DNA of 64,000 nucleotides from Chloroflexi bacterium HGW-Chloroflexi-10 (GTDB lineage Bacteria > Chloroflexota > Anaerolineae > Anaerolineales > Anaerolineaceae): positions 1-64,000 of the forward strand of contig PHBZ01000026.1 of the NCBI GenBank assembly GCA_002840755.1. The letters run 5' to 3'. Under the pieces are notes generated by a model. It made no database searches, was not told the DNA's origin, and was given only the letters and a program-made list of their open reading frames with translations. Positions 1 to 64,000 of the stretch are shown here, piece after piece. A program made the translations under genes and the position numbers. Within the stretch, counting starts at the first letter, position 1; the number at the start of each line of letters is the position of its first letter.

Positions 1-97
1 TTTCCAAATATCTGTCAATCATATCCTCTTGCTCGTCTGCTAATAGCAATAAATCAAGGTATTGCTTCTTGTTATTGGTGATTTTTTCTATTCTCAT
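1..97 (-). CDS. GNAT family N-acetyltransferase, N-terminal fragment cut by the window edge
   Basis: An ATG at 97 opens a minus-strand frame that stays open for 32 codons to the window edge. The peptide begins MRIEKITNNKKQYLDLLLL and continues ADEQEDMIDRYLE. This resembles the start of small aminoglycoside-type or general GNAT acetyltransferases, in which a 'YLDLLLLADEQEDMIDRYLE'-like helix precedes the acetyl-CoA fold; the assignment rests on family memory and only a short piece. AGAGAAAG lies just upstream as a possible ribosome site. The start falls 88 bp after the attC-like site at 186-322, as expected for the next cassette in a minus-strand array. The frame is too short to appear as an ORF of normal length. 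Confidence 0.55.
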   Translation of the reverse strand, partial: MRIEKITNNKKQYLDLLLLADEQEDMIDRYLE

Positions 98-185
98 TAC
101 TTTCTCTCATTTTTTCAATACTACTCGTTAAAAAAACATTTGAGCAAACTGCTTTTACCGTCCAAGTGTGTTGTCGTCCGCTTGC

Positions 186-322
186 TGCTAACGGCTGGCG
201 TTACCCGCGGGTGGGCGGGACGAGGTAACGCCATTTTGACGGAACCAACTTGAAGCCACGCAAAGTGCCTGAAATCGCGGCACGCAAAGCGTCCCACCCG
301 TCGGGTGCATGCTGTGTTGGGC
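186..322 (-). other. attC-like recombination site 1
   Basis: Read on the minus strand this begins with GCCCAAC (322-316), a perfect RYYYAAC core, 26 bp after the stop of the GNAT gene. It ends near GTTAGCA (192-186), a degenerate GTTRRRY. The interior is imperfectly self-complementary and shares the blocks AACACAGC, GGACGCTTTGCGTGC and GGTAACGC with the site at 1309-1451. About 137 bp long. One core deviates, so activity is uncertain. Confidence 0.55.
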
Positions 323-347
323 GGTGGTTTAGCAAGATGACTCTGTG

Positions 348-1280
348 TTAATCAGTTTCATAATCTTTTCGATATATAAGAACATCTTGTATCACTTGAA
401 AATCAAACGACTCGTAAAGCCGAAAAGCAGTATTTCGATAGTTGTCTGTTTCAACAAAAATATTCTGCGCTCCAAGAGACTGGAGACGGCGCAATCCTTC
501 TGAAAGGGCGACTCGCCCCAGCGCATACTGCCGAAAATCTTTATGACTGCCCAATGGCTCAACATGCCCTGTCATTGAATTTTTGTCAAACCAGCAAATG
601 CAAAAAGCAACCAGACGTTTATCAGGAGATTCAACAACTATATCCAAATCTGACTTGTAATCAGGATGTTGAAGTGTGCGAGTGCGCCAATCTACCGTCA
701 TGTTTTTGCTTTCAAAAACAGACTGGTGAAGTTCAACATATTTCTGAACTTCTGATTCTCCTGCCAATGAGCGAACAATAAAACCTGAGCGGGGTTCATA
801 TATTTTTACAGGTATCTGAGATGAACAGAGCATAAGTACTTTTGACCAAGAATCATCGCCTACATCCGACTGACATTTGAAACCTGCATTTTCTAAGTCA
901 CGAATTCGGTTATTTTGCCCAGAGAAAACCATGACAAACCATGCAGAACGTTCATAAGGCGTTTTTTGTACTGCTTGAGCGCGTTGATCTGCCCATAAAA
1001 GAATTTCTCGATGCAAATGTGATTCTTGTTCAGGATGGCATACATAATCAATTGTCCAAAAAGGCGTTTGAAGTGCAGCCCAAGCAACAAGTTGTTGGTT
1101 TTCATCAAACCATAAACTAATGTTTTCAGGATTGTCAAACGCCCATGAACTAAAACGATATGGCAAATCTACAACATGAAGATTGTTTTCTGAGCATTGG
1201 CGAGCCAGAGCAGACATCAGATATTTGTCTTGCTCGGCTGAAAAGGTACGTTGAGTTATAGCCATACGATAATCATCCAT
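348..1280 (-). CDS. Tandem GNAT N-acetyltransferase (cassette gene)
   Basis: A 310-residue protein, about twice the size of a single GNAT domain. The C-terminal half (about 170-305) has the recognisable acetyl-CoA-binding pattern: an LGRVALSEGLRRLQSLG helix region, then NIFVETDNYRNTAFRLYES and a final strand. The N-terminal half looks like a second, diverged GNAT fold. The substrate cannot be told from sequence. The start is uncertain: ATG at 1280 or MAITQRTF five codons later. It lies between attC-like sites 1 and 2 with short flanks, the layout of a one-gene integron cassette. Base composition is AT-richer than the core genes further right. Confidence 0.75.
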   Translation of the reverse strand: MDDYRMAITQRTFSAEQDKYLMSALARQCSENNLHVVDLPYRFSSWAFDNPENISLWFDENQQLVAWAALQTPFWTIDYVCHPEQESHLHREILLWADQRAQAVQKTPYERSAWFVMVFSGQNNRIRDLENAGFKCQSDVGDDSWSKVLMLCSSQIPVKIYEPRSGFIVRSLAGESEVQKYVELHQSVFESKNMTVDWRTRTLQHPDYKSDLDIVVESPDKRLVAFCICWFDKNSMTGHVEPLGSHKDFRQYALGRVALSEGLRRLQSLGAQNIFVETDNYRNTAFRLYESFDFQVIQDVLIYRKDYETD

Positions 1281-1308
1281 TCTTTCTGAAATTTATACTG
1301 AGTGAACC

Positions 1309-1451
1309 GCCTAACGGTTTGCGTTACCTGCATGTGGGCGGGCATGGATTCTGCTTGAGATGTAGGAAATGCCTGAAGCCACGCGTACGCGAAATGCTTG
1401 TAAATCGCGCACGCAAAGCGTCCCACACGCCAGGTGCACGCTGTGTTCGCC
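1309..1451 (-). other. attC-like recombination site 2
   Basis: On the minus strand it starts with GGCGAAC (1451-1445, a degenerate inverse core), 11 bp after the stop of the ATPase gene, and ends with a perfect GTTAGGC (1315-1309) 29 bp before the next gene's start. The interior shares ACACAGCGTGCACC, GGACGCTTTGCGTGC and GGTAACGCAAACC-type blocks with the other sites. Length 143 bp, within the range of known attC sites. Confidence 0.65.
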
Positions 1452-1461
1452 CGTTTTAGGG

Positions 1462-2685
1462 TTACGGATTCATTAATTGCTTAATGTATGCTTCCATAAA
1501 AGATGAGGCTCCTTTTTCGAACAATCGTCCTGAAACATCAACAACTTTGCTTAGAATATTTTTTGCGTTTGTGCTCGATTTCTTTTTCTCTAATAACCAT
1601 TCTTCAAAATTGCCGCCTTCTCGGATTGTGCGGAATATTTCGTCTGCAATCCACCACAACATGGCTTCTTGGCGAATTCTATAACCACCTGGTATCTTTG
1701 AATCTTCGATAATTTCACCATTGTGCCGAAAAGAGAATATTTCGGGGCGTAATAATTCAAGGTGTTTTACTAAGTTATTTTTATTAAAAGATTGATTACT
1801 CAACACTAAAGGAGTTTGCAGTAATGTTATGGCTACGATGGTTTCTCGTTGATGTTCGCTCCATCTGTGCCATTTGTCTGCGAAAAAAGGTTCGGCATTT
1901 CTGTGAATTGACTCGATTGCAAAATTATACTTGTTTGTTTCGGATCTTTGTTCCCACAATGCCGAAGCCGCAGTTTCAATTAGAAAAGGGTGTCCCCCTG
2001 AAATATCCACTATGAATTGACATTCCTTTGGCGAGAAAGGAGGAACGGCATATTTTAAAGCCGTTAGAATATCATCTTCTGATAATGTGCCTAAATGTAT
2101 TTGAGTAATATAGTTGAATAGCGGAGATCCCGAAATTTCTCGTTCCCTGACAATCCTGCTAAGATCAGCAAGACTGTAAGGGCTTGAGATAATGATGGAG
2201 AAATTATCAATTGAATTTGAAAAATCCCTGAACTGCCCCAAGATATATGCTTCTTTCCCTAACACAGGATGTGACAGTAAAACATCAAACTCATCAAGAA
2301 TGATTACGTATTGAATTTCTTTATATTCATTTAAAATTCTCATTACTTTTTTCGGGTTTTGTGCGTCGGAGTCATTGATGTCTAATTTAGGAAAAAGTGG
2401 TTGCAAAAGCAAATGCCAAAAATCATCGCCCTCAATTTTATTTGGAATTGTTTGGCAATTTACATAACTAAAAAAAATTTCTTGCCCTGAAGATGCAAAG
2501 AATTTTTTTATATCTTGGTTTGAAATTAAGTATTTTAGTAAGGATGTCTTCGCAATGCGAAGGTCACCACTTAAACAAACACCTTCACCATACTTGACAC
2601 GATGCACCAAATCTCGAAGAACCGCTTTTCGGCTTGGCAGATCATTTATTGATATTGGCAAACTTTTCCAAAAAGGTTTTGTCAT
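1462..2685 (-). CDS. AAA/STAND-like ATPase (cassette gene)
   Basis: A 407-residue P-loop ATPase. Residues about 35-48 read GVCLSGDLRIAKTSLLKYL. This is a Walker A motif in which the usual Gly before Lys is Ala (GDLRIAKTS). A Walker B follows as YVIILDEFDVLL near residue 127. A 'SSPYSLADLSRIV' stretch and a 'GGHPFLIETAASALW' helix resemble the sensor and lid regions of archaeal-type and STAND AAA proteins. The C-terminus looks like a winged-helix segment (GYRIRQEAMLWWIADE). Related proteins act as nucleotide-gated switches, sometimes in defence, but nothing here fixes a partner. It is followed directly by attC-like site 2 and preceded by a long repeat-type leader with its own promoter. Confidence 0.7.
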   Translation of the reverse strand: MTKPFWKSLPISINDLPSRKAVLRDLVHRVKYGEGVCLSGDLRIAKTSLLKYLISNQDIKKFFASSGQEIFFSYVNCQTIPNKIEGDDFWHLLLQPLFPKLDINDSDAQNPKKVMRILNEYKEIQYVIILDEFDVLLSHPVLGKEAYILGQFRDFSNSIDNFSIIISSPYSLADLSRIVREREISGSPLFNYITQIHLGTLSEDDILTALKYAVPPFSPKECQFIVDISGGHPFLIETAASALWEQRSETNKYNFAIESIHRNAEPFFADKWHRWSEHQRETIVAITLLQTPLVLSNQSFNKNNLVKHLELLRPEIFSFRHNGEIIEDSKIPGGYRIRQEAMLWWIADEIFRTIREGGNFEEWLLEKKKSSTNAKNILSKVVDVSGRLFEKGASSFMEAYIKQLMNP

Positions 2686-2703
2686 AATGTTGTTTTTTTG
2701 CTC

Positions 2704-3097
2704 ATAGGGATAACGAATTAAGGATTGATGCGGCGAAAATAACGAAAATCAGAAAAAAGGCTCTAAATGCCGCCGCATCAGTCCTTCGTACCTCAGGACC
2801 ACGTCCTTCGTACCTCAGGACCACGTCCTTCGTTCCTCAGGACCATGTCCGAGTTGAACTAAGCTGATTTAGTAACTATGCCTTTTTATTTGGAATTTAA
2901 GGCACACAGGCTAAGCAAAATCACTATCTTGCATGTGGATATGAATAGATTGTATATCCAAAAAGCCAACCAACGCAAGCCAGAAATGAGAGAAAAAGTT
3001 CTCAGGGTGAGTCAGATTTGGAAATCCGCGGGGTTATCCACCCAATTCGTGCAAATTAATTGATGAAATAAGTATAGCAGCGATTGATTTTAGGCAA
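2704..3097 (-). repeat. Promoter-leader repeat, copy A
   Basis: This 394 bp block shares most of its sequence with 7376-7682 (copy C), in the same orientation. Shared blocks include the GTCCTTCGTACCTCAGGAC units, CCGAGTTGAACTAAGC, CGCAAGCCAGAAATGAGA and a run around 3004-3056 containing GGTTATCCACCCAATTCGTG. At the right end, minus strand, TTGCCT (3097-3092) and TATACT (3076-3071) are separated by 15 bp, also as in copy C. Transcription would run left through the block into the ATPase gene, giving a leader of about 380 nt. Copy A has extra parts: three 22 bp tandem units (2781-2844), each a hairpin GTCCT...AGGAC, and an inverted repeat GATGCGGCG/CGCCGCATC (2727-2735, 2771-2779). Confidence 0.7.
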
Positions 3098-3313
3098 GAA
3101 AAATCGGGTAAGAATTTTAGGGGATACCGGCTATTTGGAAATGCATGGCTGAAGGTCAAATAACGCGAGAGTGCCAGGGGACGGGTATCGATCGAAAGCC
3201 ACATTATTGGGAAGATTTTTGGATATGAGTATATCAAGTTAGTTGAGAGAACCAACAAGTTATGTTGCCTGCCAGCGGGCAGCGCGCGAACTCGGCTCAA
3301 AACTCAATATCGA

Positions 3314-3343
3314 GAAAAAGGCTAACTAGGCACATTGTTAGCC
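3314..3343 (-). terminator. Rho-independent terminator
   Basis: On the minus strand GGCTAAC (3343-3337), a ten-base loop and GTTAGCC (3326-3320) are followed by TTTTT. It begins 9 bp after the stop of the membrane-protein gene. Confidence 0.7.
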
Positions 3344-3351
3344 AGTTTCTT

Positions 3352-3813
3352 TCACAAAGGTTCAACAACACCATTTGACTCACTCGAAGTAGCCGGCACA
3401 AATATCTTCTTTGTCTCTCTTTGAGACAGAAAACCTATCGTTAACAGGACAACAATTATCGAGGCAGCTAAGAAAACCTTGGGGGCATAAGGATTCGCAA
3501 AACGGTGAATTTCTTTATCAAGGAAGTACAGACCTGAACTGACAACACCTTCTTTACGAAAAAGAAGCCGCACCAGGAGGTACAGGTTGACTGACACACG
3601 GACAAACAACAAAACAACAACAGATTTTCGTGCAAACTCATCCAGCTTAAATAAATGAAATCCGATATAAGGAGCCAAAGCCCCCCAGATCAGCCGGTTT
3701 ATCTCCAGGTGTCCCGCCGAAATAACTGCCGAATAGAAGAAAAGGACAATATCCCACAGGCCACTAATGATAAAGATTATCGAAAGTGCATTGATTAATT
3801 TTTTTCTTGTCAT
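3352..3813 (-). CDS. Small multi-pass membrane protein, unknown function
   Basis: I do not recognise this 153-residue protein. Hydrophobic stretches near residues 8-30, 40-55, 64-85 and 112-130 suggest four membrane segments. Positively charged residues (MTRKK at the start, RETKK near the end) would put both termini in the cytoplasm by the positive-inside rule. It starts 47 bp after the SMI1/KNR4-like gene and ends at a terminator, so the two probably form one transcription unit. No attC-like site follows it, unlike its neighbours. Confidence 0.55.
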   Translation of the reverse strand: MTRKKLINALSIIFIISGLWDIVLFFYSAVISAGHLEINRLIWGALAPYIGFHLFKLDEFARKSVVVLLFVRVSVNLYLLVRLLFRKEGVVSSGLYFLDKEIHRFANPYAPKVFLAASIIVVLLTIGFLSQRETKKIFVPATSSESNGVVEPL

Positions 3814-3860
3814 TTACTTACTTTCCATTTCCTGAACATTGCTTTTTGTTTCCCGATATT

Positions 3861-4514
3861 TCAGGTGTCTTTTAACGGCGGCAGGCACCCATAGAGAAGC
3901 GGTTTGAATTTTTCAAAAACCTTTTGCAGATTATCCGGTGTGTTGGCCGAAAAATGCCAATTCGACACCTGGTCATCATATTGAATTGATATTCTCTGGT
4001 CAGCATTTGAAAAGCGAAGCTGGGTATCCCCCGGCCAGCCATAGGTAACCGGCTCCGGAAAATATTCTCTATGCAACTGATCAATGATATTTACCTCAAG
4101 CGGGTTTCCAAATCCCAAGATACTAAGCTTTTTATCATACCAATGCAAAAAATCAAAAAAGCGCGTATAAACAAAGGAGGAAAAGTTCTCACAACATAAC
4201 AACCAGTTATCGGGAGGCGGATCAATATTAATGTACACTGGCGGGTCGTCTTTTTCGCAATTTTCAAAAGCCCACCAAACTACTCCTTGATTTTCATACA
4301 AAAAAACCACTAATTCGGTATCTTTATACCGGCAAAGTCTGAATTCGGCAGGTGGCAACGGATCGTCCTGATTGCTATATTTCTCAAGCAGTTCAACAGC
4401 ATTAACGAGGGAATACCACTCTGCTACAGATGGGGGCAAATTCGGCGGAGCAGTGGCAAACACCGGCTCATGACTGATCATTTCAAGTGATTTGCGATGA
4501 TAGTAAAGTTGCAT
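3861..4514 (-). CDS. SMI1/KNR4 (SUKH)-like protein
   Basis: A 217-residue soluble protein rich in aromatic residues. The pattern LPPSVAEWYSLVNAVELL, then a 'VVFLYENQGVVWWAFE' strand pair and a 'VYINIDPPPDNWLLC' turn resembles SMI1/KNR4 or SUKH proteins, which often serve as immunity proteins to contact-dependent toxins. The match is by pattern only and could be wrong. An internal start (MISHEPVF, codon 11) is possible. It lies upstream of the membrane-protein gene. No toxin gene is visible beside it. Confidence 0.5.
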   Translation of the reverse strand: MQLYYHRKSLEMISHEPVFATAPPNLPPSVAEWYSLVNAVELLEKYSNQDDPLPPAEFRLCRYKDTELVVFLYENQGVVWWAFENCEKDDPPVYINIDPPPDNWLLCCENFSSFVYTRFFDFLHWYDKKLSILGFGNPLEVNIIDQLHREYFPEPVTYGWPGDTQLRFSNADQRISIQYDDQVSNWHFSANTPDNLQKVFEKFKPLLYGCLPPLKDT

Positions 4515-4689
4515 AGATAATTACTGCCATATTTTAAGGGTGTTTTGCTTATCCAACGTAATCGTTTTAAATATTTCTCAACAGCAGACTAAAAGACATC
4601 ATTGAGATGCGTGTGGAACCAAACTGTATCATATCAAACGGATTTTTTCCAAAGAAAAACAGGAGAGAAATTTTTTAGTGCCAGTACGA

Positions 4690-4775
4690 AGATGGGGGGT
4701 GTGGATTCTGCATGAGGAAAACTTGAAAGCTCGTTGCGTGAAATGTCTGACTACCTGATGGGTGTGCAGTTGGGC
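4690..4775 (-). other. Partial attC-like site
   Basis: On the minus strand GCCCAAC (4775-4769) lies 21 bp after the methyltransferase stop. The following 80 bp resemble the distal part of site 2 (TTTCACGCAACGAG-like then GCAGAATCCA and a C-rich run). No GTTRRRY end is found. It looks like a decayed site. Confidence 0.45.
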
Positions 4776-4796
4776 CGCTGTGCGAGGAAGAAATTC

Positions 4797-5438
4797 TCAC
4801 TTGCTCCCTAAATATTGAAATGCTTTCGCCCTATGAGCATTCATCGTAAGCACTTCGGGATATGCCAGATCCAAGGTTTCAAAATCAGCGGTGAGGGTAT
4901 ATATCCATTCTATTGAATGGTGACGGAGTATCGTTCCCTCCGGCAATCGAAATACACCATACATACCAAATTCTTCTGCATTGTGTTGATAACGCTGTTG
5001 ATTACGTTCATCGTCTTGCAGAACATAATCACTGATATAAATGATCCCCTTTGGCCGAAGAATACGTTTTAGATCAGTCAGCAAACTTTGCTGGCCTGCA
5101 TTCGTTGGAATACAAGTCAGAACCGCTATCAATAGAACTGCATCGAAGGAGTTATCAGGATAATCTATCCCTGAACTTGGAAGAACTTCAAGAGAAAGTC
5201 CGGGGTATAGTTTATTACCGCGCTGAATCATCTCAGCCGAAGAGTCTATTCCAACAATATTGGTATATCCTTCATCAGCCAGTTTTTGACAGACTCGTCC
5301 GTAGCCGCATCCATAGTCAAGAATCTTGCTACTCAAGGGTAAATGAGTTTGTAATAACGGCAGATTGATAGGGTGGGTAAATTTCTTTTCCCATGCAACT
5401 TTGTTCCAATAATTAATTTGATTGTTGATGTCTGCCAA
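4797..5438 (-). CDS. Class I SAM-dependent methyltransferase (cassette gene)
   Basis: A 213-residue methyltransferase. Motif I is ILDYGCGYGRVC (residues about 39-50). The acidic ribose-binding end of strand 2 is NIVGIDSSAEMI, and motifs IV/V fall around SFDAVLLIAVLTCIP and DLKRILRPKGIIYISDYV. This is the standard Methyltransf_11/25 layout for small-molecule or unidentified substrates. A tail of about 50 residues after the core may carry substrate specificity. It is flanked by attC-like sequences on both sides, consistent with a gene cassette. The substrate is unknown. Confidence 0.8.
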   Translation of the reverse strand: MADINNQINYWNKVAWEKKFTHPINLPLLQTHLPLSSKILDYGCGYGRVCQKLADEGYTNIVGIDSSAEMIQRGNKLYPGLSLEVLPSSGIDYPDNSFDAVLLIAVLTCIPTNAGQQSLLTDLKRILRPKGIIYISDYVLQDDERNQQRYQHNAEEFGMYGVFRLPEGTILRHHSIEWIYTLTADFETLDLAYPEVLTMNAHRAKAFQYLGSK

Positions 5439-5463
5439 ATTTACCTCTCTGTCGTTTCAAGGA

Positions 5464-5575
5464 GCCTAACGGTTTGCGTTATATCTTATTAGGGAAACAA
5501 GCCGGAAAGGACGGGGCGCTTTGCGGGTGGACAATGCCATTGCGAGAAACGCCCGGGAAACGTCCGCTGTTGGAG
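5464..5575 (-). other. attC-like recombination site 3
   Basis: On the minus strand CTCCAAC (5575-5569, one mismatch to RYYYAAC) starts 4 bp after the stop of the antitoxin remnant. The site ends with ACGCAAACC and a perfect GTTAGGC (5470-5464), the same end as site 2. The interior contains CCCGCAAAGCGCCCC. Length 112 bp. Confidence 0.6.
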
Positions 5576-5579
5576 CGGT

Positions 5580-5678
5580 TCAGAAAGTGTTGATGCGCAA
5601 AGTTTTCTCACCAGCCTTGTAAGCCTTAATCTCCTGAATACCTTCAAGAATTTTCTGACCAATATCACGCTTAGACAT
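5580..5678 (-). pseudogene. Truncated XRE-type antitoxin (NadS/HigA-like)
   Basis: An ATG at 5678 gives 32 codons reading MSKRDIGQKILEGIQEIKAY then KAGEKTLRINTF before a TGA. This is the characteristic N-terminus of XRE antitoxins paired with RelE/HigB-like toxins, which are normally about 90-100 residues with an HTH after this segment. The HTH is missing because the frame ends at attC-like site 3. The start overlaps the toxin remnant's stop by 8 bp, as in coupled toxin-antitoxin operons. Confidence 0.65.
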
Positions 5679-5766
5679 TTCCGATTTCCTTTGCGATTTG
5701 ACGTAAAACATGCGCGGGAATGTTTTCTACTGGGTTTTTGCAGGCAATAATATGGCTATTGTACAA
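5671..5766 (-). pseudogene. C-terminal remnant of a toxin gene
   Basis: A minus-strand frame of 31 codons opens after a stop and ends with NPVENIPAHVLRQIAKEIGNV, overlapping the antitoxin ATG. The KN..ENIPAHVLRQIAKEI ending fits the last helix of RelE/HigB-like (COG4737-type) toxins. No start codon or N-terminal half is left. The loss point coincides with a copy of the repeat found at 2950 and 7534 (ATTGTACAATCAAAAAG), so the toxin was probably cut by recombination at that repeat. Confidence 0.5.
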
Positions 5767-5800
5767 TCAAAAAGCCAACCAACACAAGCCAGAAACCTGG
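5758..5800 (-). repeat. Promoter-leader repeat, fragment B
   Basis: About 40 bp (ATTGTACAATCAAAAAGCC then AACCAACACAAGCCAGAAA) match the middle of copies A and C. The rest of the element, including the promoter, is absent. It abuts the broken end of the toxin remnant. Confidence 0.6.
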
Positions 5801-5884
5801 CAAAAAACAGTCTGCCGGGGATCATTTTGTATATGAGCTGCTGCTTTGCTTCCCTTACAAGGACGTGACCAGTAAGCAGACGAT

Positions 5885-5916
5885 GACTTTTCAGGACACA
5901 CCACGCGGTGTTGGGC
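5885..5916 (-). other. Half attC-like site
   Basis: On the minus strand GCCCAAC (5916-5910) lies 13 bp after the DUF4375 gene stop and is followed by ACCGCGTGGTGTGTCC and TGAAAAGTCATCG. These are identical to the proximal half of site 5. The distal half is not recognisable. Confidence 0.5.
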
Positions 5917-5929
5917 GGCGGTTTATTGC

Positions 5930-6457
5930 TTACACCTGAATTTGGTTTTTGTTTGCAACCATGTATTTTACTTGCAACTCTTCAAGCGGGTCTCGATATT
6001 CAAAAAATTCTGAATCGAAGTCGCCAAACTTATCGCGGATTGTTTCATCCATCGAGTCTAGTTGCTCTATCCTTTGTTCTCTGTTGCGGGATGGCAAACC
6101 ACTAGGAAATAAGTCTATCGCTCTTTTCACTAGATTGGCAGTGTGATGAGCGCCAATTTCGTCAAGCGCCGATGGAGTATCAAGAGCATAATCACCAGAT
6201 GAGTTGGCGAAAAATTGATCAAATCCACCATTATTGACTTCTGATTCGAGACAGTAGATATGGTGTAAAACTTTTTCGGGATGAGACAGACTATCGAAAC
6301 CTTTTTTATGTATCTTGTCAGAGATTCCACAACTGAGTTCGATAATCATCTCGGTTGAGTTTTTGAGAGTGAGTATCTGGTCCATCGGGAGTCTTTTCCC
6401 AGGGAACAGACTTTCACTCTTTGCAGGTTGATTGAATAATTTACGAAACCATTCCAC
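5930..6457 (-). CDS. DUF4375 domain protein (cassette gene)
   Basis: A 175-residue protein whose central part carries the DUF4375 signature: LYCLESEVNNGGFDQFF-like text (here HHIYCLESEVNNGGFDQFF, residues about 66-84) followed by ANSSGDYA and DALDEIGA-type helix. DUF4375 includes the neisserial DNA-mimic protein DMP19, and acidic residues are frequent in the second half here (GDFDSEFFEYRDPLEE). The cellular role of this copy is unknown. It sits between the half attC site at 5885-5916 and site 5 at 6496-6577, so it is a cassette gene. Confidence 0.7.
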   Translation of the reverse strand: MEWFRKLFNQPAKSESLFPGKRLPMDQILTLKNSTEMIIELSCGISDKIHKKGFDSLSHPEKVLHHIYCLESEVNNGGFDQFFANSSGDYALDTPSALDEIGAHHTANLVKRAIDLFPSGLPSRNREQRIEQLDSMDETIRDKFGDFDSEFFEYRDPLEELQVKYMVANKNQIQV

Positions 6458-6495
6458 GAGAATATCTCCTTTTACTTTTTACCTGTGCGTTAGCC

Positions 6496-6577
6496 GCCCA
6501 ACGGCTGGCGTTACCGGCAAGGGCGGGACTTGGCGGACAAACGATGACTTTTCAGGACACACCACGCGGTGTTGGGT
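6496..6577 (-). other. attC-like recombination site 5, both cores intact
   Basis: On the minus strand it begins ACCCAAC (6577-6571) and ends GTTGGGC (6502-6496), both perfect matches to the RYYYAAC/GTTRRRY cores. The inner blocks CCGCGTGG and CCGGTAACGCCAGCC have partial complementarity. Length 82 bp. It lies between the lipoprotein gene and the DUF4375 gene. It is the best-preserved attC in the window. Confidence 0.7.
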
Positions 6578-6620
6578 GCATTTTCATGACCTTCAACGTA
6601 CTTCGAAAGCGAATCATAGT

Positions 6621-7349
6621 TTATGGATGTGGATCTGGATATCCAAATCGAATTTGCGTTTTAGAGAATAAGCCAAAATTGGTTAATCTGTCGCTGTATG
6701 AAATACGACATCCAGCAGGTGGCTCTCGGCTCCAATCACCACTCTCAGTCCATGACTGACCAGGCTTGATGAAGTACGTCTCGCCGTAAACTTCCACGAC
6801 CGCTGTTCCGTCAGCCTCTACACTGTAAACGGTAGCGACGGCGGGCGCATCAGCTGTGAACGTAAAAGGTATTAACGTAAAAGGCAATGGGTCCACGACT
6901 TGTACTTGTCCTATACTCGAATCATCGTTATAGACAAAAAATCCTGCTACCGAGTCAGATAAAGTTAGAATGCCTTCCAAGTCCTTTCTTATCCACGATT
7001 TACCTGTGGAAGCGACACCTAATAAGTCACTTTCAATCCACAATTCACCTGCAGAAGTGATTTCGTAGAGTGGCGCACGTGCTTCTGTTGGCGCACAGTT
7101 GCATTCGTATGAGCATTCGCTCCTGCCGAAATATTCAAGGAATATGTAATAACCTTCCGGAATATTAGAAATCCCTTTTTCGAAGTCGATTGCAGGCTCA
7201 AGGGATGGTGTTGCCGGTATAGACGTTGGAGTTGCTGTTGCGGTTACGGTTGGTTCAGGGGTACCTGTTGCTACGGGCGTCGACAAGGGCACACAAGCAG
7301 CCAGAACTATGGATAGGACAATAGCTGTGAGTAAGGTCTTGGTTTTCAT
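6621..7349 (-). CDS. Secreted lipoprotein, unknown function
   Basis: A 242-residue protein with a lipoprotein signal: MKTKTLL, a hydrophobic core and the lipobox LAAC at residues 16-19. A Thr/Pro/Ala linker follows (TPEPTVTATATPTSIPATPS), a style common in Chloroflexota surface proteins. The mature domain has a Cys cluster (SECSYECNCAP) likely to form disulphides or bind metal, and a C-terminal segment with CRISYSDRL. I do not recognise the domain. It is followed by attC-like site 5 and preceded by repeat copy C, which supplies a promoter. Confidence 0.65.
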   Translation of the reverse strand: MKTKTLLTAIVLSIVLAACVPLSTPVATGTPEPTVTATATPTSIPATPSLEPAIDFEKGISNIPEGYYIFLEYFGRSECSYECNCAPTEARAPLYEITSAGELWIESDLLGVASTGKSWIRKDLEGILTLSDSVAGFFVYNDDSSIGQVQVVDPLPFTLIPFTFTADAPAVATVYSVEADGTAVVEVYGETYFIKPGQSWTESGDWSREPPAGCRISYSDRLTNFGLFSKTQIRFGYPDPHP

Positions 7350-7375
7350 GGTTGGTTAGAAGAAATGCACCCAGC

Positions 7376-7682
7376 GAATTAAGGATTGATGTCCTTCGTA
7401 CTTCAGGACCACGTCCTTCGTTCCTCAGGACCATCCGAGTTGAACTAAGCCGTTTTGGAAAGCATACCTGCTATTTGGAATTTAAGACACACCACTAATT
7501 TCAATCCCTGTTTTATCAAGCAGTTATACGTGAATTGTACAATCAAAAAGAAAATAAACGCAAGCCAGAAATGAGACAAAAAGTTCTCAGGGTGAGTCAG
7601 ATTTGGAAATCCGTGGGGTTATCCACCCAATTCGTGCAAATTTGTTGATGAGATTAGTATAGCAAAAATAAATTTCAGGCAA
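7376..7682 (-). repeat. Promoter-leader repeat, copy C
   Basis: Homologous to 2704-3097 in the same orientation and also directly upstream of a minus-strand gene. The promoter, minus strand, is TTGCCT (7682-7677), 15 bp, TATACT (7661-7656), and the leader would be about 300 nt. Only two of the GTCCTTCG...AGGAC hairpin units are present, and the GATGCGGCG inverted repeat of copy A is missing. The stretch from 7683 to 7792 shows no further feature. Confidence 0.7.
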
Positions 7683-7792
7683 GAGAAAATAAAGGAAATA
7701 AATTTTGGAGCTGACAGCACATTAGGAGGTATTGAGGTGTCCGGGAGGAGGCTCGCGCCAACTGCCGGCCGGGTACGGTTGCATTTCAGGGG

Positions 7793-8308
7793 CTATGCTT
7801 TGAATTTATCAGCATACAATGTGTAGTTTTCCTGATCAAAACAAACAAAAACAACTTTATTGATTTTTGTTTCCGTTTTTTGCAGCTGATGGAAATATTT
7901 TGAAACGATTTCGGCGGCCAATGCTTTGGGGAATCCATAAACGCCGGTGCTGATATTGGGAAAAGCAATGGATTGGATGTTATTTTCGTGCGCAATGCGC
8001 ATGGCATTTTTGTAACAATTTTGCAGCAGCTCGGGTTCGTTGGATTTTCCATTGTTCCAAACCGGCCCGACCGTATGGATCACATATTTTGCTTTTAAAT
8101 TATAGCCCGCGGTTATGACGGCTTCTCCGGTTTTACATCCACCCTGGCGGCGGCTGATCCGTTTACACTCTTCAAGCAATTCTTTACCCGCGGCGCGATG
8201 AATAGCCCCATCCACCCCACCACCGCCCAACAAGGTGGAATTGGCAGCATTGACAAGCGCTTCGATTTCCACTCTGGTTATATCGCCGAATATGACAGAT
8301 ATTTGCAT
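7793..8308 (-). CDS. Macro-domain protein, O-acetyl-ADP-ribose deacetylase type
   Basis: A 171-residue single macro domain. It has the family hallmarks in order: GDITRVEIEALVNAANSTLL (residues about 8-28), the GGGGVDGAIHRAAG loop that contacts the distal ribose, GEAVITAGYNLKAKYVIHTVGPVW and SIAFPNISTGVYGFP near residue 120. Relatives such as E. coli YmdB hydrolyse O-acetyl-ADP-ribose or remove ADP-ribose from proteins. The VNAAN asparagine and the GGG loop are intact, so activity is expected. No attC-like site was found next to it, so it may lie outside the cassette array. A TATACT -10 (8382-8377, minus) precedes it. Confidence 0.88.
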   Translation of the reverse strand: MQISVIFGDITRVEIEALVNAANSTLLGGGGVDGAIHRAAGKELLEECKRISRRQGGCKTGEAVITAGYNLKAKYVIHTVGPVWNNGKSNEPELLQNCYKNAMRIAHENNIQSIAFPNISTGVYGFPKALAAEIVSKYFHQLQKTETKINKVVFVCFDQENYTLYADKFKA

Positions 8309-8376
8309 TTTTGTTCCTCGCCAGGCAAGCCCAAGAAAGCTCCGGGAAAATTTATTTAAAAAGGCTTGATGAGATT

Positions 8377-8386
8377 AGTATAGCAT
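8377..8386 (-). promoter_or_regulatory. -10 promoter element of the macro-domain gene
   Basis: Minus strand AATGCTATACTAATCTCATC repeats the -10 region of copies A and C (TATACT followed by AATCTCATCAA). The -35 side differs (TTTTCC). About 70 bp upstream of the start codon. Confidence 0.45.
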
Positions 8387-8411
8387 TTGTGGGAAAAGGA
8401 GGCGGCAAGAT

Positions 8412-8455
8412 TAAGGTCTTCTCCGGTAAAACAAAAAACCGAAGAAGACCTTTTT
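8412..8455 (+). terminator. Terminator-like hairpin between the macro and NHL genes
   Basis: AAGGTCTTCT...CGGT pairs with ACCG...AGAAGACCTT and is followed by TTTTTA on the plus strand. Both neighbours run on the minus strand, so the U-tract faces the wrong way for them. A second hairpin (ACCCGAAAA at 8463, TTTTCGGGT at 8491) lies nearer the NHL gene stop and may serve it. Confidence 0.4.
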
Positions 8456-8523
8456 ATTTAGTTACCCGAAAATGCTTGTGAAACCCTGTTTTCGGGTAAG
8501 CCCCTGGCATTAAAAATACTGAA

Positions 8524-11500
8524 TTAACGGATCAGCAACGGCAAAAATACTCGCGTGTCAAAATCGGAGGCCCAAATCTCGCCGCCGTTGTTGTAGTTAA
8601 TGGTGCCAACGTACAAACGGTCCGCAAAGACCGTCACGGCTTCATCCCGCGTTGATGAAAGATTACGGCTTTCGTTATACTGATCGCGGTCCCATGAGTT
8701 CCACCAATTGAAAGCCCTGTTCTGGGAGTCACCAAACCCTTCGAGGGATACATCTTCCCAATCGGCGCCATTTGTGGTTTTGCGGATCTGCAAGCCTTTC
8801 ATATCATCCTGAGAGAAAAGGTACAAGCCATTTCGGTAAACTTCCAGACTGCCGTTTGAATTTTTATTGTTATCAAAACTGCCGTCTATTTGTTCCCAAT
8901 CTGAACCGTCACAATCCTGGCAGCGCCACATGTGGATGGTTACAGGCTCATCGGGACCTTCGGAGTGATTGATTGACATATATAAGTAATCCTGATAGCG
9001 CTGTAAAGAACCGCCCCAACCAGCGGGCGTGTCCATAGGATCCCAACTGCCGGAAGCGCCGGTGGTACTGCTCCACATACCAAACCCATCCGTGCTGGCG
9101 TAATAAGCGCCGTTGAATTCAACCAGAGAATTGATGAAATAACATTCCGGATGTCCAAAGCCGCCGGTCATTACCGCATCCCAATCACCGGCATTTCCAG
9201 TATCGCTGCGCCACAGCTCTGTGCCGGAATTGGGATTAAAGGTAACAGCGTAAATATAGTCTCCCAAAACTGCCAGGCGATAGATACTAAAATTACCGGG
9301 TTGGCCAAATCCCTGGGTGACTACCCGATCCCAATCATCCGCGTCGCCTGTGGAACTGCGCCAAATTTGCCCGGCATCCGAAATACTTTCATTTGCCGTC
9401 TGATTGAGTGTACCCGCATATAGCTTTCCTTTAAAGGTGACCATGGAGAGAACAGCTGTGTTATTGCGTTCACCAAAACCATCCGGAACGACCAGCGACC
9501 ATTGATTATCAGCAGTTTGCCGCCATAACTGGGCGCCGTTTTTAAAATCAAACATGGCAGCGTACAAATCATCGCCAAATACGGTGAGCGCGGTGACTTC
9601 ATTGGAACGCTGGTTGCCAAAACCGTTTATGTTTACCTGCTGCCAATTTGGCACGCCGGGAGCAAATTTCTGAACCCGATAGTTCATCACATCGCTTACA
9701 TACAGGTTACCATCCTGATCCAGCGCTACTCCGCCCGGATTGGAAAACTGGCTGGTATTCTGCCCGCCTTCACCACCACCTATGGAGGTGAGAAAAGCAG
9801 CATTGCTATCAAAAACCTGTACTCTGCCACCCCATTCATCCGCAACATAAAGACGTCCCTGCGGATCAACAGCCAGGCTACGCGGCGCCACTTTTCCAAA
9901 CTGGGAATCATATTGATCGCGGGGAGCGCCAATGAAGGTTGTGCAGTTATACGTACCTACATTTATTGTGCAGCGTTGAACACGGGTATTCGTAAGATCG
10001 CCCACATAAACGTACCCCAGGTGATCAATGGCAACACTTACAGGGTTGTCGAAATGCAAATTATCATTCCCCGGCTCTCGCAAAATACCTAATGTCAATC
10101 TGTATATCAAATTTTTTGTAAAAACCTGAACGCGCTGGTTACAACTATCGGCCACATAAATATCTTCATTCACCGGACTGATGGCAACACTGCTGGGACA
10201 ATCAAATTGATTGGTGCCACCACCATACTCGCCAAATGACTGGCTGAATGTACCGTCCGCGTTGAACACCTGAATCCGGTTATTAGCCGTATCCGCAACA
10301 TAGACTTTATGGTTGGCATCTACAGCGGGATTTCCCTCTAATCCACCAAAGAATGCCCCAAAGTGAGTGTTATCAGCACCAAAAACGCCTGCTTCGCCAA
10401 CTGTCCATAATTGATTTCCATGCGCATCATATTTTATCAGACGTAATCCCTTGTATTCCACAACATAGTAACTGCCGTCAGTATCCGCGGCAACACCTCT
10501 GGGCTGGTTCAGGCGCTCATCATCAACCAGATACGGAACATTGAGTTCGCCATAGGTCTTTTGATAAACCCCGCTGCTATTAAACATTTGGACGCGCTTG
10601 TTGGTATTATCACTTACATAAACATTGCCATCCACATCGGTGGTAACCGCGGAAATAAAGGAAAAATGCCCGTTATCCACACCGGGTTCATCGGTTACGC
10701 CGGCAAACAAGGCACAATCATTTCCGGCCGTAGTACATTTTAATACCCGTGAATTGCCGCCATCCGCTATGAATACCTGGTCGCTTGCGTCAATGAAGAT
10801 ATCCGGCGCATAACGTAAATGTGTAAGATCTGTTCCCTCTACGTCGGTTTCACCAAAGAACACTGAACAATCCCATTCACTTGTGCCGCCATTATACGCG
10901 CAGCTGAGAATGCGTTGATTTAGAAAATCGGCAATATACAGGTTTCCGCTTGAATCAACTGCCAAACCCTTTGGAGACTCCAGACCGTTTCCGGGGATAT
11001 TGGCATGGCTCGCATCAATCGTCCCTGTATAATACATTTTGTCATCGTCCTCGTTTCCCGGGACGCCGTCTTCGTTGAAGGCAAAAATCTGAACACGGTG
11101 ATTATTGGAATCGGAAACAAAGACCTGCTTGGCATCATTGCTAAAAGCCAGTTCATAAGGATCACTAAAACGGTTATCGGCAGAGCCTTCTTCCCAGGGT
11201 GCATCTTCCGGATAAGTTTGCAGGAAATTTCCATCCCCAGTGTATTTTTTAATAGCGCTCCGGTAAACAACCCACACATTGTCACTCGCGTCCACAATCA
11301 CATTGGACGGTTGGTTTAAAAAGATATCATGATGGTACGGTCTTCCAACCACCCCAAAAGACATTTCATAATCGCCGGCCGCATTAAATTTGATGATGCG
11401 CGCGCCTTCCCGTTCCGCGATATATAAAGCTTTATCGGAATCCGCAAAAAGCCCTTCGGGACTATTAAGATGATCATTGCTGAACACATACGGTTGATCT

Positions 11501-11655
11501 ACAACGCCTACGCTGCCGGTATAAGCCAACGAAAATCCAGGATCGCCCAACGAAACTGGCGTATCAACCAATAAATTTTGCGCGGCTGCACTACCGGTAA
11601 TTACAACCAGTAAAACAGTAACGATAATGATTTTGATAATGTTTTTAGATTTCAT
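8524..11655 (-). CDS. Large secreted NHL-repeat protein
   Basis: A 1043-residue protein with an N-terminal signal peptide (KNIIKIIIVTVLLVVITGSAAA, cleavage near AAA-QN). Residues about 40-670 hold at least ten NHL-type repeats of the form [VL]Y[VI][AS]D..N.R[VI]Q.F (for example VYVADTANNRIQVF and IYVADSCNQRVQVF), which fold into beta-propellers. The second half has repeated FGD-LYA...G-[QE][IL]WRS modules (GQIWRSSTGDADDW), another propeller-like array. The protein ends RVFLPLLIR, a tail seen on many secreted Chloroflexota proteins. It is probably a surface or extracellular binding protein; no catalytic motif is visible. A 22-codon sORF precedes it. Confidence 0.8.
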   Translation of the reverse strand: MKSKNIIKIIIVTVLLVVITGSAAAQNLLVDTPVSLGDPGFSLAYTGSVGVVDQPYVFSNDHLNSPEGLFADSDKALYIAEREGARIIKFNAAGDYEMSFGVVGRPYHHDIFLNQPSNVIVDASDNVWVVYRSAIKKYTGDGNFLQTYPEDAPWEEGSADNRFSDPYELAFSNDAKQVFVSDSNNHRVQIFAFNEDGVPGNEDDDKMYYTGTIDASHANIPGNGLESPKGLAVDSSGNLYIADFLNQRILSCAYNGGTSEWDCSVFFGETDVEGTDLTHLRYAPDIFIDASDQVFIADGGNSRVLKCTTAGNDCALFAGVTDEPGVDNGHFSFISAVTTDVDGNVYVSDNTNKRVQMFNSSGVYQKTYGELNVPYLVDDERLNQPRGVAADTDGSYYVVEYKGLRLIKYDAHGNQLWTVGEAGVFGADNTHFGAFFGGLEGNPAVDANHKVYVADTANNRIQVFNADGTFSQSFGEYGGGTNQFDCPSSVAISPVNEDIYVADSCNQRVQVFTKNLIYRLTLGILREPGNDNLHFDNPVSVAIDHLGYVYVGDLTNTRVQRCTINVGTYNCTTFIGAPRDQYDSQFGKVAPRSLAVDPQGRLYVADEWGGRVQVFDSNAAFLTSIGGGEGGQNTSQFSNPGGVALDQDGNLYVSDVMNYRVQKFAPGVPNWQQVNINGFGNQRSNEVTALTVFGDDLYAAMFDFKNGAQLWRQTADNQWSLVVPDGFGERNNTAVLSMVTFKGKLYAGTLNQTANESISDAGQIWRSSTGDADDWDRVVTQGFGQPGNFSIYRLAVLGDYIYAVTFNPNSGTELWRSDTGNAGDWDAVMTGGFGHPECYFINSLVEFNGAYYASTDGFGMWSSTTGASGSWDPMDTPAGWGGSLQRYQDYLYMSINHSEGPDEPVTIHMWRCQDCDGSDWEQIDGSFDNNKNSNGSLEVYRNGLYLFSQDDMKGLQIRKTTNGADWEDVSLEGFGDSQNRAFNWWNSWDRDQYNESRNLSSTRDEAVTVFADRLYVGTINYNNGGEIWASDFDTRVFLPLLIR

Positions 11656-11673
11656 ATTCGATATTTTTCCTTT

Positions 11674-11742
11674 TCATTTGTCATCCGAATTACAAACCAA
11701 CAGGGACCAAATCCTAAGACAATAAGTAATTCTTTTTTTCAT
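11674..11742 (-). CDS. Candidate 22-residue upstream ORF
   Basis: An ATG at 11742 preceded at 4 bp by AAGGAAGG encodes MKKRITYCLRIWSLLVCNS then DDK and stops 18 bp before the NHL gene start. The ribosome site is good, but coding status is unproven. It could be a leader peptide or the relic of a signal-peptide start. The remaining part of the 406 bp gap (11743-12002) shows nothing I can assign. Confidence 0.3.
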   Translation of the reverse strand: MKKRITYCLRIWSLLVCNSDDK

Positions 11743-12002
11743 CAACCTTCCTTTCTGAAACCCAAATTTTCTTGTATCGCCGCGTATTGATCTTGTTTGC
11801 GAGCCAATATGTAAATCAGCCTGTCTACTTCTGAGAAAAGCGATATTAAATCTCTGCGCGATTCCGGTGAAGTAGAAGGTCTTTCATTTTGTATTTTTTG
11901 TAAGCCTATAGGTCATGCTGAAATAGCGCCTCCTCACCATTCCGTTTCACAATGAGCCTCTTAATAAACACCCTTTTATTCTTCTTGGTATTATAGCGAA
12001 CT

Positions 12003-12047
12003 AAAAAAGCATAAAGGTGTGCAGCCTGCACACCTTTATGCTTTTTT
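12003..12047. terminator. Strong bidirectional terminator
   Basis: AAAAAAGCATAAAGGTGTGC and its near-perfect complement meet at a tight loop at 12022-12027, with A-tract and T-tract outside. The arms (GCATAAAGGTGTGCAG and its complement) are 16 bp. It closes the kinase operon on the minus strand, 15 bp past the stop. Confidence 0.85.
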
Positions 12048-12061
12048 AACTTATTTTTCTA

Positions 12062-13669
12062 TTAACGGTAGATTATTTCAAATTGGGCTGTTTCTGATAT
12101 CGCTTCTGCGGCTGCACGCATATTCTCGCCTACCTCCACCTGCTGCAAATGGGGTAAAGCCAGGAGCGGTGAAAGATCAAGAAGTTGTGTTTCCGATAGA
12201 TAAATCCGTTCAAGCATTGGAAGGGTTTCTACCTGGTCAAGCGATTGAAGCGGCGCCCTGCGTAATACCAGTTCCCGCAAAGAAGTCAATCCGGATAGGG
12301 CTGCCGGTGATTTGACTTTTGTGTAGCCCGCATCCACTGTTGATAAACGGGAGCAATCACGCAGAGCTGTGAGATCCGAAACATTGGTATCGTAAATAAT
12401 TAATGAGGTCAATGATGCGGCTTGAGATAAGGGGGTTATATCTTCAATTGGGTTATGCCGTAAATCAACATAATCCAAGTAGTTTAGCTCAGATAATGGG
12501 GAAATATCTGTGATGTTTTGATACACCAAAGCTATGGTTTGAAGATTCTGTAATTTTGGCAGGTCGTTGAGTGTGCTGATATTTCCGCGCAGGATTGTGC
12601 CATCATTGTTTACAAAACTTTCTGCATAGGCACTAAAATTTTCCTCATTTGCGGCGGCATTATTTCCGAAGATATATAATTTATTAATTGACAATAGGTC
12701 CTGTTCTGAAAGCGCCTCGCCTTCATTTTTATTAAGAGTGAGGCGTACCGCTTCTTCAATTAATGGTTCTTCGAAAGTTATGCCAACAGGTTGTTGGAAT
12801 TGCATTGCCGTGTAGTGCGTAACCTGAAAAACAACTGCCAAAATAATAAGTGCTGCACATAAAAACGATACTATTCGGCGGCGCAATGCCCGGCCGGTTA
12901 ATTCATGCTTAACCTGAACAACATTTTTATAGCGGTCTTTTGGCGCAAAAGCAGTACATTTTGAAATCGTATTGGAAAGCCAATGATTGGGTATGGCCTT
13001 TTTTGCCTGCTGAACTTCAACATTGCCGGTCAACATCCAGCAAAGCAGTATTCCAAGAGAGAAGATATCCGTACGGCCATCTGTTTGAGAAAAACCATAC
13101 TGTTCCGGAGCGGCATAATGTTTGGTACCCAAACAGATTGTATCTTCCTGCAATTTTTCATCGTATGTGCGGGAAATTCCAAAATCTATCAGTGTGATTT
13201 TGCCCTGTTGATTAACGATGATGTTTTGCGGTTTAATATCTCTATGGATGATAGGTGGTGTCTGACCATGCAGGTATTCCAGGATTTCACAGAGTTGGAT
13301 TGCAATATCAATGGATTGCGACCTGTTGAGTGGGTTTTCCCGGACCAGTTTGTCCAGCGGTTTTCCCTGTGCGAATGAACGTACAACGCAGAGCATTGTT
13401 TCATTCTGATATTCATCGATATAGGTTGGCAATCCCTGATGATCTAATTTTCTAAGCAGACTGCTTTCGGTTGTGTGGGAACGAAATGTCTGATCAAGAT
13501 AACATTTTGTTACATAATAATTGCCTGTCCGCCGATCTTTAATGAGCAGGGTTTCCCCCATTTCGTTATGCGCGAAACATTCCATCAGCTCGTAATTTTC
13601 CAAAAACTTCCTGGGATAGCGGCTGTCATCAAAGCCGGCAAGAAAATCTTCTATGAAAGCATTGGTCAT
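12062..13669 (-). CDS. Membrane Ser/Thr protein kinase with leucine-rich repeats
   Basis: A 535-residue Hanks-type kinase. The N-lobe lysine is K55 (YYVTKCYL), the catalytic loop is HRDIKPQNI (D144), the metal site is IDFGIS (D162) and the APE-like motif is YAAPEQYG. One membrane helix follows at about 265-285 (SFLCAALIILAVVFQ), and the outside part carries internalin-like LRRs (LNYLDYVDLRHNPIEDITPL and similar, about 370-525). The glycine loop is poor (CFAHNEMGE), though K, D and D are all present. It would sense a ligand or wall signal through the LRRs. It starts 6 bp after the HTH-like gene, forming a two-gene operon that ends at the strong terminator. Confidence 0.85.
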   Translation of the reverse strand: MTNAFIEDFLAGFDDSRYPRKFLENYELMECFAHNEMGETLLIKDRRTGNYYVTKCYLDQTFRSHTTESSLLRKLDHQGLPTYIDEYQNETMLCVVRSFAQGKPLDKLVRENPLNRSQSIDIAIQLCEILEYLHGQTPPIIHRDIKPQNIIVNQQGKITLIDFGISRTYDEKLQEDTICLGTKHYAAPEQYGFSQTDGRTDIFSLGILLCWMLTGNVEVQQAKKAIPNHWLSNTISKCTAFAPKDRYKNVVQVKHELTGRALRRRIVSFLCAALIILAVVFQVTHYTAMQFQQPVGITFEEPLIEEAVRLTLNKNEGEALSEQDLLSINKLYIFGNNAAANEENFSAYAESFVNNDGTILRGNISTLNDLPKLQNLQTIALVYQNITDISPLSELNYLDYVDLRHNPIEDITPLSQAASLTSLIIYDTNVSDLTALRDCSRLSTVDAGYTKVKSPAALSGLTSLRELVLRRAPLQSLDQVETLPMLERIYLSETQLLDLSPLLALPHLQQVEVGENMRAAAEAISETAQFEIIYR

Positions 13670-13675
13670 TTTTTT

Positions 13676-14122
13676 TTATTCACCACCCAACAAGGTCAAA
13701 CCAAGCGATTGGAGAACACTTTGTGTTTCAAAAATATCTTTATGGTTATTCATACAATATATGATTGCAGCATCACGCTTGATTTTAGGGTACAAAAGGC
13801 TTTTTTGAGCAATTTGCAGCAGTTTTTGGGTTTCATCCAAAACCATTTTAAAACCAAAAGCCAATTGAATTACTTTATCCCTGGACGGTTTTCTGGTTCC
13901 ATTAAAAAGCTGGTGCCCATAGGTGCGTTCTATGGCAGAATTTTTGATAACTTGCTCAGGTACTTTTCCTGTTTTTTTACATATATTTGTTATATACGCA
14001 GCGAAAGATGGAATTTCCATCTCTTCAGCATTGGATTCTATGAATTTCTCTATATCCGGTGCTTCCGATAACTTGTGCAGAAAAGCACTTGTTTCGATTT
14101 CATTTTTGTTTTTTTTAACCAT
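13676..14122 (-). CDS. Small HTH-like protein paired with the kinase
   Basis: A 148-residue basic protein. The centre (about 60-105: PEQVIKNSAIERTYGHQLF then NGTRKPSRDKVIQLAFGF) reads like an XRE-type helix-turn-helix in which the recognition helix is RKPSRDKVIQLAFGF. Similar small proteins sit beside Ser/Thr kinases in Firmicutes, from memory. Six base pairs separate it from the kinase start, so they are cotranscribed. It may be a kinase substrate or a regulator of the operon. The HTH call is moderate. Confidence 0.6.
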   Translation of the reverse strand: MVKKNKNEIETSAFLHKLSEAPDIEKFIESNAEEMEIPSFAAYITNICKKTGKVPEQVIKNSAIERTYGHQLFNGTRKPSRDKVIQLAFGFKMVLDETQKLLQIAQKSLLYPKIKRDAAIIYCMNNHKDIFETQSVLQSLGLTLLGGE

Positions 14123-14433
14123 TTCATCACCCTGTTAAAACAACAAAAAGCTGACCTTTTTTATAGGAATGACAGGCATTCAAGTGAAAGCCTTCAGCGC
14201 TTGATTAATTCGTTTTTTTCGGTTGCTTCTTCGTTGAACGGCATATCATTATCCCCTGGCAGAAACAAGAAAATACATTTCAATGATTCTATTGGGTACA
14301 ATGTCATATTAATTATAGCATCGCAAGAAATTTCACTCATTGAGTTTGGGGTAAGGATTTAGGATTATTGATTAACGTGTGGCAGAATGACAAATAAAGC
14401 GACATGCCTGAAATTTTTGACACCGGGCGATAT
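14123..14433. other. Intergenic region without assignable content
   Basis: 311 bp between the HTH-like gene start and the selenoprotein stop. AT-rich in its right half. It must carry the promoter of the kinase operon; I see no clear -35/-10 pair, hairpin or small ORF. Confidence 0.5.
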
Positions 14434-15315
14434 TTAAGGGACGTTTCTCTCCAACAGGTTCTTGATTTTTAGCGGGTGTTTCATGATATAGCCGACAATA
14501 GGCGGAGGCGGCACATCGCCGGGGAGATCCCGGGCATCCCTGGGCCACTCGAAGGGAAGATGCACCTGCCCGCCGGGTACCTGAATATCCTGGAGGGCTT
14601 GCAATACGGCACGCAGCACGGCCATTTGTCCCTCAGAATCACCGGGCTGACCGAGGGTGCGCCCGAGCGGGTATTCGATGGCGGCCAGGCGCGGGACACC
14701 AAGCGCAGCGGCTACATCCGGCACGGGGGTGAGGATGATGGTTGTAAAGCCGGCGGCTTCCAGTTCACGTTGTACCAGTCCAACGGACCAGCAGCAAATT
14801 GGTCAGGCAGGGACGAGGACGACGACATCCACATGGTCTGCGCGCAGATCGCGAATGATGGCCGGTACGGTTTTCTGAAGCAGTTCTTCGGGCTGCAGGA
14901 TATAACCCATCATCGAATAATTCCGGGGTGCGGCCTGGCCGATCTCGCCAGCCCGTTCCAGCTGCTGCAATTGTTTTAAAGGAAAGAGGCAGTTGAGATC
15001 CTCGCGAGCATAGCGCGGATCGATGTGGAGATGGTAGAGGGCGACATCCCCGGTCTGCGCGTCCAGGGGAATGACACGGTAGCTGGGGTCACCCCACCAG
15101 GGATTCTGGCGTTCACCTTCCTGGTCAAAGGGGGTGTCGGTTTTGAGGGCAATCCCGGCGGAGCTGAGCAGGGCCACGGTACATTCGGAAAGCGGTTTGG
15201 TCAGCGGAGTCCAGGGGATGGGGCGCGGTGTTTCTTTGTTAATCCAGGTTTTGAGCATGCGTTTGGTGATGCCGCTGATAAAACGGTAGGAATCGACTTG
15301 TTTTTCATTGTTCAT
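14434..15315 (-). CDS. Selenoprotein of the glycine/sarcosine/betaine/proline reductase B family
   Basis: The reading frame runs 293 residues if the in-frame TGA at 14805-14803 is read as selenocysteine. Before it, a 170-residue part ends HVDVVVLVPA. After it the same frame continues PICCWSVGLVQRELEAAGF, then ALGVPRLAAIEYPLGRTLG and QVHLPFEWP, and stops at 14434. Both halves match the GrdB/PrdB-like family, whose active site is normally VPxCPxC or VPxUPxC, so the TGA falls exactly at the redox residue (UPICC). Relatives reduce glycine, betaine or proline derivatives with a thiol cofactor, but this stand-alone form has no known substrate. A hairpin meeting bSECIS rules follows the TGA. It lies 86 bp after the MalT-like regulator gene. 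Confidence 0.85.
14773..14793 (-). promoter_or_regulatory. bSECIS-like hairpin for selenocysteine insertion
   Basis: In the mRNA, UGCUGGUCC pairs with GGACUGGUA (nine pairs, three of them G-U) around the loop GUU. The loop begins 19 nt after the UGA. This fits the published bacterial SECIS criteria: 16-37 nt spacing, a small loop and a G among its first two bases. Confidence 0.65.
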
Positions 15316-15401
15316 ATTGCATCCTTATATTGATTCAGAAGACTTTGGCAATCCTATCAAGTAACGGATTAAGCCGCATCTATCTTTTGATGTCTATTGT
15401 G

Positions 15402-18131
15402 CTAAATGATAGCGTGTTCTTTGCCAATACGAACAGCTTCGGTACGGTTTTTGGCACCTAATTTACCCATCACGGCCGCGGTATGGCGTTTGACCGTGTT
15501 TAACGAAAGCACCAAGCCGGCGGCAATCTCTTTATTGGATTTCCCGGCTGCCAGCCAGCGCAGCACTTCCATTTCGCGGCGGCTTAGTGGTTCGACCAAC
15601 TGCCGGCTTTGCAGCGGTGTTTCCGGCAGCTGGGTGTTTTGGGTTTGCCAGGCCGCCAGGATTTGCTCAAAGTAGGCGCGCTCCTGCGGTGCCAGCGGCA
15701 TCTTTTGCCAGCCAGACAACACCTCCATCAAAGCTGTTTCCTCATCCAGAAAGACGCGCAGGGGGCGTTCGGACATACCCAGGCGAAGCACGCGAACGAA
15801 TTGGGTTTGGGCAGCCTCTTCCTCGCCCAATAAAACCAGGGACTGCACCAGCAAAACCAGACCTTCCATGACCATACCGAGCAGCCCGGCTTGTTCACTG
15901 AGCGGAAGCACCTCTTCCAGCATCCGGCGCGCTTTACCTATGGCTTCCCGGTTCTGATCACGACGGCCTACGGCCAGGAGGAATCGGGCCGCCACATAGC
16001 GCGAGCCTTCACGGATATAGAGGGGCGCATCCGGCATGATTTCATCCGGACTTTCCACACTATTAGCATCCAGGCCCTCTGCAGCCAACCAGCGGTCGAC
16101 CTCATCCAGGTGACCTTGCTGGATATTGAGACGCAATAAAGCCACTTTGGACCACCAATCATCCAAAATCGGATGGTTGTTCAAATTGGCGATTTCAAAT
16201 ACACGACGCATGGCAGCCTGAGCACCCAAACGGTCGCCGCGTCCCTGTTTTAATTGCGAGAGCCAAATCAACCCATCGACTGCAATTATCGGCATAAAGG
16301 TAAGACATTCACTCACCCCGGCTTCCAAGAGTGCCTGAGCGCGCTCCAGATCGTTGCGTTGGCGGTAAACTTCCCCCAAACCCATCCAGGAAAGCCCCAT
16401 GAGCGGAGAATTTTCCCCGATACACTCATCCACAATTTCCCCGGCACGCAAAAAGGTTTGCTCCGCCTGGGTTAGATGTCCCAACATAATGTAGGCTTCA
16501 CCCAATACGCGCAGCGCCAGCAAAGCCACCAGCGGGGTATTGGATATGAGGGCTGCATGCACAGCCGCTTCCAGTTCCTGCACGGCCTGATCCAATTGGT
16601 TATTGAGGAAGCATGGAAAGCTGAGATTAAAGCGCAGCATGCCATACAGATAATGTGTTTCACCGGGCAAGTAATTCAAAGCTTCAGTACCATAGCGATG
16701 GGCCTGTTCATAATCTCCCATCAAACCGGAGAACAGGGAGCGGGCGGTTAATACCCCACCTTTCAACAGCCGGTCAGTGTGATAGGCGGCCGATGCCTCC
16801 ACCTGAAGCAGGTAACCAGCAGCCTTGTCCAAATCCAGACTGCTAAAAGACACCCAGGCCCGGGCCAGATTAAGATGAGGATACTGTACGATTGTTTCCT
16901 CGGGGAGTTGGCGCAACCAAAAAGCCAGCGTGGACAACTCGCCACGCTTCTCTAAAGTTTCCACACTGGTCTGAAGGTAACCAGCCAGGGCGAGTAAATC
17001 GTTGGCGGCTAACGCGTGTTTGCAAGCCTCATCCCACAACCCCTGGGAAGCGTACCAGGCGGCAGCCTGCCGATTGAGGAAATTCAACCTTTCCGGATCG
17101 TTCTTTTGCAGAACCAACCGTAAATATTCGGCAAACAGGGAATGATAGCGGTACCAGCGGTGCTCATTATCCAACGGCTGGACAAAGAGGTTGGCGTGCT
17201 CAAGGGAATCCAGGCAGGCAACACCATCCTTTCCCGGCAAAAAGGATTCCACGAGGCTATCACACAGGGGACCGCACATACGCTCGACCGTGGCAGTAGC
17301 TAGTAAAAAGCGCTGCACGGCGGGCGGTTGGCGATCCAGCACCTCTTCCGCCAGGTATTCGAAAATATAATGCTGCCCGGCCAGGCGCCCATCCAGGGTC
17401 GCTTCCCTTTCACCACCACGCAAGGACAGGCCGGCCAATTGAATGGCTGCCGCCCAACCTTCGGTATGCTTTTGCAGGTGTTCAACCTGATCCTGGGACA
17501 GTTTCAGGCCCATGACTTCATTTAAAAAGGTTTGAATCTCTTTTGTATTGAAGCTGAGATCCAAAGCGCGAATTTCAAGCAGCGCGCCACGGGCACGACG
17601 GCGGGTAAGATTGATGGGGGGTTCCTCTCGGCTGGCGATCACCAGATGTAAATTAGGCGGGTGATGTTCGAGGAGGTAGGTCAGGATATGGTGGATTTCT
17701 GCATTACGAATAACGTGGTAGTCATCCAATACCAGTACCAGTGCGGTATCCATTTCGGCCAGGTCATTAACCAGCAGGCGCAGGGCGACTTCGAGCATAT
17801 CTTCTGCCAAATAGTTTAACGCGGCAACGGCCGCCTTGCCGGCATGGGGAACAACGACCTGGATGGCCAAGACGAGTGTATGAAAAAAGCGCACGACATC
17901 ATTTTCGCTATCGTCCAGGGTAAGCCAGGCGACCGGGAGGGTTCTGCTGCGCGACCATTCGACCAGAGAGGTGGTTTTGCCGTAACCGGGAGGCGCACAT
18001 ACCAGGGTGAATGGCATACGCGGAATATCTTCCAGCCGGGCATAGAGATCCAGGCGCGGCACCAGGTCACGGCGCACGGGCGGCGGTTGAAGTTTGGTTT
18101 TCAGATAGGGCTGGGTAGGATTAAGGTCCAC
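15402..18131 (-). CDS. MalT-like LuxR-family transcriptional regulator
   Basis: A 909-residue STAND-type activator. Walker A is APPGYGKTTSLVEW (about 45-58) and Walker B is ALVLVLDDYHVI (about 130-141), followed by the typical LHLVIASREEPP sensor and the LQKHTEGWAAAIQLAGLSL winged-helix stretch. A long TPR region (about 430-780) comes before the C-terminal LuxR HTH (LSRREMEVLRWLAAGKSNKE, then IAAGLVLSLNTVKRH). Such proteins bind an inducer on the TPR part and ATP on the STAND part, then activate promoters. The selenoprotein gene 86 bp downstream is a plausible target or operon partner. Confidence 0.92.
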   Translation of the reverse strand: MDLNPTQPYLKTKLQPPPVRRDLVPRLDLYARLEDIPRMPFTLVCAPPGYGKTTSLVEWSRSRTLPVAWLTLDDSENDVVRFFHTLVLAIQVVVPHAGKAAVAALNYLAEDMLEVALRLLVNDLAEMDTALVLVLDDYHVIRNAEIHHILTYLLEHHPPNLHLVIASREEPPINLTRRRARGALLEIRALDLSFNTKEIQTFLNEVMGLKLSQDQVEHLQKHTEGWAAAIQLAGLSLRGGEREATLDGRLAGQHYIFEYLAEEVLDRQPPAVQRFLLATATVERMCGPLCDSLVESFLPGKDGVACLDSLEHANLFVQPLDNEHRWYRYHSLFAEYLRLVLQKNDPERLNFLNRQAAAWYASQGLWDEACKHALAANDLLALAGYLQTSVETLEKRGELSTLAFWLRQLPEETIVQYPHLNLARAWVSFSSLDLDKAAGYLLQVEASAAYHTDRLLKGGVLTARSLFSGLMGDYEQAHRYGTEALNYLPGETHYLYGMLRFNLSFPCFLNNQLDQAVQELEAAVHAALISNTPLVALLALRVLGEAYIMLGHLTQAEQTFLRAGEIVDECIGENSPLMGLSWMGLGEVYRQRNDLERAQALLEAGVSECLTFMPIIAVDGLIWLSQLKQGRGDRLGAQAAMRRVFEIANLNNHPILDDWWSKVALLRLNIQQGHLDEVDRWLAAEGLDANSVESPDEIMPDAPLYIREGSRYVAARFLLAVGRRDQNREAIGKARRMLEEVLPLSEQAGLLGMVMEGLVLLVQSLVLLGEEEAAQTQFVRVLRLGMSERPLRVFLDEETALMEVLSGWQKMPLAPQERAYFEQILAAWQTQNTQLPETPLQSRQLVEPLSRREMEVLRWLAAGKSNKEIAAGLVLSLNTVKRHTAAVMGKLGAKNRTEAVRIGKEHAII

Positions 18132-18433
18132 GGAGACTCACAATGGGAGAGATGAGTCTATTATACATGGGTAGGGGGAAGACTACCCTCATCATCCCCG
18201 ATCCTTCTTCTCCCTGGCCAGGGAGAAGATGAGCCTTACCTAAAAAAATGGACACCAAGTTAAGGATAATCTATAATGGAACTTGGGGACCAAAATAAAA
18301 ACAGAACGAAAACTAATACACCAAACAATCCACGACATATCGGTTTTATGATTTTACTAAAATTCATGAGGATTGTATTTTTCGTAGGTTTTCGTTGAAA
18401 ATTATGCCGGCCCTTTTTGGACACAAGGGGGCC
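18132..18433. other. Intergenic region without assignable content
   Basis: 302 bp between the MalT-like gene start and the SMI1/KNR4 gene stop. I see a short TTCTCCCTGG-CCAGGGAGAA palindrome (18208-18227) and otherwise AT-rich DNA with no gene. Confidence 0.5.
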
Positions 18434-18994
18434 CTAACAAAAGTCCGTCCAGAATTCGATGTATTTGAAATGGCTGAGAGGTAAGCGCAAGTTGGATGTT
18501 TCACGGCCATGGCCGTGACCAAATTCATTTTCAAGGTAATTGGCCAGGTCACGACCATAATAAATAATATCCGTTTGGTAGACCGAAAAAATCGGATTGC
18601 CACTTTCATAGGGAGTTTCCGGCATATAGCGATGCCCGCAAACCGGAATCAATGTGGGTGCGACTTCAACTGCTTTTCTGGCAATTTCAAAGGCCTCTTC
18701 CAATAAATCAGGGTGCGGTCCCCATTCTTCCAGCCAAAAATTGTCGTTTTCAATATCAAAACAAATCCCCTCATACGGCCAAACCAGCAATGCTGCTATC
18801 TGTTCTCGACCCAACTGCCGCCAATCGATGAAACCTTTGGAAACCGGCAGAGCAAACATTAGAAACGCTTTGAGATCAGGCGGAAAGCGAAAGCGCCAGG
18901 TTCGTTGGATTTGCTGAATCTCATCCTGAGATAGACCCGGTGAGAAAATCACACCGGCTCTTTCAAGAAAATCTTTGGTGTATTGGAGGTCCAT
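18434..18994 (-). CDS. SMI1/KNR4 (SUKH) family protein
   Basis: A 186-residue protein with the SUKH pattern: an N-terminal helix, SQDEIQQIQRTWRFRFPPDL (residues about 22-41), KAFLMFALPVSKGFIDWRQL, then WPYEGICFDIENDNFW and VEVAPTLIPVCGHRYMPETP. SUKH proteins are frequent immunity or regulatory proteins. The family match is clearer here than for the gene at 3861. It stands alone, with no toxin beside it. A TACACT-type -10 lies upstream on the minus strand. Confidence 0.8.
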   Translation of the reverse strand: MDLQYTKDFLERAGVIFSPGLSQDEIQQIQRTWRFRFPPDLKAFLMFALPVSKGFIDWRQLGREQIAALLVWPYEGICFDIENDNFWLEEWGPHPDLLEEAFEIARKAVEVAPTLIPVCGHRYMPETPYESGNPIFSVYQTDIIYYGRDLANYLENEFGHGHGRETSNLRLPLSHFKYIEFWTDFC

Positions 18995-19273
18995 ATTGAA
19001 AGTCTTATTGATCTTTTTAGAAAGTGTCGCTTTTTATAAGTTTAGTGTAGCACAGAAAATCAAAGGATATATTTTTTAGAAGGCAGCATATATGGCGCAA
19101 AAAAAACGAAATACGCGAAAAAATTGTTTTATCAAAAATTTTGGGGAACGAGGGATAAAACCAATGGATTGCGCTGACCTGAGCAGGTTAAAAGAAGGGC
19201 GCAAGCATTGCGCCCCAACAAGAACGCACAGGGGAAGCTGTTTTTCTTTGCGGATTTGCGTATGTTAATTTTT

Positions 19274-20365
19274 TTACGACTGTACACAATCCCAGACGGC
19301 ATTGGAGACTTGAGCCCAACGCTGGCTGACTTCCGGTTCGCCGAGCATGGCGTTGGTGGTGAAGGCGGTAACGAGGCCGGCGCGGCGGTCGGCCCAAACC
19401 ATGCAGGTACCCATACCCATAGCGGAGAAGGTGGCGGCACTGCTGCCGCGGCCCATGACCCACTGGTACGGATCGGGGCTGCGCATTGAGCCGCCACCCA
19501 TGATGAAACCCAGTCCCCAGTTCATGTTTCCTTTGATATAGGAATCATAGCCATCATAGTGCGAGCGGGTCGCCAGGGCGACTGTCTCAGGTTTCAGATA
19601 GCGCTGTTCCTGGTAGGCGCCGCCATCCAGCAGCATCTGGAAAAAGGCGGCCAGTTCGCGCGCGGTGCTGTGCAGACCGGCGGCCGGCAGCAGCGCGGTA
19701 CGGATCATGGGCAGGTTGAATAGGCGGACGTTGGTGAGCATGGAGGGTGAAACCGTCAGCAGCTGCGGGGTACGGGGCAGGGTATTCCAGGTAATGCGCA
19801 TGTGGGTGTTTTGCAGCCCCATTGGTTTAAAAAAGTTCTTGTGCAGATAACGGTCTACCGGCAGTCCGCTGACACGCCGGACGACCTCGCCCAGTATGAA
19901 GCCAAAGTTGACGAGATGGTAGGCGGTTTGCGTGCCGGGCGGGAAAACAGCCGGTTCGTTAGCCACGCCGCGCGTCACCAAACCCCAGAAGGGCCAGCTG
20001 AACACCTGGCGGTTGAGATGCGGCGCAGGAATGCCGGCCTGGTGCAACAGGGCATGGCGAATAGTGGCGCTCTGTTTACCGCCGCGGGCAAATTCCGGCC
20101 AGTAACATGCAACCGGTTCGTCCAGTTCCAGACGGCCTTCTTCCATCAGGCGTAAGATGGCAACTGCCGTAAAGGCTTTGGAGATGGAAAAAGTAAGGAA
20201 TGGAGTGTCTGTGCTAACTGCTCGCGTTGAATCACGGCTGCCGGCGAGGTCCACGACCGGGCTGCCCTGCCAGCGGACGACGACCTGGGCGGCGCTGTGC
20301 AGCGGCTGGGATTGCAGCAGCTTATCAAACTGCGCGGATACTTTTTCAAAAGGGGGTGTGACCAT
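19274..20365 (-). CDS. Serine hydrolase of the beta-lactamase/esterase family
   Basis: A 363-residue class C beta-lactamase-fold protein. The nucleophile motif SxxK is S60-ISK63 (FLTFSISKAFTAVAI), the second motif YxN is YHLVN near residue 148, and WGLGFIMGGG precedes the third-motif region near residue 285. There is no signal peptide, so it acts in the cytoplasm, unlike true periplasmic beta-lactamases. Relatives are esterases, D-aminopeptidases or EstB-like enzymes. The substrate is not predictable. It is divergent from the ABC operon at 20548. Confidence 0.85.
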   Translation of the reverse strand: MVTPPFEKVSAQFDKLLQSQPLHSAAQVVVRWQGSPVVDLAGSRDSTRAVSTDTPFLTFSISKAFTAVAILRLMEEGRLELDEPVACYWPEFARGGKQSATIRHALLHQAGIPAPHLNRQVFSWPFWGLVTRGVANEPAVFPPGTQTAYHLVNFGFILGEVVRRVSGLPVDRYLHKNFFKPMGLQNTHMRITWNTLPRTPQLLTVSPSMLTNVRLFNLPMIRTALLPAAGLHSTARELAAFFQMLLDGGAYQEQRYLKPETVALATRSHYDGYDSYIKGNMNWGLGFIMGGGSMRSPDPYQWVMGRGSSAATFSAMGMGTCMVWADRRAGLVTAFTTNAMLGEPEVSQRWAQVSNAVWDCVQS

Positions 20366-20547
20366 GGCTACCTCTGGATGAAATGGTAATGTATTGTATG
20401 TTTTGATTCTACATCCAAATTACAGGAAAAAACTCTTTTCTCCGAATTCCAAAAAGTGATCCTTTTTTAACACTTAAGAGTCAAGACAGCACCTCCCCAA
20501 CGGCCTACTCTTATAGGGATAACCGATTAAGGAACGGAGGTACAAAC

Positions 20548-21312
20548 ATGCAAAGATTAAATCTTAATCCAACCTATCAACAAAACCTACCGGGACATTC
20601 CGAGCTGATCGCGCTGAGCAATGTGAGCAAGATCTACCAGACAGACGGGATCACCTGCCAGGCGTTGAGAGAAGTCTCGTTGAGTGTGCAGCCGGGCGAG
20701 TTTGTCGCGGTAGTGGGCAAATCCGGCAGCGGCAAGAGTACGCTGATCAACATGATCACCGGGATTGACCGCCCCAGCAGCGGGCAGATCCGGGTGAGCG
20801 GCGCTGCGGTACACCAGTTAAATGAAGGACAACTGGCCGTGTGGCGCGGCAAAAACGTGGGTGTGGTGTTCCAGTTCTTTCAACTGCTGCCCACGCTGAC
20901 CGCACTGGAAAATGTACTGCTGCCAATGGACCTGTGCGGTATGTTCCGCATGAGCGAACGCAAACAGCGCGCCATGCAGATTTTATCCGACATGGGGATT
21001 GATGATCAGGCTAACAAACTGCCTTCCAGTCTCTCCGGCGGCCAGCAGCAGCGTGTGGCGATTGCGCGTGCACTGGCCAACGACCCGCCGCTGGTGGTGG
21101 CCGATGAACCGACCGGCAACCTGGATACGCGAACGGCGGAAGCCGTTGTGAGTTTGTTTGAACAGTTGACGGCAAAGGGCAAGACCGTGCTGATGGTTAC
21201 CCACGACCGGGATCTAGCGGCTCGTACCGGCAGGACGATTGTGCTGTCTGATGGTCTGGTGCTGTCTGATTCCTCCGAGGAGGTACAGCATGTTAGCACC
21301 ACGCTGGCGTAA
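20548..21312 (+). CDS. ABC transporter ATP-binding protein, MacB/LolD type
   Basis: A 254-residue ATPase. Walker A is GKSGSGKST (57-65), the signature is LSGGQQQRVAIARAL and Walker B is PLVVADEPTGNLD. The TGNLDT text is typical of the LolD/MacB/FtsE group that drives mechanotransmission rather than solute channels. A good ribosome site (GGAGG, 8 bp) precedes the ATG. Its 3' end overlaps the permease start by 23 bp, so both are translationally coupled, with the lipoprotein adaptor following. The motif ATAGGGATAAC...ATTAAGGA just upstream is nearly identical to one at 2704. Confidence 0.93.
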   Translation: MQRLNLNPTYQQNLPGHSELIALSNVSKIYQTDGITCQALREVSLSVQPGEFVAVVGKSGSGKSTLINMITGIDRPSSGQIRVSGAAVHQLNEGQLAVWRGKNVGVVFQFFQLLPTLTALENVLLPMDLCGMFRMSERKQRAMQILSDMGIDDQANKLPSSLSGGQQQRVAIARALANDPPLVVADEPTGNLDTRTAEAVVSLFEQLTAKGKTVLMVTHDRDLAARTGRTIVLSDGLVLSDSSEEVQHVSTTLA

Positions 21313-23689
21313 AGTATTGCGTGACCTGTGGCTTAACCGGGTGCGCACCATCCTGATCATCCTGGTGATTGCGGTAGGGACCTTTGCTGCCGGCGTTCTG
21401 GCGATTACGGCCAACGTCATGCGCAGCGACCTGCCGCGGCAATATGCCGCCATTCAACCCGCGCACCTGGTCTTTACTACCAGCCTGTTCGATGAGGACA
21501 TGCTCGGCAGTATTGAGAACCAGGCTGGTGTGACTGCGGTGGAAGGCCGGCGCAGCCTGAGCACACGTTTGCTGGTGGATGAGGAAAACCAGATCTGGCG
21601 CGACCTTTTTCTGTATACCATCGCTGAATTTGACGAGCAGGAAGTCTACCAGATTCTGCATATCTCCGGTGAATGGCCGCCCAGCAAGGGTACCCTGTTG
21701 ATGGAGCGCGGCTCACTGGCTTACCTGGGTCTTACTGACGGAGCGGAAATCACCCTGAAGACCCCAGCCGGCAAACAGCGTAGCCTGCGCATCAGCGGTG
21801 TCGCCCACGACCTGTACCACATCCCGGCCTTTCTGGAAGGCACCGTGTATGGCTATATCGATGAAGATACCCTGGCTTGGCTTGGAGAAGACCCCGGGTT
21901 GAACGAAGTGTATGTGCGCCTGGATGGCGACCTGAAGGATAAATCCTTTCTTCGTGAGCAGACCGATGAAATCACCGATTTATTGGAAGACGCCGGGCTG
22001 GTGGTTTATACCAGCCATGCACCTGAGGCGGGCAGTTACCCGCTGGATTACATCACCGATACGGTTGTGCTGCTGCTTTCGATGCTGGGATTTCTGATCC
22101 TGCTGTTGAACTGCTTCCTGGTAATCAACACGATCAATGCGCTGATCGCCCAGCAGGAACGCCAGATTGGTGTGCTCAAGGCGATCGGCGGGCGGCGCGG
22201 GCAAATTGCTGCCATTTACCTGGGGATGATCTTCCTCCTGGGTCTGGGCGGCACACTGATTGCCATCCCGTGCAGTTTTTGGGGCGCCAGAGCCTTGCTG
22301 AGTTTTATTTCCGGCCTGATCAACTATGATCTGTTTCTCACGCAAATCCCGCCGGCGGTGATTATTCTGCAAGTATGTACCGGCATTGTTTTACCGCTCT
22401 TGGCGGCGCTACTACCGGTGTGGAATGGCGCACGCAAAAGCCCGGCACAGGCGCTGAGCGAATACGGACGAAATACAGTATGGTCCGGGATGCGCTGGGT
22501 GGATGGGCTGATGGCGGCTTTGCGCATCCAATCGCGCCCGATGCTGCTGGCCGTGCGCAACCCCTTCCGGCGCCGCAGCCGCCTGATCTTTTCGCTGATC
22601 ATGCTGACCCTGGCCGGCGGCAGTTTTATCACGGTGATGAACCTGAACCGCACATTGCAGGACACCGTTGAGAATATGCTGCGTTTATGGTCGTTTGACT
22701 TCTGGATTGACATGAACCGCCCGTATTCTACTGAGCGTTTACAGCAAGAAATTTCCGTCATACCCGGTGTGGACAAAGTAGAAGGCTGGGGCTTTGAATA
22801 CACACGCCGGACGCGCCCGGACGGCAGTAAGAGCGATAACATCTTCCTGTTTGCCGCCCCGCCGGAAACGCCGATGACGCAAGCCACCCTGCTGCAGGGC
22901 CGCTGGCTGCGCCCGGATGACAGCAACGCGGTAGTGATCGGCGTCGGCCTGCTAAACGTGGAACCCGACCTGGCATTGGGCGGCGATCTGGTGATGCGAA
23001 TCAACGGGGAAGAGGAAACCTTCAAGATTGTGGGCGTTATGGAAATGCTCGGCAACCAATCGGTGGGCTACCTGGTGTATGTACCTTACAACTACTACAC
23101 ACGCGTGGCGCATAAAATCAATCGCGCCGATATGGTGGTTGTGCAAACCACCAGCCAGGATGCCGAAACAAGACGCCTGATTGGCGCACAGATTGAAAAA
23201 GCCATGGAACTGCGCGGTCTGGATATGGACTCGGTGCTGCTGATGGATGATGAAAAACTGGAAATCAACTCAGCCTTCCAGATCATCATTGTGCTGCTGA
23301 TGATCATGGTTTTCCTGCTGGCTTTTGTGGGCGGGCTGGGATTAATGGGCACCATCAGTTTGAATGTGATTGAACGCAGCCGCGAGATCGGCAGCATCCG
23401 CGCTTTTGGAGGATCCAACCGTTCTGTTTTTGGCATTGTCACCCTGGAAGGCGTGGTAATGGGTGTGTTGAGCTGGATCTTCAGCCTGGTGTTGGCGATT
23501 CCACTCACATTCATATTCTGCGACCTGATTGGCAATTCGTTTCTCAATATTCCACTGGCATTTCGCTATTCACTGAGCGGAGCGCTGCTGTGGCTAGGAC
23601 TGGTAATTGTTTTAGCACTGCTCTCCAGCGCGCTGCCAGCCTGGAGTGCCGTGAAACTAACCGTTCGTGAAATACTGGCTTTTGAATAA
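21290..23689 (+). CDS. ABC transporter permease, FtsX/MacB-like with two FtsX units
   Basis: A 799-residue permease. An upstream ATG at 21239 is possible, but the ATG at 21290 has GAGGAGG seven bases before it and is preferred. It has an N-terminal helix (VRTILIILVIAVGTFAAGVL), a MacB-type periplasmic domain (about 55-240), an FtsX bundle (about 250-390), a second FtsX-type half with its own periplasmic domain (about 430-650) and three final helices. This two-unit layout matches 'FtsX-like permease' proteins about 800 residues long. With the ATPase and adaptor it forms an exporter of unknown cargo. Confidence 0.9.
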   Translation: MLAPRWRKVLRDLWLNRVRTILIILVIAVGTFAAGVLAITANVMRSDLPRQYAAIQPAHLVFTTSLFDEDMLGSIENQAGVTAVEGRRSLSTRLLVDEENQIWRDLFLYTIAEFDEQEVYQILHISGEWPPSKGTLLMERGSLAYLGLTDGAEITLKTPAGKQRSLRISGVAHDLYHIPAFLEGTVYGYIDEDTLAWLGEDPGLNEVYVRLDGDLKDKSFLREQTDEITDLLEDAGLVVYTSHAPEAGSYPLDYITDTVVLLLSMLGFLILLLNCFLVINTINALIAQQERQIGVLKAIGGRRGQIAAIYLGMIFLLGLGGTLIAIPCSFWGARALLSFISGLINYDLFLTQIPPAVIILQVCTGIVLPLLAALLPVWNGARKSPAQALSEYGRNTVWSGMRWVDGLMAALRIQSRPMLLAVRNPFRRRSRLIFSLIMLTLAGGSFITVMNLNRTLQDTVENMLRLWSFDFWIDMNRPYSTERLQQEISVIPGVDKVEGWGFEYTRRTRPDGSKSDNIFLFAAPPETPMTQATLLQGRWLRPDDSNAVVIGVGLLNVEPDLALGGDLVMRINGEEETFKIVGVMEMLGNQSVGYLVYVPYNYYTRVAHKINRADMVVVQTTSQDAETRRLIGAQIEKAMELRGLDMDSVLLMDDEKLEINSAFQIIIVLLMIMVFLLAFVGGLGLMGTISLNVIERSREIGSIRAFGGSNRSVFGIVTLEGVVMGVLSWIFSLVLAIPLTFIFCDLIGNSFLNIPLAFRYSLSGALLWLGLVIVLALLSSALPAWSAVKLTVREILAFE

Positions 23690-23715
23690 TTTTTTTTTAG
23701 AAAAAGAGGTGAAAT

Positions 23716-24894
23716 ATGAAAATGAAACACTTACTCCCGATTGTTTGTTTATTCGTATCGACATTGCTGCTGAGCGGCTGCGGCGAGGGCACTCCTTCCG
23801 TCACGGCTGAAGCCACGGAGATCAACAGTGTGCCGCAATCCGCCAGCCAGGTGATTGCCGAGGGGAAACTGCTACCGGCACAACACATGGAATTGAGCTT
23901 TGCCAGCGGCGGCCGGGTGGCCGAGGTATTGGTAAACAACGGTGAACTGGTGGAAGCAGGGCAACTGCTGGCCCTATTGGAAGGCAGCGAGCTCTATACA
24001 GCCCAGGAAACTACCGCTAATTTACTGAAACAGCAAAGTGAACTGGCGCTGAAAACGCTGGAAGAAAAAAGCTTTCCGGCGATTATTGCAGCAGCCGCCA
24101 ACCTGGAAGCAGCCCAGAAAGCTTATGAGGATGCCGCGCGGACATGGCGCTATGATTTTAAGACGGCTGACCGTTTTGACACAACAATTGATGAGTATAT
24201 TTTGGCCGAAGAAGCTGTACAGGAAGCGCAAAAAGAACTTGACGACAAAAATGATCTGGCAGAAAACGCTCCCGCACGCATCCAGGCAGCGGATAACCTG
24301 AAACGGGAAGAGAAGCGCAGAACGGCAGCGTACCAGGATATGCTGCCAGATTTTGAGTACCCGCAATCCGGCCAGAATAACACTGAACGCACGCTGCTGG
24401 TTGCAGCGATCACCCAACTGGAAAACGCCCGCCTGCAAGCCGGCAAGTTACAAAACGGCCCGGACGCGGATCAAAAAGCACTGCTGGAGGCCCAACTGGA
24501 AAGCGCTGTGCAATCCGCGACGGCAGCTCTGACTTCACTAAAGTTGCTGGAACTGCGCGCACCGTTTGCCGGGAAGCTGATCCAGTGGGATGTGCAACCC
24601 GGTGAAACTATCGCCGCCGGCAGCATGGTGGGCGCCATAGCGGAACCAACGGAATGGCTGGTGGAGACCAGCGACCTGACCGAAAACAGCATCAGCCAGG
24701 TGGCAGTGGGCGACAACGTCTCAGTGACGGTAGATGCGCTGCCGGGCGAGACGTTTACGGGCACGGTGGAGTGGGTCGACGGCTATGGGATGAAGTGGCA
24801 GGGTGACATCACCTACCGGGTGCGGGTGAAGCTGGATGAGAGTGATCCGCGCTGGTACTGGAACATGACGACAACGGTTACGATAGAGAAGTAG
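23716..24894 (+). CDS. Lipoprotein membrane-fusion (HlyD/MacA-like) adaptor
   Basis: A 392-residue protein with a lipoprotein signal (lipobox LSGC at residues 19-22). The fusion-protein layout is clear: a biotinyl-lipoyl half-motif GRVAEVLVNNGELVEAGQLL (about 70-90), a long alpha-helical hairpin (about 100-260, Ala/Glu/Gln-rich coiled coil), the second lipoyl half LRAPFAGKLIQWDVQPGETI and a beta-barrel (VTVDALPGETFTGTVEWV). It bridges the MacB-type permease outward. It begins 26 bp after the permease stop and is closed by a perfect terminator. Confidence 0.9.
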   Translation: MKMKHLLPIVCLFVSTLLLSGCGEGTPSVTAEATEINSVPQSASQVIAEGKLLPAQHMELSFASGGRVAEVLVNNGELVEAGQLLALLEGSELYTAQETTANLLKQQSELALKTLEEKSFPAIIAAAANLEAAQKAYEDAARTWRYDFKTADRFDTTIDEYILAEEAVQEAQKELDDKNDLAENAPARIQAADNLKREEKRRTAAYQDMLPDFEYPQSGQNNTERTLLVAAITQLENARLQAGKLQNGPDADQKALLEAQLESAVQSATAALTSLKLLELRAPFAGKLIQWDVQPGETIAAGSMVGAIAEPTEWLVETSDLTENSISQVAVGDNVSVTVDALPGETFTGTVEWVDGYGMKWQGDITYRVRVKLDESDPRWYWNMTTTVTIEK

Positions 24895-24896
24895 TT

Positions 24897-24938
24897 AAAA
24901 AGCTACCGGTGCGGTAATACCGCACCGGTAGCTTTTAT
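24897..24938. terminator. Bidirectional terminator of two convergent operons
   Basis: AAAAAGCTACCGGTGCGGT and its exact complement flank the loop AAT. The A-tract and T-tract sit on opposite sides, so it serves the ABC operon (plus) and the TrkA-type gene (minus). Confidence 0.9.
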
Positions 24939-24958
24939 TTGCCGGCAATAATGGTCTA

Positions 24959-26047
24959 TCATCCCCCGTTGAGGCGGTTGACTTCCTGGAGGGTTTGCAC
25001 ATCGGCGAGGACCAGTACTTCAGCGCCGGCTTCGAGGACGAGCTGCGGGTTGGGGTGCATGTCTTCCAGGGTGCCGTTACGATAATAGACGACAGTCAGG
25101 TCGACGACTTCGTAAAGCTGCTCCAGGGTCCAGCCCAACCAGCGGGAGCCGGGCTGCACGACCATCTGCGAAAGGTTGAGGAGTTTCTCGCCGACGTAAA
25201 AGGAATGCTGCACATTGAGGCGCATGGCCTGGGCAGCGACAATTGGGGCGGTGAGGGCTGAGGAGCTGAAGGCAGTGTGGATGCCAAAACCCTTTTCAAT
25301 ACGCTTGGCCAGGTCGGGGTCGAACATGCGCATGACGACTTTGATACCCGGATTGAGCTCACGCGCATCCAGGGCAATATCCAGGTTGGCCAGTTCGTCA
25401 TTGGTGCAGGGAACGATGGCATCTGCAAATTTCACATTGGCCTTGATCAGGTTGGCCGTGCGGCGCGCATCGGCAATAATAATGGGTACGCCCATTTCTT
25501 TGGCTTTTTCCAAAAAACGCGCCTCCGGGTGCAGCTCGATGGCGACCACTTCACGGCCAAATTTGAGCAATTCCATGGTTACACGGTACCCCACCTTGCC
25601 AAAACCGCACACCACCACATGATTTTTATAGGTTGAAGCCATTGCCACCTGCCATTTCTCGCCGCGCGACTGTTTGTCGGTGAGCGCTACGGCAAAGCGA
25701 ATTAACCCTTCCGCCAACACGCCCACACCCATTATCGGGATAAGGAAGAATAGAATCTGCAATCCCAACTGATTGGGAAACTCCAGTGTATTTTCAAAGA
25801 AGACCATACCAAAAACGCCGTACAGCGCATGGATGAATGTAATGCGTTCCGCGGTGTACGGATCCGTGTAAAAGAGAACCATCAATAACGCACCCAACAG
25901 TAAAATCACCACAAACAGCAGCAGGGTGCGCCAGAACTCGCGCAGCAAAACCTGCAGATCGCGCACCTGTGCGCGGAACACCCGGCGCCAATACGGCGGA
26001 GATTTCAAAACCTTTTTTTGTTGGGCCAGCATCTTTTGATAGGGCAT
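24959..26047 (-). CDS. TrkA/RCK potassium-channel-like protein
   Basis: A 362-residue protein from the preferred start MPYQKMLAQQKK at 26047. The frame stays open to 26119, but that extension lies in a duplicated relic. Two hydrophobic helices (LLLFVVILLLGALLMVLF and QLGLQILFFLIPIMGVGVL) flank a pore-like segment. The RCK domain follows: HVVVCGFGKVGYRVTMELL (Rossmann GxGxxG), VVAIELHPEA, IIADARR, then an RCK_C part (about 265-350). The pore region ALYGVFGMVFFENTLEFP lacks the TVGYG selectivity filter, so it may be a non-K+ variant. TATAAT lies 6 bp before this ATG, which suggests a nearly leaderless transcript. Confidence 0.75.
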   Translation of the reverse strand: MPYQKMLAQQKKVLKSPPYWRRVFRAQVRDLQVLLREFWRTLLLFVVILLLGALLMVLFYTDPYTAERITFIHALYGVFGMVFFENTLEFPNQLGLQILFFLIPIMGVGVLAEGLIRFAVALTDKQSRGEKWQVAMASTYKNHVVVCGFGKVGYRVTMELLKFGREVVAIELHPEARFLEKAKEMGVPIIIADARRTANLIKANVKFADAIVPCTNDELANLDIALDARELNPGIKVVMRMFDPDLAKRIEKGFGIHTAFSSSALTAPIVAAQAMRLNVQHSFYVGEKLLNLSQMVVQPGSRWLGWTLEQLYEVVDLTVVYYRNGTLEDMHPNPQLVLEAGAEVLVLADVQTLQEVNRLNGG

Positions 26048-26090
26048 GTGTGTATTATATACCGGCAGCAGTGGATAGGTAATGATTCTT

Positions 26091-26215
26091 AACAGTGAAG
26101 AATTTATTACCGAAGACAACGCAAGCCCAGCGCCAATCCATTCCGAGCCGCTTACCGAATGAGTATATGCAATATAGCTACCTCGTTCAACCAGGCGGAT
26201 CGACGCTTTAATCAG
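26091..26215 (-). pseudogene. Relic of the transglutaminase gene 3' end
   Basis: This stretch aligns with 31045-31197, inside the 3' end of the DUF3488 transglutaminase gene. Shared text includes CCGAGC.GC.T..CGAATG, ACCTCGTTC and CAGGCGGATCG.CGCT. No open frame is left. It sits directly upstream of the TrkA-type gene, as the intact transglutaminase end would have done before the insertion of 26.2-30.9 kb. Confidence 0.55.
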
Positions 26216-26257
26216 CTTGCTCGGAAAATTCCCGCAGAATTACTCTCGGTGACCGGA

Positions 26258-27901
26258 TTATCTTTCTCTTTCGTTTTTGGCTGAAAGTTTAAACTGAGAG
26301 ACCACTTGCTGCAAAGATACTGCCATTTCTGCTAAGGATTGTGCAGCAGATGTCATTTCTCCCACCTGTGCACTCATTTCTTCTGCAGAAGCTGATATCT
26401 CCTCGACTGCCGCGCTGTTCTCTTCACTAACGCTGGAAATATTCTCGATTGTTTGACTCACATCCGCTGCCCCAGCGCTCATTTGTTTTGTCGCGACTGT
26501 ATTTTTTTCAACGACTTCACTGACCATACCGGTTGCAGCGACCAAACCATTCGACATTTTGTCCATTTTTTCAGCGGCCGTAACAATTTCTGTTACCTGC
26601 CGATTCACTTCTTCGACAGAATTCATAATCTGATCCAAGGCCTGACCGGCCTGGTTGGCCTGATCCACCCCGCGTTCCACTTCTCCTGAACCTTCGTTCA
26701 TCGCAGATACCGCGTCATTGACCGAGTACAGAATATCTTTCACCAACCCTCCAATTTCTTTGGATGATGAACTGGCTCGTTCGGCTAACTTTCGCACCTC
26801 ATCGGCAACCACCGCAAAACCCTTACCATGCTCACCAGCCCGGGCGGCTTCAATGGCTGCGTTGAGTGCCAGCAGGTTTGTCTGACTGGCGATATCCTCA
26901 ATGGTATCAACGATCACGCCAATTTGCTGCGAACGGACACCCATTTCCTGTACTTTTTGAGCCGACAGTGACACTTTTGTCTGAATGGTTTGCATACCCT
27001 GCATCGTTGCAGTCACAGTTCGAGCTCCATTTTGAGCAACCTCGGTTGCCTTTTCGGAGCCTTTTGCACCTGCTTTTGCGTTGTCCGTGACTTGCTGAAT
27101 AACAACCGATATCTGATTAGTGATTTCAGCAACATTGTTAACACCCTGAGATTGATCCATTGCACCTTTGGCAACCCCGTCGATGACCCGAACCATCTGT
27201 TCAACAGAGACAGCCGTCCGGGTCACAGATTCCGTCTGTTGGGCAGTACCCTGGGCAACTTGCTGAATGGTGGTCGCAATCTGACTGGTGGCTTGTGTGG
27301 CTTGTTTCGACGCATCGGCCAACCGCTGAGAAGCCTCAGTCAAATTGAACGCATTATCGGATACCTGATGAATGGCCTTGTTTAACTGGAAGACCATTTC
27401 ATGAAATGCCTGACCCAGTTCATCCTGCGCAGATTTTACGTGCACCGTCTCTCCCAGTTCGCCGCGAGCTATCTGATTTGCCAGACGGGCCATCTCCCGC
27501 TGATAGGCAACTACCTGGGTTAACCCGACTGCCAATTGTCCAATTTCATTATTATTCGAATAAGACAAATCCCCCTGCAGATCGCCTTCAGCCAGGCGAT
27601 GTGTGGTCGCGGTGAGCAAACGCACTGGAACCACGACAATCCGGAACAAATAATAAATAACTCCAAGAGTCACCAATATCCCCGGACCAAAAATAAAGAT
27701 GATGTTAAGTGGAGTCAGTTCGATCTGACCAAGAATATACGCCAATTCACAGTCGACAACTACTATCCCCAAAATCAATGCTGAAAAAGTAAGCACGATT
27801 CCCTTGCCAGCAATCAGACGAATCATAAGCTGAATAAATAATACAGCTGACACCAATAAGACAAACATAATAAGGCTGTTTTGCACGATCGGGGACATCA
27901 A
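26258..27901 (-). CDS. Methyl-accepting chemotaxis protein
   Basis: A 547-residue chemoreceptor. The first 85 residues hold three hydrophobic segments with almost no extracytoplasmic domain, so it cannot bind a classical periplasmic ligand. A HAMP domain follows ([20 protein letters not shown], about 92-145) and then a long coiled coil. The hairpin tip has the conserved [20 protein letters not shown] stretch and [16 protein letters not shown]. It signals to CheA/CheW, none of which is in this window. It may sense membrane or cytoplasmic state. It lies in the block flanked by direct repeats. Confidence 0.93.
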
Positions 27902-28094
27902 TTACCTCCACAAACAAGAAAAAATATTCACTGCTCTATAGTATAGAGATGGGGTCCGCACTTTTCCTATAAACATCAAGTGAAACAAATGTAAATAATA
28001 CATAAACAGACTCACATTGTCCGATATTCCCAGTTAAAAAAGAAGGACATTTTCAACCCTATAGTTTCACTAACGCGTAAATGGAGGTAAACCG

Positions 28095-28190
28095 ATGCAC
28101 CAATCCATGCAGCCAATCAGCATAGCCACAAGGTTGGCAATCGCTAATCCACCCTTGTGGTTATGGAAACAATATCAGGTTATTGATTGA
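28095..28190 (+). CDS. Candidate 31-residue small ORF
   Basis: An ATG with GGAGG seven bases upstream encodes MHQSMQPISIATRLAIANPP and then LWLWKQYQVID, ending inside the last codons of the convergent permease gene (11 bp overlap). A hairpin CCACAAG/CTTGTGG lies within it. No homologue is recalled. It could be a chance frame. The rest of the gap 27902-28094 holds nothing assignable. Confidence 0.25.
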   Translation: MHQSMQPISIATRLAIANPPLWLWKQYQVID

Positions 28191-29022
28191 GACGCCTGTA
28201 TGCCCGCACGCATAATGGAATAAAGATGGCTGCAACCAATACCGGCCAGAAAACCGCCATCATGACGGCATTTTCCGAAATCCAGGTATTTGCCTGCCAA
28301 CCCGGATTAAGAAATAACTGGCGGGATGCTGAGGTGGTAATAGAAAGCGGATTCCATGCTGCAATGAAGCCCAACCAGGCAGGCATGGTGGCCGGGTCAA
28401 TAAAAACATTGGATAAAAAGCTGACCGGCCATACCAGAATCTGGATTGAAGCGACTGCCTGGGGTTTTTTTGAGACCAGGGCAAGGAAAATCCCGACCCA
28501 GAGTAAAGCAAAGCGCATCAAAAGCAGCAGCCCAATAGCGGCGAGCATTGCGTTTAAGCCAGTATGCCAACGCCAACCCAGCAGCAAGCCGGCAATAACC
28601 ATGACGAACAGTCCTACCAATGAATTGAGCATATCGGCGATACAGCGACCAAGAACAACCGCCGAAACGCTCATTGGCATAGAGCGGAAACGGTCAGTAA
28701 CACCCCTGGAAGCATCGGTGGCGACGGCAATAAAAGTATTTTCAAGATTAAAAAGCATGGATGTGGCAAACATTCCCGGCATTAAAAATTCAAAATAACT
28801 GCCGTTTTGGGGTACTTTGATGGCTCCGCCAAAGAATAAGCCGAACATAAGCACAATCATGACCGGAAAAAGCCAACCCATAATGACTGATCCAGGCTGA
28901 AGCTGCCAGTGAAGTAAATCCCGGCGGGTAATTGTCCAGGCGTCAGCGATAGCCCAGGTGACACGGGCTAGATTGGAACCGGCATGAAGATTCTTATCCT
29001 GAATTGGTATGATTGTTTTCAT
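28180..29022 (-). CDS. ABC-2 type permease, DrrB-like
   Basis: A 280-residue permease with six predicted helices. The DrrB/NodJ-type signature is visible: the amphipathic N-terminal segment AWTITRRDLLHWQLQPGSVI, GLFFGGAIKVPQ, FLMPGMFATSMLF, TDASRGVTDRFRSMPMS and a last helix before RAYRRLNQ. Family members export hydrophobic drugs, polyketides or polysaccharides. Its start codon overlaps the stop of the ATPase gene by one base, so the two are coupled. Control by the divergent TetR gene is likely. Confidence 0.88.
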   Translation of the reverse strand: MKTIIPIQDKNLHAGSNLARVTWAIADAWTITRRDLLHWQLQPGSVIMGWLFPVMIVLMFGLFFGGAIKVPQNGSYFEFLMPGMFATSMLFNLENTFIAVATDASRGVTDRFRSMPMSVSAVVLGRCIADMLNSLVGLFVMVIAGLLLGWRWHTGLNAMLAAIGLLLLMRFALLWVGIFLALVSKKPQAVASIQILVWPVSFLSNVFIDPATMPAWLGFIAAWNPLSITTSASRQLFLNPGWQANTWISENAVMMAVFWPVLVAAIFIPLCVRAYRRLNQ

Positions 29023-30011
29023 TATTTGGTCTCCGCTAATTGACCGGTTTCAGACGAACCGGTGAGATGAATAAATACTTCGTCCAAGGTTGGGCGCCGG
29101 AGGACAATATCGGTTAGTTCGATATTTGCCAGAGAGATAGCACCCGCCACTTTTACCAGCGATTGGGTGTGGTTGGTTACCGGGATACTGACCCGATTAA
29201 GTTGTGGGTCAATCCGGATATCATCCGAGGCAAACGGCCGCACGATTTCGATGACAGAATCCGGGTTTACACCGGCTCCCAGAGAAATATCAATCCAGTC
29301 TCCTCCGAGGGTTGATTTAAGCTGATCCGGACTGCCCTCAGCGATGACACGCCCCGCCTGAAGGATGGAAATACGGTCAGAAAGCTGGTCGGCTTCTTCA
29401 AGATATTGGGTAGTTAACAAAATCGTTGTTCCTGAAGCGGCCAGTGAGCGGATAACAGACCAGACCTGTTGTCTGCCGGCAGGGTCCAAACCTGTGGTTG
29501 GCTCATCTACAAAAAGGATCGCCGGAGAAACAATCAGACTGGCAGCCAGATCCAGACGACGACGCATACCGCCTGAATATTTAGCGGCAGAGATCTTTGC
29601 GGCGTCTGTTAACCCAAATTGTCCGAGCAATTCATCCGCGCGTTGCTGGGCGTGTTTTGCGGAAAGGTGGTTGAGTCGCCCGAACATCACCAGGTTTTGC
29701 TGCCCGGTTAAAATCTCATCGACGGCGGCATACTGACCAACCAAACCAATATTTTGGCGCACCTGGCGCGCCTGTTTTACCACATCAAACCCGGCCACGG
29801 TCGCCTTTCCGGAATCAGGCCGGAGCAGGGTGGATAAAATCCTGATGGCTGTTGTTTTTCCGGCTCCATTTGGCCCTAACAGACCAAATATCGAAGCGGG
29901 GCGCACGGCAAGATTGAACCCATTCAGCCCGGCGTTTTTATCCCTACCGCGATAATGTTTGATTACTTCCTGCGCAAAAATAGCATATTCCATTGATTTC
30001 ACATTCACCAT
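29022..30011 (-). CDS. ABC transporter ATP-binding protein, DrrA-like
   Basis: A 329-residue ATPase. Walker A is GLLGPNGAGKTTAIRIL (about 43-59), the Q-loop is NIGLVGQYAAVDEILTG, the signature is YSGGMRRRLDLA and Walker B is AILFVDEPTTGLDPAGR. The long C-terminal region (about 240-329) with LRRPTLDEVFIHLTG is the DrrA/CcmA-type regulatory extension. The start may instead be MEYAIFAQ, six codons in. It is the first gene of the drrAB-like operon and starts 49 bp from a palindromic operator shared with the divergent TetR gene. Confidence 0.9.
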   Translation of the reverse strand: MVNVKSMEYAIFAQEVIKHYRGRDKNAGLNGFNLAVRPASIFGLLGPNGAGKTTAIRILSTLLRPDSGKATVAGFDVVKQARQVRQNIGLVGQYAAVDEILTGQQNLVMFGRLNHLSAKHAQQRADELLGQFGLTDAAKISAAKYSGGMRRRLDLAASLIVSPAILFVDEPTTGLDPAGRQQVWSVIRSLAASGTTILLTTQYLEEADQLSDRISILQAGRVIAEGSPDQLKSTLGGDWIDISLGAGVNPDSVIEIVRPFASDDIRIDPQLNRVSIPVTNHTQSLVKVAGAISLANIELTDIVLRRPTLDEVFIHLTGSSETGQLAETK

Positions 30012-30059
30012 CCTTCAAGAATCAAATAACATGATTACCGACAACAATACTCCCGTGCA

Positions 30060-30084
30060 TTATACCGTACACTGTACGGTATAA
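30060..30084. promoter_or_regulatory. Perfect palindromic operator, TetR type
   Basis: Two 12 bp arms, TTATACCGTACA and TGTACGGTATAA, are separated by a single C. The palindrome lies in the intergenic region between the drrA-like gene (start 30011) and the tetR-like gene (start 30132), so it can block both promoters. Confidence 0.75.
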
Positions 30085-30131
30085 TAAATAGTGTAAACTA
30101 TTAATAAACTATTGTCAATGGAGATCGATTT

Positions 30132-30893
30132 GTGAAAAAAAACCGTTCCAATGCCGATCCGATGCACAGATTAGCTCTATTATGGGGTTCTCAAACGGAG
30201 GCCGGGCGTTCGGGTCTTACCGTTAAAGCAATTGTGACTGCGGCAATTGAGATAGCCGATGCGAATGGCGTTGAAGCTCTTTCGATGCGCTCTGTGGCTG
30301 AGCAGGTAGGCGCGGGGGTTATGTCGCTGTATACCCATGTTCCGGGGAAAACCGAGCTGATCGATTTAATGATTGATACGGCCTATAGCCATTTGTATGA
30401 GTCTGTCGACGAGCCTACTCAACAACCCGGTGACTGGAGTGATGCCCTGCGGTTTATTGCACAGCGTAATTGGGATTTATACAACAAACATCGCTGGATG
30501 CTGTATGTTTTAAGTGGCCGTCCAGTGCTAGGCCCGAATGAAGCGTTTAAGTACGAGGCAGAGTTGAAACCATTGGATGGACTGGGGTTAAATGATATCG
30601 AAATGGACGCCAGTTTAACCCTGGTTCTGACGCATGTTGAAGGCTGCGCCCGGGCACATGCAACACAAGAGTCTATCCAGAAAGACAGCGGAATGACGGA
30701 TAGCGAATGGTGGCTTATCCAGGCGCCTTTAATGGACAAGATCGTCAACCCACTTCTATTCCCTGTTGCCACCCGGGTCGGTACTTCTACCGGGCAGGAG
30801 TATAACGCATCCTCCAACCCCGAGCATGTCTTTACATTCGGTCTTGAGCGCATTCTGACCGGAATTAAAATGCTGATTTTGGAAAAAACTTAA
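30132..30893 (+). CDS. TetR/AcrR-family repressor of the DrrAB-like exporter
   Basis: A 253-residue TetR. The N-terminal HTH is at about 28-75 (GLTVKAIVTAAIEIADANGV, EALSMRSVAEQVGAGVMSLY, THVPGKTELIDLM), and a TetR_C-type ligand domain with WWLIQAPLM follows. Such regulators, encoded divergently from DrrAB-type exporters, release their operator when the exported drug binds. The start codon is the GTG or ATG near 30132 (the sequence there reads GTGAAAAAAAACCG). The operator at 30060-30084 supports the pairing. Confidence 0.9.
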   Translation: MKKNRSNADPMHRLALLWGSQTEAGRSGLTVKAIVTAAIEIADANGVEALSMRSVAEQVGAGVMSLYTHVPGKTELIDLMIDTAYSHLYESVDEPTQQPGDWSDALRFIAQRNWDLYNKHRWMLYVLSGRPVLGPNEAFKYEAELKPLDGLGLNDIEMDASLTLVLTHVEGCARAHATQESIQKDSGMTDSEWWLIQAPLMDKIVNPLLFPVATRVGTSTGQEYNASSNPEHVFTFGLERILTGIKMLILEKT

Positions 30894-30937
30894 TATGGTT
30901 CCGGCAACCGATAAGCAGCCTCAAAGTCTTTAGTATT

Positions 30938-31050
30938 TCGCGCAGCAAAACCTGCAGAACGCGCACCTGTGCGCGGAACACCCGTCCAACACGTTAGTTA
31001 GGTCAACATCTTCTGAGAGGGAGTATGTGTATTGTATAGCGGCAACAGTG
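30938..31050 (-). pseudogene. Relic of the TrkA-type gene 5' end
   Basis: Bases 30938-30984 match 25938-25984 with one mismatch (GCGCAGCAAAACCTGCAGA block), and 30991-31050 match 26019-26076 at lower identity. An internal deletion of about 40 bp separates the two. Translation gives LLPLYNTHTPSQKML against LLPVYNTHMPYQKML in the intact gene. It sits just downstream of the transglutaminase stop, the place the intact TrkA gene would have held. Confidence 0.75.
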
Positions 31051-31058
31051 AAAGGACA

Positions 31059-33308
31059 CTACTCTTTTCTGGAACGAATCCTTGCCATGAAATTCTGCCA
31101 GAGATAGCGCCAGCGCAGGGCAAAACCATCCCGAGCAGCCTGGCGAATGGATAAACGCAGTGTGTCCACCTCGTTCCTCTCAGGCGGATCGGCGCTATAC
31201 ACAGCGCGTTCATACAATTCCGTGCTCACCTGCAAGGCGGTTTCCATCTGCGGATGATCTGCCAGCAGCGCGGCAGTCTGCTCAAAGAATTCCCGTGGTG
31301 TTTCGCTGGGCGGCGCGGAGATACCAGCATTGGTCAGCCGAAAACGCAAATGACGGTACGCCAGAGCTGCCGGATGAAGCGCCAACTTCTTTTCCATGCT
31401 GCGGTTACGGGCGATACGCCAAACCAGCCAGCCAATCAGAGCAGCCGCAAGAACACTTGCCCCGCCAATCAGCGTACGCAGCCAGGCCAGGCGCCGGGCA
31501 GCCTGTTTGGGGGTAAGAATACGCGGGGCGGCTTCCATTTCAGCCGGGTCCATCTGTGCATAAAAAGGGGCCTCCTGCGATGGGGTTGGTTCAAAGGGTA
31601 TCCAGCCCAAACCCGGGAAATATACTTCCACCCAGGCATGCGCGGAATCACCGGACACCTGAAAATTAGCCTGCTCAAAGAAAAAGGTTCCCGGGGCATA
31701 ACCGGTAGCTAAACGAGCCGGTATACCTTCAATGCGCAGCAAGACCGCCATAGCTGAGGCATAATACGTGCAAAATCCGGAAGTGGCTTCGTAGAGGAAA
31801 TAATCCACCACATCCTGCCCCTCGGACGGTGCAGGGGTTTGCAAGTCGTATGGGACCGATTCACGGACATATTTCTGTACTCGTAATACCCGTTCATAAT
31901 AGGAAGGTTCATCACTGACCAGGCGGTGCGCCAGGCTGCGCACCCGCTCGGGGAGGGTATCCGGTAATTGCAGATAGGCTTCCTGAATCTCCTGCGGGAT
32001 TTCACCGGTTGCGGCACGCAGTGTTTCAGAAGCTACATTCGGCACCCAGGAGACCAGCTCGTATTGCTGTAAATCACCCAACACCACATGGCTGTTATCC
32101 CCTGCCAGCGGAACAATCAGAACGTCATCACTCAAGGACTGCACCGGATCGGCAGCGGCAAACAATCTTCCGCCACCAGCTCCGGAGAGGGTGAAACGCT
32201 GAAGCAGCGCTTTGCGGCCGGGAGGCGGCTCTCCATCCAAAGGCTGGATAGATTGCGGTTCAAGCGCTGCCTCCAGCCATCCCGATCCGGTATACGTGCT
32301 GTAAAGCGCAATGCGCCAGGGACGCGGAGTAGAATCGCCGACACGGACCCACATCACCGTACCTTCCATGACGGGTAAGGGTGAACCCACGCGGGAAACG
32401 TCCGGCGGCTGTAAAAGCGGTAAAGCCTGATCATCTTCGGCTGTACCTGGAGAATAGACGCCACTCATCGGGCTGCCGCCATTATCTGAAGGTTGCGGTG
32501 GATTGGTTATCTCATCCACCCATTCGCGAATTTCGCGCCAACCATCGGGTGTGGTCACCGTGGGCGCCAGGCCGGCAAAGAACAACACAACGATGGAAAT
32601 TACCGTTACCACTGCGCCCCAATCCATCCACAACTGGTCGGGGAAATCCAATTGACGCTGCTGCCAATCCTTTTCCTGGCGGGAGTAGTACTGCCAGGTA
32701 ATCAATGCGATACTAAAAAAGAGCGTCACAACCAGCAGGGTGCCTTCCTGCCGGTCACTTTGCAGGATAAAAGCCACAATACTTACCAGAGGGAAGACAG
32801 CCAGCCAGGCGTTTTTCCTTTTCTTTAAACCAAGTGCCAGCCAGGCGGAAGCAATCCAGACCAGGACTATCAGCAAGAGAGACCAGCATCCTTCATCATG
32901 GATTATTTCACCCAGGCGGACAGATTGAAGCCAACCGTTGGCCCGTTCAATAAACAGAAAGATTTGCCAGTTGGTTGTCTCTAACCAGGCTTCAAAGGCG
33001 ATAGCCGATTCCTGCGGCAGGATTTTCCCCACATATTGAACGCCGACGGCAAAGGCCATAAAAAAATTGTACAGCGCACACCAGCCGATAGACCAACGGG
33101 TAAACCCCAAGAGCCAGCCACTGAACGCTCCAAATAAAGCAAAAGCAAACAGCGGCGGTGGTGTACGCACCCAACGCGATTCGCTTAAGGTGTAAGCCAG
33201 AACAAATAAAAGCACAAGGGATACCACCAGGGCAAACCAGCGAACCCGCCCTAACCAGTGGGCAGCGGACTTTTGCCAGACCTGTCTGGCTAAGGATTTT
33301 ACGGCCAT
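31059..33308 (-). CDS. Transglutaminase-like membrane protein (DUF3488/DUF4129 type)
   Basis: A 749-residue protein. It has six hydrophobic N-terminal segments (about 20-260), an extracytoplasmic transglutaminase fold with the nucleophile in SGFCTYYASAMAVLLRIEGI and the histidine in DSAHAWVEVYFPGLGW, a further helix (VLAAALIGWLVWRIA) and a C-terminal cytoplasmic tail. The triad's third position is FEPTP, Glu replacing Asp, as in many relatives. The start at 33308 (MAVKSL) overlaps the DUF58 stop by 10 bp, so translation is coupled. The MoxR ATPase usually found with this pair is not in the window. Confidence 0.88.
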   Translation of the reverse strand: MAVKSLARQVWQKSAAHWLGRVRWFALVVSLVLLFVLAYTLSESRWVRTPPPLFAFALFGAFSGWLLGFTRWSIGWCALYNFFMAFAVGVQYVGKILPQESAIAFEAWLETTNWQIFLFIERANGWLQSVRLGEIIHDEGCWSLLLIVLVWIASAWLALGLKKRKNAWLAVFPLVSIVAFILQSDRQEGTLLVVTLFFSIALITWQYYSRQEKDWQQRQLDFPDQLWMDWGAVVTVISIVVLFFAGLAPTVTTPDGWREIREWVDEITNPPQPSDNGGSPMSGVYSPGTAEDDQALPLLQPPDVSRVGSPLPVMEGTVMWVRVGDSTPRPWRIALYSTYTGSGWLEAALEPQSIQPLDGEPPPGRKALLQRFTLSGAGGGRLFAAADPVQSLSDDVLIVPLAGDNSHVVLGDLQQYELVSWVPNVASETLRAATGEIPQEIQEAYLQLPDTLPERVRSLAHRLVSDEPSYYERVLRVQKYVRESVPYDLQTPAPSEGQDVVDYFLYEATSGFCTYYASAMAVLLRIEGIPARLATGYAPGTFFFEQANFQVSGDSAHAWVEVYFPGLGWIPFEPTPSQEAPFYAQMDPAEMEAAPRILTPKQAARRLAWLRTLIGGASVLAAALIGWLVWRIARNRSMEKKLALHPAALAYRHLRFRLTNAGISAPPSETPREFFEQTAALLADHPQMETALQVSTELYERAVYSADPPERNEVDTLRLSIRQAARDGFALRWRYLWQNFMARIRSRKE

Positions 33309-34723
33309 TGCCCCGCCTGGGTGGGCTCCCAATCTTCCGCCAGGCGCGGCGCATTGCGCACTACCACCCGACCGGTACCCAGGGTCATGAATTCCCAGCG
33401 GCGTAAAGCACCCATACCGCCCAATTGAGGCTGCACATCCCCTCGGCGCACAATACGGGTGCTGATTCCCAACGAAGCAGCCGTTTCCATGGCCGGGGTG
33501 GCATTACCTTCCAGTCCGAAACTTTGCGGGTCCATAATGAGAGCCCAGGCTTCACTACCGCTGGAGGTGCGGGTCAACTGCGCCAGAGTATACATCCAGT
33601 CGCTGCGTAAAGATGGAGTCACCACAATGACCAGGTCACGCGAGGAGATCACATGACTGGCCTGCACCAGGGTTTCTGCAAACGATTGCGGCTGAGTGGT
33701 ATGTAATGGCGTCAATGTCGCCAAAATGGTCCACAAGAAAGCCGGACCACGCTGCGGCATCACTACCTGAGGCGGATCTATCCCGGCAAACAACCCAACG
33801 GCGCGCTGCTCATTGAGCAGCTGCGCTGCGAGGGCGGACAAAAGCAAAATCATGGTTTCTTCACTGGAATCCTGCCAGGTATTCTTCACGTCTGGCGCAG
33901 TGTAATGCACCACCGGGTCCAGATCTGGTACCAGCCAGATGCGCGAGGCCGCTTCGGGATCGAAAACCTTAACATACGGGCTACCGCGGCGGGCAGTGGT
34001 GCGCCAGTGTACCCTGCGCAAAGGGTCACCCGGCTGGTAAGGCCGCGTATGGGTGGCCAGCATGGTCTCTGAAACCAGGGGCTGATTGAGCGGGCGCAAA
34101 TCACCCATCTGCTTGCCATGCGGCAACAGTTCAGCTGGTAAGACGGCCAACGGAGGATAAACCACCATTTTCTGGGTATGAGTATAAGTTCGTTTGACAC
34201 TAAAAAAACCAAAGGGATCACTGGTAACCCACTGCCAGGGACCCAGCGAAAAGATACCGCGCTGGGTGCAGGTAAGCCGCAAACGCCAATCCACCTTGCT
34301 GTTGGAATCCAGCGCGCGTACGGTGCGAATGGAATACGCCGGAAAATTACTGTAATCCTCCACGCTAACCCATAAGGCAGGCAGCCAACCGGAATTGGTC
34401 ATACGGATGTTCTCTTCCAACTCATCCCCAACCTGAACAGCCGCAAAACGCAGCTTACGCGTAGCGCTAATATTGCCCAGCATACTGCGTGCCCACCCAT
34501 AAGCACCGGCAAAAATACCCAGCAGGGTTACCAGGCAGATCACCACCACCTTGACCGGTAAAAAGCAATACAATATAAACAAACCAAGCATTAACCAGAT
34601 ATAGAATGGCTGGCGTAACGCAATAATTGCCTCACCATCCTGAAACGTCTGGGTCCAGACCGGGTGCGGTGGTTGGAGTATTTTCTTAATCCAGTGAATC
34701 CATGCTTTCAGTTTTTTGTTCAC
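33299..34723 (-). CDS. DUF58 domain protein
   Basis: A 474-residue protein with two helices at the start (FYIWLMLGLFILYCFLPVKV and VICLVTLLGIFAGAYG) and the DUF58 signature GDPLRRVHWRTTARRGSPYV then KVFDPEAASRIWLVPDLDP, which lies in a VWA-like fold. DUF58 proteins act with MoxR ATPases and the neighbouring transglutaminase in envelope stress or protein maturation; the exact role is unknown. It is the first gene of the pair and is separated by 223 bp from the GntR gene. Confidence 0.88.
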   Translation of the reverse strand: MNKKLKAWIHWIKKILQPPHPVWTQTFQDGEAIIALRQPFYIWLMLGLFILYCFLPVKVVVICLVTLLGIFAGAYGWARSMLGNISATRKLRFAAVQVGDELEENIRMTNSGWLPALWVSVEDYSNFPAYSIRTVRALDSNSKVDWRLRLTCTQRGIFSLGPWQWVTSDPFGFFSVKRTYTHTQKMVVYPPLAVLPAELLPHGKQMGDLRPLNQPLVSETMLATHTRPYQPGDPLRRVHWRTTARRGSPYVKVFDPEAASRIWLVPDLDPVVHYTAPDVKNTWQDSSEETMILLLSALAAQLLNEQRAVGLFAGIDPPQVVMPQRGPAFLWTILATLTPLHTTQPQSFAETLVQASHVISSRDLVIVVTPSLRSDWMYTLAQLTRTSSGSEAWALIMDPQSFGLEGNATPAMETAASLGISTRIVRRGDVQPQLGGMGALRRWEFMTLGTGRVVVRNAPRLAEDWEPTQAGQWP

Positions 34724-34946
34724 CCATTAACTATACAACAAAAACAAACTGAGTTCGCCTGTCCACCGGGCTAAATTCTGGGTTAGAACTGTATTAAGTG
34801 AAACAATTGGGCGTGGTTAACAAATCCATTTCATTTGCCAAATGGATCATTACTTCTTTAGCATAGCCCAACGCATTTTGCCATCAAATGATCCTTCAAT
34901 GGAAAAATATATTTTCCCGTTATTGATTTAGGATATCAAAAAATAA

Positions 34947-35654
34947 TTACTGTTTATTTAGATCATGATAGACTTGCTGAATATGTTCTTGCATTGTGTT
35001 TTTAGCCGCATCAGGGTTATGCATTTTGATTGCCTCAAGAATTGACTTATGGTTTTTCTGAGATTTTTGGGGGCCACCCACAACATTAAAGGTCATAAAT
35101 CGTTGTTGATTCCGCATAAATTCACCCAATGATTTGATAATCATCACAATAATGGGATTACCAGTTGCTTCAGCCAACAAATTATGAAATTTGTGGTCCG
35201 CATTTAAAAATTCGTCAATTGGATCAATACCTACCAGAGAGCGATCCATCAAATCAATCGTTTGCTGCAATTCATCGATTTGTTCTTTACTGGCTTTAAG
35301 GGCAGCTAATGCAGCCATTTCAGGCTCAAAAAACTCACGAACTTCAAGTAAATATTCAAAACTTGAATCCGGATTCATTTGAAGAATTGCGTTGAATGAA
35401 GTACCAATACCACGTTCGGTTTTATCAACAACAAATGTACCCTTACCTACATAAGATTCTAACCGTCCTTTTTCTTTGAGGATTTTTGTTGCCTCGCGAA
35501 TAACGGTACGACTGACTTTATACATATCCGACAATTCATTTTCAGTTGGCAATTTATCGCCAACGTTTAATTGTCCACTGATGATTTGCATTTCAATCAA
35601 TTCGCATACCTGGTCAGACAAAGGTTTGTTTTGTGGAAGTTGAGGGACTGCCAT
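34947..35654 (-). CDS. GntR/FadR-family transcriptional regulator (LldR-like)
   Basis: A 235-residue regulator from the preferred start MAVPQLPQNKPL at 35654, which has GAAGAAAG a few bases upstream. The frame extends 32 codons further but would start inside the promoter. The winged HTH is QIISGQLNVGDKLPTENELS and MYKVSRTVIREATKILKEKG (about 20-60). An FCD ligand domain follows with the DHKFHNLLAEATGN stretch holding metal-type Asp/His residues. It is divergent from a lactate permease, so it is likely a lactate-responsive repressor of lctP, as LldR is in E. coli. Confidence 0.88.
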   Translation of the reverse strand: MAVPQLPQNKPLSDQVCELIEMQIISGQLNVGDKLPTENELSDMYKVSRTVIREATKILKEKGRLESYVGKGTFVVDKTERGIGTSFNAILQMNPDSSFEYLLEVREFFEPEMAALAALKASKEQIDELQQTIDLMDRSLVGIDPIDEFLNADHKFHNLLAEATGNPIIVMIIKSLGEFMRNQQRFMTFNVVGGPQKSQKNHKSILEAIKMHNPDAAKNTMQEHIQQVYHDLNKQ

Positions 35655-35729
35655 TTTATCTTTCTTCCGATTTTGATTTTTGATTTTCGGGGAAGCATTC
35701 ATCACATTGTATGATGATAGTATAATATT

Positions 35730-35757
35730 ATTGTAAACACAACAATCCAATTGTCAA
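35730..35757 (-). promoter_or_regulatory. Promoter of the GntR-family gene
   Basis: Minus strand TTGACA (35757-35752), 16 bp, TACAAT (35735-35730). An inverted repeat ACAAT-CCA-ATTGT sits between the boxes and may be an operator in the shared region with the lactate permease gene. Confidence 0.6.
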
Positions 35758-35858
35758 TAACCTTTTTATACAACAAAATAATCATTCATTAACCTGTTCC
35801 ACAACCAAATTCTGATAACGCCTTTTGCTCCAAAAAAAAACTGATTAAGGAAATCTAA

Positions 35859-37472
35859 ATGGTCTCTACATTCCGCAAAGCCATTCTTTCTGTTTTATTA
35901 TTTTTAGCATGTCTCCTCAGTGCAAATTTTCTGACCCATAATCATCTTTTTGTACGCTATTTATTGGCTGCTGCACCTATTATTACCGTGTTGATATTAA
36001 TGACCGTTTTTCAGATCAATGGGCATATCGCCGGCCCGATTGGATTACTCAGTGGAATTTTTGTTGCATGGGTGGCCTTTGGTTTAACATTGGATGTTTT
36101 TTGGGTATCGCAATTAAAAGGTGTATTGCTTTCAGTTTTTGTTTTAGCCGTATTGTGGCCGGCATTATTACTATACAATGTCATTAATGAAGCAAATGGA
36201 ATACAGGCTATATCCCAAACCCTCAAAAGTCTGATAACCGATCAAAGTACATTATTAATAGTCGTTTCCTGGTGTTTCAGCGGGATGATGGAAGGTCTGG
36301 CTGGATTTGGTTTACCGATAGCCATTATTGCTCCTATGCTGGTGGGATTGGGATTATCACCCATTATTGCTGTGGCTTCAGTAGCCATTGGCCACGCCTG
36401 GTCGGTTACATTTGGGGATATGGGCGTTGTATTTCAAACGCTGACTGCTCTAGTGCAAGTTGACCCAAATGCCTTAGCCATTGACGCTTCTTTAATGCTC
36501 GGATTTGCCTGTTTGGCATGTGGATTAGCAGTAGCACATTTACTCAAGAAATTGAAGCGTTGGCCGATTGTGGTCGTACTTGCCCTGTTGATGAGTCTTA
36601 CCCAATATATATTCGCCACCAATGGACTATCGACCTTAGCCGCTTTTTCAGCTGGTTTAACAGGAGTCATAGGCGCTATTATTCTCAACAGGCTATTTTT
36701 ACACCCCAAGCATGAAGCTTATCCAAAACCAAAAATGAGTCCAGAATTATTTTCTGCCCTACTCAGTTATGGCACACTTACCCTACTTATGGCGTTCATC
36801 GCATTAATTCCTTCACTCAACACATTACTTAGCCAGGTAGTTTGGAAATTCTCTTTTCCTGAGGTAAAAACGTTGATTGGTTTCATAACAACTGCCGGTA
36901 ACGGACAAGTGTTTCGTCCTTTGATACACCCCGGCAGTTCTATTTTGTTGATCGTTTTTTTAACTTACTTATGGAATTTCAAAACAAAATTGTATTCATC
37001 TAATAAACTGCGTAATATTGGGTCGACTACGTATCGATCTGCAATGCCGGCGACAATTGGTATTTTCGCAATGGTTGGTTTATCCACATTAATGGATCAT
37101 GCCGGAATGAATATTCTATTAGCAGAAGCATTGAGCAAACTCTTTTATAATTCTTTTCCACTTATATCCCCATTTATCGGCATGTTAGGCGCTTTTGCAA
37201 CAGGCAGCAACAATAATTCCAATGTATTGTTTGCCTCCTTACAAGAAAATATTGCCACGCTGCTACAATTAACACCAGGGATCATCCTTGCTGCACAAAC
37301 TACCGGCGGATCATTGGGCAGTATGGTAGCGCCTGCGAAAATATTTGTGGGATGCAGTACAGTTGGGATGCAAAATAGCGATGGAATAATTCTCAAAAAG
37401 ACACTTTCATATGGCGCTGTTATCGGCGCTATCATGGGAATTATCACTTTTATCTGGTCTCTCTTTTATTAA
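35859..37472 (+). CDS. lctP: L-lactate permease (LctP/LldP family)
   Basis: A 537-residue, highly hydrophobic protein with about 13 membrane helices and the family blocks SGMMEGLAGFGLPIAIIAPM (about 143-162), VASVAIGHAWSVTFGDMGVV and NNNSNVLFASLQ near the end. The family normally has 530-560 residues. It imports lactate or related 2-hydroxy acids by proton symport. AAGGAAA provides a ribosome site. The divergent FadR-type regulator suggests control by lactate. No lactate dehydrogenase lies beside it. Glycolate cannot be excluded as substrate. Confidence 0.9.
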   Translation: MVSTFRKAILSVLLFLACLLSANFLTHNHLFVRYLLAAAPIITVLILMTVFQINGHIAGPIGLLSGIFVAWVAFGLTLDVFWVSQLKGVLLSVFVLAVLWPALLLYNVINEANGIQAISQTLKSLITDQSTLLIVVSWCFSGMMEGLAGFGLPIAIIAPMLVGLGLSPIIAVASVAIGHAWSVTFGDMGVVFQTLTALVQVDPNALAIDASLMLGFACLACGLAVAHLLKKLKRWPIVVVLALLMSLTQYIFATNGLSTLAAFSAGLTGVIGAIILNRLFLHPKHEAYPKPKMSPELFSALLSYGTLTLLMAFIALIPSLNTLLSQVVWKFSFPEVKTLIGFITTAGNGQVFRPLIHPGSSILLIVFLTYLWNFKTKLYSSNKLRNIGSTTYRSAMPATIGIFAMVGLSTLMDHAGMNILLAEALSKLFYNSFPLISPFIGMLGAFATGSNNNSNVLFASLQENIATLLQLTPGIILAAQTTGGSLGSMVAPAKIFVGCSTVGMQNSDGIILKKTLSYGAVIGAIMGIITFIWSLFY

Positions 37473-37754
37473 TTAACCATAATTTCTCAAAATTTTAAAC
37501 GCGATTTAATTTCACATTTTTCTTCAAATGGCAGCGGGTGGCTTCTTCCTAAAAAATAACGATTATGCTTTTCTGTTTTTGCAATGGTTTTGTTCAAAAC
37601 TTCATTTTTACCATAATGGAACTGTTTTTCGGATACCAGGCACTCTACATCCATACTTTAACATGGTATAAATACTTTTACTCAATTTTCTCCACGTAAA
37701 CAACGATTCGCGGATAGTTAGTTCACAAATTTCTTCTTCAAGATCGGAGTCCCC

Positions 37755-38267
37755 ATGATTCCAGAAACAAACCCGGTTCTGATCTTCACCGACGGGGCCT
37801 GCACCGGCAACCCTGGCCCGGGCGGATATGGCGTCATCGTTAAACAGCATAATGGCAGTCAGGAATACGCCCAGGGATACCGGCTCACCACCAATAACCG
37901 CATGGAATTATTAGCCGCCATTGTTGGATTAGGCTCCCTCAAGCAGCGCAGCCATGTAAAACTCTACACCGATTCCAAATATGTGGCGGATGCGATCAAC
38001 TTGGGTTGGGTGGATGCGTGGCGCGCCCGCGGTTGGCGTAAGGCAGATAAGACCAAAGTACTCAACCCGGATCTGTGGCAGCAGTTCGTACGCCTGATAG
38101 AGCAGCACGAGGTGGAAATGATCTGGGTTAAGGGGCATGCCGGACACCCGGAAAACGAGCGCTGTGACAAACTGGCTGTAGATGCTGCCCACGGAAAGAA
38201 TCTATTGGTGGATACAGGTTACGAGCAAAGCCGGGAGATACCCAAAAGCCAACCGGGATTGTTTTAG
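37755..38267 (+). CDS. rnhA: Ribonuclease HI
   Basis: A 170-residue RNase H that cleaves the RNA strand of RNA-DNA hybrids. The catalytic acids are in place: D13 (IFTDGACTGNPGPGGYG), E51 (NNRMELLAAI), D73 (LYTDSKYV) and the last Asp in NERCDKLAVDAA. The histidine in WVKGHAGHPENE, which helps product release, is present too. A basic protrusion (WRARGWRKADKTKVLNPDLW) corresponds to the substrate-binding handle. The GC content is higher than in the lctP gene next to it. It appears to be a single gene; the 282 bp gap before it shows no clear promoter. Confidence 0.95.
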   Translation: MIPETNPVLIFTDGACTGNPGPGGYGVIVKQHNGSQEYAQGYRLTTNNRMELLAAIVGLGSLKQRSHVKLYTDSKYVADAINLGWVDAWRARGWRKADKTKVLNPDLWQQFVRLIEQHEVEMIWVKGHAGHPENERCDKLAVDAAHGKNLLVDTGYEQSREIPKSQPGLF

Positions 38268-38292
38268 CGCCGAGATGCGCCGGCATTCGCGT

Positions 38293-38940
38293 TTACAGGC
38301 GGACAGTGTTTAATAATCGCCGGGCGGAATCCAGCTCAGCTGCATTAATCGTATGGCCCATGTTTGGGTAAATCTGATATTCCACCTGAGCCTGATGAGA
38401 TGAGAAATAGTCTGCGGTTTCCTGCACACGCTGCAAGGGAATATGCGGGTCACGGTCTGAACAGCCAATAAACACCGGCATCCCGGCAAAATCACTGTGC
38501 GGATTCCATTGCGTACCAGGCGGCCCGATGAGCCCGCCGCTGAAAACCAGCAGCCCACCATAGCGCACTGAGGAACGCGACATATATTCAGCGGCCAGGC
38601 AGGCCCCCTGCGAGAAACCTGCTAACCAGATACGATCGAGGCGTATTCCGCTGCTGATCAAGTCCGTTACCAATCTGGTTATTCGTCCCAGGGCCAAATC
38701 CAGGTCGGGTTGGTTTTCTTGCAGGGGCGCCAAAAATGACTGCGGATACCAGCGGTTGAGCCCGGCTTGCGGCGCAAGGAAGGTTGTATTTTGTAGCGGA
38801 AACTCCTCCCCCAGGTCCAGAATGGACTCGGCAGATGCACCACGCCCATGCAGCAGGATCATGGCTGCGGAAGCCTGCTCCAGGGCAGCGCCGCTATAGA
38901 GCAGCGGCTGCCCCGCATGCACATCAGGCAGATTATCCAT
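38293..38940 (-). CDS. mhqD: MhqD-like phospholipase/carboxylesterase
   Basis: A 215-residue alpha/beta hydrolase from the preferred start MDNLPDVHAG at 38940. It has the oxyanion strand MILLHGRGASAESIL, the nucleophile elbow LAGFSQGACLAAEY (GFSQG), the acid in VFIGCSDRDPHIPL and the catalytic histidine in YPNMGHTINAAEL. The start overlaps the stop of the mhqO-like gene by 8 bp, a coupled pair. In Bacillus, mhqO and mhqD together protect against hydroquinone and catechol compounds. The name rests on this pairing and family style. Confidence 0.8.
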   Translation of the reverse strand: MDNLPDVHAGQPLLYSGAALEQASAAMILLHGRGASAESILDLGEEFPLQNTTFLAPQAGLNRWYPQSFLAPLQENQPDLDLALGRITRLVTDLISSGIRLDRIWLAGFSQGACLAAEYMSRSSVRYGGLLVFSGGLIGPPGTQWNPHSDFAGMPVFIGCSDRDPHIPLQRVQETADYFSSHQAQVEYQIYPNMGHTINAAELDSARRLLNTVRL

Positions 38941-39919
38941 CACCGGACACCTCAGTGACCTGCGGCATGGTGCGGCGGATGGACGGGAGCGCAGCTTCAA
39001 TCTCAGTACGGCGTGTTTCCATCCAGCGCGGCAGCCTCAGCGACCCACCCAACTGATCCACACTTTCATCAAAGGTGAAACCGGGGTCATCGGTGGCTAT
39101 TTCAAACAAGACACCGCCGGGTGTGCGGAAATAAACGGAGCGGAAATACTGGCGGTCAATCACCTGAGTGGGATGTTCACCGATTTCGATCACTTTGCGG
39201 CGCAATTCAGCCTGATGAGCATCATCCGCAGCACGAAAGGCAATATGGTGAATCGAGCCAGCGCCAAAACGATTCTCAGAGGCAAGCGGACTGTTCAAGA
39301 TATCGACATGTGAGCCGAGGCTGCCTCCATTCGCTGCGCTCGCTTCGCTCGCTACGTAGCGGTAACGAGGGCCCTCCTGGCCGACAAAGCGGTAACCAAG
39401 CGCCTCGGTCAGCACGACCGCGGTGGGTTCCACCTCATTCAACTCCAGTGTCACGCCCAGGAAACCATCCAACTGATGTTCAGCAGGAATGGGACTGCCC
39501 GGCCAAAGCGGGTATTGCGGTGGGTTGGATACAGCCACAAGGCGGATCCGCATGCCATCGGGATCGGTAAAGGGCAAGACCTCCTGCCCGAAATTGGACT
39601 CGACGCGCCCGGGAGCGAAGCCGAACTGTTTCAGCCGCGCAGCCCAATAACTAAGACTGCCCTGGAGAACGGCGTATTCGATACTGGTGGTTTCGCCTGC
39701 GCCACGCTGACCGCGCTGCATGTGCATCCATGGGAAGAAGGTGAGCGCCGTGCCAGGAGAGCCAAGGTTATCGCCATAGTAGAGGTGATAAGTGCCGGGG
39801 TCGTCAAAGTTGATGGTGGTTTTCACCAGGCGCTGACCGAGCACCTGCTGATAGAAATCGATATTGGTTTGCGGATCTTTGGCAACCGCAGTGATGTGGT
39901 GTAAACCGGTAGTAGACAT
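38933..39919 (-). CDS. mhqO: MhqO-like ring-cleaving dioxygenase (VOC superfamily)
   Basis: A 328-residue protein of two vicinal-oxygen-chelate modules: LHHITAVAKDPQTNIDFYQQ (residues about 6-25) and, in the second half, SIHHIAFRAADDAHQAELRR. The metal ligands are probably H8, the His of IHHIAF and the Glu of GGVLFEIATDDPGF. The family cleaves hydroquinone-type rings to detoxify quinones. A short in-frame insert near residues 190-205 (YVASEASAANGG) is encoded by a GCTCGCTTCGCTCGC-type repeat. A TTCGATATCGAA palindrome lies 33 bp before the start and is a likely operator. Confidence 0.85.
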   Translation of the reverse strand: MSTTGLHHITAVAKDPQTNIDFYQQVLGQRLVKTTINFDDPGTYHLYYGDNLGSPGTALTFFPWMHMQRGQRGAGETTSIEYAVLQGSLSYWAARLKQFGFAPGRVESNFGQEVLPFTDPDGMRIRLVAVSNPPQYPLWPGSPIPAEHQLDGFLGVTLELNEVEPTAVVLTEALGYRFVGQEGPRYRYVASEASAANGGSLGSHVDILNSPLASENRFGAGSIHHIAFRAADDAHQAELRRKVIEIGEHPTQVIDRQYFRSVYFRTPGGVLFEIATDDPGFTFDESVDQLGGSLRLPRWMETRRTEIEAALPSIRRTMPQVTEVSGDG

Positions 39920-39951
39920 AATTTATTTCCTTTCTGTACCAGTAAAAATCA

Positions 39952-39963
39952 TTCGATATCGAA
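39952..39963. promoter_or_regulatory. Palindrome upstream of the mhqO-like gene
   Basis: TTCGATATCGAA is a perfect 12 bp palindrome, inside ATTCGATATCGAAAT. MarR-type regulators of mhq genes bind such sites. No MarR gene is in the window. Confidence 0.5.
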
Positions 39964-40070
39964 ATAATATCCGATTTTTGAAGGAATTGCCAGTATTTGT
40001 ATAAATGTTTATGAATAGGTGAAGAAATGGGTTATCTACATTTGAGGCAGGGCAGGTTTGGTTAATGGCG

Positions 40071-40105
40071 AAGGGTGGGGATATCCAGTATAGCCCACCC
40101 TTTTT
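40071..40105 (+). terminator. Terminator-like hairpin
   Basis: AAGGGTGGG (40071-40079) pairs with CCCACCCTT (40094-40102) and a T-run follows on the plus strand. It lies 15 bp past the GNAT stop (minus strand), where the tail is poor in U, so its polarity does not fit well. Confidence 0.4.
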
Positions 40106-40119
40106 ATAAACCCCTACTT

Positions 40120-40893
40120 CTATTCCGGCAGCAGGTAATAAGCTGTGTATTCTCCAGCAAAACGGTAGCCCAGTTTTTGCGCCAGTTTAATCGATTCAGG
40201 GTTGGCAGCGTCCCAATGCGGATTGAGACCGCGGGCCAGGCTGGATTGGATCAGCGCACAACTCAAAGCAGTGGCGATCCCTTTGCGGCGATGGTCATCC
40301 AGGACAAACACACTGACCTCAATGCCGCGTGAGCAAACCAGGGACGAATAGGCGCCGGCGAGGATGGTTTCTTCTTCCATGTAGACATACCCGATACCGC
40401 GCTGGATAAAGTCTTCAGCGGAATCAAACATATGCAGGTCGATAAAGTGATCCTGTTCAGTGAATAATTTTTGGGCGAGAGAAAGATCAATAGGCCGGAT
40501 ACATTCCAGATGGCCGAAACGGGCAAACTGCTGCTGGATGTGGTCCAGAGAAAGGTTTTCTGCGCTGCATTGGTAACGCGGCATTTCCTGTAAACGGCTG
40601 CCGTAACGGGTCTGGATGGATTCCAGCCAACCGGCTGACATGGAAATGAAAAGCTGGTAAACTGGCAGCTCTTCGAGGTAAGCCTGCCCGGCTGGGGAGT
40701 CCACATTACCGGCAAAATAATAAAACGGTGTCTGATCAATGACGAAAATTTGTGGGTTTTCCAGGTTATCCACCCAGGCTTTACCCATTTGATTTTCTAA
40801 AACACATTCAATTCCAAGGTCTACACGGCGATTATGTTGAAACGCTTGTTGAAGTGTTGAGCGATTGGTTTTGGTGAGTTCAAAATTTATCAC
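40120..40893 (-). CDS. GNAT family acetyltransferase (PF12746-like)
   Basis: A 257-residue protein. The N-terminal half (MINFELTKTNRSTLQQAFQH, then FVIDQTPFYYFAGNVDSPAG) matches the GNAT_acetyltran family seen in Gram-positive and Chloroflexota genomes. The C-terminal half has a GNAT acetyl-CoA site: VSVFVLDDHRRKGIATALSC (the RRKGIA loop) and LNPHWDAANPESIKLAQKLG. It probably acetylates a small molecule or peptide of unknown identity. It is followed on the minus strand by the hairpin at 40071. Confidence 0.8.
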   Translation of the reverse strand: MINFELTKTNRSTLQQAFQHNRRVDLGIECVLENQMGKAWVDNLENPQIFVIDQTPFYYFAGNVDSPAGQAYLEELPVYQLFISMSAGWLESIQTRYGSRLQEMPRYQCSAENLSLDHIQQQFARFGHLECIRPIDLSLAQKLFTEQDHFIDLHMFDSAEDFIQRGIGYVYMEEETILAGAYSSLVCSRGIEVSVFVLDDHRRKGIATALSCALIQSSLARGLNPHWDAANPESIKLAQKLGYRFAGEYTAYYLLPE

Positions 40894-40983
40894 GGGGCCC
40901 CTTTAAATAAAGATAGTGAGCATACAGTATGTGTAATCCTGCTTGCCAGCCCGGTTATTTTGATTGAGCAGGGTTTGCTCCGG

Positions 40984-41670
40984 TTAGAGGGATAAAATTG
41001 GCAGCAGGTCGGTGAGTGTGTGGATTTGATATTTGATATAGAGATACTCGGGCGCTGGCTGGCGCTGCGGATTGTACCAGCAGGCATCCAACCCATAATC
41101 ACTGGCGCCGCGGATGTCCGAGCTGAGGCTGTCTCCGATAACGAGCACATCTTTTTTGGATGGATAACCGATCCCTTCAAAGACTACGTCAAAATAGTTG
41201 CCGGCCGGTTTTGAAAAACCGATTTCCTCGGAGATAAACATTTTTTCGAAATAATCTTTGATGGCAGAGAGGCGCATACGGGAGCGCTGTACCTGGGTGA
41301 TACCATTGGTGATAACCGCCATGCGATATTTACCGGAAAGCCTTTGCAGCAATTCATACGCACCGGGGATCAGGTCTGTAGACTGACCCAATACATCGAG
41401 ATAAGTCTGACTGAAGGACTGTGGATCCACGTCCAAATGGGTGTTTTGCAGCAATTCCGCAAAACGACGCACACGCAAATCGGCCAGCGTGATGGTTTGC
41501 TGTTCAAAGCGTTTCCACAGGGCAGCGTTAATTTCGTGGTAGATTTCCCCGTATTCGGGTTGAAAAGGAAAGTTATAAAAAGCAAAAGTATTTCGCAGCG
41601 CTTTGGCTTCCGCACCATCATAATCGAAAAGGGTGCCATCAGCATCAAACAGTAACCAATGATAGGGCAT
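40984..41670 (-). CDS. yjjG: YjjG-type HAD pyrimidine nucleotidase
   Basis: A 228-residue HAD hydrolase. Motif I is LLFDADGTLFDYD (D9 nucleophile, D11), motif II is MAVITNGITQVQ, the motif III lysine is in IGFSKPAGNYFDVVF and motif IV is VLVIGDSLSSDIRGA. The helical cap and the motif spacing fit the YjjG/YfnB group, which dephosphorylates non-canonical pyrimidine nucleotides. Alternative: another HAD phosphatase. The start is 91 bp upstream of the GNAT gene; the two are on the same strand but may not be cotranscribed. Confidence 0.85.
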   Translation of the reverse strand: MPYHWLLFDADGTLFDYDGAEAKALRNTFAFYNFPFQPEYGEIYHEINAALWKRFEQQTITLADLRVRRFAELLQNTHLDVDPQSFSQTYLDVLGQSTDLIPGAYELLQRLSGKYRMAVITNGITQVQRSRMRLSAIKDYFEKMFISEEIGFSKPAGNYFDVVFEGIGYPSKKDVLVIGDSLSSDIRGASDYGLDACWYNPQRQPAPEYLYIKYQIHTLTDLLPILSL

Positions 41671-41914
41671 GCTTACTCCATAAGGCAGGTTTATTATTAA
41701 GTTATACCAAATACAAGGCGGGTTTTTGATATACGATGATTATACACAGTTTTGTGGCCAGATTGCCGTAATGGCCGTATAAATGGGTGGGTTCTGGCTT
41801 TATTCAACAAAGTTATCATTTAACCAGCAGGCAATGTGTAGAATTGCCTGAAGCAGAAAAGTTCGGGATGGGTACAATAAAATCCGGTGTATGGGGGGTT
41901 TTGTGCAATTTTAT
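41671..41914. other. Intergenic region
   Basis: Part of a 307 bp gap between divergent genes. Apart from the promoter at 41915-41943 I see no gene, hairpin or repeat here. Confidence 0.5.
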
Positions 41915-41943
41915 TTGACTTTCTAATGCGTCTCACTTATAAT
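41915..41943 (+). promoter_or_regulatory. Consensus-like promoter
   Basis: TTGACT, 17 bp, TATAAT. The transcript would start near 41950, and AGGAG lies before the ATG at 41978. Confidence 0.75.
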
Positions 41944-41977
41944 AGAACATAAGTTCAGTTACATTCAGGAGAATCCT

Positions 41978-42847
41978 ATGTTTCAAAAAGTGTATGATCG
42001 GGCTGTTGATTTTATCTGGCGCAATGCCAGGCTGTTAGAAAGACGGCGCTTTGCCACCCATTTCCTGAATGAGCCAAAAGCAGCCGTGATCACTGCGCTG
42101 CGCGCTTACCAGAACCCGGATGGTGGATTTGGTAACGCCCTGGAACCGGATAAACGCTATCCGGGCAGCAATCCCGGGGATGTGATCACAGCCTTTTATA
42201 TTCTGGATGAAATTGATGCGATGAACGACCCAATGGCAGCGCTGGCCTGTGATTATTTATTAACCATTACGACTGCACAGGGAGGCGTCCCCTTTACCCT
42301 GCCACAGGTGAAACAGTATCCACACGCACCCTGGTGGGGTACGGATGATCCAAACCCGCTGGCATCAATCAACCCGACCGGAGATATTGCCGGGGTTTTA
42401 CTCAAAAATCAAGTACAGCATCCCTGGTTGGAAAAGGCGGTCCCTTTTTGCTGGCATCAACAAGACCCGGCACGCAGCGGGTACCATGACATTATGCCGG
42501 CAGTTGAATTTTTGGCCAATGTTCCCGACCGGGTACGCGCAGAAGGCCTATTAAAGGAAATCAAAGCCACTATTCAGCGTGAGCAACTGGTGAGTTATGA
42601 CCGCAATACATCGGGATATGTCAAATTCCCGCTGGATTGGGCCCCTGCACCCACACATGCATTGCGGGATATCTTTAGCGAGGAGCAGATTGAAGCGGAT
42701 CTGCTGGCCCTGGCCGCCGGGCAACAGGAAGATGGCGGATGGCCGATATCCTGGGAGCCGGTTTCTGCCGGTGTGGAGTTGGAATGGCGCGGGATACGCA
42801 CCTTAGAGGCTTTGCTGGTACTAAAAGCCTATGGAAAGTTAAAGTAA
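41978..42847 (+). CDS. Prenyltransferase/squalene-cyclase-like repeat protein
   Basis: A 289-residue all-alpha protein. Two repeats of the QxxDGGFG type are visible: ALRAYQNPDGGFGNALEPDK (about 37-56) and LLALAAGQQEDGGWPISWEP (about 244-263). In squalene cyclases and prenyltransferases these QW motifs cap an alpha/alpha barrel. The length is about half a cyclase, and the catalytic DXDD motif is absent, so cyclase activity is doubtful. I treat it as a hypothetical protein with an alpha-toroid fold. A consensus promoter and a terminator delimit it as a single-gene unit. Confidence 0.7.
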   Translation: MFQKVYDRAVDFIWRNARLLERRRFATHFLNEPKAAVITALRAYQNPDGGFGNALEPDKRYPGSNPGDVITAFYILDEIDAMNDPMAALACDYLLTITTAQGGVPFTLPQVKQYPHAPWWGTDDPNPLASINPTGDIAGVLLKNQVQHPWLEKAVPFCWHQQDPARSGYHDIMPAVEFLANVPDRVRAEGLLKEIKATIQREQLVSYDRNTSGYVKFPLDWAPAPTHALRDIFSEEQIEADLLALAAGQQEDGGWPISWEPVSAGVELEWRGIRTLEALLVLKAYGKLK

Positions 42848-42875
42848 GAAAAACCGCCAAGCGGGAGACAATATA

Positions 42876-42915
42876 AAAAGGCTGTCCATAAGTTCTTTTT
42901 GGACAGCCTCTTTTC
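42876..42915 (+). terminator. Rho-independent terminator
   Basis: GGCTGTCC (42880-42887) and GGACAGCC (42901-42908) with a 13-base loop, followed by TCTTTT. It ends the 41978 gene. Confidence 0.8.
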
Positions 42916-43009
42916 ATAATTCCCTATCTTTTCTTAAGTTCAAAGGATAATATAAATAGAGGACCTCTGATTGAATTGCGTGCAATCCTTTGACAAAGGT
43001 ATTGATATT

Positions 43010-43642
43010 ATGACCTGTACTACCCCAACAACGCCAGACAAACGGCTGGCAAACGAACAACAAGCAATCGCCCAATTGAAGCATGGGAATCTGGCCGGAT
43101 TAGCCCTACTGGTGGAAACCTACCAGGTCCAAGCTGTCCACACGGCACTGTTAATTATCGGCGATCGTGGCGCCGCTGAGGAGGTTGTTCAGGAGGCGTT
43201 TCTTCGGGCGTACCGGAAAATTAATCAGTTTGATGATCGCCGCCCATTCGGGCCGTGGTTTTTGCGTAGTGTGATTAACGCTGCGCTCAAAGCCGCAGTC
43301 CAGCAGAAACGCGCAGAAACGTTGGAAGAGCCGCAGAATGGAAGCCGCACGGCGGAATGGTTGATTGATCCCAGCCCTGGACTGCAAGAAATCGCAGAGA
43401 CCGCGGAAGTACGTGAAGCGATCTGGCAGGCGCTGGAACAACTTACGCCCGACAAGCGCGCCGCGGTGGTGTTACGCTATTTCCTGGATGAGAGCGAGAA
43501 TGAAATGATTCGGGAACTGAACCGCCCACGAACCACGGTCAAATGGTGGCTGCATGCCGCCCGGCAGCGGTTACGGCAGATATTGCAACCGTTCCACACC
43601 GTTGAGATGGAAAACCAGGAGGTCGAATGTGAACAAGAATGA
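43010..43642 (+). CDS. ECF-type RNA polymerase sigma factor
   Basis: A 210-residue sigma factor from the preferred start MTCTTPTTP at 43010, with AAAGG about ten bases upstream. The frame opens at a TTG 39 bp earlier. Region 2 includes VLHTALLIIGDRGAAEEVVQ-like text (VHTALLIIGDRGAAEEVVQE, then AFLRAYRKINQFDDRRPFGP). Region 4 is EQLTPDKRAAVVLRYFLDES and RPRTTVKWWLHAARQRLRQI. It directs transcription to its own regulon. The following gene overlaps its stop and encodes a membrane protein fit to be its anti-sigma factor. Confidence 0.9.
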   Translation: MTCTTPTTPDKRLANEQQAIAQLKHGNLAGLALLVETYQVQAVHTALLIIGDRGAAEEVVQEAFLRAYRKINQFDDRRPFGPWFLRSVINAALKAAVQQKRAETLEEPQNGSRTAEWLIDPSPGLQEIAETAEVREAIWQALEQLTPDKRAAVVLRYFLDESENEMIRELNRPRTTVKWWLHAARQRLRQILQPFHTVEMENQEVECEQE

Positions 43643-45086
43643 CATGCAGTCGATATTAAAGAACCTGACCGAACAAAAAGCGCCTGCCGCGCAAATTGAC
43701 CTGTGGCCTGCCATCCAATCCCGCATTCAGATGAGCCAACCGACCCAATCGGGAATGAATACGCATTCCAATTCAAAACTCTGGCCGTTGAAAACAGCCT
43801 TCATTCTACTGACCGTTATACTGATCGGCGCTCTGATCTTGTTCCTCCCCCAGGGCCGTGCGCTGGCGCAGGAGGTTCTGCACTTTTTCTACCGCGGTGA
43901 GAGCAACTTCATGCCCGGACCAACCAGCATGCCCTTGAAATGGGTCGAGCAAACTCCCGGCACAGCCGCAGGAAACTTAACTCTGCAACCGGCAACGCCA
44001 CAACCGACTCCACCTGGCCAGGGTTTTGAAAAATACTGTGGAACAGCCAACGACCCGCAATGCTCTGTTGAAGCAATCCGCGAAGCGGTGACCTTCCCGG
44101 TCTTTGCATTGGCCAAACTACCGGATGGGATGTATTTTGCCGGGGCAACCGGCAGTCCGGATCGGGTCTTCCTTATGTACAATACGCCCAACCAGGCAGG
44201 CACGTTGTTGGTTTATGAAGAACCCTTCAGCGGCGCTGAAAGCCAACTCGCCTGGGATGTCGGCGCCGATGCGGACATTCAGAGTGTCCAGGTTGGCACA
44301 GTCACTGCGGAGTATGTGAAAGGCTGGTATGATGGCAACAGCAACCCGCCGGTATGGAACAACAACAGCGGCGGACAGATGCTGCGCTGGGTGGATCAGG
44401 GGATCCTGTTCAATATATATATGATTGGTACGGAACCACACCTGAACCGCGACGAACTGGCCGCACTGGCTGCAACTCTGACCAACGGCCCGGTAGGCTT
44501 GAATGGGATACCTGCAGTTGTAACCGCAACTCCAACACAGGCCGCCGTCCAAACCATCGAACTGCATACGATCTACCCGCTAACACTCGCCGAAGCTGAG
44601 AAAAAGGTTGGAACTGCGCTCCTGTCACCTTCCCTCCTGCCGGAGACCTTGTCTTTCATTGGCGCAAACTACGATGAAAAGACAAGGGTGGTTGAAATCA
44701 TCTATATCTACATCGATCCTAAGCAAGACCCAGCCATATCAAATCCTGATAGTCTTCTAATAAAAGAACAGGTTGTCCCGGAAGGAAGTGACTGCGACCT
44801 GTGTGGTTTTCTCCAGGGAGATGGCAAGCAAGCGAAACAAGATCCCCTTAAACTGGTCTCAAAAGACGCAACCATCGAAACGGTTCAAATTGGCGATTTC
44901 ACCGGTAAATATGTTGAGGGCATCGGCTGGAGATCATGGACCGACTGCTGTGGCTTTGAGTGGGACCCAACCCCTTATCGAAAAAGGCTGCGTTTTCGGA
45001 CAAATGAGCTGGCCATCGAGGTTTGGTATGACGGGTTTACACTAACGAAAGCCGATATCATTGCCATCGCGGAAAGCTTAGAGTAA
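43629..45086 (+). CDS. Membrane-anchored anti-sigma-like protein
   Basis: A 485-residue protein. The start is GTG at 43629, seven bases after AGGAGG and overlapping the sigma stop by 14 bp. A cytoplasmic part of about 50 residues that could bind the sigma factor comes first. One helix follows (TAFILLTVILIGALILFLP) and then two similar outside domains (about 130-290 and 315-485) of the DUF4367 kind, both with VG[TD]...Y..G motifs. The second holds CDLCGF and a DCCGF pair, probably disulphides. No ZAS zinc motif (HxxxCxxC) is visible, so the sigma-binding mode is unclear. Confidence 0.7.
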   Translation: MNKNDMQSILKNLTEQKAPAAQIDLWPAIQSRIQMSQPTQSGMNTHSNSKLWPLKTAFILLTVILIGALILFLPQGRALAQEVLHFFYRGESNFMPGPTSMPLKWVEQTPGTAAGNLTLQPATPQPTPPGQGFEKYCGTANDPQCSVEAIREAVTFPVFALAKLPDGMYFAGATGSPDRVFLMYNTPNQAGTLLVYEEPFSGAESQLAWDVGADADIQSVQVGTVTAEYVKGWYDGNSNPPVWNNNSGGQMLRWVDQGILFNIYMIGTEPHLNRDELAALAATLTNGPVGLNGIPAVVTATPTQAAVQTIELHTIYPLTLAEAEKKVGTALLSPSLLPETLSFIGANYDEKTRVVEIIYIYIDPKQDPAISNPDSLLIKEQVVPEGSDCDLCGFLQGDGKQAKQDPLKLVSKDATIETVQIGDFTGKYVEGIGWRSWTDCCGFEWDPTPYRKRLRFRTNELAIEVWYDGFTLTKADIIAIAESLE

Positions 45087-45146
45087 ATTCAGCTGCAGCC
45101 ACCCAATTATGAGGGGGTAATTAAGAGGTGCTGCCTGGCATGTGCC

Positions 45147-46070
45147 TTAATAATTGGCCTTGAGGTCCATACCTTCATAAAGATAGCCGACTTCCGCCTC
45201 ATAACCATTGAATTTAAAGGTGGGGCGGCGCTGAAGTTCGCCAATGCGCCGCTCGGTATCTTGCAGCCAGCGCGGATGCGAAACCTCCGGGTTGACATTG
45301 GAATAGAAACCATATTCGTTGGAAGCTGTGGAATTCCAGAAAGTGCCAGGCTGTTCGGCCACCAGTTCAATCTTGACCAATGATTTGGCACTTTTGAAAC
45401 CATATTTCCAGGGTACTACCAGGCGGATGGGCGCACCATTCTGCGGGGTGAGCGGTTTATCATAAATGCCGGTGGCCAGGATGGTCAGTTCATTTTGGGC
45501 CTCATCCAGGCGCAGCCCTTCCTGGTATGGCCAGGGGAAGTTGGCTCCAAGACCGGGCATTTGGTCAAAATCCATCAGGGTTTGAAAGCGCACAAAGCGG
45601 GCTTCTTGTGTGGGCTGGACCACGTCCAATAATTTTGAAAGTGAAAAACCAGTCCAGGGAATGACCATCGACCAGCCTTCCACACAGCGCAGGCGGTAGA
45701 TGCGTTCTTCCTGCGGGAATTGGTCGAGAATATCCTGCATGCTGAAGGTGATAGGGTTGTTCACCAGTCCATAAACTTCCACCTGCCAGGGATCGGTTTT
45801 AAAATTCTTTGCTGCAGGGGCTACACCTTCTTTGGAAAGGGAGAATTCATAATAATTGTTATAGCCGGTAATGGCTTCGTAATCGGTGAGTGTATCTTCA
45901 AATTTTGCCATATCCTGAATAACGGCTTCTTCCTGTGCAGTGGGAATGACTCCAGGCGCGCAGGCAGCCAGAAACGCGGCTCCGCCTACCAATGAGACTT
46001 TTTGTAAAAATTGACGGCGGTTCATATATAACCACTCGGGGGTAATTTCATTTCGACTTATTTTATCCAT
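45147..46070 (-). CDS. msrP: Protein-methionine-sulfoxide reductase catalytic subunit MsrP
   Basis: A 307-residue molybdoenzyme of the YedY/MsrP family. It has a twin-arginine-like signal (MNRRQFLQKVSLVGGAAFLA), with the lipobox-like LAAC right after, so it may be a Tat-exported lipoprotein. The molybdopterin-binding Cys is C129 (LRCVEGWSMVIPWTGF). Other conserved blocks are NGAPIRLVVPWKYGFKSAKS and EYGFYSNVNPEVSHPRW. It repairs oxidised methionines in exported proteins. Its usual haem partner MsrQ is not adjacent, so electrons must come from elsewhere. Confidence 0.9.
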   Translation of the reverse strand: MDKISRNEITPEWLYMNRRQFLQKVSLVGGAAFLAACAPGVIPTAQEEAVIQDMAKFEDTLTDYEAITGYNNYYEFSLSKEGVAPAAKNFKTDPWQVEVYGLVNNPITFSMQDILDQFPQEERIYRLRCVEGWSMVIPWTGFSLSKLLDVVQPTQEARFVRFQTLMDFDQMPGLGANFPWPYQEGLRLDEAQNELTILATGIYDKPLTPQNGAPIRLVVPWKYGFKSAKSLVKIELVAEQPGTFWNSTASNEYGFYSNVNPEVSHPRWLQDTERRIGELQRRPTFKFNGYEAEVGYLYEGMDLKANY

Positions 46071-46191
46071 ATTGACCTCTTTTGTTATTTAAAAGATACA
46101 CTGTTTTTGCGGCTATGCTTATACTTGTATAATGATTGAGGGGCTGGGAACTGGCGTCCCCCGCAGATGTTTCTTATTTCGGCTTTTTGAG

Positions 46192-46217
46192 TATAATATC
46201 GTTAACCGATATCGGAT
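46192..46217. promoter_or_regulatory. Operator-like palindromes upstream of the PadR gene
   Basis: ATATCG-TTAAC-CGATAT (46196-46212) is a perfect inverted repeat overlapping a TATAAT -10 box (46192-46197) and is followed by CCGATATCGG. PadR proteins commonly repress their own promoter. The CGATATCG core is shared with the mhqO palindrome. Confidence 0.6.
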
Positions 46218-46239
46218 TTCAATATAACAAGGATAAACC

Positions 46240-46536
46240 GTGCTGCGTGATTTCTTTTTAGGAATAGTTAAAATTCATATCCTTTATCATGCTGGCCGCG
46301 AGCCGGTTTATGGTAAAGGTTTAATGAGTGAACTTGGCCGGCACGGCTACCAGATTGGGCCGGGCACGTTATATCCTATGCTGCACGGGTTGGAGAAAGA
46401 GAAGTATTTAACCAGTTACCAAGAAACCGTGGAAGGTAAAGCGCGGCGGTATTACCGGATTACGCGTAAAGGACGCACAGCTCTGGCGGAAGCGCGCATG
46501 AAAGTAGCTGAACTGGTACGTGAGATTCTGGATTAA
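46240..46536 (+). CDS. PadR-family transcriptional regulator
   Basis: A 98-residue winged-helix protein, the normal length for the small PadR class. The start is GTG with AAGGA upstream. The signature runs LYHAGREPVYGKGLMSELGR, IGPGTLYPMLHGLEKEKYLT and EGKARRYYRITRKGR. Small PadR regulators often repress a neighbouring transporter and respond to phenolics or drugs. The MFS gene starts 32 bp downstream and is the likely target. Autoregulation is suggested by the palindromes in its promoter. Confidence 0.92.
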   Translation: MLRDFFLGIVKIHILYHAGREPVYGKGLMSELGRHGYQIGPGTLYPMLHGLEKEKYLTSYQETVEGKARRYYRITRKGRTALAEARMKVAELVREILD

Positions 46537-46568
46537 TATCAACAAACAAATATTGAAAAGGAAGAACC

Positions 46569-47804
46569 ATGAAAGAAAAAAGGCAATCGTATTTTCAACG
46601 CATCAAGCATCTTCCACGGAATGTGTGGGCTGTGAGCCTGACCAGCTTTTTTATGGACATCTCCAGTGAAATGGTCATCAACATTTTGCCTCTCTTTCTT
46701 TCAAATGTATTGGGCGTTAAAACCAATATCATTGGTTTGATCGAAGGTGTAGCGGAAGCGACTGCCAGTATTCTCAAGTTGTTTTCCGGCTGGTTTTCGG
46801 ATAAGATCGGCGGGCGCAAATGGCCGGCCGTGGTGGGATATGGGATTTCAGCCTTGACCAAACCCTTCTTCTATTTTGCCAACAGTTGGGGCGCGATTGC
46901 CGGCGCACGCTGGATCGACCGGGTAGGAAAGGGCATCCGGACCTCGCCGCGCGATGCTTTGGTGGCTGATTCGGTTACGCAAGAACAACGAGGCCTGGCC
47001 TTTGGATTTCACCGGGCTGCCGATACCGGGGGTGCCATGCTGGGGTTGATGATTGCACTGCTGGTTACCTGGCTGGCACAGCGTTCTTCAGTTGTACTGA
47101 CCGCTGATACATTTCGAACAATTGTGCTCATCAGCATTGTACCGGCCTTTTTAGCTGTGCTGGCTCTGGCACTAGGAACCAAAGAGGTGAGCAAAAAGAA
47201 CGGCGCCAGCCTGCCGAGCTTTGCTTTTAAGAAATTAGGAAAACCCTTTATGGTCTTTATGCTGATCGTGGCCGTTTTTGACCTGGGGAATTCTTCGGAT
47301 GCTTTTTTAGTATTGCGTGCGCAAGAGCGCGGATTGAGTGTTCTGGGTATTCTGGGCATGCTGATCACTTTCAATTTGATTTACACCCTTATTTCTACAC
47401 CCGCCGGCGCATTATCTGACCGGTTTGACCGGCGCTGGATGATTATTGTCGGTTGGCTGGTGTATGGCGTTATCTACCTTGGGTTTGCACTGGCAAAAAC
47501 CGGTACCCATATCTGGATTCTGTACGGTCTGTATGGGTTTTATTACGGGCTTACGTACGGCACTGCCAAGGCCATGGTGGCCGATCTGGTACCAGAGAAC
47601 CTGCGCGGCACGGCTTATGGCACCTATAATGGCGTCCTGGGGCTGTTAGATTTTCCAGCTTCTGTAATTGCCGGGATCCTGTGGCAGGGAGCAGGGACCT
47701 GGCAGGGCTTTGGTCCGGCGGCTCCTTTTTTGTTTGGCGCCGTTATGGCGCTGCTGGCGGCACTATTATTGCTGACATGGCGGCCGCAAAAATTAATTAG
47801 CTAA
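46569..47804 (+). CDS. MFS transporter
   Basis: A 411-residue protein with 12 predicted helices. The MFS signature between helices 2 and 3 is GWFSDKIGGRKWPAV, and repeated at helices 8-9 as GALSDRFDRRWMIIV. Text such as ISSEMVINILPLFLSNVLG and DRVGKGIRTSPRDALVADSV is typical of a subgroup of bacterial MFS proteins annotated as drug or unknown transporters. The PadR gene upstream suggests drug or phenolic efflux. Substrate unknown. Confidence 0.9.
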   Translation: MKEKRQSYFQRIKHLPRNVWAVSLTSFFMDISSEMVINILPLFLSNVLGVKTNIIGLIEGVAEATASILKLFSGWFSDKIGGRKWPAVVGYGISALTKPFFYFANSWGAIAGARWIDRVGKGIRTSPRDALVADSVTQEQRGLAFGFHRAADTGGAMLGLMIALLVTWLAQRSSVVLTADTFRTIVLISIVPAFLAVLALALGTKEVSKKNGASLPSFAFKKLGKPFMVFMLIVAVFDLGNSSDAFLVLRAQERGLSVLGILGMLITFNLIYTLISTPAGALSDRFDRRWMIIVGWLVYGVIYLGFALAKTGTHIWILYGLYGFYYGLTYGTAKAMVADLVPENLRGTAYGTYNGVLGLLDFPASVIAGILWQGAGTWQGFGPAAPFLFGAVMALLAALLLLTWRPQKLIS

Positions 47805-47948
47805 CCGAACACTAACCGTTATTGCTTTTACGCCTTATAATAGTCCGTTGCTCCGGCTTGAATTGACAAAAGTCAAAATCAAGTTCCGGAAAAACTGGTA
47901 CGATCTTGCAACTATATATTATCCGTAGTCTCCTTGAAGAGTATATTC

Positions 47949-49538
47949 ATGACGATATTGCCGCACCGTTACCAGCTACAACAATTGCAAACCGATTCAG
48001 AACTTGAAATGTATCTGGATATTTGTACATCCATTGGACAGGCAGAGGCCGCTTTGTGTTTGTTGGCCAGCCCCACAACGATGAGCTTTCAACTGCATTC
48101 GGTATTAGCCGCTGTAAGCCCACCTACCGGTAAATGCCCCGACCAATTGGCCTGGGAAAGTATGAATCTGGATTATTTACTGATTAAATCCGGTCCGGCG
48201 GTTCAAGAACTGGCAGACTGGCTGGATATCAGTGTAAAAAATGTGTTGTGCATTCCCATTACCAATAATGAGCGCACCCTGGGCGTGATTCAATTAATTA
48301 ATATACGAAACGAAGACAGCATCGGAACTTTACGCAAACAGGTGTATTTGTTGGGGAAGTACCTGGTTTCCAGCTATCATCTTTTGGAGAGTAACCGCTG
48401 GGCGGGTCGTTTGCAACAGCTCTTGGATTTTATAGGCAACATCAGTTCATCTTTGGATCCCGACCAGATTTTACGAATGCTTTTGGAACAAGTCTCGCTA
48501 TTGTTGGATGCGGAAGCAGCCTCCATGTTCCTTTCGGATGAACACAGCGGAGATGCTATTTTGCATATATCTTCGCGTGCCGATCACCGAGTGGTGGAAA
48601 ATTTTCGGGTACCCCCCGGAAAAGGAATCATCAATCACGTGCTGGCGACAGGCGAGACCATCATGGTCAATGATGTGCATGATGATAAGCGTCATTTTAA
48701 CGGGCTGGATGCCATTTCTAATTTTGAAACACGTTCCATTCTGGCAGTTGCATTAAGATCACAGCGGATTGAATTGGGGAAACAGCGCGGCAGTTCCCGC
48801 GGACGAATAGTTGGCGGGCTCGAAATAATGAACAAGATGAACGGGGATTTTACCCAGATGGATGTTACTCTGGCGGAAATCTTTTCAGGCCAGGCGGCGA
48901 CCATATTACAAACCGCCAAACTTTACAATGAAATGGATGAGCTGTTTATGCAGCTTCTGCAAAGCCTGATGAATGCAGTGGACGCCAAAGATCCCTATAC
49001 CGAATCGCATTCCAAATTCGTTTCCAATTACGCAGTGACAATAGGGACAGAATTGGGCCTGCCGCATGAGACCCTGACCCAATTGAAGTTAGGGGGGATG
49101 CTGCATGATGTGGGTAAAATTGGTATTCCGGATAATATTTTAAAGAAGAATAATACCCTCACACGGGATGAGTATCATGAAATCTACCGGCATCCACAAA
49201 TAGGCTATAAGATTCTGGAAAAAGTACAATTGATGGGACGTGATGTGCTGCGCGCCATATTAGAGCACCATGAACGCCTGGATGGCAGCGGTTATCCGCT
49301 GGGCTTGCGTGGACACGAAATATCCCTGGTAGGGCGGATAGTGACCGTTGCTGATGTATTCCATGCACTCACTTCAACCCGTCCATACCGGGCAGCCAAA
49401 AGTATAGAAACGGCATTTCAAGAATTATACGATGGGGCAGATTTGTTGTATGACCGGCGTTGTGTGGATGCCTTAAAACGCGCGTTTGACAAAGGATTTA
49501 TTCAGACCGAAGGTTATAAGAACAAATCAAACGCATGA
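47949..49538 (+). CDS. GAF-GAF-HD-GYP protein (predicted c-di-GMP phosphodiesterase)
   Basis: A 529-residue cytoplasmic protein from the ATG at 47949 (a TTG lies 15 bp earlier). The first GAF-like domain covers about 10-145, the second about 160-320 (LLDAEAASMFLSDEHSGDAI, IINHVLATGETIMVNDVHDD). The HD-GYP domain fills 330-520, with the metal motif LHDVGKIGIPDNIL and the GYP motif HHERLDGSGYPLGLRG. HD-GYP enzymes hydrolyse c-di-GMP. The HD and GYP residues are intact. It converges with the larger HD-GYP gene across only 23 bp. Confidence 0.92.
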   Translation: MTILPHRYQLQQLQTDSELEMYLDICTSIGQAEAALCLLASPTTMSFQLHSVLAAVSPPTGKCPDQLAWESMNLDYLLIKSGPAVQELADWLDISVKNVLCIPITNNERTLGVIQLINIRNEDSIGTLRKQVYLLGKYLVSSYHLLESNRWAGRLQQLLDFIGNISSSLDPDQILRMLLEQVSLLLDAEAASMFLSDEHSGDAILHISSRADHRVVENFRVPPGKGIINHVLATGETIMVNDVHDDKRHFNGLDAISNFETRSILAVALRSQRIELGKQRGSSRGRIVGGLEIMNKMNGDFTQMDVTLAEIFSGQAATILQTAKLYNEMDELFMQLLQSLMNAVDAKDPYTESHSKFVSNYAVTIGTELGLPHETLTQLKLGGMLHDVGKIGIPDNILKKNNTLTRDEYHEIYRHPQIGYKILEKVQLMGRDVLRAILEHHERLDGSGYPLGLRGHEISLVGRIVTVADVFHALTSTRPYRAAKSIETAFQELYDGADLLYDRRCVDALKRAFDKGFIQTEGYKNKSNA

Positions 49539-49561
49539 ACGCCCGGTTAATTGGGGATGGA

Positions 49562-52500
49562 TCACTGATCATCCTCTTCACTTTCAACGGTAAATAAATG
49601 AACATAATTTAAGAAGACTTTAACCACATCCGGGTCAAATTGTTTGTTCGCCTGGTCCTGGATATAGGCGATGGCTTTTTCCCGACTCCAAGGTTCCGAA
49701 TAAGGCCGGCTGGAAATAAGGGCATTGAAGACATCCACAACAGCAAAAATTCTGGCTGACAATGGAATTTCCTTGCCTTTAAACCCAAAGGGATAGCCGG
49801 AACCATCCCATCGTTCGTGATGGTAAACCGGGATATCCATGGAAGGACGTAAGAACTCGATTGGTTCCAGCAGGTCCTGGGCATGTTTGGGATGGAGGCG
49901 CATGGTCTTCCATTCCTCAGTGGTTAATAGATCTGGCTTTTGAAGGATATCATCCGGGACTCCCATTTTGCCGATATCATGCAGCAGGGCGCCACGGCGA
50001 ATGTGGATGAGCTCTTCCGGGTTGCGGATACCCATCGCCTGAGCCAGAATCATTGTCCAATCACGAACTTTGTAACTGTGGTCACTAGTTACGCGATCCC
50101 GAATTTCCAATGCCTTTGCCCAACCTTCAATGGTGCGGTCATAGGCGTAAGAAAGTTCCCGGTTGGCCTTTTGCATTTTGTCTATCAATTGGCCATTTTC
50201 AATCGCAATGGCGGTTTGTTGAGCCAATGCATTCAGAAACTCTTCCCAATCGTTGTTAATATTGATCTGCGAGCGCCGAAAAACTTCCAGAATTCCCAAA
50301 ATTTGCCCTTTGGTTTTTAATGGAACGGCATAATAAGAAACAAAACCTTCTGATTTTAACTGTTGGAAAAAATTTTTCCAACGATTGGACTGATGTACAT
50401 TCAGCAAAGAAACCGGCTCACCGCTGACGACAACCCACTCAGCCGGCCCAGGATGGATGGTAACCAACGCTTCGCGGGTGAGCGGCTGGTGAAACCCAAT
50501 ACCGCGGCCGTATTCAATTACCGAACTGTTTTCACTGGCTATTAAAATATCCGCCGCATCCACATTGAGTTGAGATGCAATCTGATTCAGCAGATAACTC
50601 ATGATATTGGTCAAATCAAAATTTCCGGTAATCATCCTGTCAATTTCCCGTAGGATATTCAAACGTTGTAATTGGCGTTCTTTTTGCTCGTTGAGCAATT
50701 CTCTTTGGATAGCGTAGGCAGCAATTTCTGCCAGAGCCACCAACAAGCGAATATCATCTTCATGCCAATCACGCTCTCCCCCTGCTTCCAGCATACCGAT
50801 CACCTGGTCGTCCACAATCATAGGAACGATCATTAAGCTCCTGGTTCCACTAATTAAATTTGTCAGGACAGGTCCCGGGTCATTCTGGATATCATTGTTT
50901 ACATAGACCTTCATATTGCGAATCACCCACCCGGCTGCACCAACACCCAATGGTAGACGTAATCCGTTTTGCGCCTGGAAATTTCCCAAACCGGGCATAT
51001 AGACAAGTTCAAGGGCTTCCGTGTCCCAAATTGCGAGAGAAACACCCTGAGCACCCAGTGAATCCAACATATAATGTTGAATAATTTCATAAATTTCGTC
51101 GCGGTTATGGGTTTGCCTCAACATCTGGGCCAAATCCACCACGGTGGTCAACTCCCGTTCGCGTTGGCGCAGTTCCACCAATTGTTCGTTCAACTGGCGG
51201 GTACGAGCAGCGACTTTTTCTTCCAATTCCATATTTAAAACGCGCAATTCTTCCTGTGCCCGTTTGCGTTCAATCGCCAAAGCGATCTGATTGGAAACAA
51301 ATTCCAACAATTCCTGGTGTGAGTGGGTGTAGTTGATTTCGCTTTCATCGTAGGATTGGACGGTAACTACCCCGATAATGGTATCTTTATTGGTTTTCAG
51401 CGGAACACCGAGCCATTGAACAGAAATTGCACCGGTAGGTTCCAGATCCTTTTCCACAATCATTTCTCTGTCAGCAGGGGTGTTGAGTAAAAACGATTCC
51501 CCACTACGGATAACGTACTCCGTTAATCCGTTCCCGCTTTTTCGCGGCTGCGGGGTTGTACCATGCTCATCCTTAAAATAAGGGAAGCTGACAATATCAC
51601 TTTCTGCGTCATAAAGAGCAATATAAAAGTTCTTGGCCGGTAATAAACGGCTGACCACACCATGCACAAATTCAAACAAGGCTTCCAACGATTGCGCGGA
51701 ACTGGCAGCTTCCGAGATCAGATAGAGGGTATTTTGCAGTTTCTCAAAACGTTTTCGCTCAGTGATATCCAACATTACACCGACCAGACCACCAATTTCA
51801 CCGGTGGCGTCTTCGTAAGTAGCTTTATAAAAAACCGTATCGAGGTCCTGTCCACTGGCAAGTGCGACAATGGATTCAATACTTTGCCTACCCGGGTTAG
51901 CGATCAATTCCATATCGGATTGGTGATACATACTGGCCACCTCTTGCGGCCAAATATCAAATGTGGATTTTCCGATCAACTCGGTTCGGGGAATACCGAT
52001 TAAATTTTCATAAGCCGTATTACAACCTTCGTAAATTCCCTGCTTGTTTTGGATAAAGACCGGAGCCGGAATCGTATCAATCACCAATTGTAAAAAGGAT
52101 TGGCTTTCTGCCAGTTGAGCAGTACGTTCCAATACGCGCTTTTCCAGGTTTTCATTGGCTGCGGTCAATGCCTCTTGGGCATTTTTGCGGTCGGTAATAT
52201 CCAGTATATAAAAATTATATTCCACCAACTGGTTGTCTTTGGTGGGATTCATATAGGTAAAATCATAGATCCAGCGATAGTCACCATTGAGTGTACGGAT
52301 GCGATATTCCTGTTCAAAAAATAAACGTCCGGATTGCATCACTTCGCTCTGAAACTGGAAGATTCGGGATAGATCATCTGGGTGAACAATATTTCTTAGG
52401 ATAATTTCTCCACTTAAGAATTGTTTGGGGGTATACCCAAACTGTTCAATATTCGGCGAAACATACAACATGGTGCGCTTGGTCATATCTTCAACCATTA

Positions 52501-53467
52501 ATTTAAACATAACCACCGGCCCAAGAGCAAACAACTGCCGTTCCCGATATAGTTTTTCTTCGGCTTGTTTACGCTCAATGGCCATAGCAATTTGGGTGGA
52601 TACAAAATTCAGTAAGTTCTTATCCTGTTCAGTGTAGCGCACACCTTCCGTATAGGTTTGGATAACCAACCCACCGATAATTTTTTCCTGTACGGTTTTT
52701 AAAGGGATCCCTAGCCAGACAAATGGGATACTACCCACCACACTGATTTCACCCGAGTCGGTTAATTCGTCCAGCATAGTCCGGGTAATCAGCAAGGGCT
52801 CCCTGCGATGGAGCAAATATTCGGTCAGACCGCGGCGCACTTTGCGATCCCGTTTACGCAATTGTTGTTCCGGATTGGGAGGCAGGTAATCCTGTTCATC
52901 CACGTAATAAGGGAAGCTGATGAATTCGGTAATTTCATCATAAAGTGCGATAAATAAATTAGGCGCAGGCAGCAAGGCAGCTATAATTTCATGAACCTGG
53001 GTATACAATTCATGCAAATCATTGGCTATGGCAGCGGCATTGGATATTTGAAAAACCGCCTTTTGCAATTGTTGGGTTATCAATTGTTCGAATGCATTGT
53101 GCAACGTTAAGCGAGTGAATTCATTTCCCTGCCAACTGAATGTGGATTCATGAACCTGAAGTAAGAGAAAATGACTGAGATCATGCAGCTGCAACAGAAG
53201 CTGTGGAATTTGCTCCTCCTGAACAGGCTGCAGAATGTGCTTTTCACAATTACAGAGAGCATAACACCTTGAATGAAAACAAATAACCGGTTCAAAGAAA
53301 GTCTCACCGGTTACGATCTGATTAGTAGAGAACCACTCCCGGGCAGCTGAATTGGCATATTGGACTTTGCGGTGGGTATCCAATATAAACACAGCGTCTT
53401 CAAATCCATCAAAGAGCGAATCCAGTGTGCTTAGAGGAAGAACTTCAGAATTAGGTTTTTTTGGCAT
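49562..53467 (-). CDS. Large PAS/GAF sensor with HD-GYP output
   Basis: A 1301-residue soluble sensor. In order: PAS (about 12-100), GAF (150-300), PAS (310-430), PAS (460-580), GAF (590-735), GAF (790-930), GAF (950-1090) and HD-GYP (1110-1300). The HD-GYP motifs LHDIGKMGVPDDIL and HHERWDGSGYPFGFKG are complete. Two GAF domains share the rare phrasing ...FYIALYD...IVSFPYF, implying internal duplication. No membrane segment is seen. It should hydrolyse c-di-GMP under control of several ligands or redox cues, alongside the convergent HD-GYP protein. Confidence 0.9.
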   Translation of the reverse strand: MPKKPNSEVLPLSTLDSLFDGFEDAVFILDTHRKVQYANSAAREWFSTNQIVTGETFFEPVICFHSRCYALCNCEKHILQPVQEEQIPQLLLQLHDLSHFLLLQVHESTFSWQGNEFTRLTLHNAFEQLITQQLQKAVFQISNAAAIANDLHELYTQVHEIIAALLPAPNLFIALYDEITEFISFPYYVDEQDYLPPNPEQQLRKRDRKVRRGLTEYLLHRREPLLITRTMLDELTDSGEISVVGSIPFVWLGIPLKTVQEKIIGGLVIQTYTEGVRYTEQDKNLLNFVSTQIAMAIERKQAEEKLYRERQLFALGPVVMFKLMVEDMTKRTMLYVSPNIEQFGYTPKQFLSGEIILRNIVHPDDLSRIFQFQSEVMQSGRLFFEQEYRIRTLNGDYRWIYDFTYMNPTKDNQLVEYNFYILDITDRKNAQEALTAANENLEKRVLERTAQLAESQSFLQLVIDTIPAPVFIQNKQGIYEGCNTAYENLIGIPRTELIGKSTFDIWPQEVASMYHQSDMELIANPGRQSIESIVALASGQDLDTVFYKATYEDATGEIGGLVGVMLDITERKRFEKLQNTLYLISEAASSAQSLEALFEFVHGVVSRLLPAKNFYIALYDAESDIVSFPYFKDEHGTTPQPRKSGNGLTEYVIRSGESFLLNTPADREMIVEKDLEPTGAISVQWLGVPLKTNKDTIIGVVTVQSYDESEINYTHSHQELLEFVSNQIALAIERKRAQEELRVLNMELEEKVAARTRQLNEQLVELRQRERELTTVVDLAQMLRQTHNRDEIYEIIQHYMLDSLGAQGVSLAIWDTEALELVYMPGLGNFQAQNGLRLPLGVGAAGWVIRNMKVYVNNDIQNDPGPVLTNLISGTRSLMIVPMIVDDQVIGMLEAGGERDWHEDDIRLLVALAEIAAYAIQRELLNEQKERQLQRLNILREIDRMITGNFDLTNIMSYLLNQIASQLNVDAADILIASENSSVIEYGRGIGFHQPLTREALVTIHPGPAEWVVVSGEPVSLLNVHQSNRWKNFFQQLKSEGFVSYYAVPLKTKGQILGILEVFRRSQININNDWEEFLNALAQQTAIAIENGQLIDKMQKANRELSYAYDRTIEGWAKALEIRDRVTSDHSYKVRDWTMILAQAMGIRNPEELIHIRRGALLHDIGKMGVPDDILQKPDLLTTEEWKTMRLHPKHAQDLLEPIEFLRPSMDIPVYHHERWDGSGYPFGFKGKEIPLSARIFAVVDVFNALISSRPYSEPWSREKAIAYIQDQANKQFDPDVVKVFLNYVHLFTVESEEDDQ

Positions 53468-53579
53468 AGCGAACCAACAAACAGCAAAATAAACGTTCCC
53501 ACTGGTAAATTGTATCTTAAGAAAGCGAGAAAATGTATTTTAATTGGTTCGAGTTTTTCCTTATTGATGACAGAACAGT

Positions 53580-54626
53580 TTATAAACCCAATTCACTTGC
53601 ATTGGCCTGCTCCAATAACACCTGCTCATCAAGATTTTCAGTATCCGAAAAATGGGAGTCGATATCCGGCGCAAACTCTAATTTGTATTTTTTCCACATA
53701 TCTCGAGCCAATTGATCTGCGTTATAATCGACGCGCTGGCGTTGAAAATATTGACAAACCCGGGCTACGTCCCGCTGAAAAATGGACCAGGCATTGGGGT
53801 TTTGGTGAGGATGAATAGCCTGATGGAAATCGATCATCATAATTTCCTCTTCCCAGTAGAGAATATTGTAGGCCGAGAGGTCTGCATGAATTCGATCCAT
53901 GGAAAGCATCAACTCCAGGTTAAACACAACCCGATCAAACAATCTGGCAGCCTCTGCATGGTTTAAATTAACCTCATTCAGTGTGGGTGCAGCCTGATCG
54001 GCATCTCCGATAAAGCTCATCAGGATGGCATTTTTTCCACTGGCGTACGGCTTTGGCGTATCAGCCCCGGCCTCATGCAGGATCTGCATGGTTTTTACCT
54101 CATGTTCAATCCAGGAAACATGTGTGAGCTGCAGCCCAAAGCTGCTCTTTTTTTGCATGGCGTAGGTGGCGCGGGAATCATGAATGATATGGCCGTTCTC
54201 ATCCAGCGCTTCCCGTCCTGCACGATACAGGTGGTCATTCTTTAAATTACGGAACTGACGCGGACGGTAGACCTTGGCAGCCAGGAAAATTTCGGGAACA
54301 CTGATACTGGCCAAACACTGGTATACGGAAGCCTCTTTGCCGCCCTTTACCATACGAAGGACATCCTGAATCCACTGCTCTTCGTAAAATTCGCCCAGTG
54401 ATTGTTCCAGCCAGCCGGCCTCATACCGGGAAGCTTTATAGGTAAATGTAACCTGATCTTCTTCTGATTGTTTTTCTACAGGCTGGTTAGAAACAGGGGC
54501 CTGTTTTAGCTTGCTTTGTACGTTTTGTTTTTGGCCACGGTGTTGGCCTTTGATGGAACGCGCATTCAGTGATTCTGATAAGGCTATCCAATCATTCTCT
54601 TCTTCCAAATCAAAATGGTGACTCAT
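53580..54626 (-). CDS. RIO1-type atypical protein kinase
   Basis: A 348-residue RIO kinase from the ATG at 54626 with GAGGG upstream (a TTG lies 15 bp earlier). It has the RIO ATP loop KGGKEASVYQCL (about 95-106), the lysine AAKVY, the flexible-loop text KSSFGLQLTHVSWIEHEVKT, the catalytic IHADLSAYNILY (Asp about 249, Asn about 254) and the metal Asp in MMIDFHQAI. An unstructured acidic and basic N-terminal region precedes the core. Archaeal and eukaryotic RIO1 act in ribosome maturation; bacterial roles are unknown. It stands alone behind a long leader with a sORF and two alternative terminators. Confidence 0.9.
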   Translation of the reverse strand: MSHHFDLEEENDWIALSESLNARSIKGQHRGQKQNVQSKLKQAPVSNQPVEKQSEEDQVTFTYKASRYEAGWLEQSLGEFYEEQWIQDVLRMVKGGKEASVYQCLASISVPEIFLAAKVYRPRQFRNLKNDHLYRAGREALDENGHIIHDSRATYAMQKKSSFGLQLTHVSWIEHEVKTMQILHEAGADTPKPYASGKNAILMSFIGDADQAAPTLNEVNLNHAEAARLFDRVVFNLELMLSMDRIHADLSAYNILYWEEEIMMIDFHQAIHPHQNPNAWSIFQRDVARVCQYFQRQRVDYNADQLARDMWKKYKLEFAPDIDSHFSDTENLDEQVLLEQANASELGL

Positions 54627-54733
54627 TCCTAATACCCTCAAATTTTTTGTAAATTACTTTTATGAACAGCGGAGAATTCCACAAAATAAAATAATCCGAA
54701 ATGTGTGTTGTTGACATGTTAAGCTGATCTCCA

Positions 54734-54807
54734 ATAAAAAAAACCACAGGTGGGGCCAGTGGGTATCATAAAAAATAAAAAACCACAGGCTGCAAGCACC
54801 TGTGGTT
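54734..54807 (-). terminator. Two alternative terminators before the RIO kinase gene
   Basis: Minus strand order: AACCACAGG (54807-54799), then CCTGTGGTT (54789-54781) and T6-A-T6, then a second copy CACCTGTGGTT (54752-54742) and T7-8. The first arm pairs with either copy (9 bp with the near one, 11 bp AACCACAGGTG with the far one). Each pairing makes a hairpin with a U-tract, so the two terminators are mutually exclusive. They stand between the sORF and the kinase gene. Confidence 0.65.
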
Positions 54808-54829
54808 CAAAACTCAAAGAAGAGTGAAT

Positions 54830-54901
54830 CTAAACGATTCTGAGCCCAGGCGCACAAACTAATTGAACATAGCTGCAAAAGCTGGTTGGTTTCGACATCA
54901 T
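54830..54901 (-). CDS. Candidate 23-residue small ORF with an excellent ribosome site
   Basis: AAAGGAGG lies 7 bases before the ATG at 54901. The peptide is MMSKPTSFCSYVQLVCAPGL then RIV, ending at TAG. It contains two Cys and one Pro-Gly. Two alternative terminators follow after 23 bp and the RIO kinase gene comes next. It could be a leader peptide controlling the kinase, or an independent small protein or peptide. I know of no homologue. Confidence 0.5.
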   Translation of the reverse strand: MMSKPTSFCSYVQLVCAPGLRIV

Positions 54902-55093
54902 TTATGCGCCTCCTTTCAGAAAAGAATTTTTTTGACAGATCAAAGTCTACCAAATTGGGTGAAGAGAGTCACCTGGTCAGATGACCAGTTTTTGGGGTTT
55001 TGGCAAAAGAACCGGCTAAAAGCGGCAGTTTTTACTGAACCTGTGTCTTTTCTTCTTAATATTTAATATATTTATCATAAAAATAATAACAAG

Positions 55094-55122
55094 TTGAAAA
55101 CCTTAATTCCCTGTGCTATAAT
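55094..55122 (+). promoter_or_regulatory. Promoter of the DUF177-sigma factor unit
   Basis: TTGAAA, 17 bp, TATAAT, 42 bp before the DUF177 start codon. It lies in a 538 bp gap (54627-55164) that also holds the sORF and terminators on the other strand. Confidence 0.8.
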
Positions 55123-55164
55123 CTCAACAGTGTAATTATCCCCTTTGATCGGTAGAACAATCCG

Positions 55165-55644
55165 TTGAAACAACCACGAAATCCATTACGCATTAATGTC
55201 GGATTCATGATTCATGAATCTATCGGAAACTATCGCGAATTGGAATTTGCATATGATAAACTCTCTTTGGAAGAGGGTTTTGAATTAACCGATTTTATGG
55301 GGAAGGTTCGAATCAATCGAACGCCGCAAGGTCTGTTGCTGGATGTTAATTTTCAGGCATACGCGGTGGGGCAATGTGTGCGCTGTCTGGAGAACTACCA
55401 GCAGTTACTCACCACCGAATTTCAGGAACTTTTTGCATATCGGAGCCGGCATACCCGCGATGAAGAGTTGTTTGTACCCGAAGATGGCAATATTGATCTG
55501 GAGCCGCTGACTTATGAGAACTTCCTTCTGGTTGTTCCCATTAAGGCTTTATGTCGCGCGGATTGCAAAGGTTTGTGCCCCGTTTGCGGTACCAATTTGA
55601 ATGAAACAGCCTGTGAACACACAGAAGCTCAGATTAAATATTAA
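55165..55644 (+). CDS. DUF177 (YceD-like) protein
   Basis: A 159-residue protein starting at TTG. It has an N-terminal beta region (MIHESIGNYRELEFAYDKL), a Cys pair VGQCVRCLENYQ and a C-terminal zinc-ribbon-like CRADCKGLCPVCGTNLNETAC. DUF177 members are implicated in 23S rRNA accumulation or ribosome assembly and are usually followed by rpmF (L32). Here no rpmF is found before the sigma-factor gene 180 bp on. The strong promoter at 55094 drives it. Confidence 0.88.
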   Translation: MKQPRNPLRINVGFMIHESIGNYRELEFAYDKLSLEEGFELTDFMGKVRINRTPQGLLLDVNFQAYAVGQCVRCLENYQQLLTTEFQELFAYRSRHTRDEELFVPEDGNIDLEPLTYENFLLVVPIKALCRADCKGLCPVCGTNLNETACEHTEAQIKY

Positions 55645-55824
55645 TGCTTCCATAAATATTATTGCTAGTAGAAAAAACGGAACCAGACTTGCAACTGAAT
55701 CAACAGATTGATATTAAGACAATATTCAAATTTTATTTTCCGGTTGTGTTTCTCAAAACGATTCACCAGCGGCCCAGCATGTCGCCTTTTTATAGTTGTT
55801 GTATGGCAGGGAAGAGGAGGAATT

Positions 55825-57009
55825 TTGACGAATCCAAGTAGACGTTCCCGTAAAACTGAAATTTTTAGCATGTTGTTAGAAAAGGCTGATGTACAAGGGT
55901 ACCTGACGACAGAAGACCTGATGGAAGCTTACCCCGAAGTGGGGAGTGATGTTGACCGGATGGACGCCATTTTGATGGCACTGCGCCGTCAGGGTGTGGA
56001 TGTGCTGGATGAAGACGATCCGGCGCGCTCTATGGAGGATTACGGCAATCCACCGAGCGATATGGATCCCTACGCCGCCAACCTGGAAACGGTTAACAGC
56101 GATGACACCATTGGTCTATACCTGAAAGAAATGTCCTCCGTTCCGCTGCTTTCTGTGGAAGAAGAACTGAGCCTGGCACGCCGGATTGAAATTGGACGAA
56201 TGGCCGAGGGATTACTGTGTGAATTGAACGGCCAGACTCCGCCGGAAGAACAAGAACGTTTACAGGCAGAGCTTGAAGATGGAGAAAACGCCCGCGACCA
56301 CCTGATTAAAGCCAACACGCGTTTGGTGGTGAGTATTGCCAAACGATATATCGGGCGCGGCGTGCCCTTCCTTGATCTGATTCAGGAAGGCAACCTTGGC
56401 CTGATGAAAGCCGTTGAAAAATACGAATATCAACGTGGATTCCGTTTTTCCACCTATGCCACCTGGTGGATCCGCCAAACAATTACTCGCTCGATCGCCG
56501 ACCAGGGACGCACCATTCGCGTACCAGTGCATATGGTGGACCGAATCCGGCAACTGTATCGCGTGATGCATGAGATGGAACAGAAACTGGGGCGCATTCC
56601 CAATAACGATGAACTGGCTGTGGAGATGGATTGCTCCACTACCAAGATAGATTGGATGATGCGCGTTTCCTGGCTGCCGCTATCACTTGAATCCCCGATT
56701 AACGAAGATGAAGAAGAATCCGAACTGGGCATGTTCGTTGAAGATACAGTCACACCCACACCAATCCAGAGCGCCTACAACAAAATGCTGCGTGAGCGGA
56801 TTGAAGCCGTTTTGGATACCCTGCCGCCACGTGAAGCGCGCATTCTGCGCCTGCGGTTTGGGCTGGATAATGGGCATACCTACACCCTTGAAGAAGTCGG
56901 GCAGAAATTTGGGCTGACGCGCGAACGCATCCGCCAGATTGAAAGCAAGGCTTTGCGCCGCCTGCGCCATCCTCGGCGTTCCAGGCAGTTGAAGGAATAT
57001 GCTCCGTAG
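55825..57009 (+). CDS. sigA: RpoD/SigA-type RNA polymerase sigma factor
   Basis: A 394-residue sigma-70 factor from TTG at 55825, right after GAGGAGG; the open frame runs 39 codons further upstream without a ribosome site. It has a region 1.1-like start ([20 protein letters not shown]), region 1.2 ([20 protein letters not shown]), region 2 ([20 protein letters not shown] and [10 protein letters not shown]), region 3 and region 4 ([20 protein letters not shown]). All primary-sigma features are there, so it is the housekeeping type or a close group 2 member. It follows the DUF177 gene, perhaps cotranscribed. Confidence 0.88.
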
Positions 57010-57416
57010 ATAGACTCGCACATAAAAACGCCAAGAACGCTAAGAAGAAATTTTTTAAATTGGTTTTTGGTTTAATGTCGCCTTCACCGTATCACAACTC
57101 ACTCAACCGGACCGATCCCGTTTAATTCCAGATTCCTGATCCTACACTCTGAATTTGGTGCGTTGGATGGTTAAATTTTTAATCCAGTTCCACTCCATAA
57201 AAAATCCACTCTGCCGTTCCCACCCAACAGCACCCTACTAAAATACAATAACAAATTGTGATCCTTTCTAAACCAGCACTTCTATGGCCAGGCGCATTAT
57301 CCATTTGACCAGGGTGGGATTGGCTGAGAAGCTATTGAATGGGGGGATATTCCGTTGTACAATTCAATCATTCTCATTATTGATAATAATAACAGCTTGT
57401 CCGTTGGGAGACTATT
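57010..57416. other. Intergenic region without a recognisable gene
   Basis: 407 bp between the sigma gene and the HTH gene. It holds AT-rich patches, and near 57376-57395 the run CATTATTGATAATAATAACA, which could be an operator for the following HTH gene. No terminator or promoter pair was identified with confidence. Confidence 0.4.
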
Positions 57417-57974
57417 TTGAGCAAAGAAAGAGAAAAAGCAGATCTGATCATTCACCCGGTGCGGCTGCGCATTCTTCAAGTGCTTAGCGAAGGGCGTCTC
57501 ACTACCCAACAGTTATCGCAAAAGCTGGCAGATGTGCCCACCTCTTCGCTTTACCGGCACCTGAAAAAGTTGCTGGATGGCGGTATGGTGGATGTGGCGG
57601 AAACGCGCCTGGTGAAGGGCGTGGAGGAAAAGACTTACCGCCTGTTAGCCCAACCGCATATCAATGCCGACGATGCGGCTTCCATGACTAAGGCAGATCA
57701 TCTGCGTTACTTCACCGCCTATCTGGCTACGGTAATTCAGGGTTTTCAAAATTACCTGGATGCCAGTGAAAGCGTAAACATGCTGGCAGACCGCGCTGGA
57801 TATAACGAAGTGCATTTTTATGCCGATAATGCCGAATTGGAGCGTCTTTTCACGCCGTTCAATGCCGATTTGCTGAATTTAAAGAAAAACACCCCCGGTA
57901 ATGGGCGGCGTTTAAGAAAATTGGTGGTTGTTAACCACCCCGAGTTTGAGACTGAGGAGCAAAGAAATGACTAA
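57417..57974 (+). CDS. ArsR-like winged-helix regulator
   Basis: A 185-residue protein starting with TTG (MSKEREKADLIIHPVRLRIL). The wHTH covers about 10-80: HPVRLRILQVLSEGRLTTQQ, LSQKLADVPTSSLYRHLKKL and a wing with VKGVEEKTYRL. The C-terminal half may sense a ligand or dimerise. It begins a four-gene unit whose next genes are PLDc_N, an ABC ATPase and a protease-permease fusion, and its stop overlaps the next start by 8 bp. It is probably a repressor of this exporter. No Cys-rich metal site is visible. Confidence 0.85.
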   Translation: MSKEREKADLIIHPVRLRILQVLSEGRLTTQQLSQKLADVPTSSLYRHLKKLLDGGMVDVAETRLVKGVEEKTYRLLAQPHINADDAASMTKADHLRYFTAYLATVIQGFQNYLDASESVNMLADRAGYNEVHFYADNAELERLFTPFNADLLNLKKNTPGNGRRLRKLVVVNHPEFETEEQRND

Positions 57975-58182
57975 TTTAAATATTCTGGATGAAATCATGA
58001 AGTACCTGCCGCTATTAATCCCTTTATTTGTAATTCAGATCGGATTAATGATTGCCGCTATTGTGGATCTGGTCAAACGCGAAAAGACCCGCGGCCCCAA
58101 GTGGATGTGGGCGTTGATTGTGGTATTTGTCAATATGATCGGCCCGATTGTGTATTTCGTGGTAGGCCGCGAGGAAGAATAA
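57967..58182 (+). CDS. PLDc_N-domain small membrane protein (YxlE-like)
   Basis: A 71-residue protein with two membrane helices (LLIPLFVIQIGLMIAAIVDL and WMWALIVVFVNMIGPIVYFV) separated by KREKTRGPKW, ending in GREEE. This is the PLDc_N domain, found alone in YxlE of the Bacillus sigY operon. There it is thought to restrain the sigma factor. The ATG at 57967 has GAGGAG before it. It starts inside the HTH gene end and is followed after 1 bp by the ABC ATPase, just as yxlE precedes yxlFG. Confidence 0.85.
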   Translation: MTNLNILDEIMKYLPLLIPLFVIQIGLMIAAIVDLVKREKTRGPKWMWALIVVFVNMIGPIVYFVVGREEE

Positions 58183-58183
58183 G

Positions 58184-59131
58184 ATGGACACCAACCTGGA
58201 TTCGGGGATTGCCATTCGCTGCGAAGGGCTGACCCGCTATTACGGTGATGTAAAGGCGTTGGATCACCTCGACCTGGTGGTTCCAACCGGTTCCATTTTT
58301 GGCTTTCTGGGCCGCAACGGTGCCGGGAAAACCACCACCATGCGGCTGATTACCGGCATGGCCAACCCGACTGCCGGGCGTGCCTGGATTGCCGGAGTGG
58401 AAACCACCAACGGCGATCCTTCTGCCGGGTATGCCTACGGTTACCTGCCGCAGCAGCCGGTCTTTTTCGGCTGGATGCGTGCCTGGGAATATCTGGATTA
58501 TGTTGGCCGTCTCTACAAAATGCCTGATAAGTTACGCAAACAACGCACCTTTGAAGTATTGGAACAGGTAGGCTTAAAAGATGCCGCCAAACGCAAAATT
58601 GCCGGTTTTTCGGGTGGAATGAAGCAGCGCCTGGGGATAGCGCAGGCCATTCTGCACCAACCCAGGGTGCTGCTGCTGGATGAACCTACCAGCGCACTCG
58701 ATCCCGCCGGGCGGTATGAGGTGCTGGATTGGATTCGCAACCTGAACGGCCAGACCACCGTATTTCTCTCCAGCCATATTCTGGATGATATTGAGCGCAT
58801 TTGCGATCAGGTAGCCATTTTGCACAATGGGCGGCTGGTAAAGGTGGGCGAGCGGGATGCTATTCTCGCAGAATATGCCACCAACGCTGTCGAAATTCAG
58901 GTGGAACCGGGAGCGGAAATCGCTTTGGACACCTTTGTACAGCAGCTTGCGGCACAGCCCTGGGTGGAAAGCAGTATCCTGGAACGCCGGTTGGCGCGCA
59001 TTATGGTTTCTGACATGGCTGCCGGACAAGAATATCTGCTGCCGATGCTGGCTGAAGCCGGTTTGCCGTTGGCTCGTTTTGAATGGGTACGCCCAACTCT
59101 GGAAGAAGTCTTCCTGGAATTAAGTGAGTAA
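58184..59131 (+). CDS. ABC transporter ATP-binding protein (CcmA/YxlF-like)
   Basis: A 315-residue ATPase. Walker A is GFLGRNGAGKTTTMRLI (about 38-54), the Q-loop is YGYLPQQPVFFGWM, the signature is FSGGMKQRLGIAQAI and Walker B is VLLLDEPTSALDPAGRYE. The C-terminal tail carries a CcmA-type regulatory extension ending WVRPTLEEVFLELSE. It drives the adjacent membrane fusion protein, whose start codon overlaps its stop by 8 bp. Natural-product export or immunity is common for this type, but the cargo is unknown. Confidence 0.92.
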   Translation: MDTNLDSGIAIRCEGLTRYYGDVKALDHLDLVVPTGSIFGFLGRNGAGKTTTMRLITGMANPTAGRAWIAGVETTNGDPSAGYAYGYLPQQPVFFGWMRAWEYLDYVGRLYKMPDKLRKQRTFEVLEQVGLKDAAKRKIAGFSGGMKQRLGIAQAILHQPRVLLLDEPTSALDPAGRYEVLDWIRNLNGQTTVFLSSHILDDIERICDQVAILHNGRLVKVGERDAILAEYATNAVEIQVEPGAEIALDTFVQQLAAQPWVESSILERRLARIMVSDMAAGQEYLLPMLAEAGLPLARFEWVRPTLEEVFLELSE

Positions 59132-60698
59132 TCGCATGCATGCTATAGCTTATACTATTGTGATCATTTTAACTGTAGCCCTGCCACTTGTGTTGGCTGT
59201 CTGGCTGCGCCGCCGATTTAGGGTTTCGTGGTTTTTCTTTGGGGTTGGCGCATTAACCTTTATCGGCTCTCAGGTGGTGCATTTACCGCTCAATGAATTT
59301 CTGAGCAAGGTCGGTATTCTACCGGCTGCGCCGGAGGGGGGTTGGCAAATTACTCAAATGGCGCTTATTGCCGGGCTAACTGCCGGTGTCTGCGAGGAAT
59401 TGGCACGCACGGTGGGTTATGCATTGCTAAAACGCGCCCGTAAACTGGAAGAGGGATTGATGCTTGGAATAGGGCATGGCGGTGTGGAAGCCATGATCCT
59501 GATGAGCATTCTGACGGCCGGAACAGTTATACAACTGTTTATGCTGCGCGATGTTGACCTGAGCACTATGGATTTTTCAGCCCAACAACTGGCTTATATC
59601 GCTGATCAGATGAAGATGTTCGAACAGTCCCCCCTGCAGGCTGTTTTACCTATGCTGGAACGCATGATTGCAATGGGTCTGCATGTGATCCTGTCTTTGA
59701 TGGTGCTGTACGCTTTCCAAAAACGGAATGCTATGTGGGTTGTTGCAGCTATTCTTTACCATGCCATTGTGGATATGGGTGCGGTGCTTTTACATTATCA
59801 GGCGGTGAATAACTGGCTGCTCGAAGGTCTGTTTTTTGCCATGTTGATTCCCGGTGTTTTCTGGGCGTTTTTCACTTTTCGCCCGCAGTGGCGTACCAGC
59901 GTGTTAAAACGTGTGCCGGTGGAATGGGGACTCTTCTGGCAGTCTTTACGCAAGGAACTTATTCAACTGTGGCGCACCAAAATGGTGCTGGTAGTGGTGG
60001 GCGTATTTGCCCTGTTTGGGATGATGTCTCCCCTTTTGGCCTATTTCACACCGCAGATCATTGGCAGCATGGAAGGCGCAGAGATGTTTAAGGACCTGAT
60101 CCCGACCCCGAGTGCTAAGGATGCCATGGACCAGTTTGTGAAGAATCTTTCCCAGTTCGGCTTTTTGATCGCCATTCTGGTCGGGATGGGCCGGGTGGCG
60201 GGTGAGAAGGAAAAAGGAATCACTGAGATGATTCTGCACAAGCCGCTGCCGCGCTGGGCATACATCCTCTCCAAATTTGTGGCGCAAATGCTGATTTTCC
60301 TGGCCGGATTCATCATTGCGGAAATTCTGGGATATGTTTATACCATCTACCTGTTTGGTGAAGTTTCACTGGGTGTATTTACCCTGATAAACCTGCTTTT
60401 GTTCGTCTGGCTGATGTGTTTCTCAGCGGTTACCTTGCTGGGCAGTACCGTGACACGCAGTATTGGCGCAGCGGCTGGCGTTAGCCTGGCCGGCGCGGTG
60501 GTGATTATGGTGACTGGACAGATTCCGCAATATGGTATGATCAGTCCGCAGGCTTTGATGGGTTGGGCGGCTGCGATTTCGGCGGAACAGGCTGTCTTGC
60601 TGCAATCCAGCAACTTCACCGCACTGGGTACAAGCGTGGTATTGATCATATTATTGCTGATCTGGTCAGTTGGGCTGTTTGAACGACAAGAGATTTAA
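59124..60698 (+). CDS. YhfC-type intramembrane protease fused to ABC-2 permease
   Basis: A 524-residue protein from GTG at 59124 (ATG at 59136 also possible). Residues 1-255 are a YhfC-family intramembrane metalloprotease with eight predicted helices and the three catalytic blocks CEELARTVGYA (EELAR, 91-95), GIGHGGVEAM (117-123) and LYHAIVDMGA (H213). Residues 270-524 are an ABC-2 type permease with VAGEKEKGITEMILHKPLPR between helices and six more segments. Separate proteins usually carry these two roles. The fusion suggests coupled processing and export, driven by the ATPase before it. It ends at a perfect terminator. Confidence 0.88.
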   Translation: MSNRMHAIAYTIVIILTVALPLVLAVWLRRRFRVSWFFFGVGALTFIGSQVVHLPLNEFLSKVGILPAAPEGGWQITQMALIAGLTAGVCEELARTVGYALLKRARKLEEGLMLGIGHGGVEAMILMSILTAGTVIQLFMLRDVDLSTMDFSAQQLAYIADQMKMFEQSPLQAVLPMLERMIAMGLHVILSLMVLYAFQKRNAMWVVAAILYHAIVDMGAVLLHYQAVNNWLLEGLFFAMLIPGVFWAFFTFRPQWRTSVLKRVPVEWGLFWQSLRKELIQLWRTKMVLVVVGVFALFGMMSPLLAYFTPQIIGSMEGAEMFKDLIPTPSAKDAMDQFVKNLSQFGFLIAILVGMGRVAGEKEKGITEMILHKPLPRWAYILSKFVAQMLIFLAGFIIAEILGYVYTIYLFGEVSLGVFTLINLLLFVWLMCFSAVTLLGSTVTRSIGAAAGVSLAGAVVIMVTGQIPQYGMISPQALMGWAAAISAEQAVLLQSSNFTALGTSVVLIILLLIWSVGLFERQEI

Positions 60699-60699
60699 A

Positions 60700-60742
60700 A
60701 TAAGTATGCCGGTCAAAATTTTGACCGGCATTTCTTTTATTC
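60700..60742. terminator. Bidirectional terminator
   Basis: ATGCCGGTCAAAA and its exact complement TTTTGACCGGCAT meet with no loop spacer (60706-60731), with T-rich tails on both sides. It ends the exporter operon and the XRE gene. Confidence 0.85.
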
Positions 60743-60958
60743 GGTGAGGTCTCTTTTAATCCAGAAAAGCTGGTCCAGACTTTTTTCAGTGACCTGTGCA
60801 ATCATCAAACATAATTTTATGGTCGGGTTGTATTTGCCAGCTTCAATCAGCCCGATGGTTTGGCGGGTTATACCTACCAATTCGGCCAATTGCGCCTGGG
60901 TGAGCCCTTTTTCAACGCGAGCCAGCTTGACGCGGTTGCCATATTGGATATCTTCCAT
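60737..60958 (-). CDS. Small XRE-family regulator
   Basis: A 73-residue helix-turn-helix protein from ATG at 60958 (GAGGAG eight bases upstream; the open frame extends 14 codons). The HTH is NRVKLARVEKGLTQAQLAEL, VGITRQTIGLIEAGKYNPTI and KLCLMIAQVTEKSLDQLFW. Small XRE proteins of this form control nearby membrane or transport genes. It is convergent with the YhfC fusion gene and divergent from the SPFH gene. Confidence 0.9.
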   Translation of the reverse strand: MEDIQYGNRVKLARVEKGLTQAQLAELVGITRQTIGLIEAGKYNPTIKLCLMIAQVTEKSLDQLFWIKRDLTE

Positions 60959-61069
60959 GAGCAAACTCCTCTCATAGTGATTCTGATTTGATTGTAACAC
61001 ATATTTGGAATTAAGCGGATTATATCTGACTTTATGTATAATTTAATTTACAAAATCCTCGGATTATCC

Positions 61070-61097
61070 TTTACAAAATTGTAAATGGTCTTATAAT
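61070..61097 (+). promoter_or_regulatory. Promoter of the SPFH gene
   Basis: TTTACA, 16 bp, TATAAT, with a 5' leader of about 88 nt. The leader ends in a hairpin GGTTAAGA-GCT-TCTTAACC (61160-61178) right before the AAGGAG ribosome site, which could affect initiation. Confidence 0.65.
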
Positions 61098-61191
61098 TCT
61101 TTCTTGCACGTCTTGATTTATCAGGCGCGTCGCGCGCATCCGCGGGTGCGAGACATCGTAAGGTTAAGAGCTTCTTAACCAAGGAGAAAAA

Positions 61192-63195
61192 ATGATTTTC
61201 GATATTGGTACTGTCTTATGGTCAGCCCTTGGACTGATGCTGTTTTTGCTTGTCCTTTCCGGGATTCGCTTTATTCCCAACAACCGGATTGGTCTAGTGG
61301 AAAAACGTTTTGGCCGGCATTCTGTAAAAAGCGGTTTTATTGCTTTAAAGAATGAAGCCGGTTATCAACCGGAAGTGCTGCGCGGTGGTTTGCATTACCT
61401 GATGCCCATTCAGTTTGTGGTGCATACTTCCCCGCTTGTAACGATTCCGCAAGGAAAGATCGGGTATATCTTTGCGCGTGATGGTGAGCCCTTGAGCGCC
61501 ATGCAGACTCTGGCTTCCAACATTATCACCAACGATTTTCAGAATGCCAGAGTCTTTCTGAATAACGGCGGACAGCGCGGCCCTCAGCGCCAGATTTTGC
61601 GTGAAGGTACCTATGCGATCAACCTGGCGCAGTTTATTGTGATCACCGATGAGCGCGTGTATTACATGCCACTGAGCCGTGATGACAGTTCTGTGATCCA
61701 ACGTATGGTGGAAGTAATTGCCGAACGTGATGGTTTTCGACCAGTAGTGATCAAGGATCTGGATGATAAAGTTGGGATTGTGACCGTGCATGACGGCCCA
61801 TCCCTGCCAACCGATGAGATCATTGCCCCGATTGTTGGTCAGGACACCGAAAATACGGATACGTACCATAATAACTTTCAAATGCCGGACCGCTTTTTAA
61901 AAGCAGGCGGCCAGCGCGGACGTCAGCTTCAGGTATTGGTGGAAGGTACCTATTACTTAAATCGCTTGTTTGCAACCGTGGAAATGATCCAGAAAACCAC
62001 AATCGAAGTTGGTACAGTGGGTGTAGTAGTTTCCTATACCGGTACCACAGGTGTGGATCTTTCCGGCCTGGATTACCGGCATGGGGAGCTGGTGGGAAAA
62101 GGCAGTCGTGGCGTATGGAGCGAGCCATTATTACCCGGTAAATACGCTTTCAATACCTATGCCGGTAAAGTAGTGATGGTGCCAACCACCAACATTATCC
62201 TCAAATGGATTCGCAGTGAAGTGGGTTCTCACAACCTTGATGAGAACCTGGCGGAAGTGTCTTTGATCACCAAGGATGCTTTTGAACCGTCCCTGCCGCT
62301 TTCGGTGGTGATCCATATCGATTACCAGAAAGCGCCGCTGGTCATTCAACGTTTCGGTGATGTGAAACGCCTGGTGGAACAGACACTGGACCCGATGGTA
62401 TCGGCTTACTTTAAGAATGTCGGCCAAACGCGCACCCTGATCCAATTGATTCAGGAGCGCAGTGATATCCAACGCATCTCCAGCCTGGAGATGAAAGATA
62501 AGTTCGAACATTACAACCTGGAACTGGAAGAAGTGTTGATCGGTACACCGGCTTCCAATGTGAACGATAAGCAAATTGAAATGATCCTTAATCAACTGCG
62601 GTCGCGCCAGATTGCCGTGGAGCAGATTGAAACATACAACCGCCAGGAAATGGCGGCCGCCAAGGAACGCGAGTTACGTGAAACGCAGGCACGCGCCGAA
62701 CAACAGCGCAATATTACCGAGTCAGAGATCAGCATTACCGTTCAGACGAACCAGGGTAAGGCCGAATTCCAGCGCGCTGTTCAACAGGCTAACCAGATTC
62801 GTACCCTGGCTCAGGCGGATGCGGAAAGAATCGCACGTACCGGTATTGCTCAAGCTATTTCCACCGAAGAACAGGTGGCGGCTTACGGCGGGCCACAATA
62901 CCAGGTGACCCAACAGGTAATGAACCGCTTTGCCGAAGCGATCCAACAATCACGTGTGGATGTAGTTCCCCGTATCGTGGTGGGCGGCGGCGGTGAAGGC
63001 GGCAGCACCAGCGGCAGTGTTATGGAAGGGCTGCTGACCATGCTGCTCTCCGAAAAAATGGGTGTGCAGTTAAATAAAGCGGAAGACCGCGAACGAAATC
63101 CCGAAACTGAGCGCTTACGCGAAGAGATTCGCAAAAGTATGAGCGAAAATCGGGAATCACCGGCGGCAGATTCACCAACTGACAAAAAACAGTAA
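61192..63195 (+). CDS. Flotillin-like SPFH/band-7 protein
   Basis: A 667-residue protein. One N-terminal helix (LWSALGLMLFLLVLSGIRFI) precedes the SPFH domain (about 25-430), which contains a long insert compared with flotillins. A Glu/Ala/Gln-rich coiled coil follows (about 440-580: MAAAKERELRETQARAEQQR and AQADAERIARTGIAQAI), then a Gly-rich stretch VVGGGGEGGSTSGS and a charged tail. Flotillins organise membrane microdomains and stabilise membrane protein complexes. NfeD, the usual partner, is not adjacent. It stands alone between a 5' hairpin leader and a terminator. Confidence 0.88.
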   Translation: MIFDIGTVLWSALGLMLFLLVLSGIRFIPNNRIGLVEKRFGRHSVKSGFIALKNEAGYQPEVLRGGLHYLMPIQFVVHTSPLVTIPQGKIGYIFARDGEPLSAMQTLASNIITNDFQNARVFLNNGGQRGPQRQILREGTYAINLAQFIVITDERVYYMPLSRDDSSVIQRMVEVIAERDGFRPVVIKDLDDKVGIVTVHDGPSLPTDEIIAPIVGQDTENTDTYHNNFQMPDRFLKAGGQRGRQLQVLVEGTYYLNRLFATVEMIQKTTIEVGTVGVVVSYTGTTGVDLSGLDYRHGELVGKGSRGVWSEPLLPGKYAFNTYAGKVVMVPTTNIILKWIRSEVGSHNLDENLAEVSLITKDAFEPSLPLSVVIHIDYQKAPLVIQRFGDVKRLVEQTLDPMVSAYFKNVGQTRTLIQLIQERSDIQRISSLEMKDKFEHYNLELEEVLIGTPASNVNDKQIEMILNQLRSRQIAVEQIETYNRQEMAAAKERELRETQARAEQQRNITESEISITVQTNQGKAEFQRAVQQANQIRTLAQADAERIARTGIAQAISTEEQVAAYGGPQYQVTQQVMNRFAEAIQQSRVDVVPRIVVGGGGEGGSTSGSVMEGLLTMLLSEKMGVQLNKAEDRERNPETERLREEIRKSMSENRESPAADSPTDKKQ

Positions 63196-63216
63196 CCTCA
63201 GTTAGTGGATAACCCG

Positions 63217-63260
63217 AGATAAAAGACAGAGCGTTAATTAGACGCTCTGTCTTTTATATT
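63217..63260. terminator. Bidirectional terminator
   Basis: ATAAAAGACAGAGCG and its complement with a 9-base loop (63219-63257). It closes the SPFH gene. Confidence 0.85.
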
Positions 63261-63305
63261 CCAATCATTATTTCAACTTGTTGGAGAATCCGATTGATCT
63301 TGATA

Positions 63306-63369
63306 TATACAGTTTAACTGTATATAATACAACTGTATACAGCAAGACTGTATATCGTAAAACTGTATA
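63306..63369. promoter_or_regulatory. Four-iteron operator array
   Basis: ACTGTATA recurs at 63317, 63332, 63347 and 63362, a period of exactly 15 bp. The first copy forms a perfect palindrome with the preceding bases: TATACAGTT-T-AACTGTATA (63306-63324). The array lies 46 bp before the start codon of the esterase-type gene. Confidence 0.75.
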
Positions 63370-63414
63370 ACTGACGTCAGTACAGAAAAATACTTTATTT
63401 TTGGAGGAACTATC

Positions 63415-64000
63415 ATGTCTCAAAGCTTCAAATTTCCAAAATGGATTAAATTACTGGTGTGCCTGAGCTTCTTATTCGGCGGCTGCCAACCTACCCTTTC
63501 GGTGGAAAAAGGCCAGGAATATTTTCAACCTATCTCAAGCCTCAGTATCCCTGAGTATGTCAGCATCGTTGGATTGGGTGAAGCCACGCATGGAAATGCG
63601 GAATTTGTTCAGATACGGCTGGATGTATTAAAAGAACTTGTTCAGAAGTATGATTACCGTACCATTGCGATTGAAGGCGATTTTGGCGGCAGCCAGGTGG
63701 TGAATGAGTACGTTTTGAACGGCACCGGCACAGCGGCTGAGGCCGTCCGGCAGATTGGCTTTGCCATCTATAAAACACAGGAAATGGTGGACCTGGTGGA
63801 ATGGATTTACCAATACAACCAGTCTGCAGCGCAAGATGAGAAAATCCATTTTTATGGTTTTGACATGCAGCGCTATGATCACAATATCGACGGTTTGCTG
63901 GCATTCATTGAGCGGGTGGATGCAGACAAAGCAGACGCATACCGGACGGCATTGGCGGACCTGAACGATGAGACGGTTTTCAACCAATCACGTGAAAAGA
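63415..64000 (+). CDS. Erythromycin-esterase-family lipoprotein, 5' part
   Basis: The frame opens at an ATG preceded by GGAGG and runs off the window after 195 codons. It starts MSQSFKFPKWIKLLVCLSFL with the lipobox FGGC, so the protein is a lipoprotein. The domain begins with VGLGEATHGNAEFVQIRLDV and KYDYRTIAIEGDFGGSQVVN, and continues NGTGTAAEAVRQIGF and FYGFDMQRYDHN. These are hallmark stretches of the Ere/succinoglycan-type hydrolase family, whose His/Glu residues form the active site. The natural substrate is unknown; macrolide hydrolysis is not implied. The four-iteron array upstream suggests tight repression. Confidence 0.85.
   Translation, partial: MSQSFKFPKWIKLLVCLSFLFGGCQPTLSVEKGQEYFQPISSLSIPEYVSIVGLGEATHGNAEFVQIRLDVLKELVQKYDYRTIAIEGDFGGSQVVNEYVLNGTGTAAEAVRQIGFAIYKTQEMVDLVEWIYQYNQSAAQDEKIHFYGFDMQRYDHNIDGLLAFIERVDADKADAYRTALADLNDETVFNQSREK

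Follow-up and report, generated by a model that had tools for sequence, protein, structure and literature searches.

A selenoprotein family of the kind described here has been on record since 2005, from marine metagenomes. As described in parts of the respective reports, PrdB with selenocysteine (Sec) in a UxxC motif is represented by 42 Sec genes in the Sargasso Sea data (PMC1088965), and the PrdB family (pfam07355), also UxxC, by 235 Sec and 110 Cys genes in the GOS data (PMC2398784). Excerpts of reviews from 2022 and 2026 likewise list D-proline reductase (TIGR04483) as a UxxC selenoprotein (PMC9312934, PMC13188914). We noticed nothing on the function of stand-alone PrdB-like members in the titles and abstract openings of the literature searched. 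The gene analyzed here comes from the genome of a bacterium, Chloroflexi bacterium HGW-Chloroflexi-10, where it lies in a 64,000-nucleotide stretch of contig PHBZ01000026.1 (the window). It resembles the marine set in its PrdB family membership and in its Sec within UxxC, a likeness drawn from the partial published descriptions rather than from the marine sequences themselves (PMC1088965, PMC2398784). We are highly confident that it is a genuine selenoprotein gene, belonging to a stand-alone UPxC branch of the PrdB/GrdB family. The features of the locus are:

14434..15315, minus strand: predicted stand-alone PrdB/GrdB-like selenoprotein gene, Sec171-Pro-Ile-Cys174 (UxxC), 293 residues
14803..14805, minus strand: in-frame UGA codon, predicted to be read as selenocysteine; TGA in the window and in 80/80 homologs read
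14773..14793, minus strand: bSECIS-type hairpin of nine pairs with loop GUU; inner eight pairs (14774-14792) kept in the family
15402..18131, minus strand: MalT-like regulator of LuxR type, codirectional and 86 nt upstream; its connection with the selenoprotein gene is uncertain

The reading frame opens with an ATG at 15315, 6 nt downstream of a Shine-Dalgarno-like AAGGA. It runs for 170 codons to a TGA (15315-14803, with the UGA at 14805-14803) and continues in the same frame for another 122 codons to a stop at 14436-14434. With the UGA read as U, the frame encodes one protein of 293 residues in which Sec171 lies in the motif VLVPAUPICCWSVGL. A first-pass annotation had placed the gene at 14434-15315 with correct codon counts, leaving the strand unnamed, and had described the TGA-ended frame and its continuation as we find them. 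It had also expected automatic gene callers to split the gene, and a standard ORF listing does return two pieces, a 170-aa ORF and a GTG-started ORF of 96 aa.

The protein matches the NCBIfam PrdB profile (TIGR04483) over residues 29-258, across the UGA, with 160.4 bits, short of the equivalog cut-off of 300. The Pfam GRDB profile (PF07355) passes its gathering cut-off (38.1 bits against 22) in a match that stops at residue 168, and the GrdB/various_sel_PB profiles remain below theirs (TIGR01917, 37.4 against 602.2; TIGR01918, 49.6 against 65.45). Identity to the PrdB proteins of Enterococcus raffinosus and Ligilactobacillus salivarius (L208 and L209) is about 35% over residues 29-257, with Sec at the same position. 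Operonic PrdB carries UGTC and is encoded near prdA and prdD, whereas the window gene encodes UPIC and has no prdA neighbor. With a score of 160 against the cut-off of 300 and a motif of UPIC rather than UGTC, assignment as a D-proline reductase subunit is unsupported. In comparison with GrdB of glycine, sarcosine, or betaine reductase, the window protein matches the later part of PF07355, has 293 residues compared to 431 in the profiles, and falls far below the GrdB equivalog cut-off; Sec occupies the equivalent position (UGTGTRC) in a GrdB-type protein of one related genome (L027). The pyruvoyl subunit (PF09338) had no matches in the window's genome, as in 14 equally silent control genomes; in L027, the same profile recognizes the subunit next to GrdB. 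Neither prdA nor another pyruvoyl partner gene adjoins the window gene. A role in Stickland-type D-proline or glycine reduction is unlikely because no pyruvoyl partner subunit was found, a search in which the PF09338 controls were silent as well.

Homologs were searched for with patterns that omitted the Sec residue itself. Out of 376 relatives returned by the scan of genome contigs, we retained and read the best 80, to which the UGA count applies, and set aside the 296 weaker ones. The first-pass annotation had envisaged either Cys or Sec at this position; among the best 80 of 376, the codon is TGA in all 80, always before P-x-C, and Cys occurs in none. In 61 genomes, the window's own and 60 relatives, seven places in six genomes (own included) have exactly one TGA each, one of them being the GrdB-type protein in L027. 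The window protein and 17 homologs with UP[IV]CCWSVGL (L029-L045; 50-69% identity to the window protein) form a clade of 18 with support of 0.972, and 13 of these 17 nearest homologs are in Chloroflexota-type records. Just outside lies L046 (CCQ, 45% identity), whose joining is unsupported (0.014), and the remaining homologs mostly carry UP[LVI]CHQSVGL at 34-41% identity. Four PrdB proteins from plasmid records, with the UGTC motif, form a separate clade (support 0.887). Two of them, L208 and L209, are in annotated prd operons; prdA is absent within 3 kb of the Peptoclostridium plasmid gene (L207), and one further plasmid record carries no annotation there. The long branch of L047 in this tree is false, as its sequence was badly cut. 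Viral contigs yielded no confirmed relatives in a search with two patterns, one of which had Cys at the Sec position and was blind to UGA forms, and PHROGs contained no relatives of the selenoprotein.

The nine-pair hairpin with loop GUU that the first-pass annotation had reported ten bases past the UGA is present at 14793-14773 on the minus strand. Its loop starts 18 nt past the UGA, a spacing that we take to be inside the bSECISearch range. Taken alone, the window hairpin is unexceptional: its z-score is -1.74 against dinucleotide shuffles, 15 of 200 of which fold at least equally well, and -0.43 against synonymous recodings, so that its stability is ordinary for the protein encoded. Across 86 sequences (the window, the 80 homologs, and five from related genomes), the 42 nt past the UGA have a mean z of -1.62 against synonymous recodings, compared to -0.25 for control stretches of the same genes, and the UGA-side fold is lower than its own control in 80 of the 86. 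The signal is weaker in the nearest group of 19 (window and L029-L046), with a mean z of -0.89 and a control of -0.20. An ungapped alignment of 84 sequences, made without L050 (whose UGA region is that of L048) and L051 (aberrant UPECC, poor pairing), has 97.8% of cells paired in an eight-pair core (columns 11-18 with 22-29); over all 86 rows, 667 of 688 cells (96.9%) are paired. Slid controls pair at only 7.9-48.5%, and the outermost, ninth pair is kept in only 17 of 86 sequences. Five core pairs have changes on both sides, in 43 cells, a five-pair count equaled by 1 of 500 shuffles, and the covariation score is reached by none of the 500; these shuffles ignore the relatedness of the sequences, whereas the slid controls keep it. 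For example, column pair 15/25 is G-C in 74 sequences and A-U in 10, a switch that is synonymous on both sides where CAG...CTG alternates with CAA...TTG. The invariance of GT in the loop is no evidence for the element, because it belongs to a conserved Val codon. On the basis of these sequence comparisons, the hairpin past the UGA is a real bSECIS-type element, held by base-pair covariation.

An ordinary pseudogene, with the UGA as a nonsense mutation, would also give the two pieces seen in the standard ORF listing. This explanation is contradicted by the UGA at the same codon before P-x-C in every homolog read and by the covariation of the hairpin; in addition, coding signal flanks the UGA on both sides (0.30 and 0.43 in a coding-signal scan). 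We therefore reject it as highly improbable. The first-pass annotation had named a genome devoid of Sec machinery, together with varied nonsense or frameshift changes in homologs, as marks of a pseudogene, and neither was found. Its proposal of a selenoprotein with a bSECIS-like hairpin is upheld, since the UGA is conserved in the homologs read, the hairpin covaries, and selA, selB, and selD are present in the genome.

The same annotation had read the MalT-like neighbor as a hint of regulated use, for which we find little support: a MalT-like gene is upstream in only 4 of 19 nearest-group loci (window, L036, L040, and L044), some with short flanks. No conserved operon partner was apparent among ORFs of at least 90 aa in these 19 loci (window and L029-L046; some flanks short). 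In 67 further loci, where ORFs of at least 90 aa were compared, the commonest neighbor family occurs in 13 and is apparently SDR-like. The second gene downstream in the window (12062-13669, minus strand) encodes a protein that resembles Ser/Thr kinases and, in its C-terminal part, leucine-rich repeats; its matches to PknB and internalin-type models are below cut-off. A minus-strand gene at 18434-18994 has a weak match, below the Pfam cut-off, to SUKH-1 (SMI1/KNR4), which is often an immunity-type fold.

The window's genome comprises 6.57 Mb in 101 contigs and is 99.6% complete, with 6.67% contamination. The first-pass annotation had stated that Sec insertion would require selA, selB, selC, and selD. 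Three of these are present in the genome: selA (538 bits), selB (344 bits, both pieces), and selD (349 bits), itself a gene with an in-frame UGA (SCAGUASK) that is followed by a hairpin. The fourth, selC, encoding tRNA-Sec, is truncated in the assembly. SelA, whose gene is on a high-GC contig, shares 57-63% identity with six homologs in the genus, and SelB shares 53-57% with seven. The selA contig also carries a SAM riboswitch (L149 14552-14663, plus strand). A blind coding-signal scan of 814 kb of the genome revealed two frames with an internal UGA beside Cys, the window gene and a gene on contig C71; its sensitivity is limited, as it missed selD despite covering the stretch in which selD lies. 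Profile matches of the C71 gene are to DUF1573, over the cut-off, and to the NCBIfam OS_HP2 (seleno)protein model, below it (35.8 against 100). Its hairpin has the loop GUU 19 nt past the UGA, compared to 18 in the window gene, with an unremarkable folding energy (z -1.02). GC content in 20 stretches of the genome, three of them from the window's contig, ranges from 0.396 to 0.525 with no clean two-group split visible, and the window-contig stretches correlate at 0.37-0.74 with the others. The bin may still be mixed. The two additional features are:

contig C24, 100265-100351 (L004 1501-1587): selC, syntenic, with the 3' T-arm and acceptor strand lost or replaced; 38.8 bits against a cut-off of 47
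contig C71, ~74460-74951 (L151 6461-6952), minus strand: OS_HP2-like gene with in-frame UGA (EGCUPPTP), from the coding-signal scan and profiles

The C24 locus is the only selC candidate in the window's genome and receives no ARAGORN call; the other seven matches of the Rfam search are Ser, Leu, Arg, and Trp tRNAs. An intact tRNA-Sec gene is present in all seven other genomes of the genus, at 67-73 bits. The truncated gene shares both of its flanks with some relatives and a single flank with the others. Its sequence agrees with that of the relatives up to the T-loop, beyond which the 3' strands of the T-arm and of the acceptor stem are missing or substituted by other sequence, and its -10 box deviates from the form common to all seven. 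Compared to the relatives, the variable arm shows a paired double change, suggesting that selC probably diverged under structural constraint before truncation. When folded, what is left of the transcript forms a strong new hairpin. An alternative reading from the Rfam alignment, in which the T-loop is shortened and the acceptor stem mispaired, is still without a proper acceptor stem. No second selC or separate 3' half was found by the Rfam search (150 of 537 first-look candidates scored), no second selC by pattern or by blastn with an intact relative's gene at E <= 10, and no separate 3' end by a local pattern in the 12 kb around selC. The best 3'-end-like match, on contig C71 (E 0.19), lies apparently inside a response-regulator gene, judging from the sequence, and ARAGORN finds no tRNA there. 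Scans for promoters and terminators near selC and near the selenoprotein gene gave nothing of use.

The truncation of the assembled selC calls into question whether this organism decodes UGA as Sec at present. The explanations weighed below concern decoding today, and both are compatible with a genuine selenoprotein gene. We compared SelA and SelB, both full length, with those of the other genomes by counting departures from columns that are invariant elsewhere; these counts and the identity comparison leave out the SelA of G006, whose gene is divided between two contigs. SelA of the window's genome departs at 12 of 195 columns (0-9 of 183-192 in the other genomes) and SelB at 15 of 229 (0-23 of 214-237), the highest of seven by a small margin and the third of eight, respectively. 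Counts are low for genomes that are closely related to others in the compared set. The comparably distant G002-G004, with similar branch lengths, have 8-9 departures of 191-192 in SelA and 11-23 of 225-237 in SelB. These counts speak against a long-standing loss of decoding and are neutral toward a recent one. With no clear relaxation of SelA and SelB, the truncation would be very recent, an assembly error, or accompanied by an intact copy missing from the assembly.

We rank a problem of assembly or coverage first: the better-supported reading, held with some confidence, is that the truncated selC reflects an assembly or consensus error, or that the assembly has a gap where a second, intact copy lies, and that decoding is normal. 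Every other Sec gene found is intact, the assembly consists of 101 contigs (6.67% contamination), and there is a precedent, described in part of one report, in which the tRNA-Sec gene of a selenoprotein-bearing genome was absent from the assembly but present in its reads (PMC5330540). Nevertheless, about 6.5 kb of sequence separates the selC locus from the end of its 107 kb contig, completeness is 99.6%, and the -10 box is altered as well. The altered -10 box also fits the second-ranked explanation, a real loss: the lineage would have lost Sec decoding very recently through the truncation of its only selC, and the former selenoprotein gene would now yield a 170-residue fragment. That selC is syntenic with the relatives' intact gene yet lacks its 3' T-arm and acceptor strand, and that no other copy was detected by Rfam model, blastn, or pattern, are consistent with such a loss. 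We consider it possible but doubtful, as SelA and SelB are full length with departures near those of G002-G004 (SelA nonetheless being highest of seven), the frames around the UGA remain open in selD, the OS_HP2-like gene, and the window gene, and the variable arm of the truncated selC retains its paired double change. More speculatively, the organism may be just past the loss of Sec decoding, or the altered selC transcript may even serve as an unorthodox tRNA-Sec. Beside the truncated selC, the genome has intact selA, selB, and selD and three UGA genes found so far (the window gene, selD, and the OS_HP2-like gene), and SelD would itself need Sec. A later stage has been described, according to part of the report, in Helicobacter pylori, which kept an altered SelA after losing Sec decoding (PMC4607533). 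In the titles and abstract openings surveyed, we noticed nothing on bacteria in which a truncated selC accompanies intact selA and selB.

An AlphaFold2 model of the window protein (pLDDT 91.9, pTM 0.92) places Sec171 between a strand (164-168) and a helix (172-187), directly before the helix. Among solved structures, a single-protein sequence search found no relatives at E <= 1, a profile search gave only four weak, chance-level matches (best E 0.065), and Foldseek gave no match at E <= 0.001. In the mechanism that we propose, SelB carrying Sec-tRNA would bind the hairpin and insert Sec at the UGA. Sec171 and Cys174 of the UPIC motif may then form a selenol/thiol pair for the reduction of a small substrate or disulfide, a pair that could be recycled by a thioredoxin-like protein. 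The protein would thus be a stand-alone selenol/thiol reductase. In three genomes of the same genus (L024, L025, and L026), a PrdB-like selenoprotein gene with UP[VI]CHVSVG adjoins a deiodinase-like gene with its own UGA (GSFTUPYCG), an arrangement that suggests thioredoxin-fold partners. The deiodinase-like gene has no close homolog in the window's genome, where a search returned one 33-residue match (E 9e-4, no stop).

The gene described here is a well-supported addition to a selenoprotein family that is abundant and for whose stand-alone members no substrate is known from the literature searched. Standard ORF listing cuts such genes in two. Should selC indeed be truncated, this would represent an early step in the loss of the Sec trait, in which the tRNA goes before the enzymes and the selenoprotein genes.
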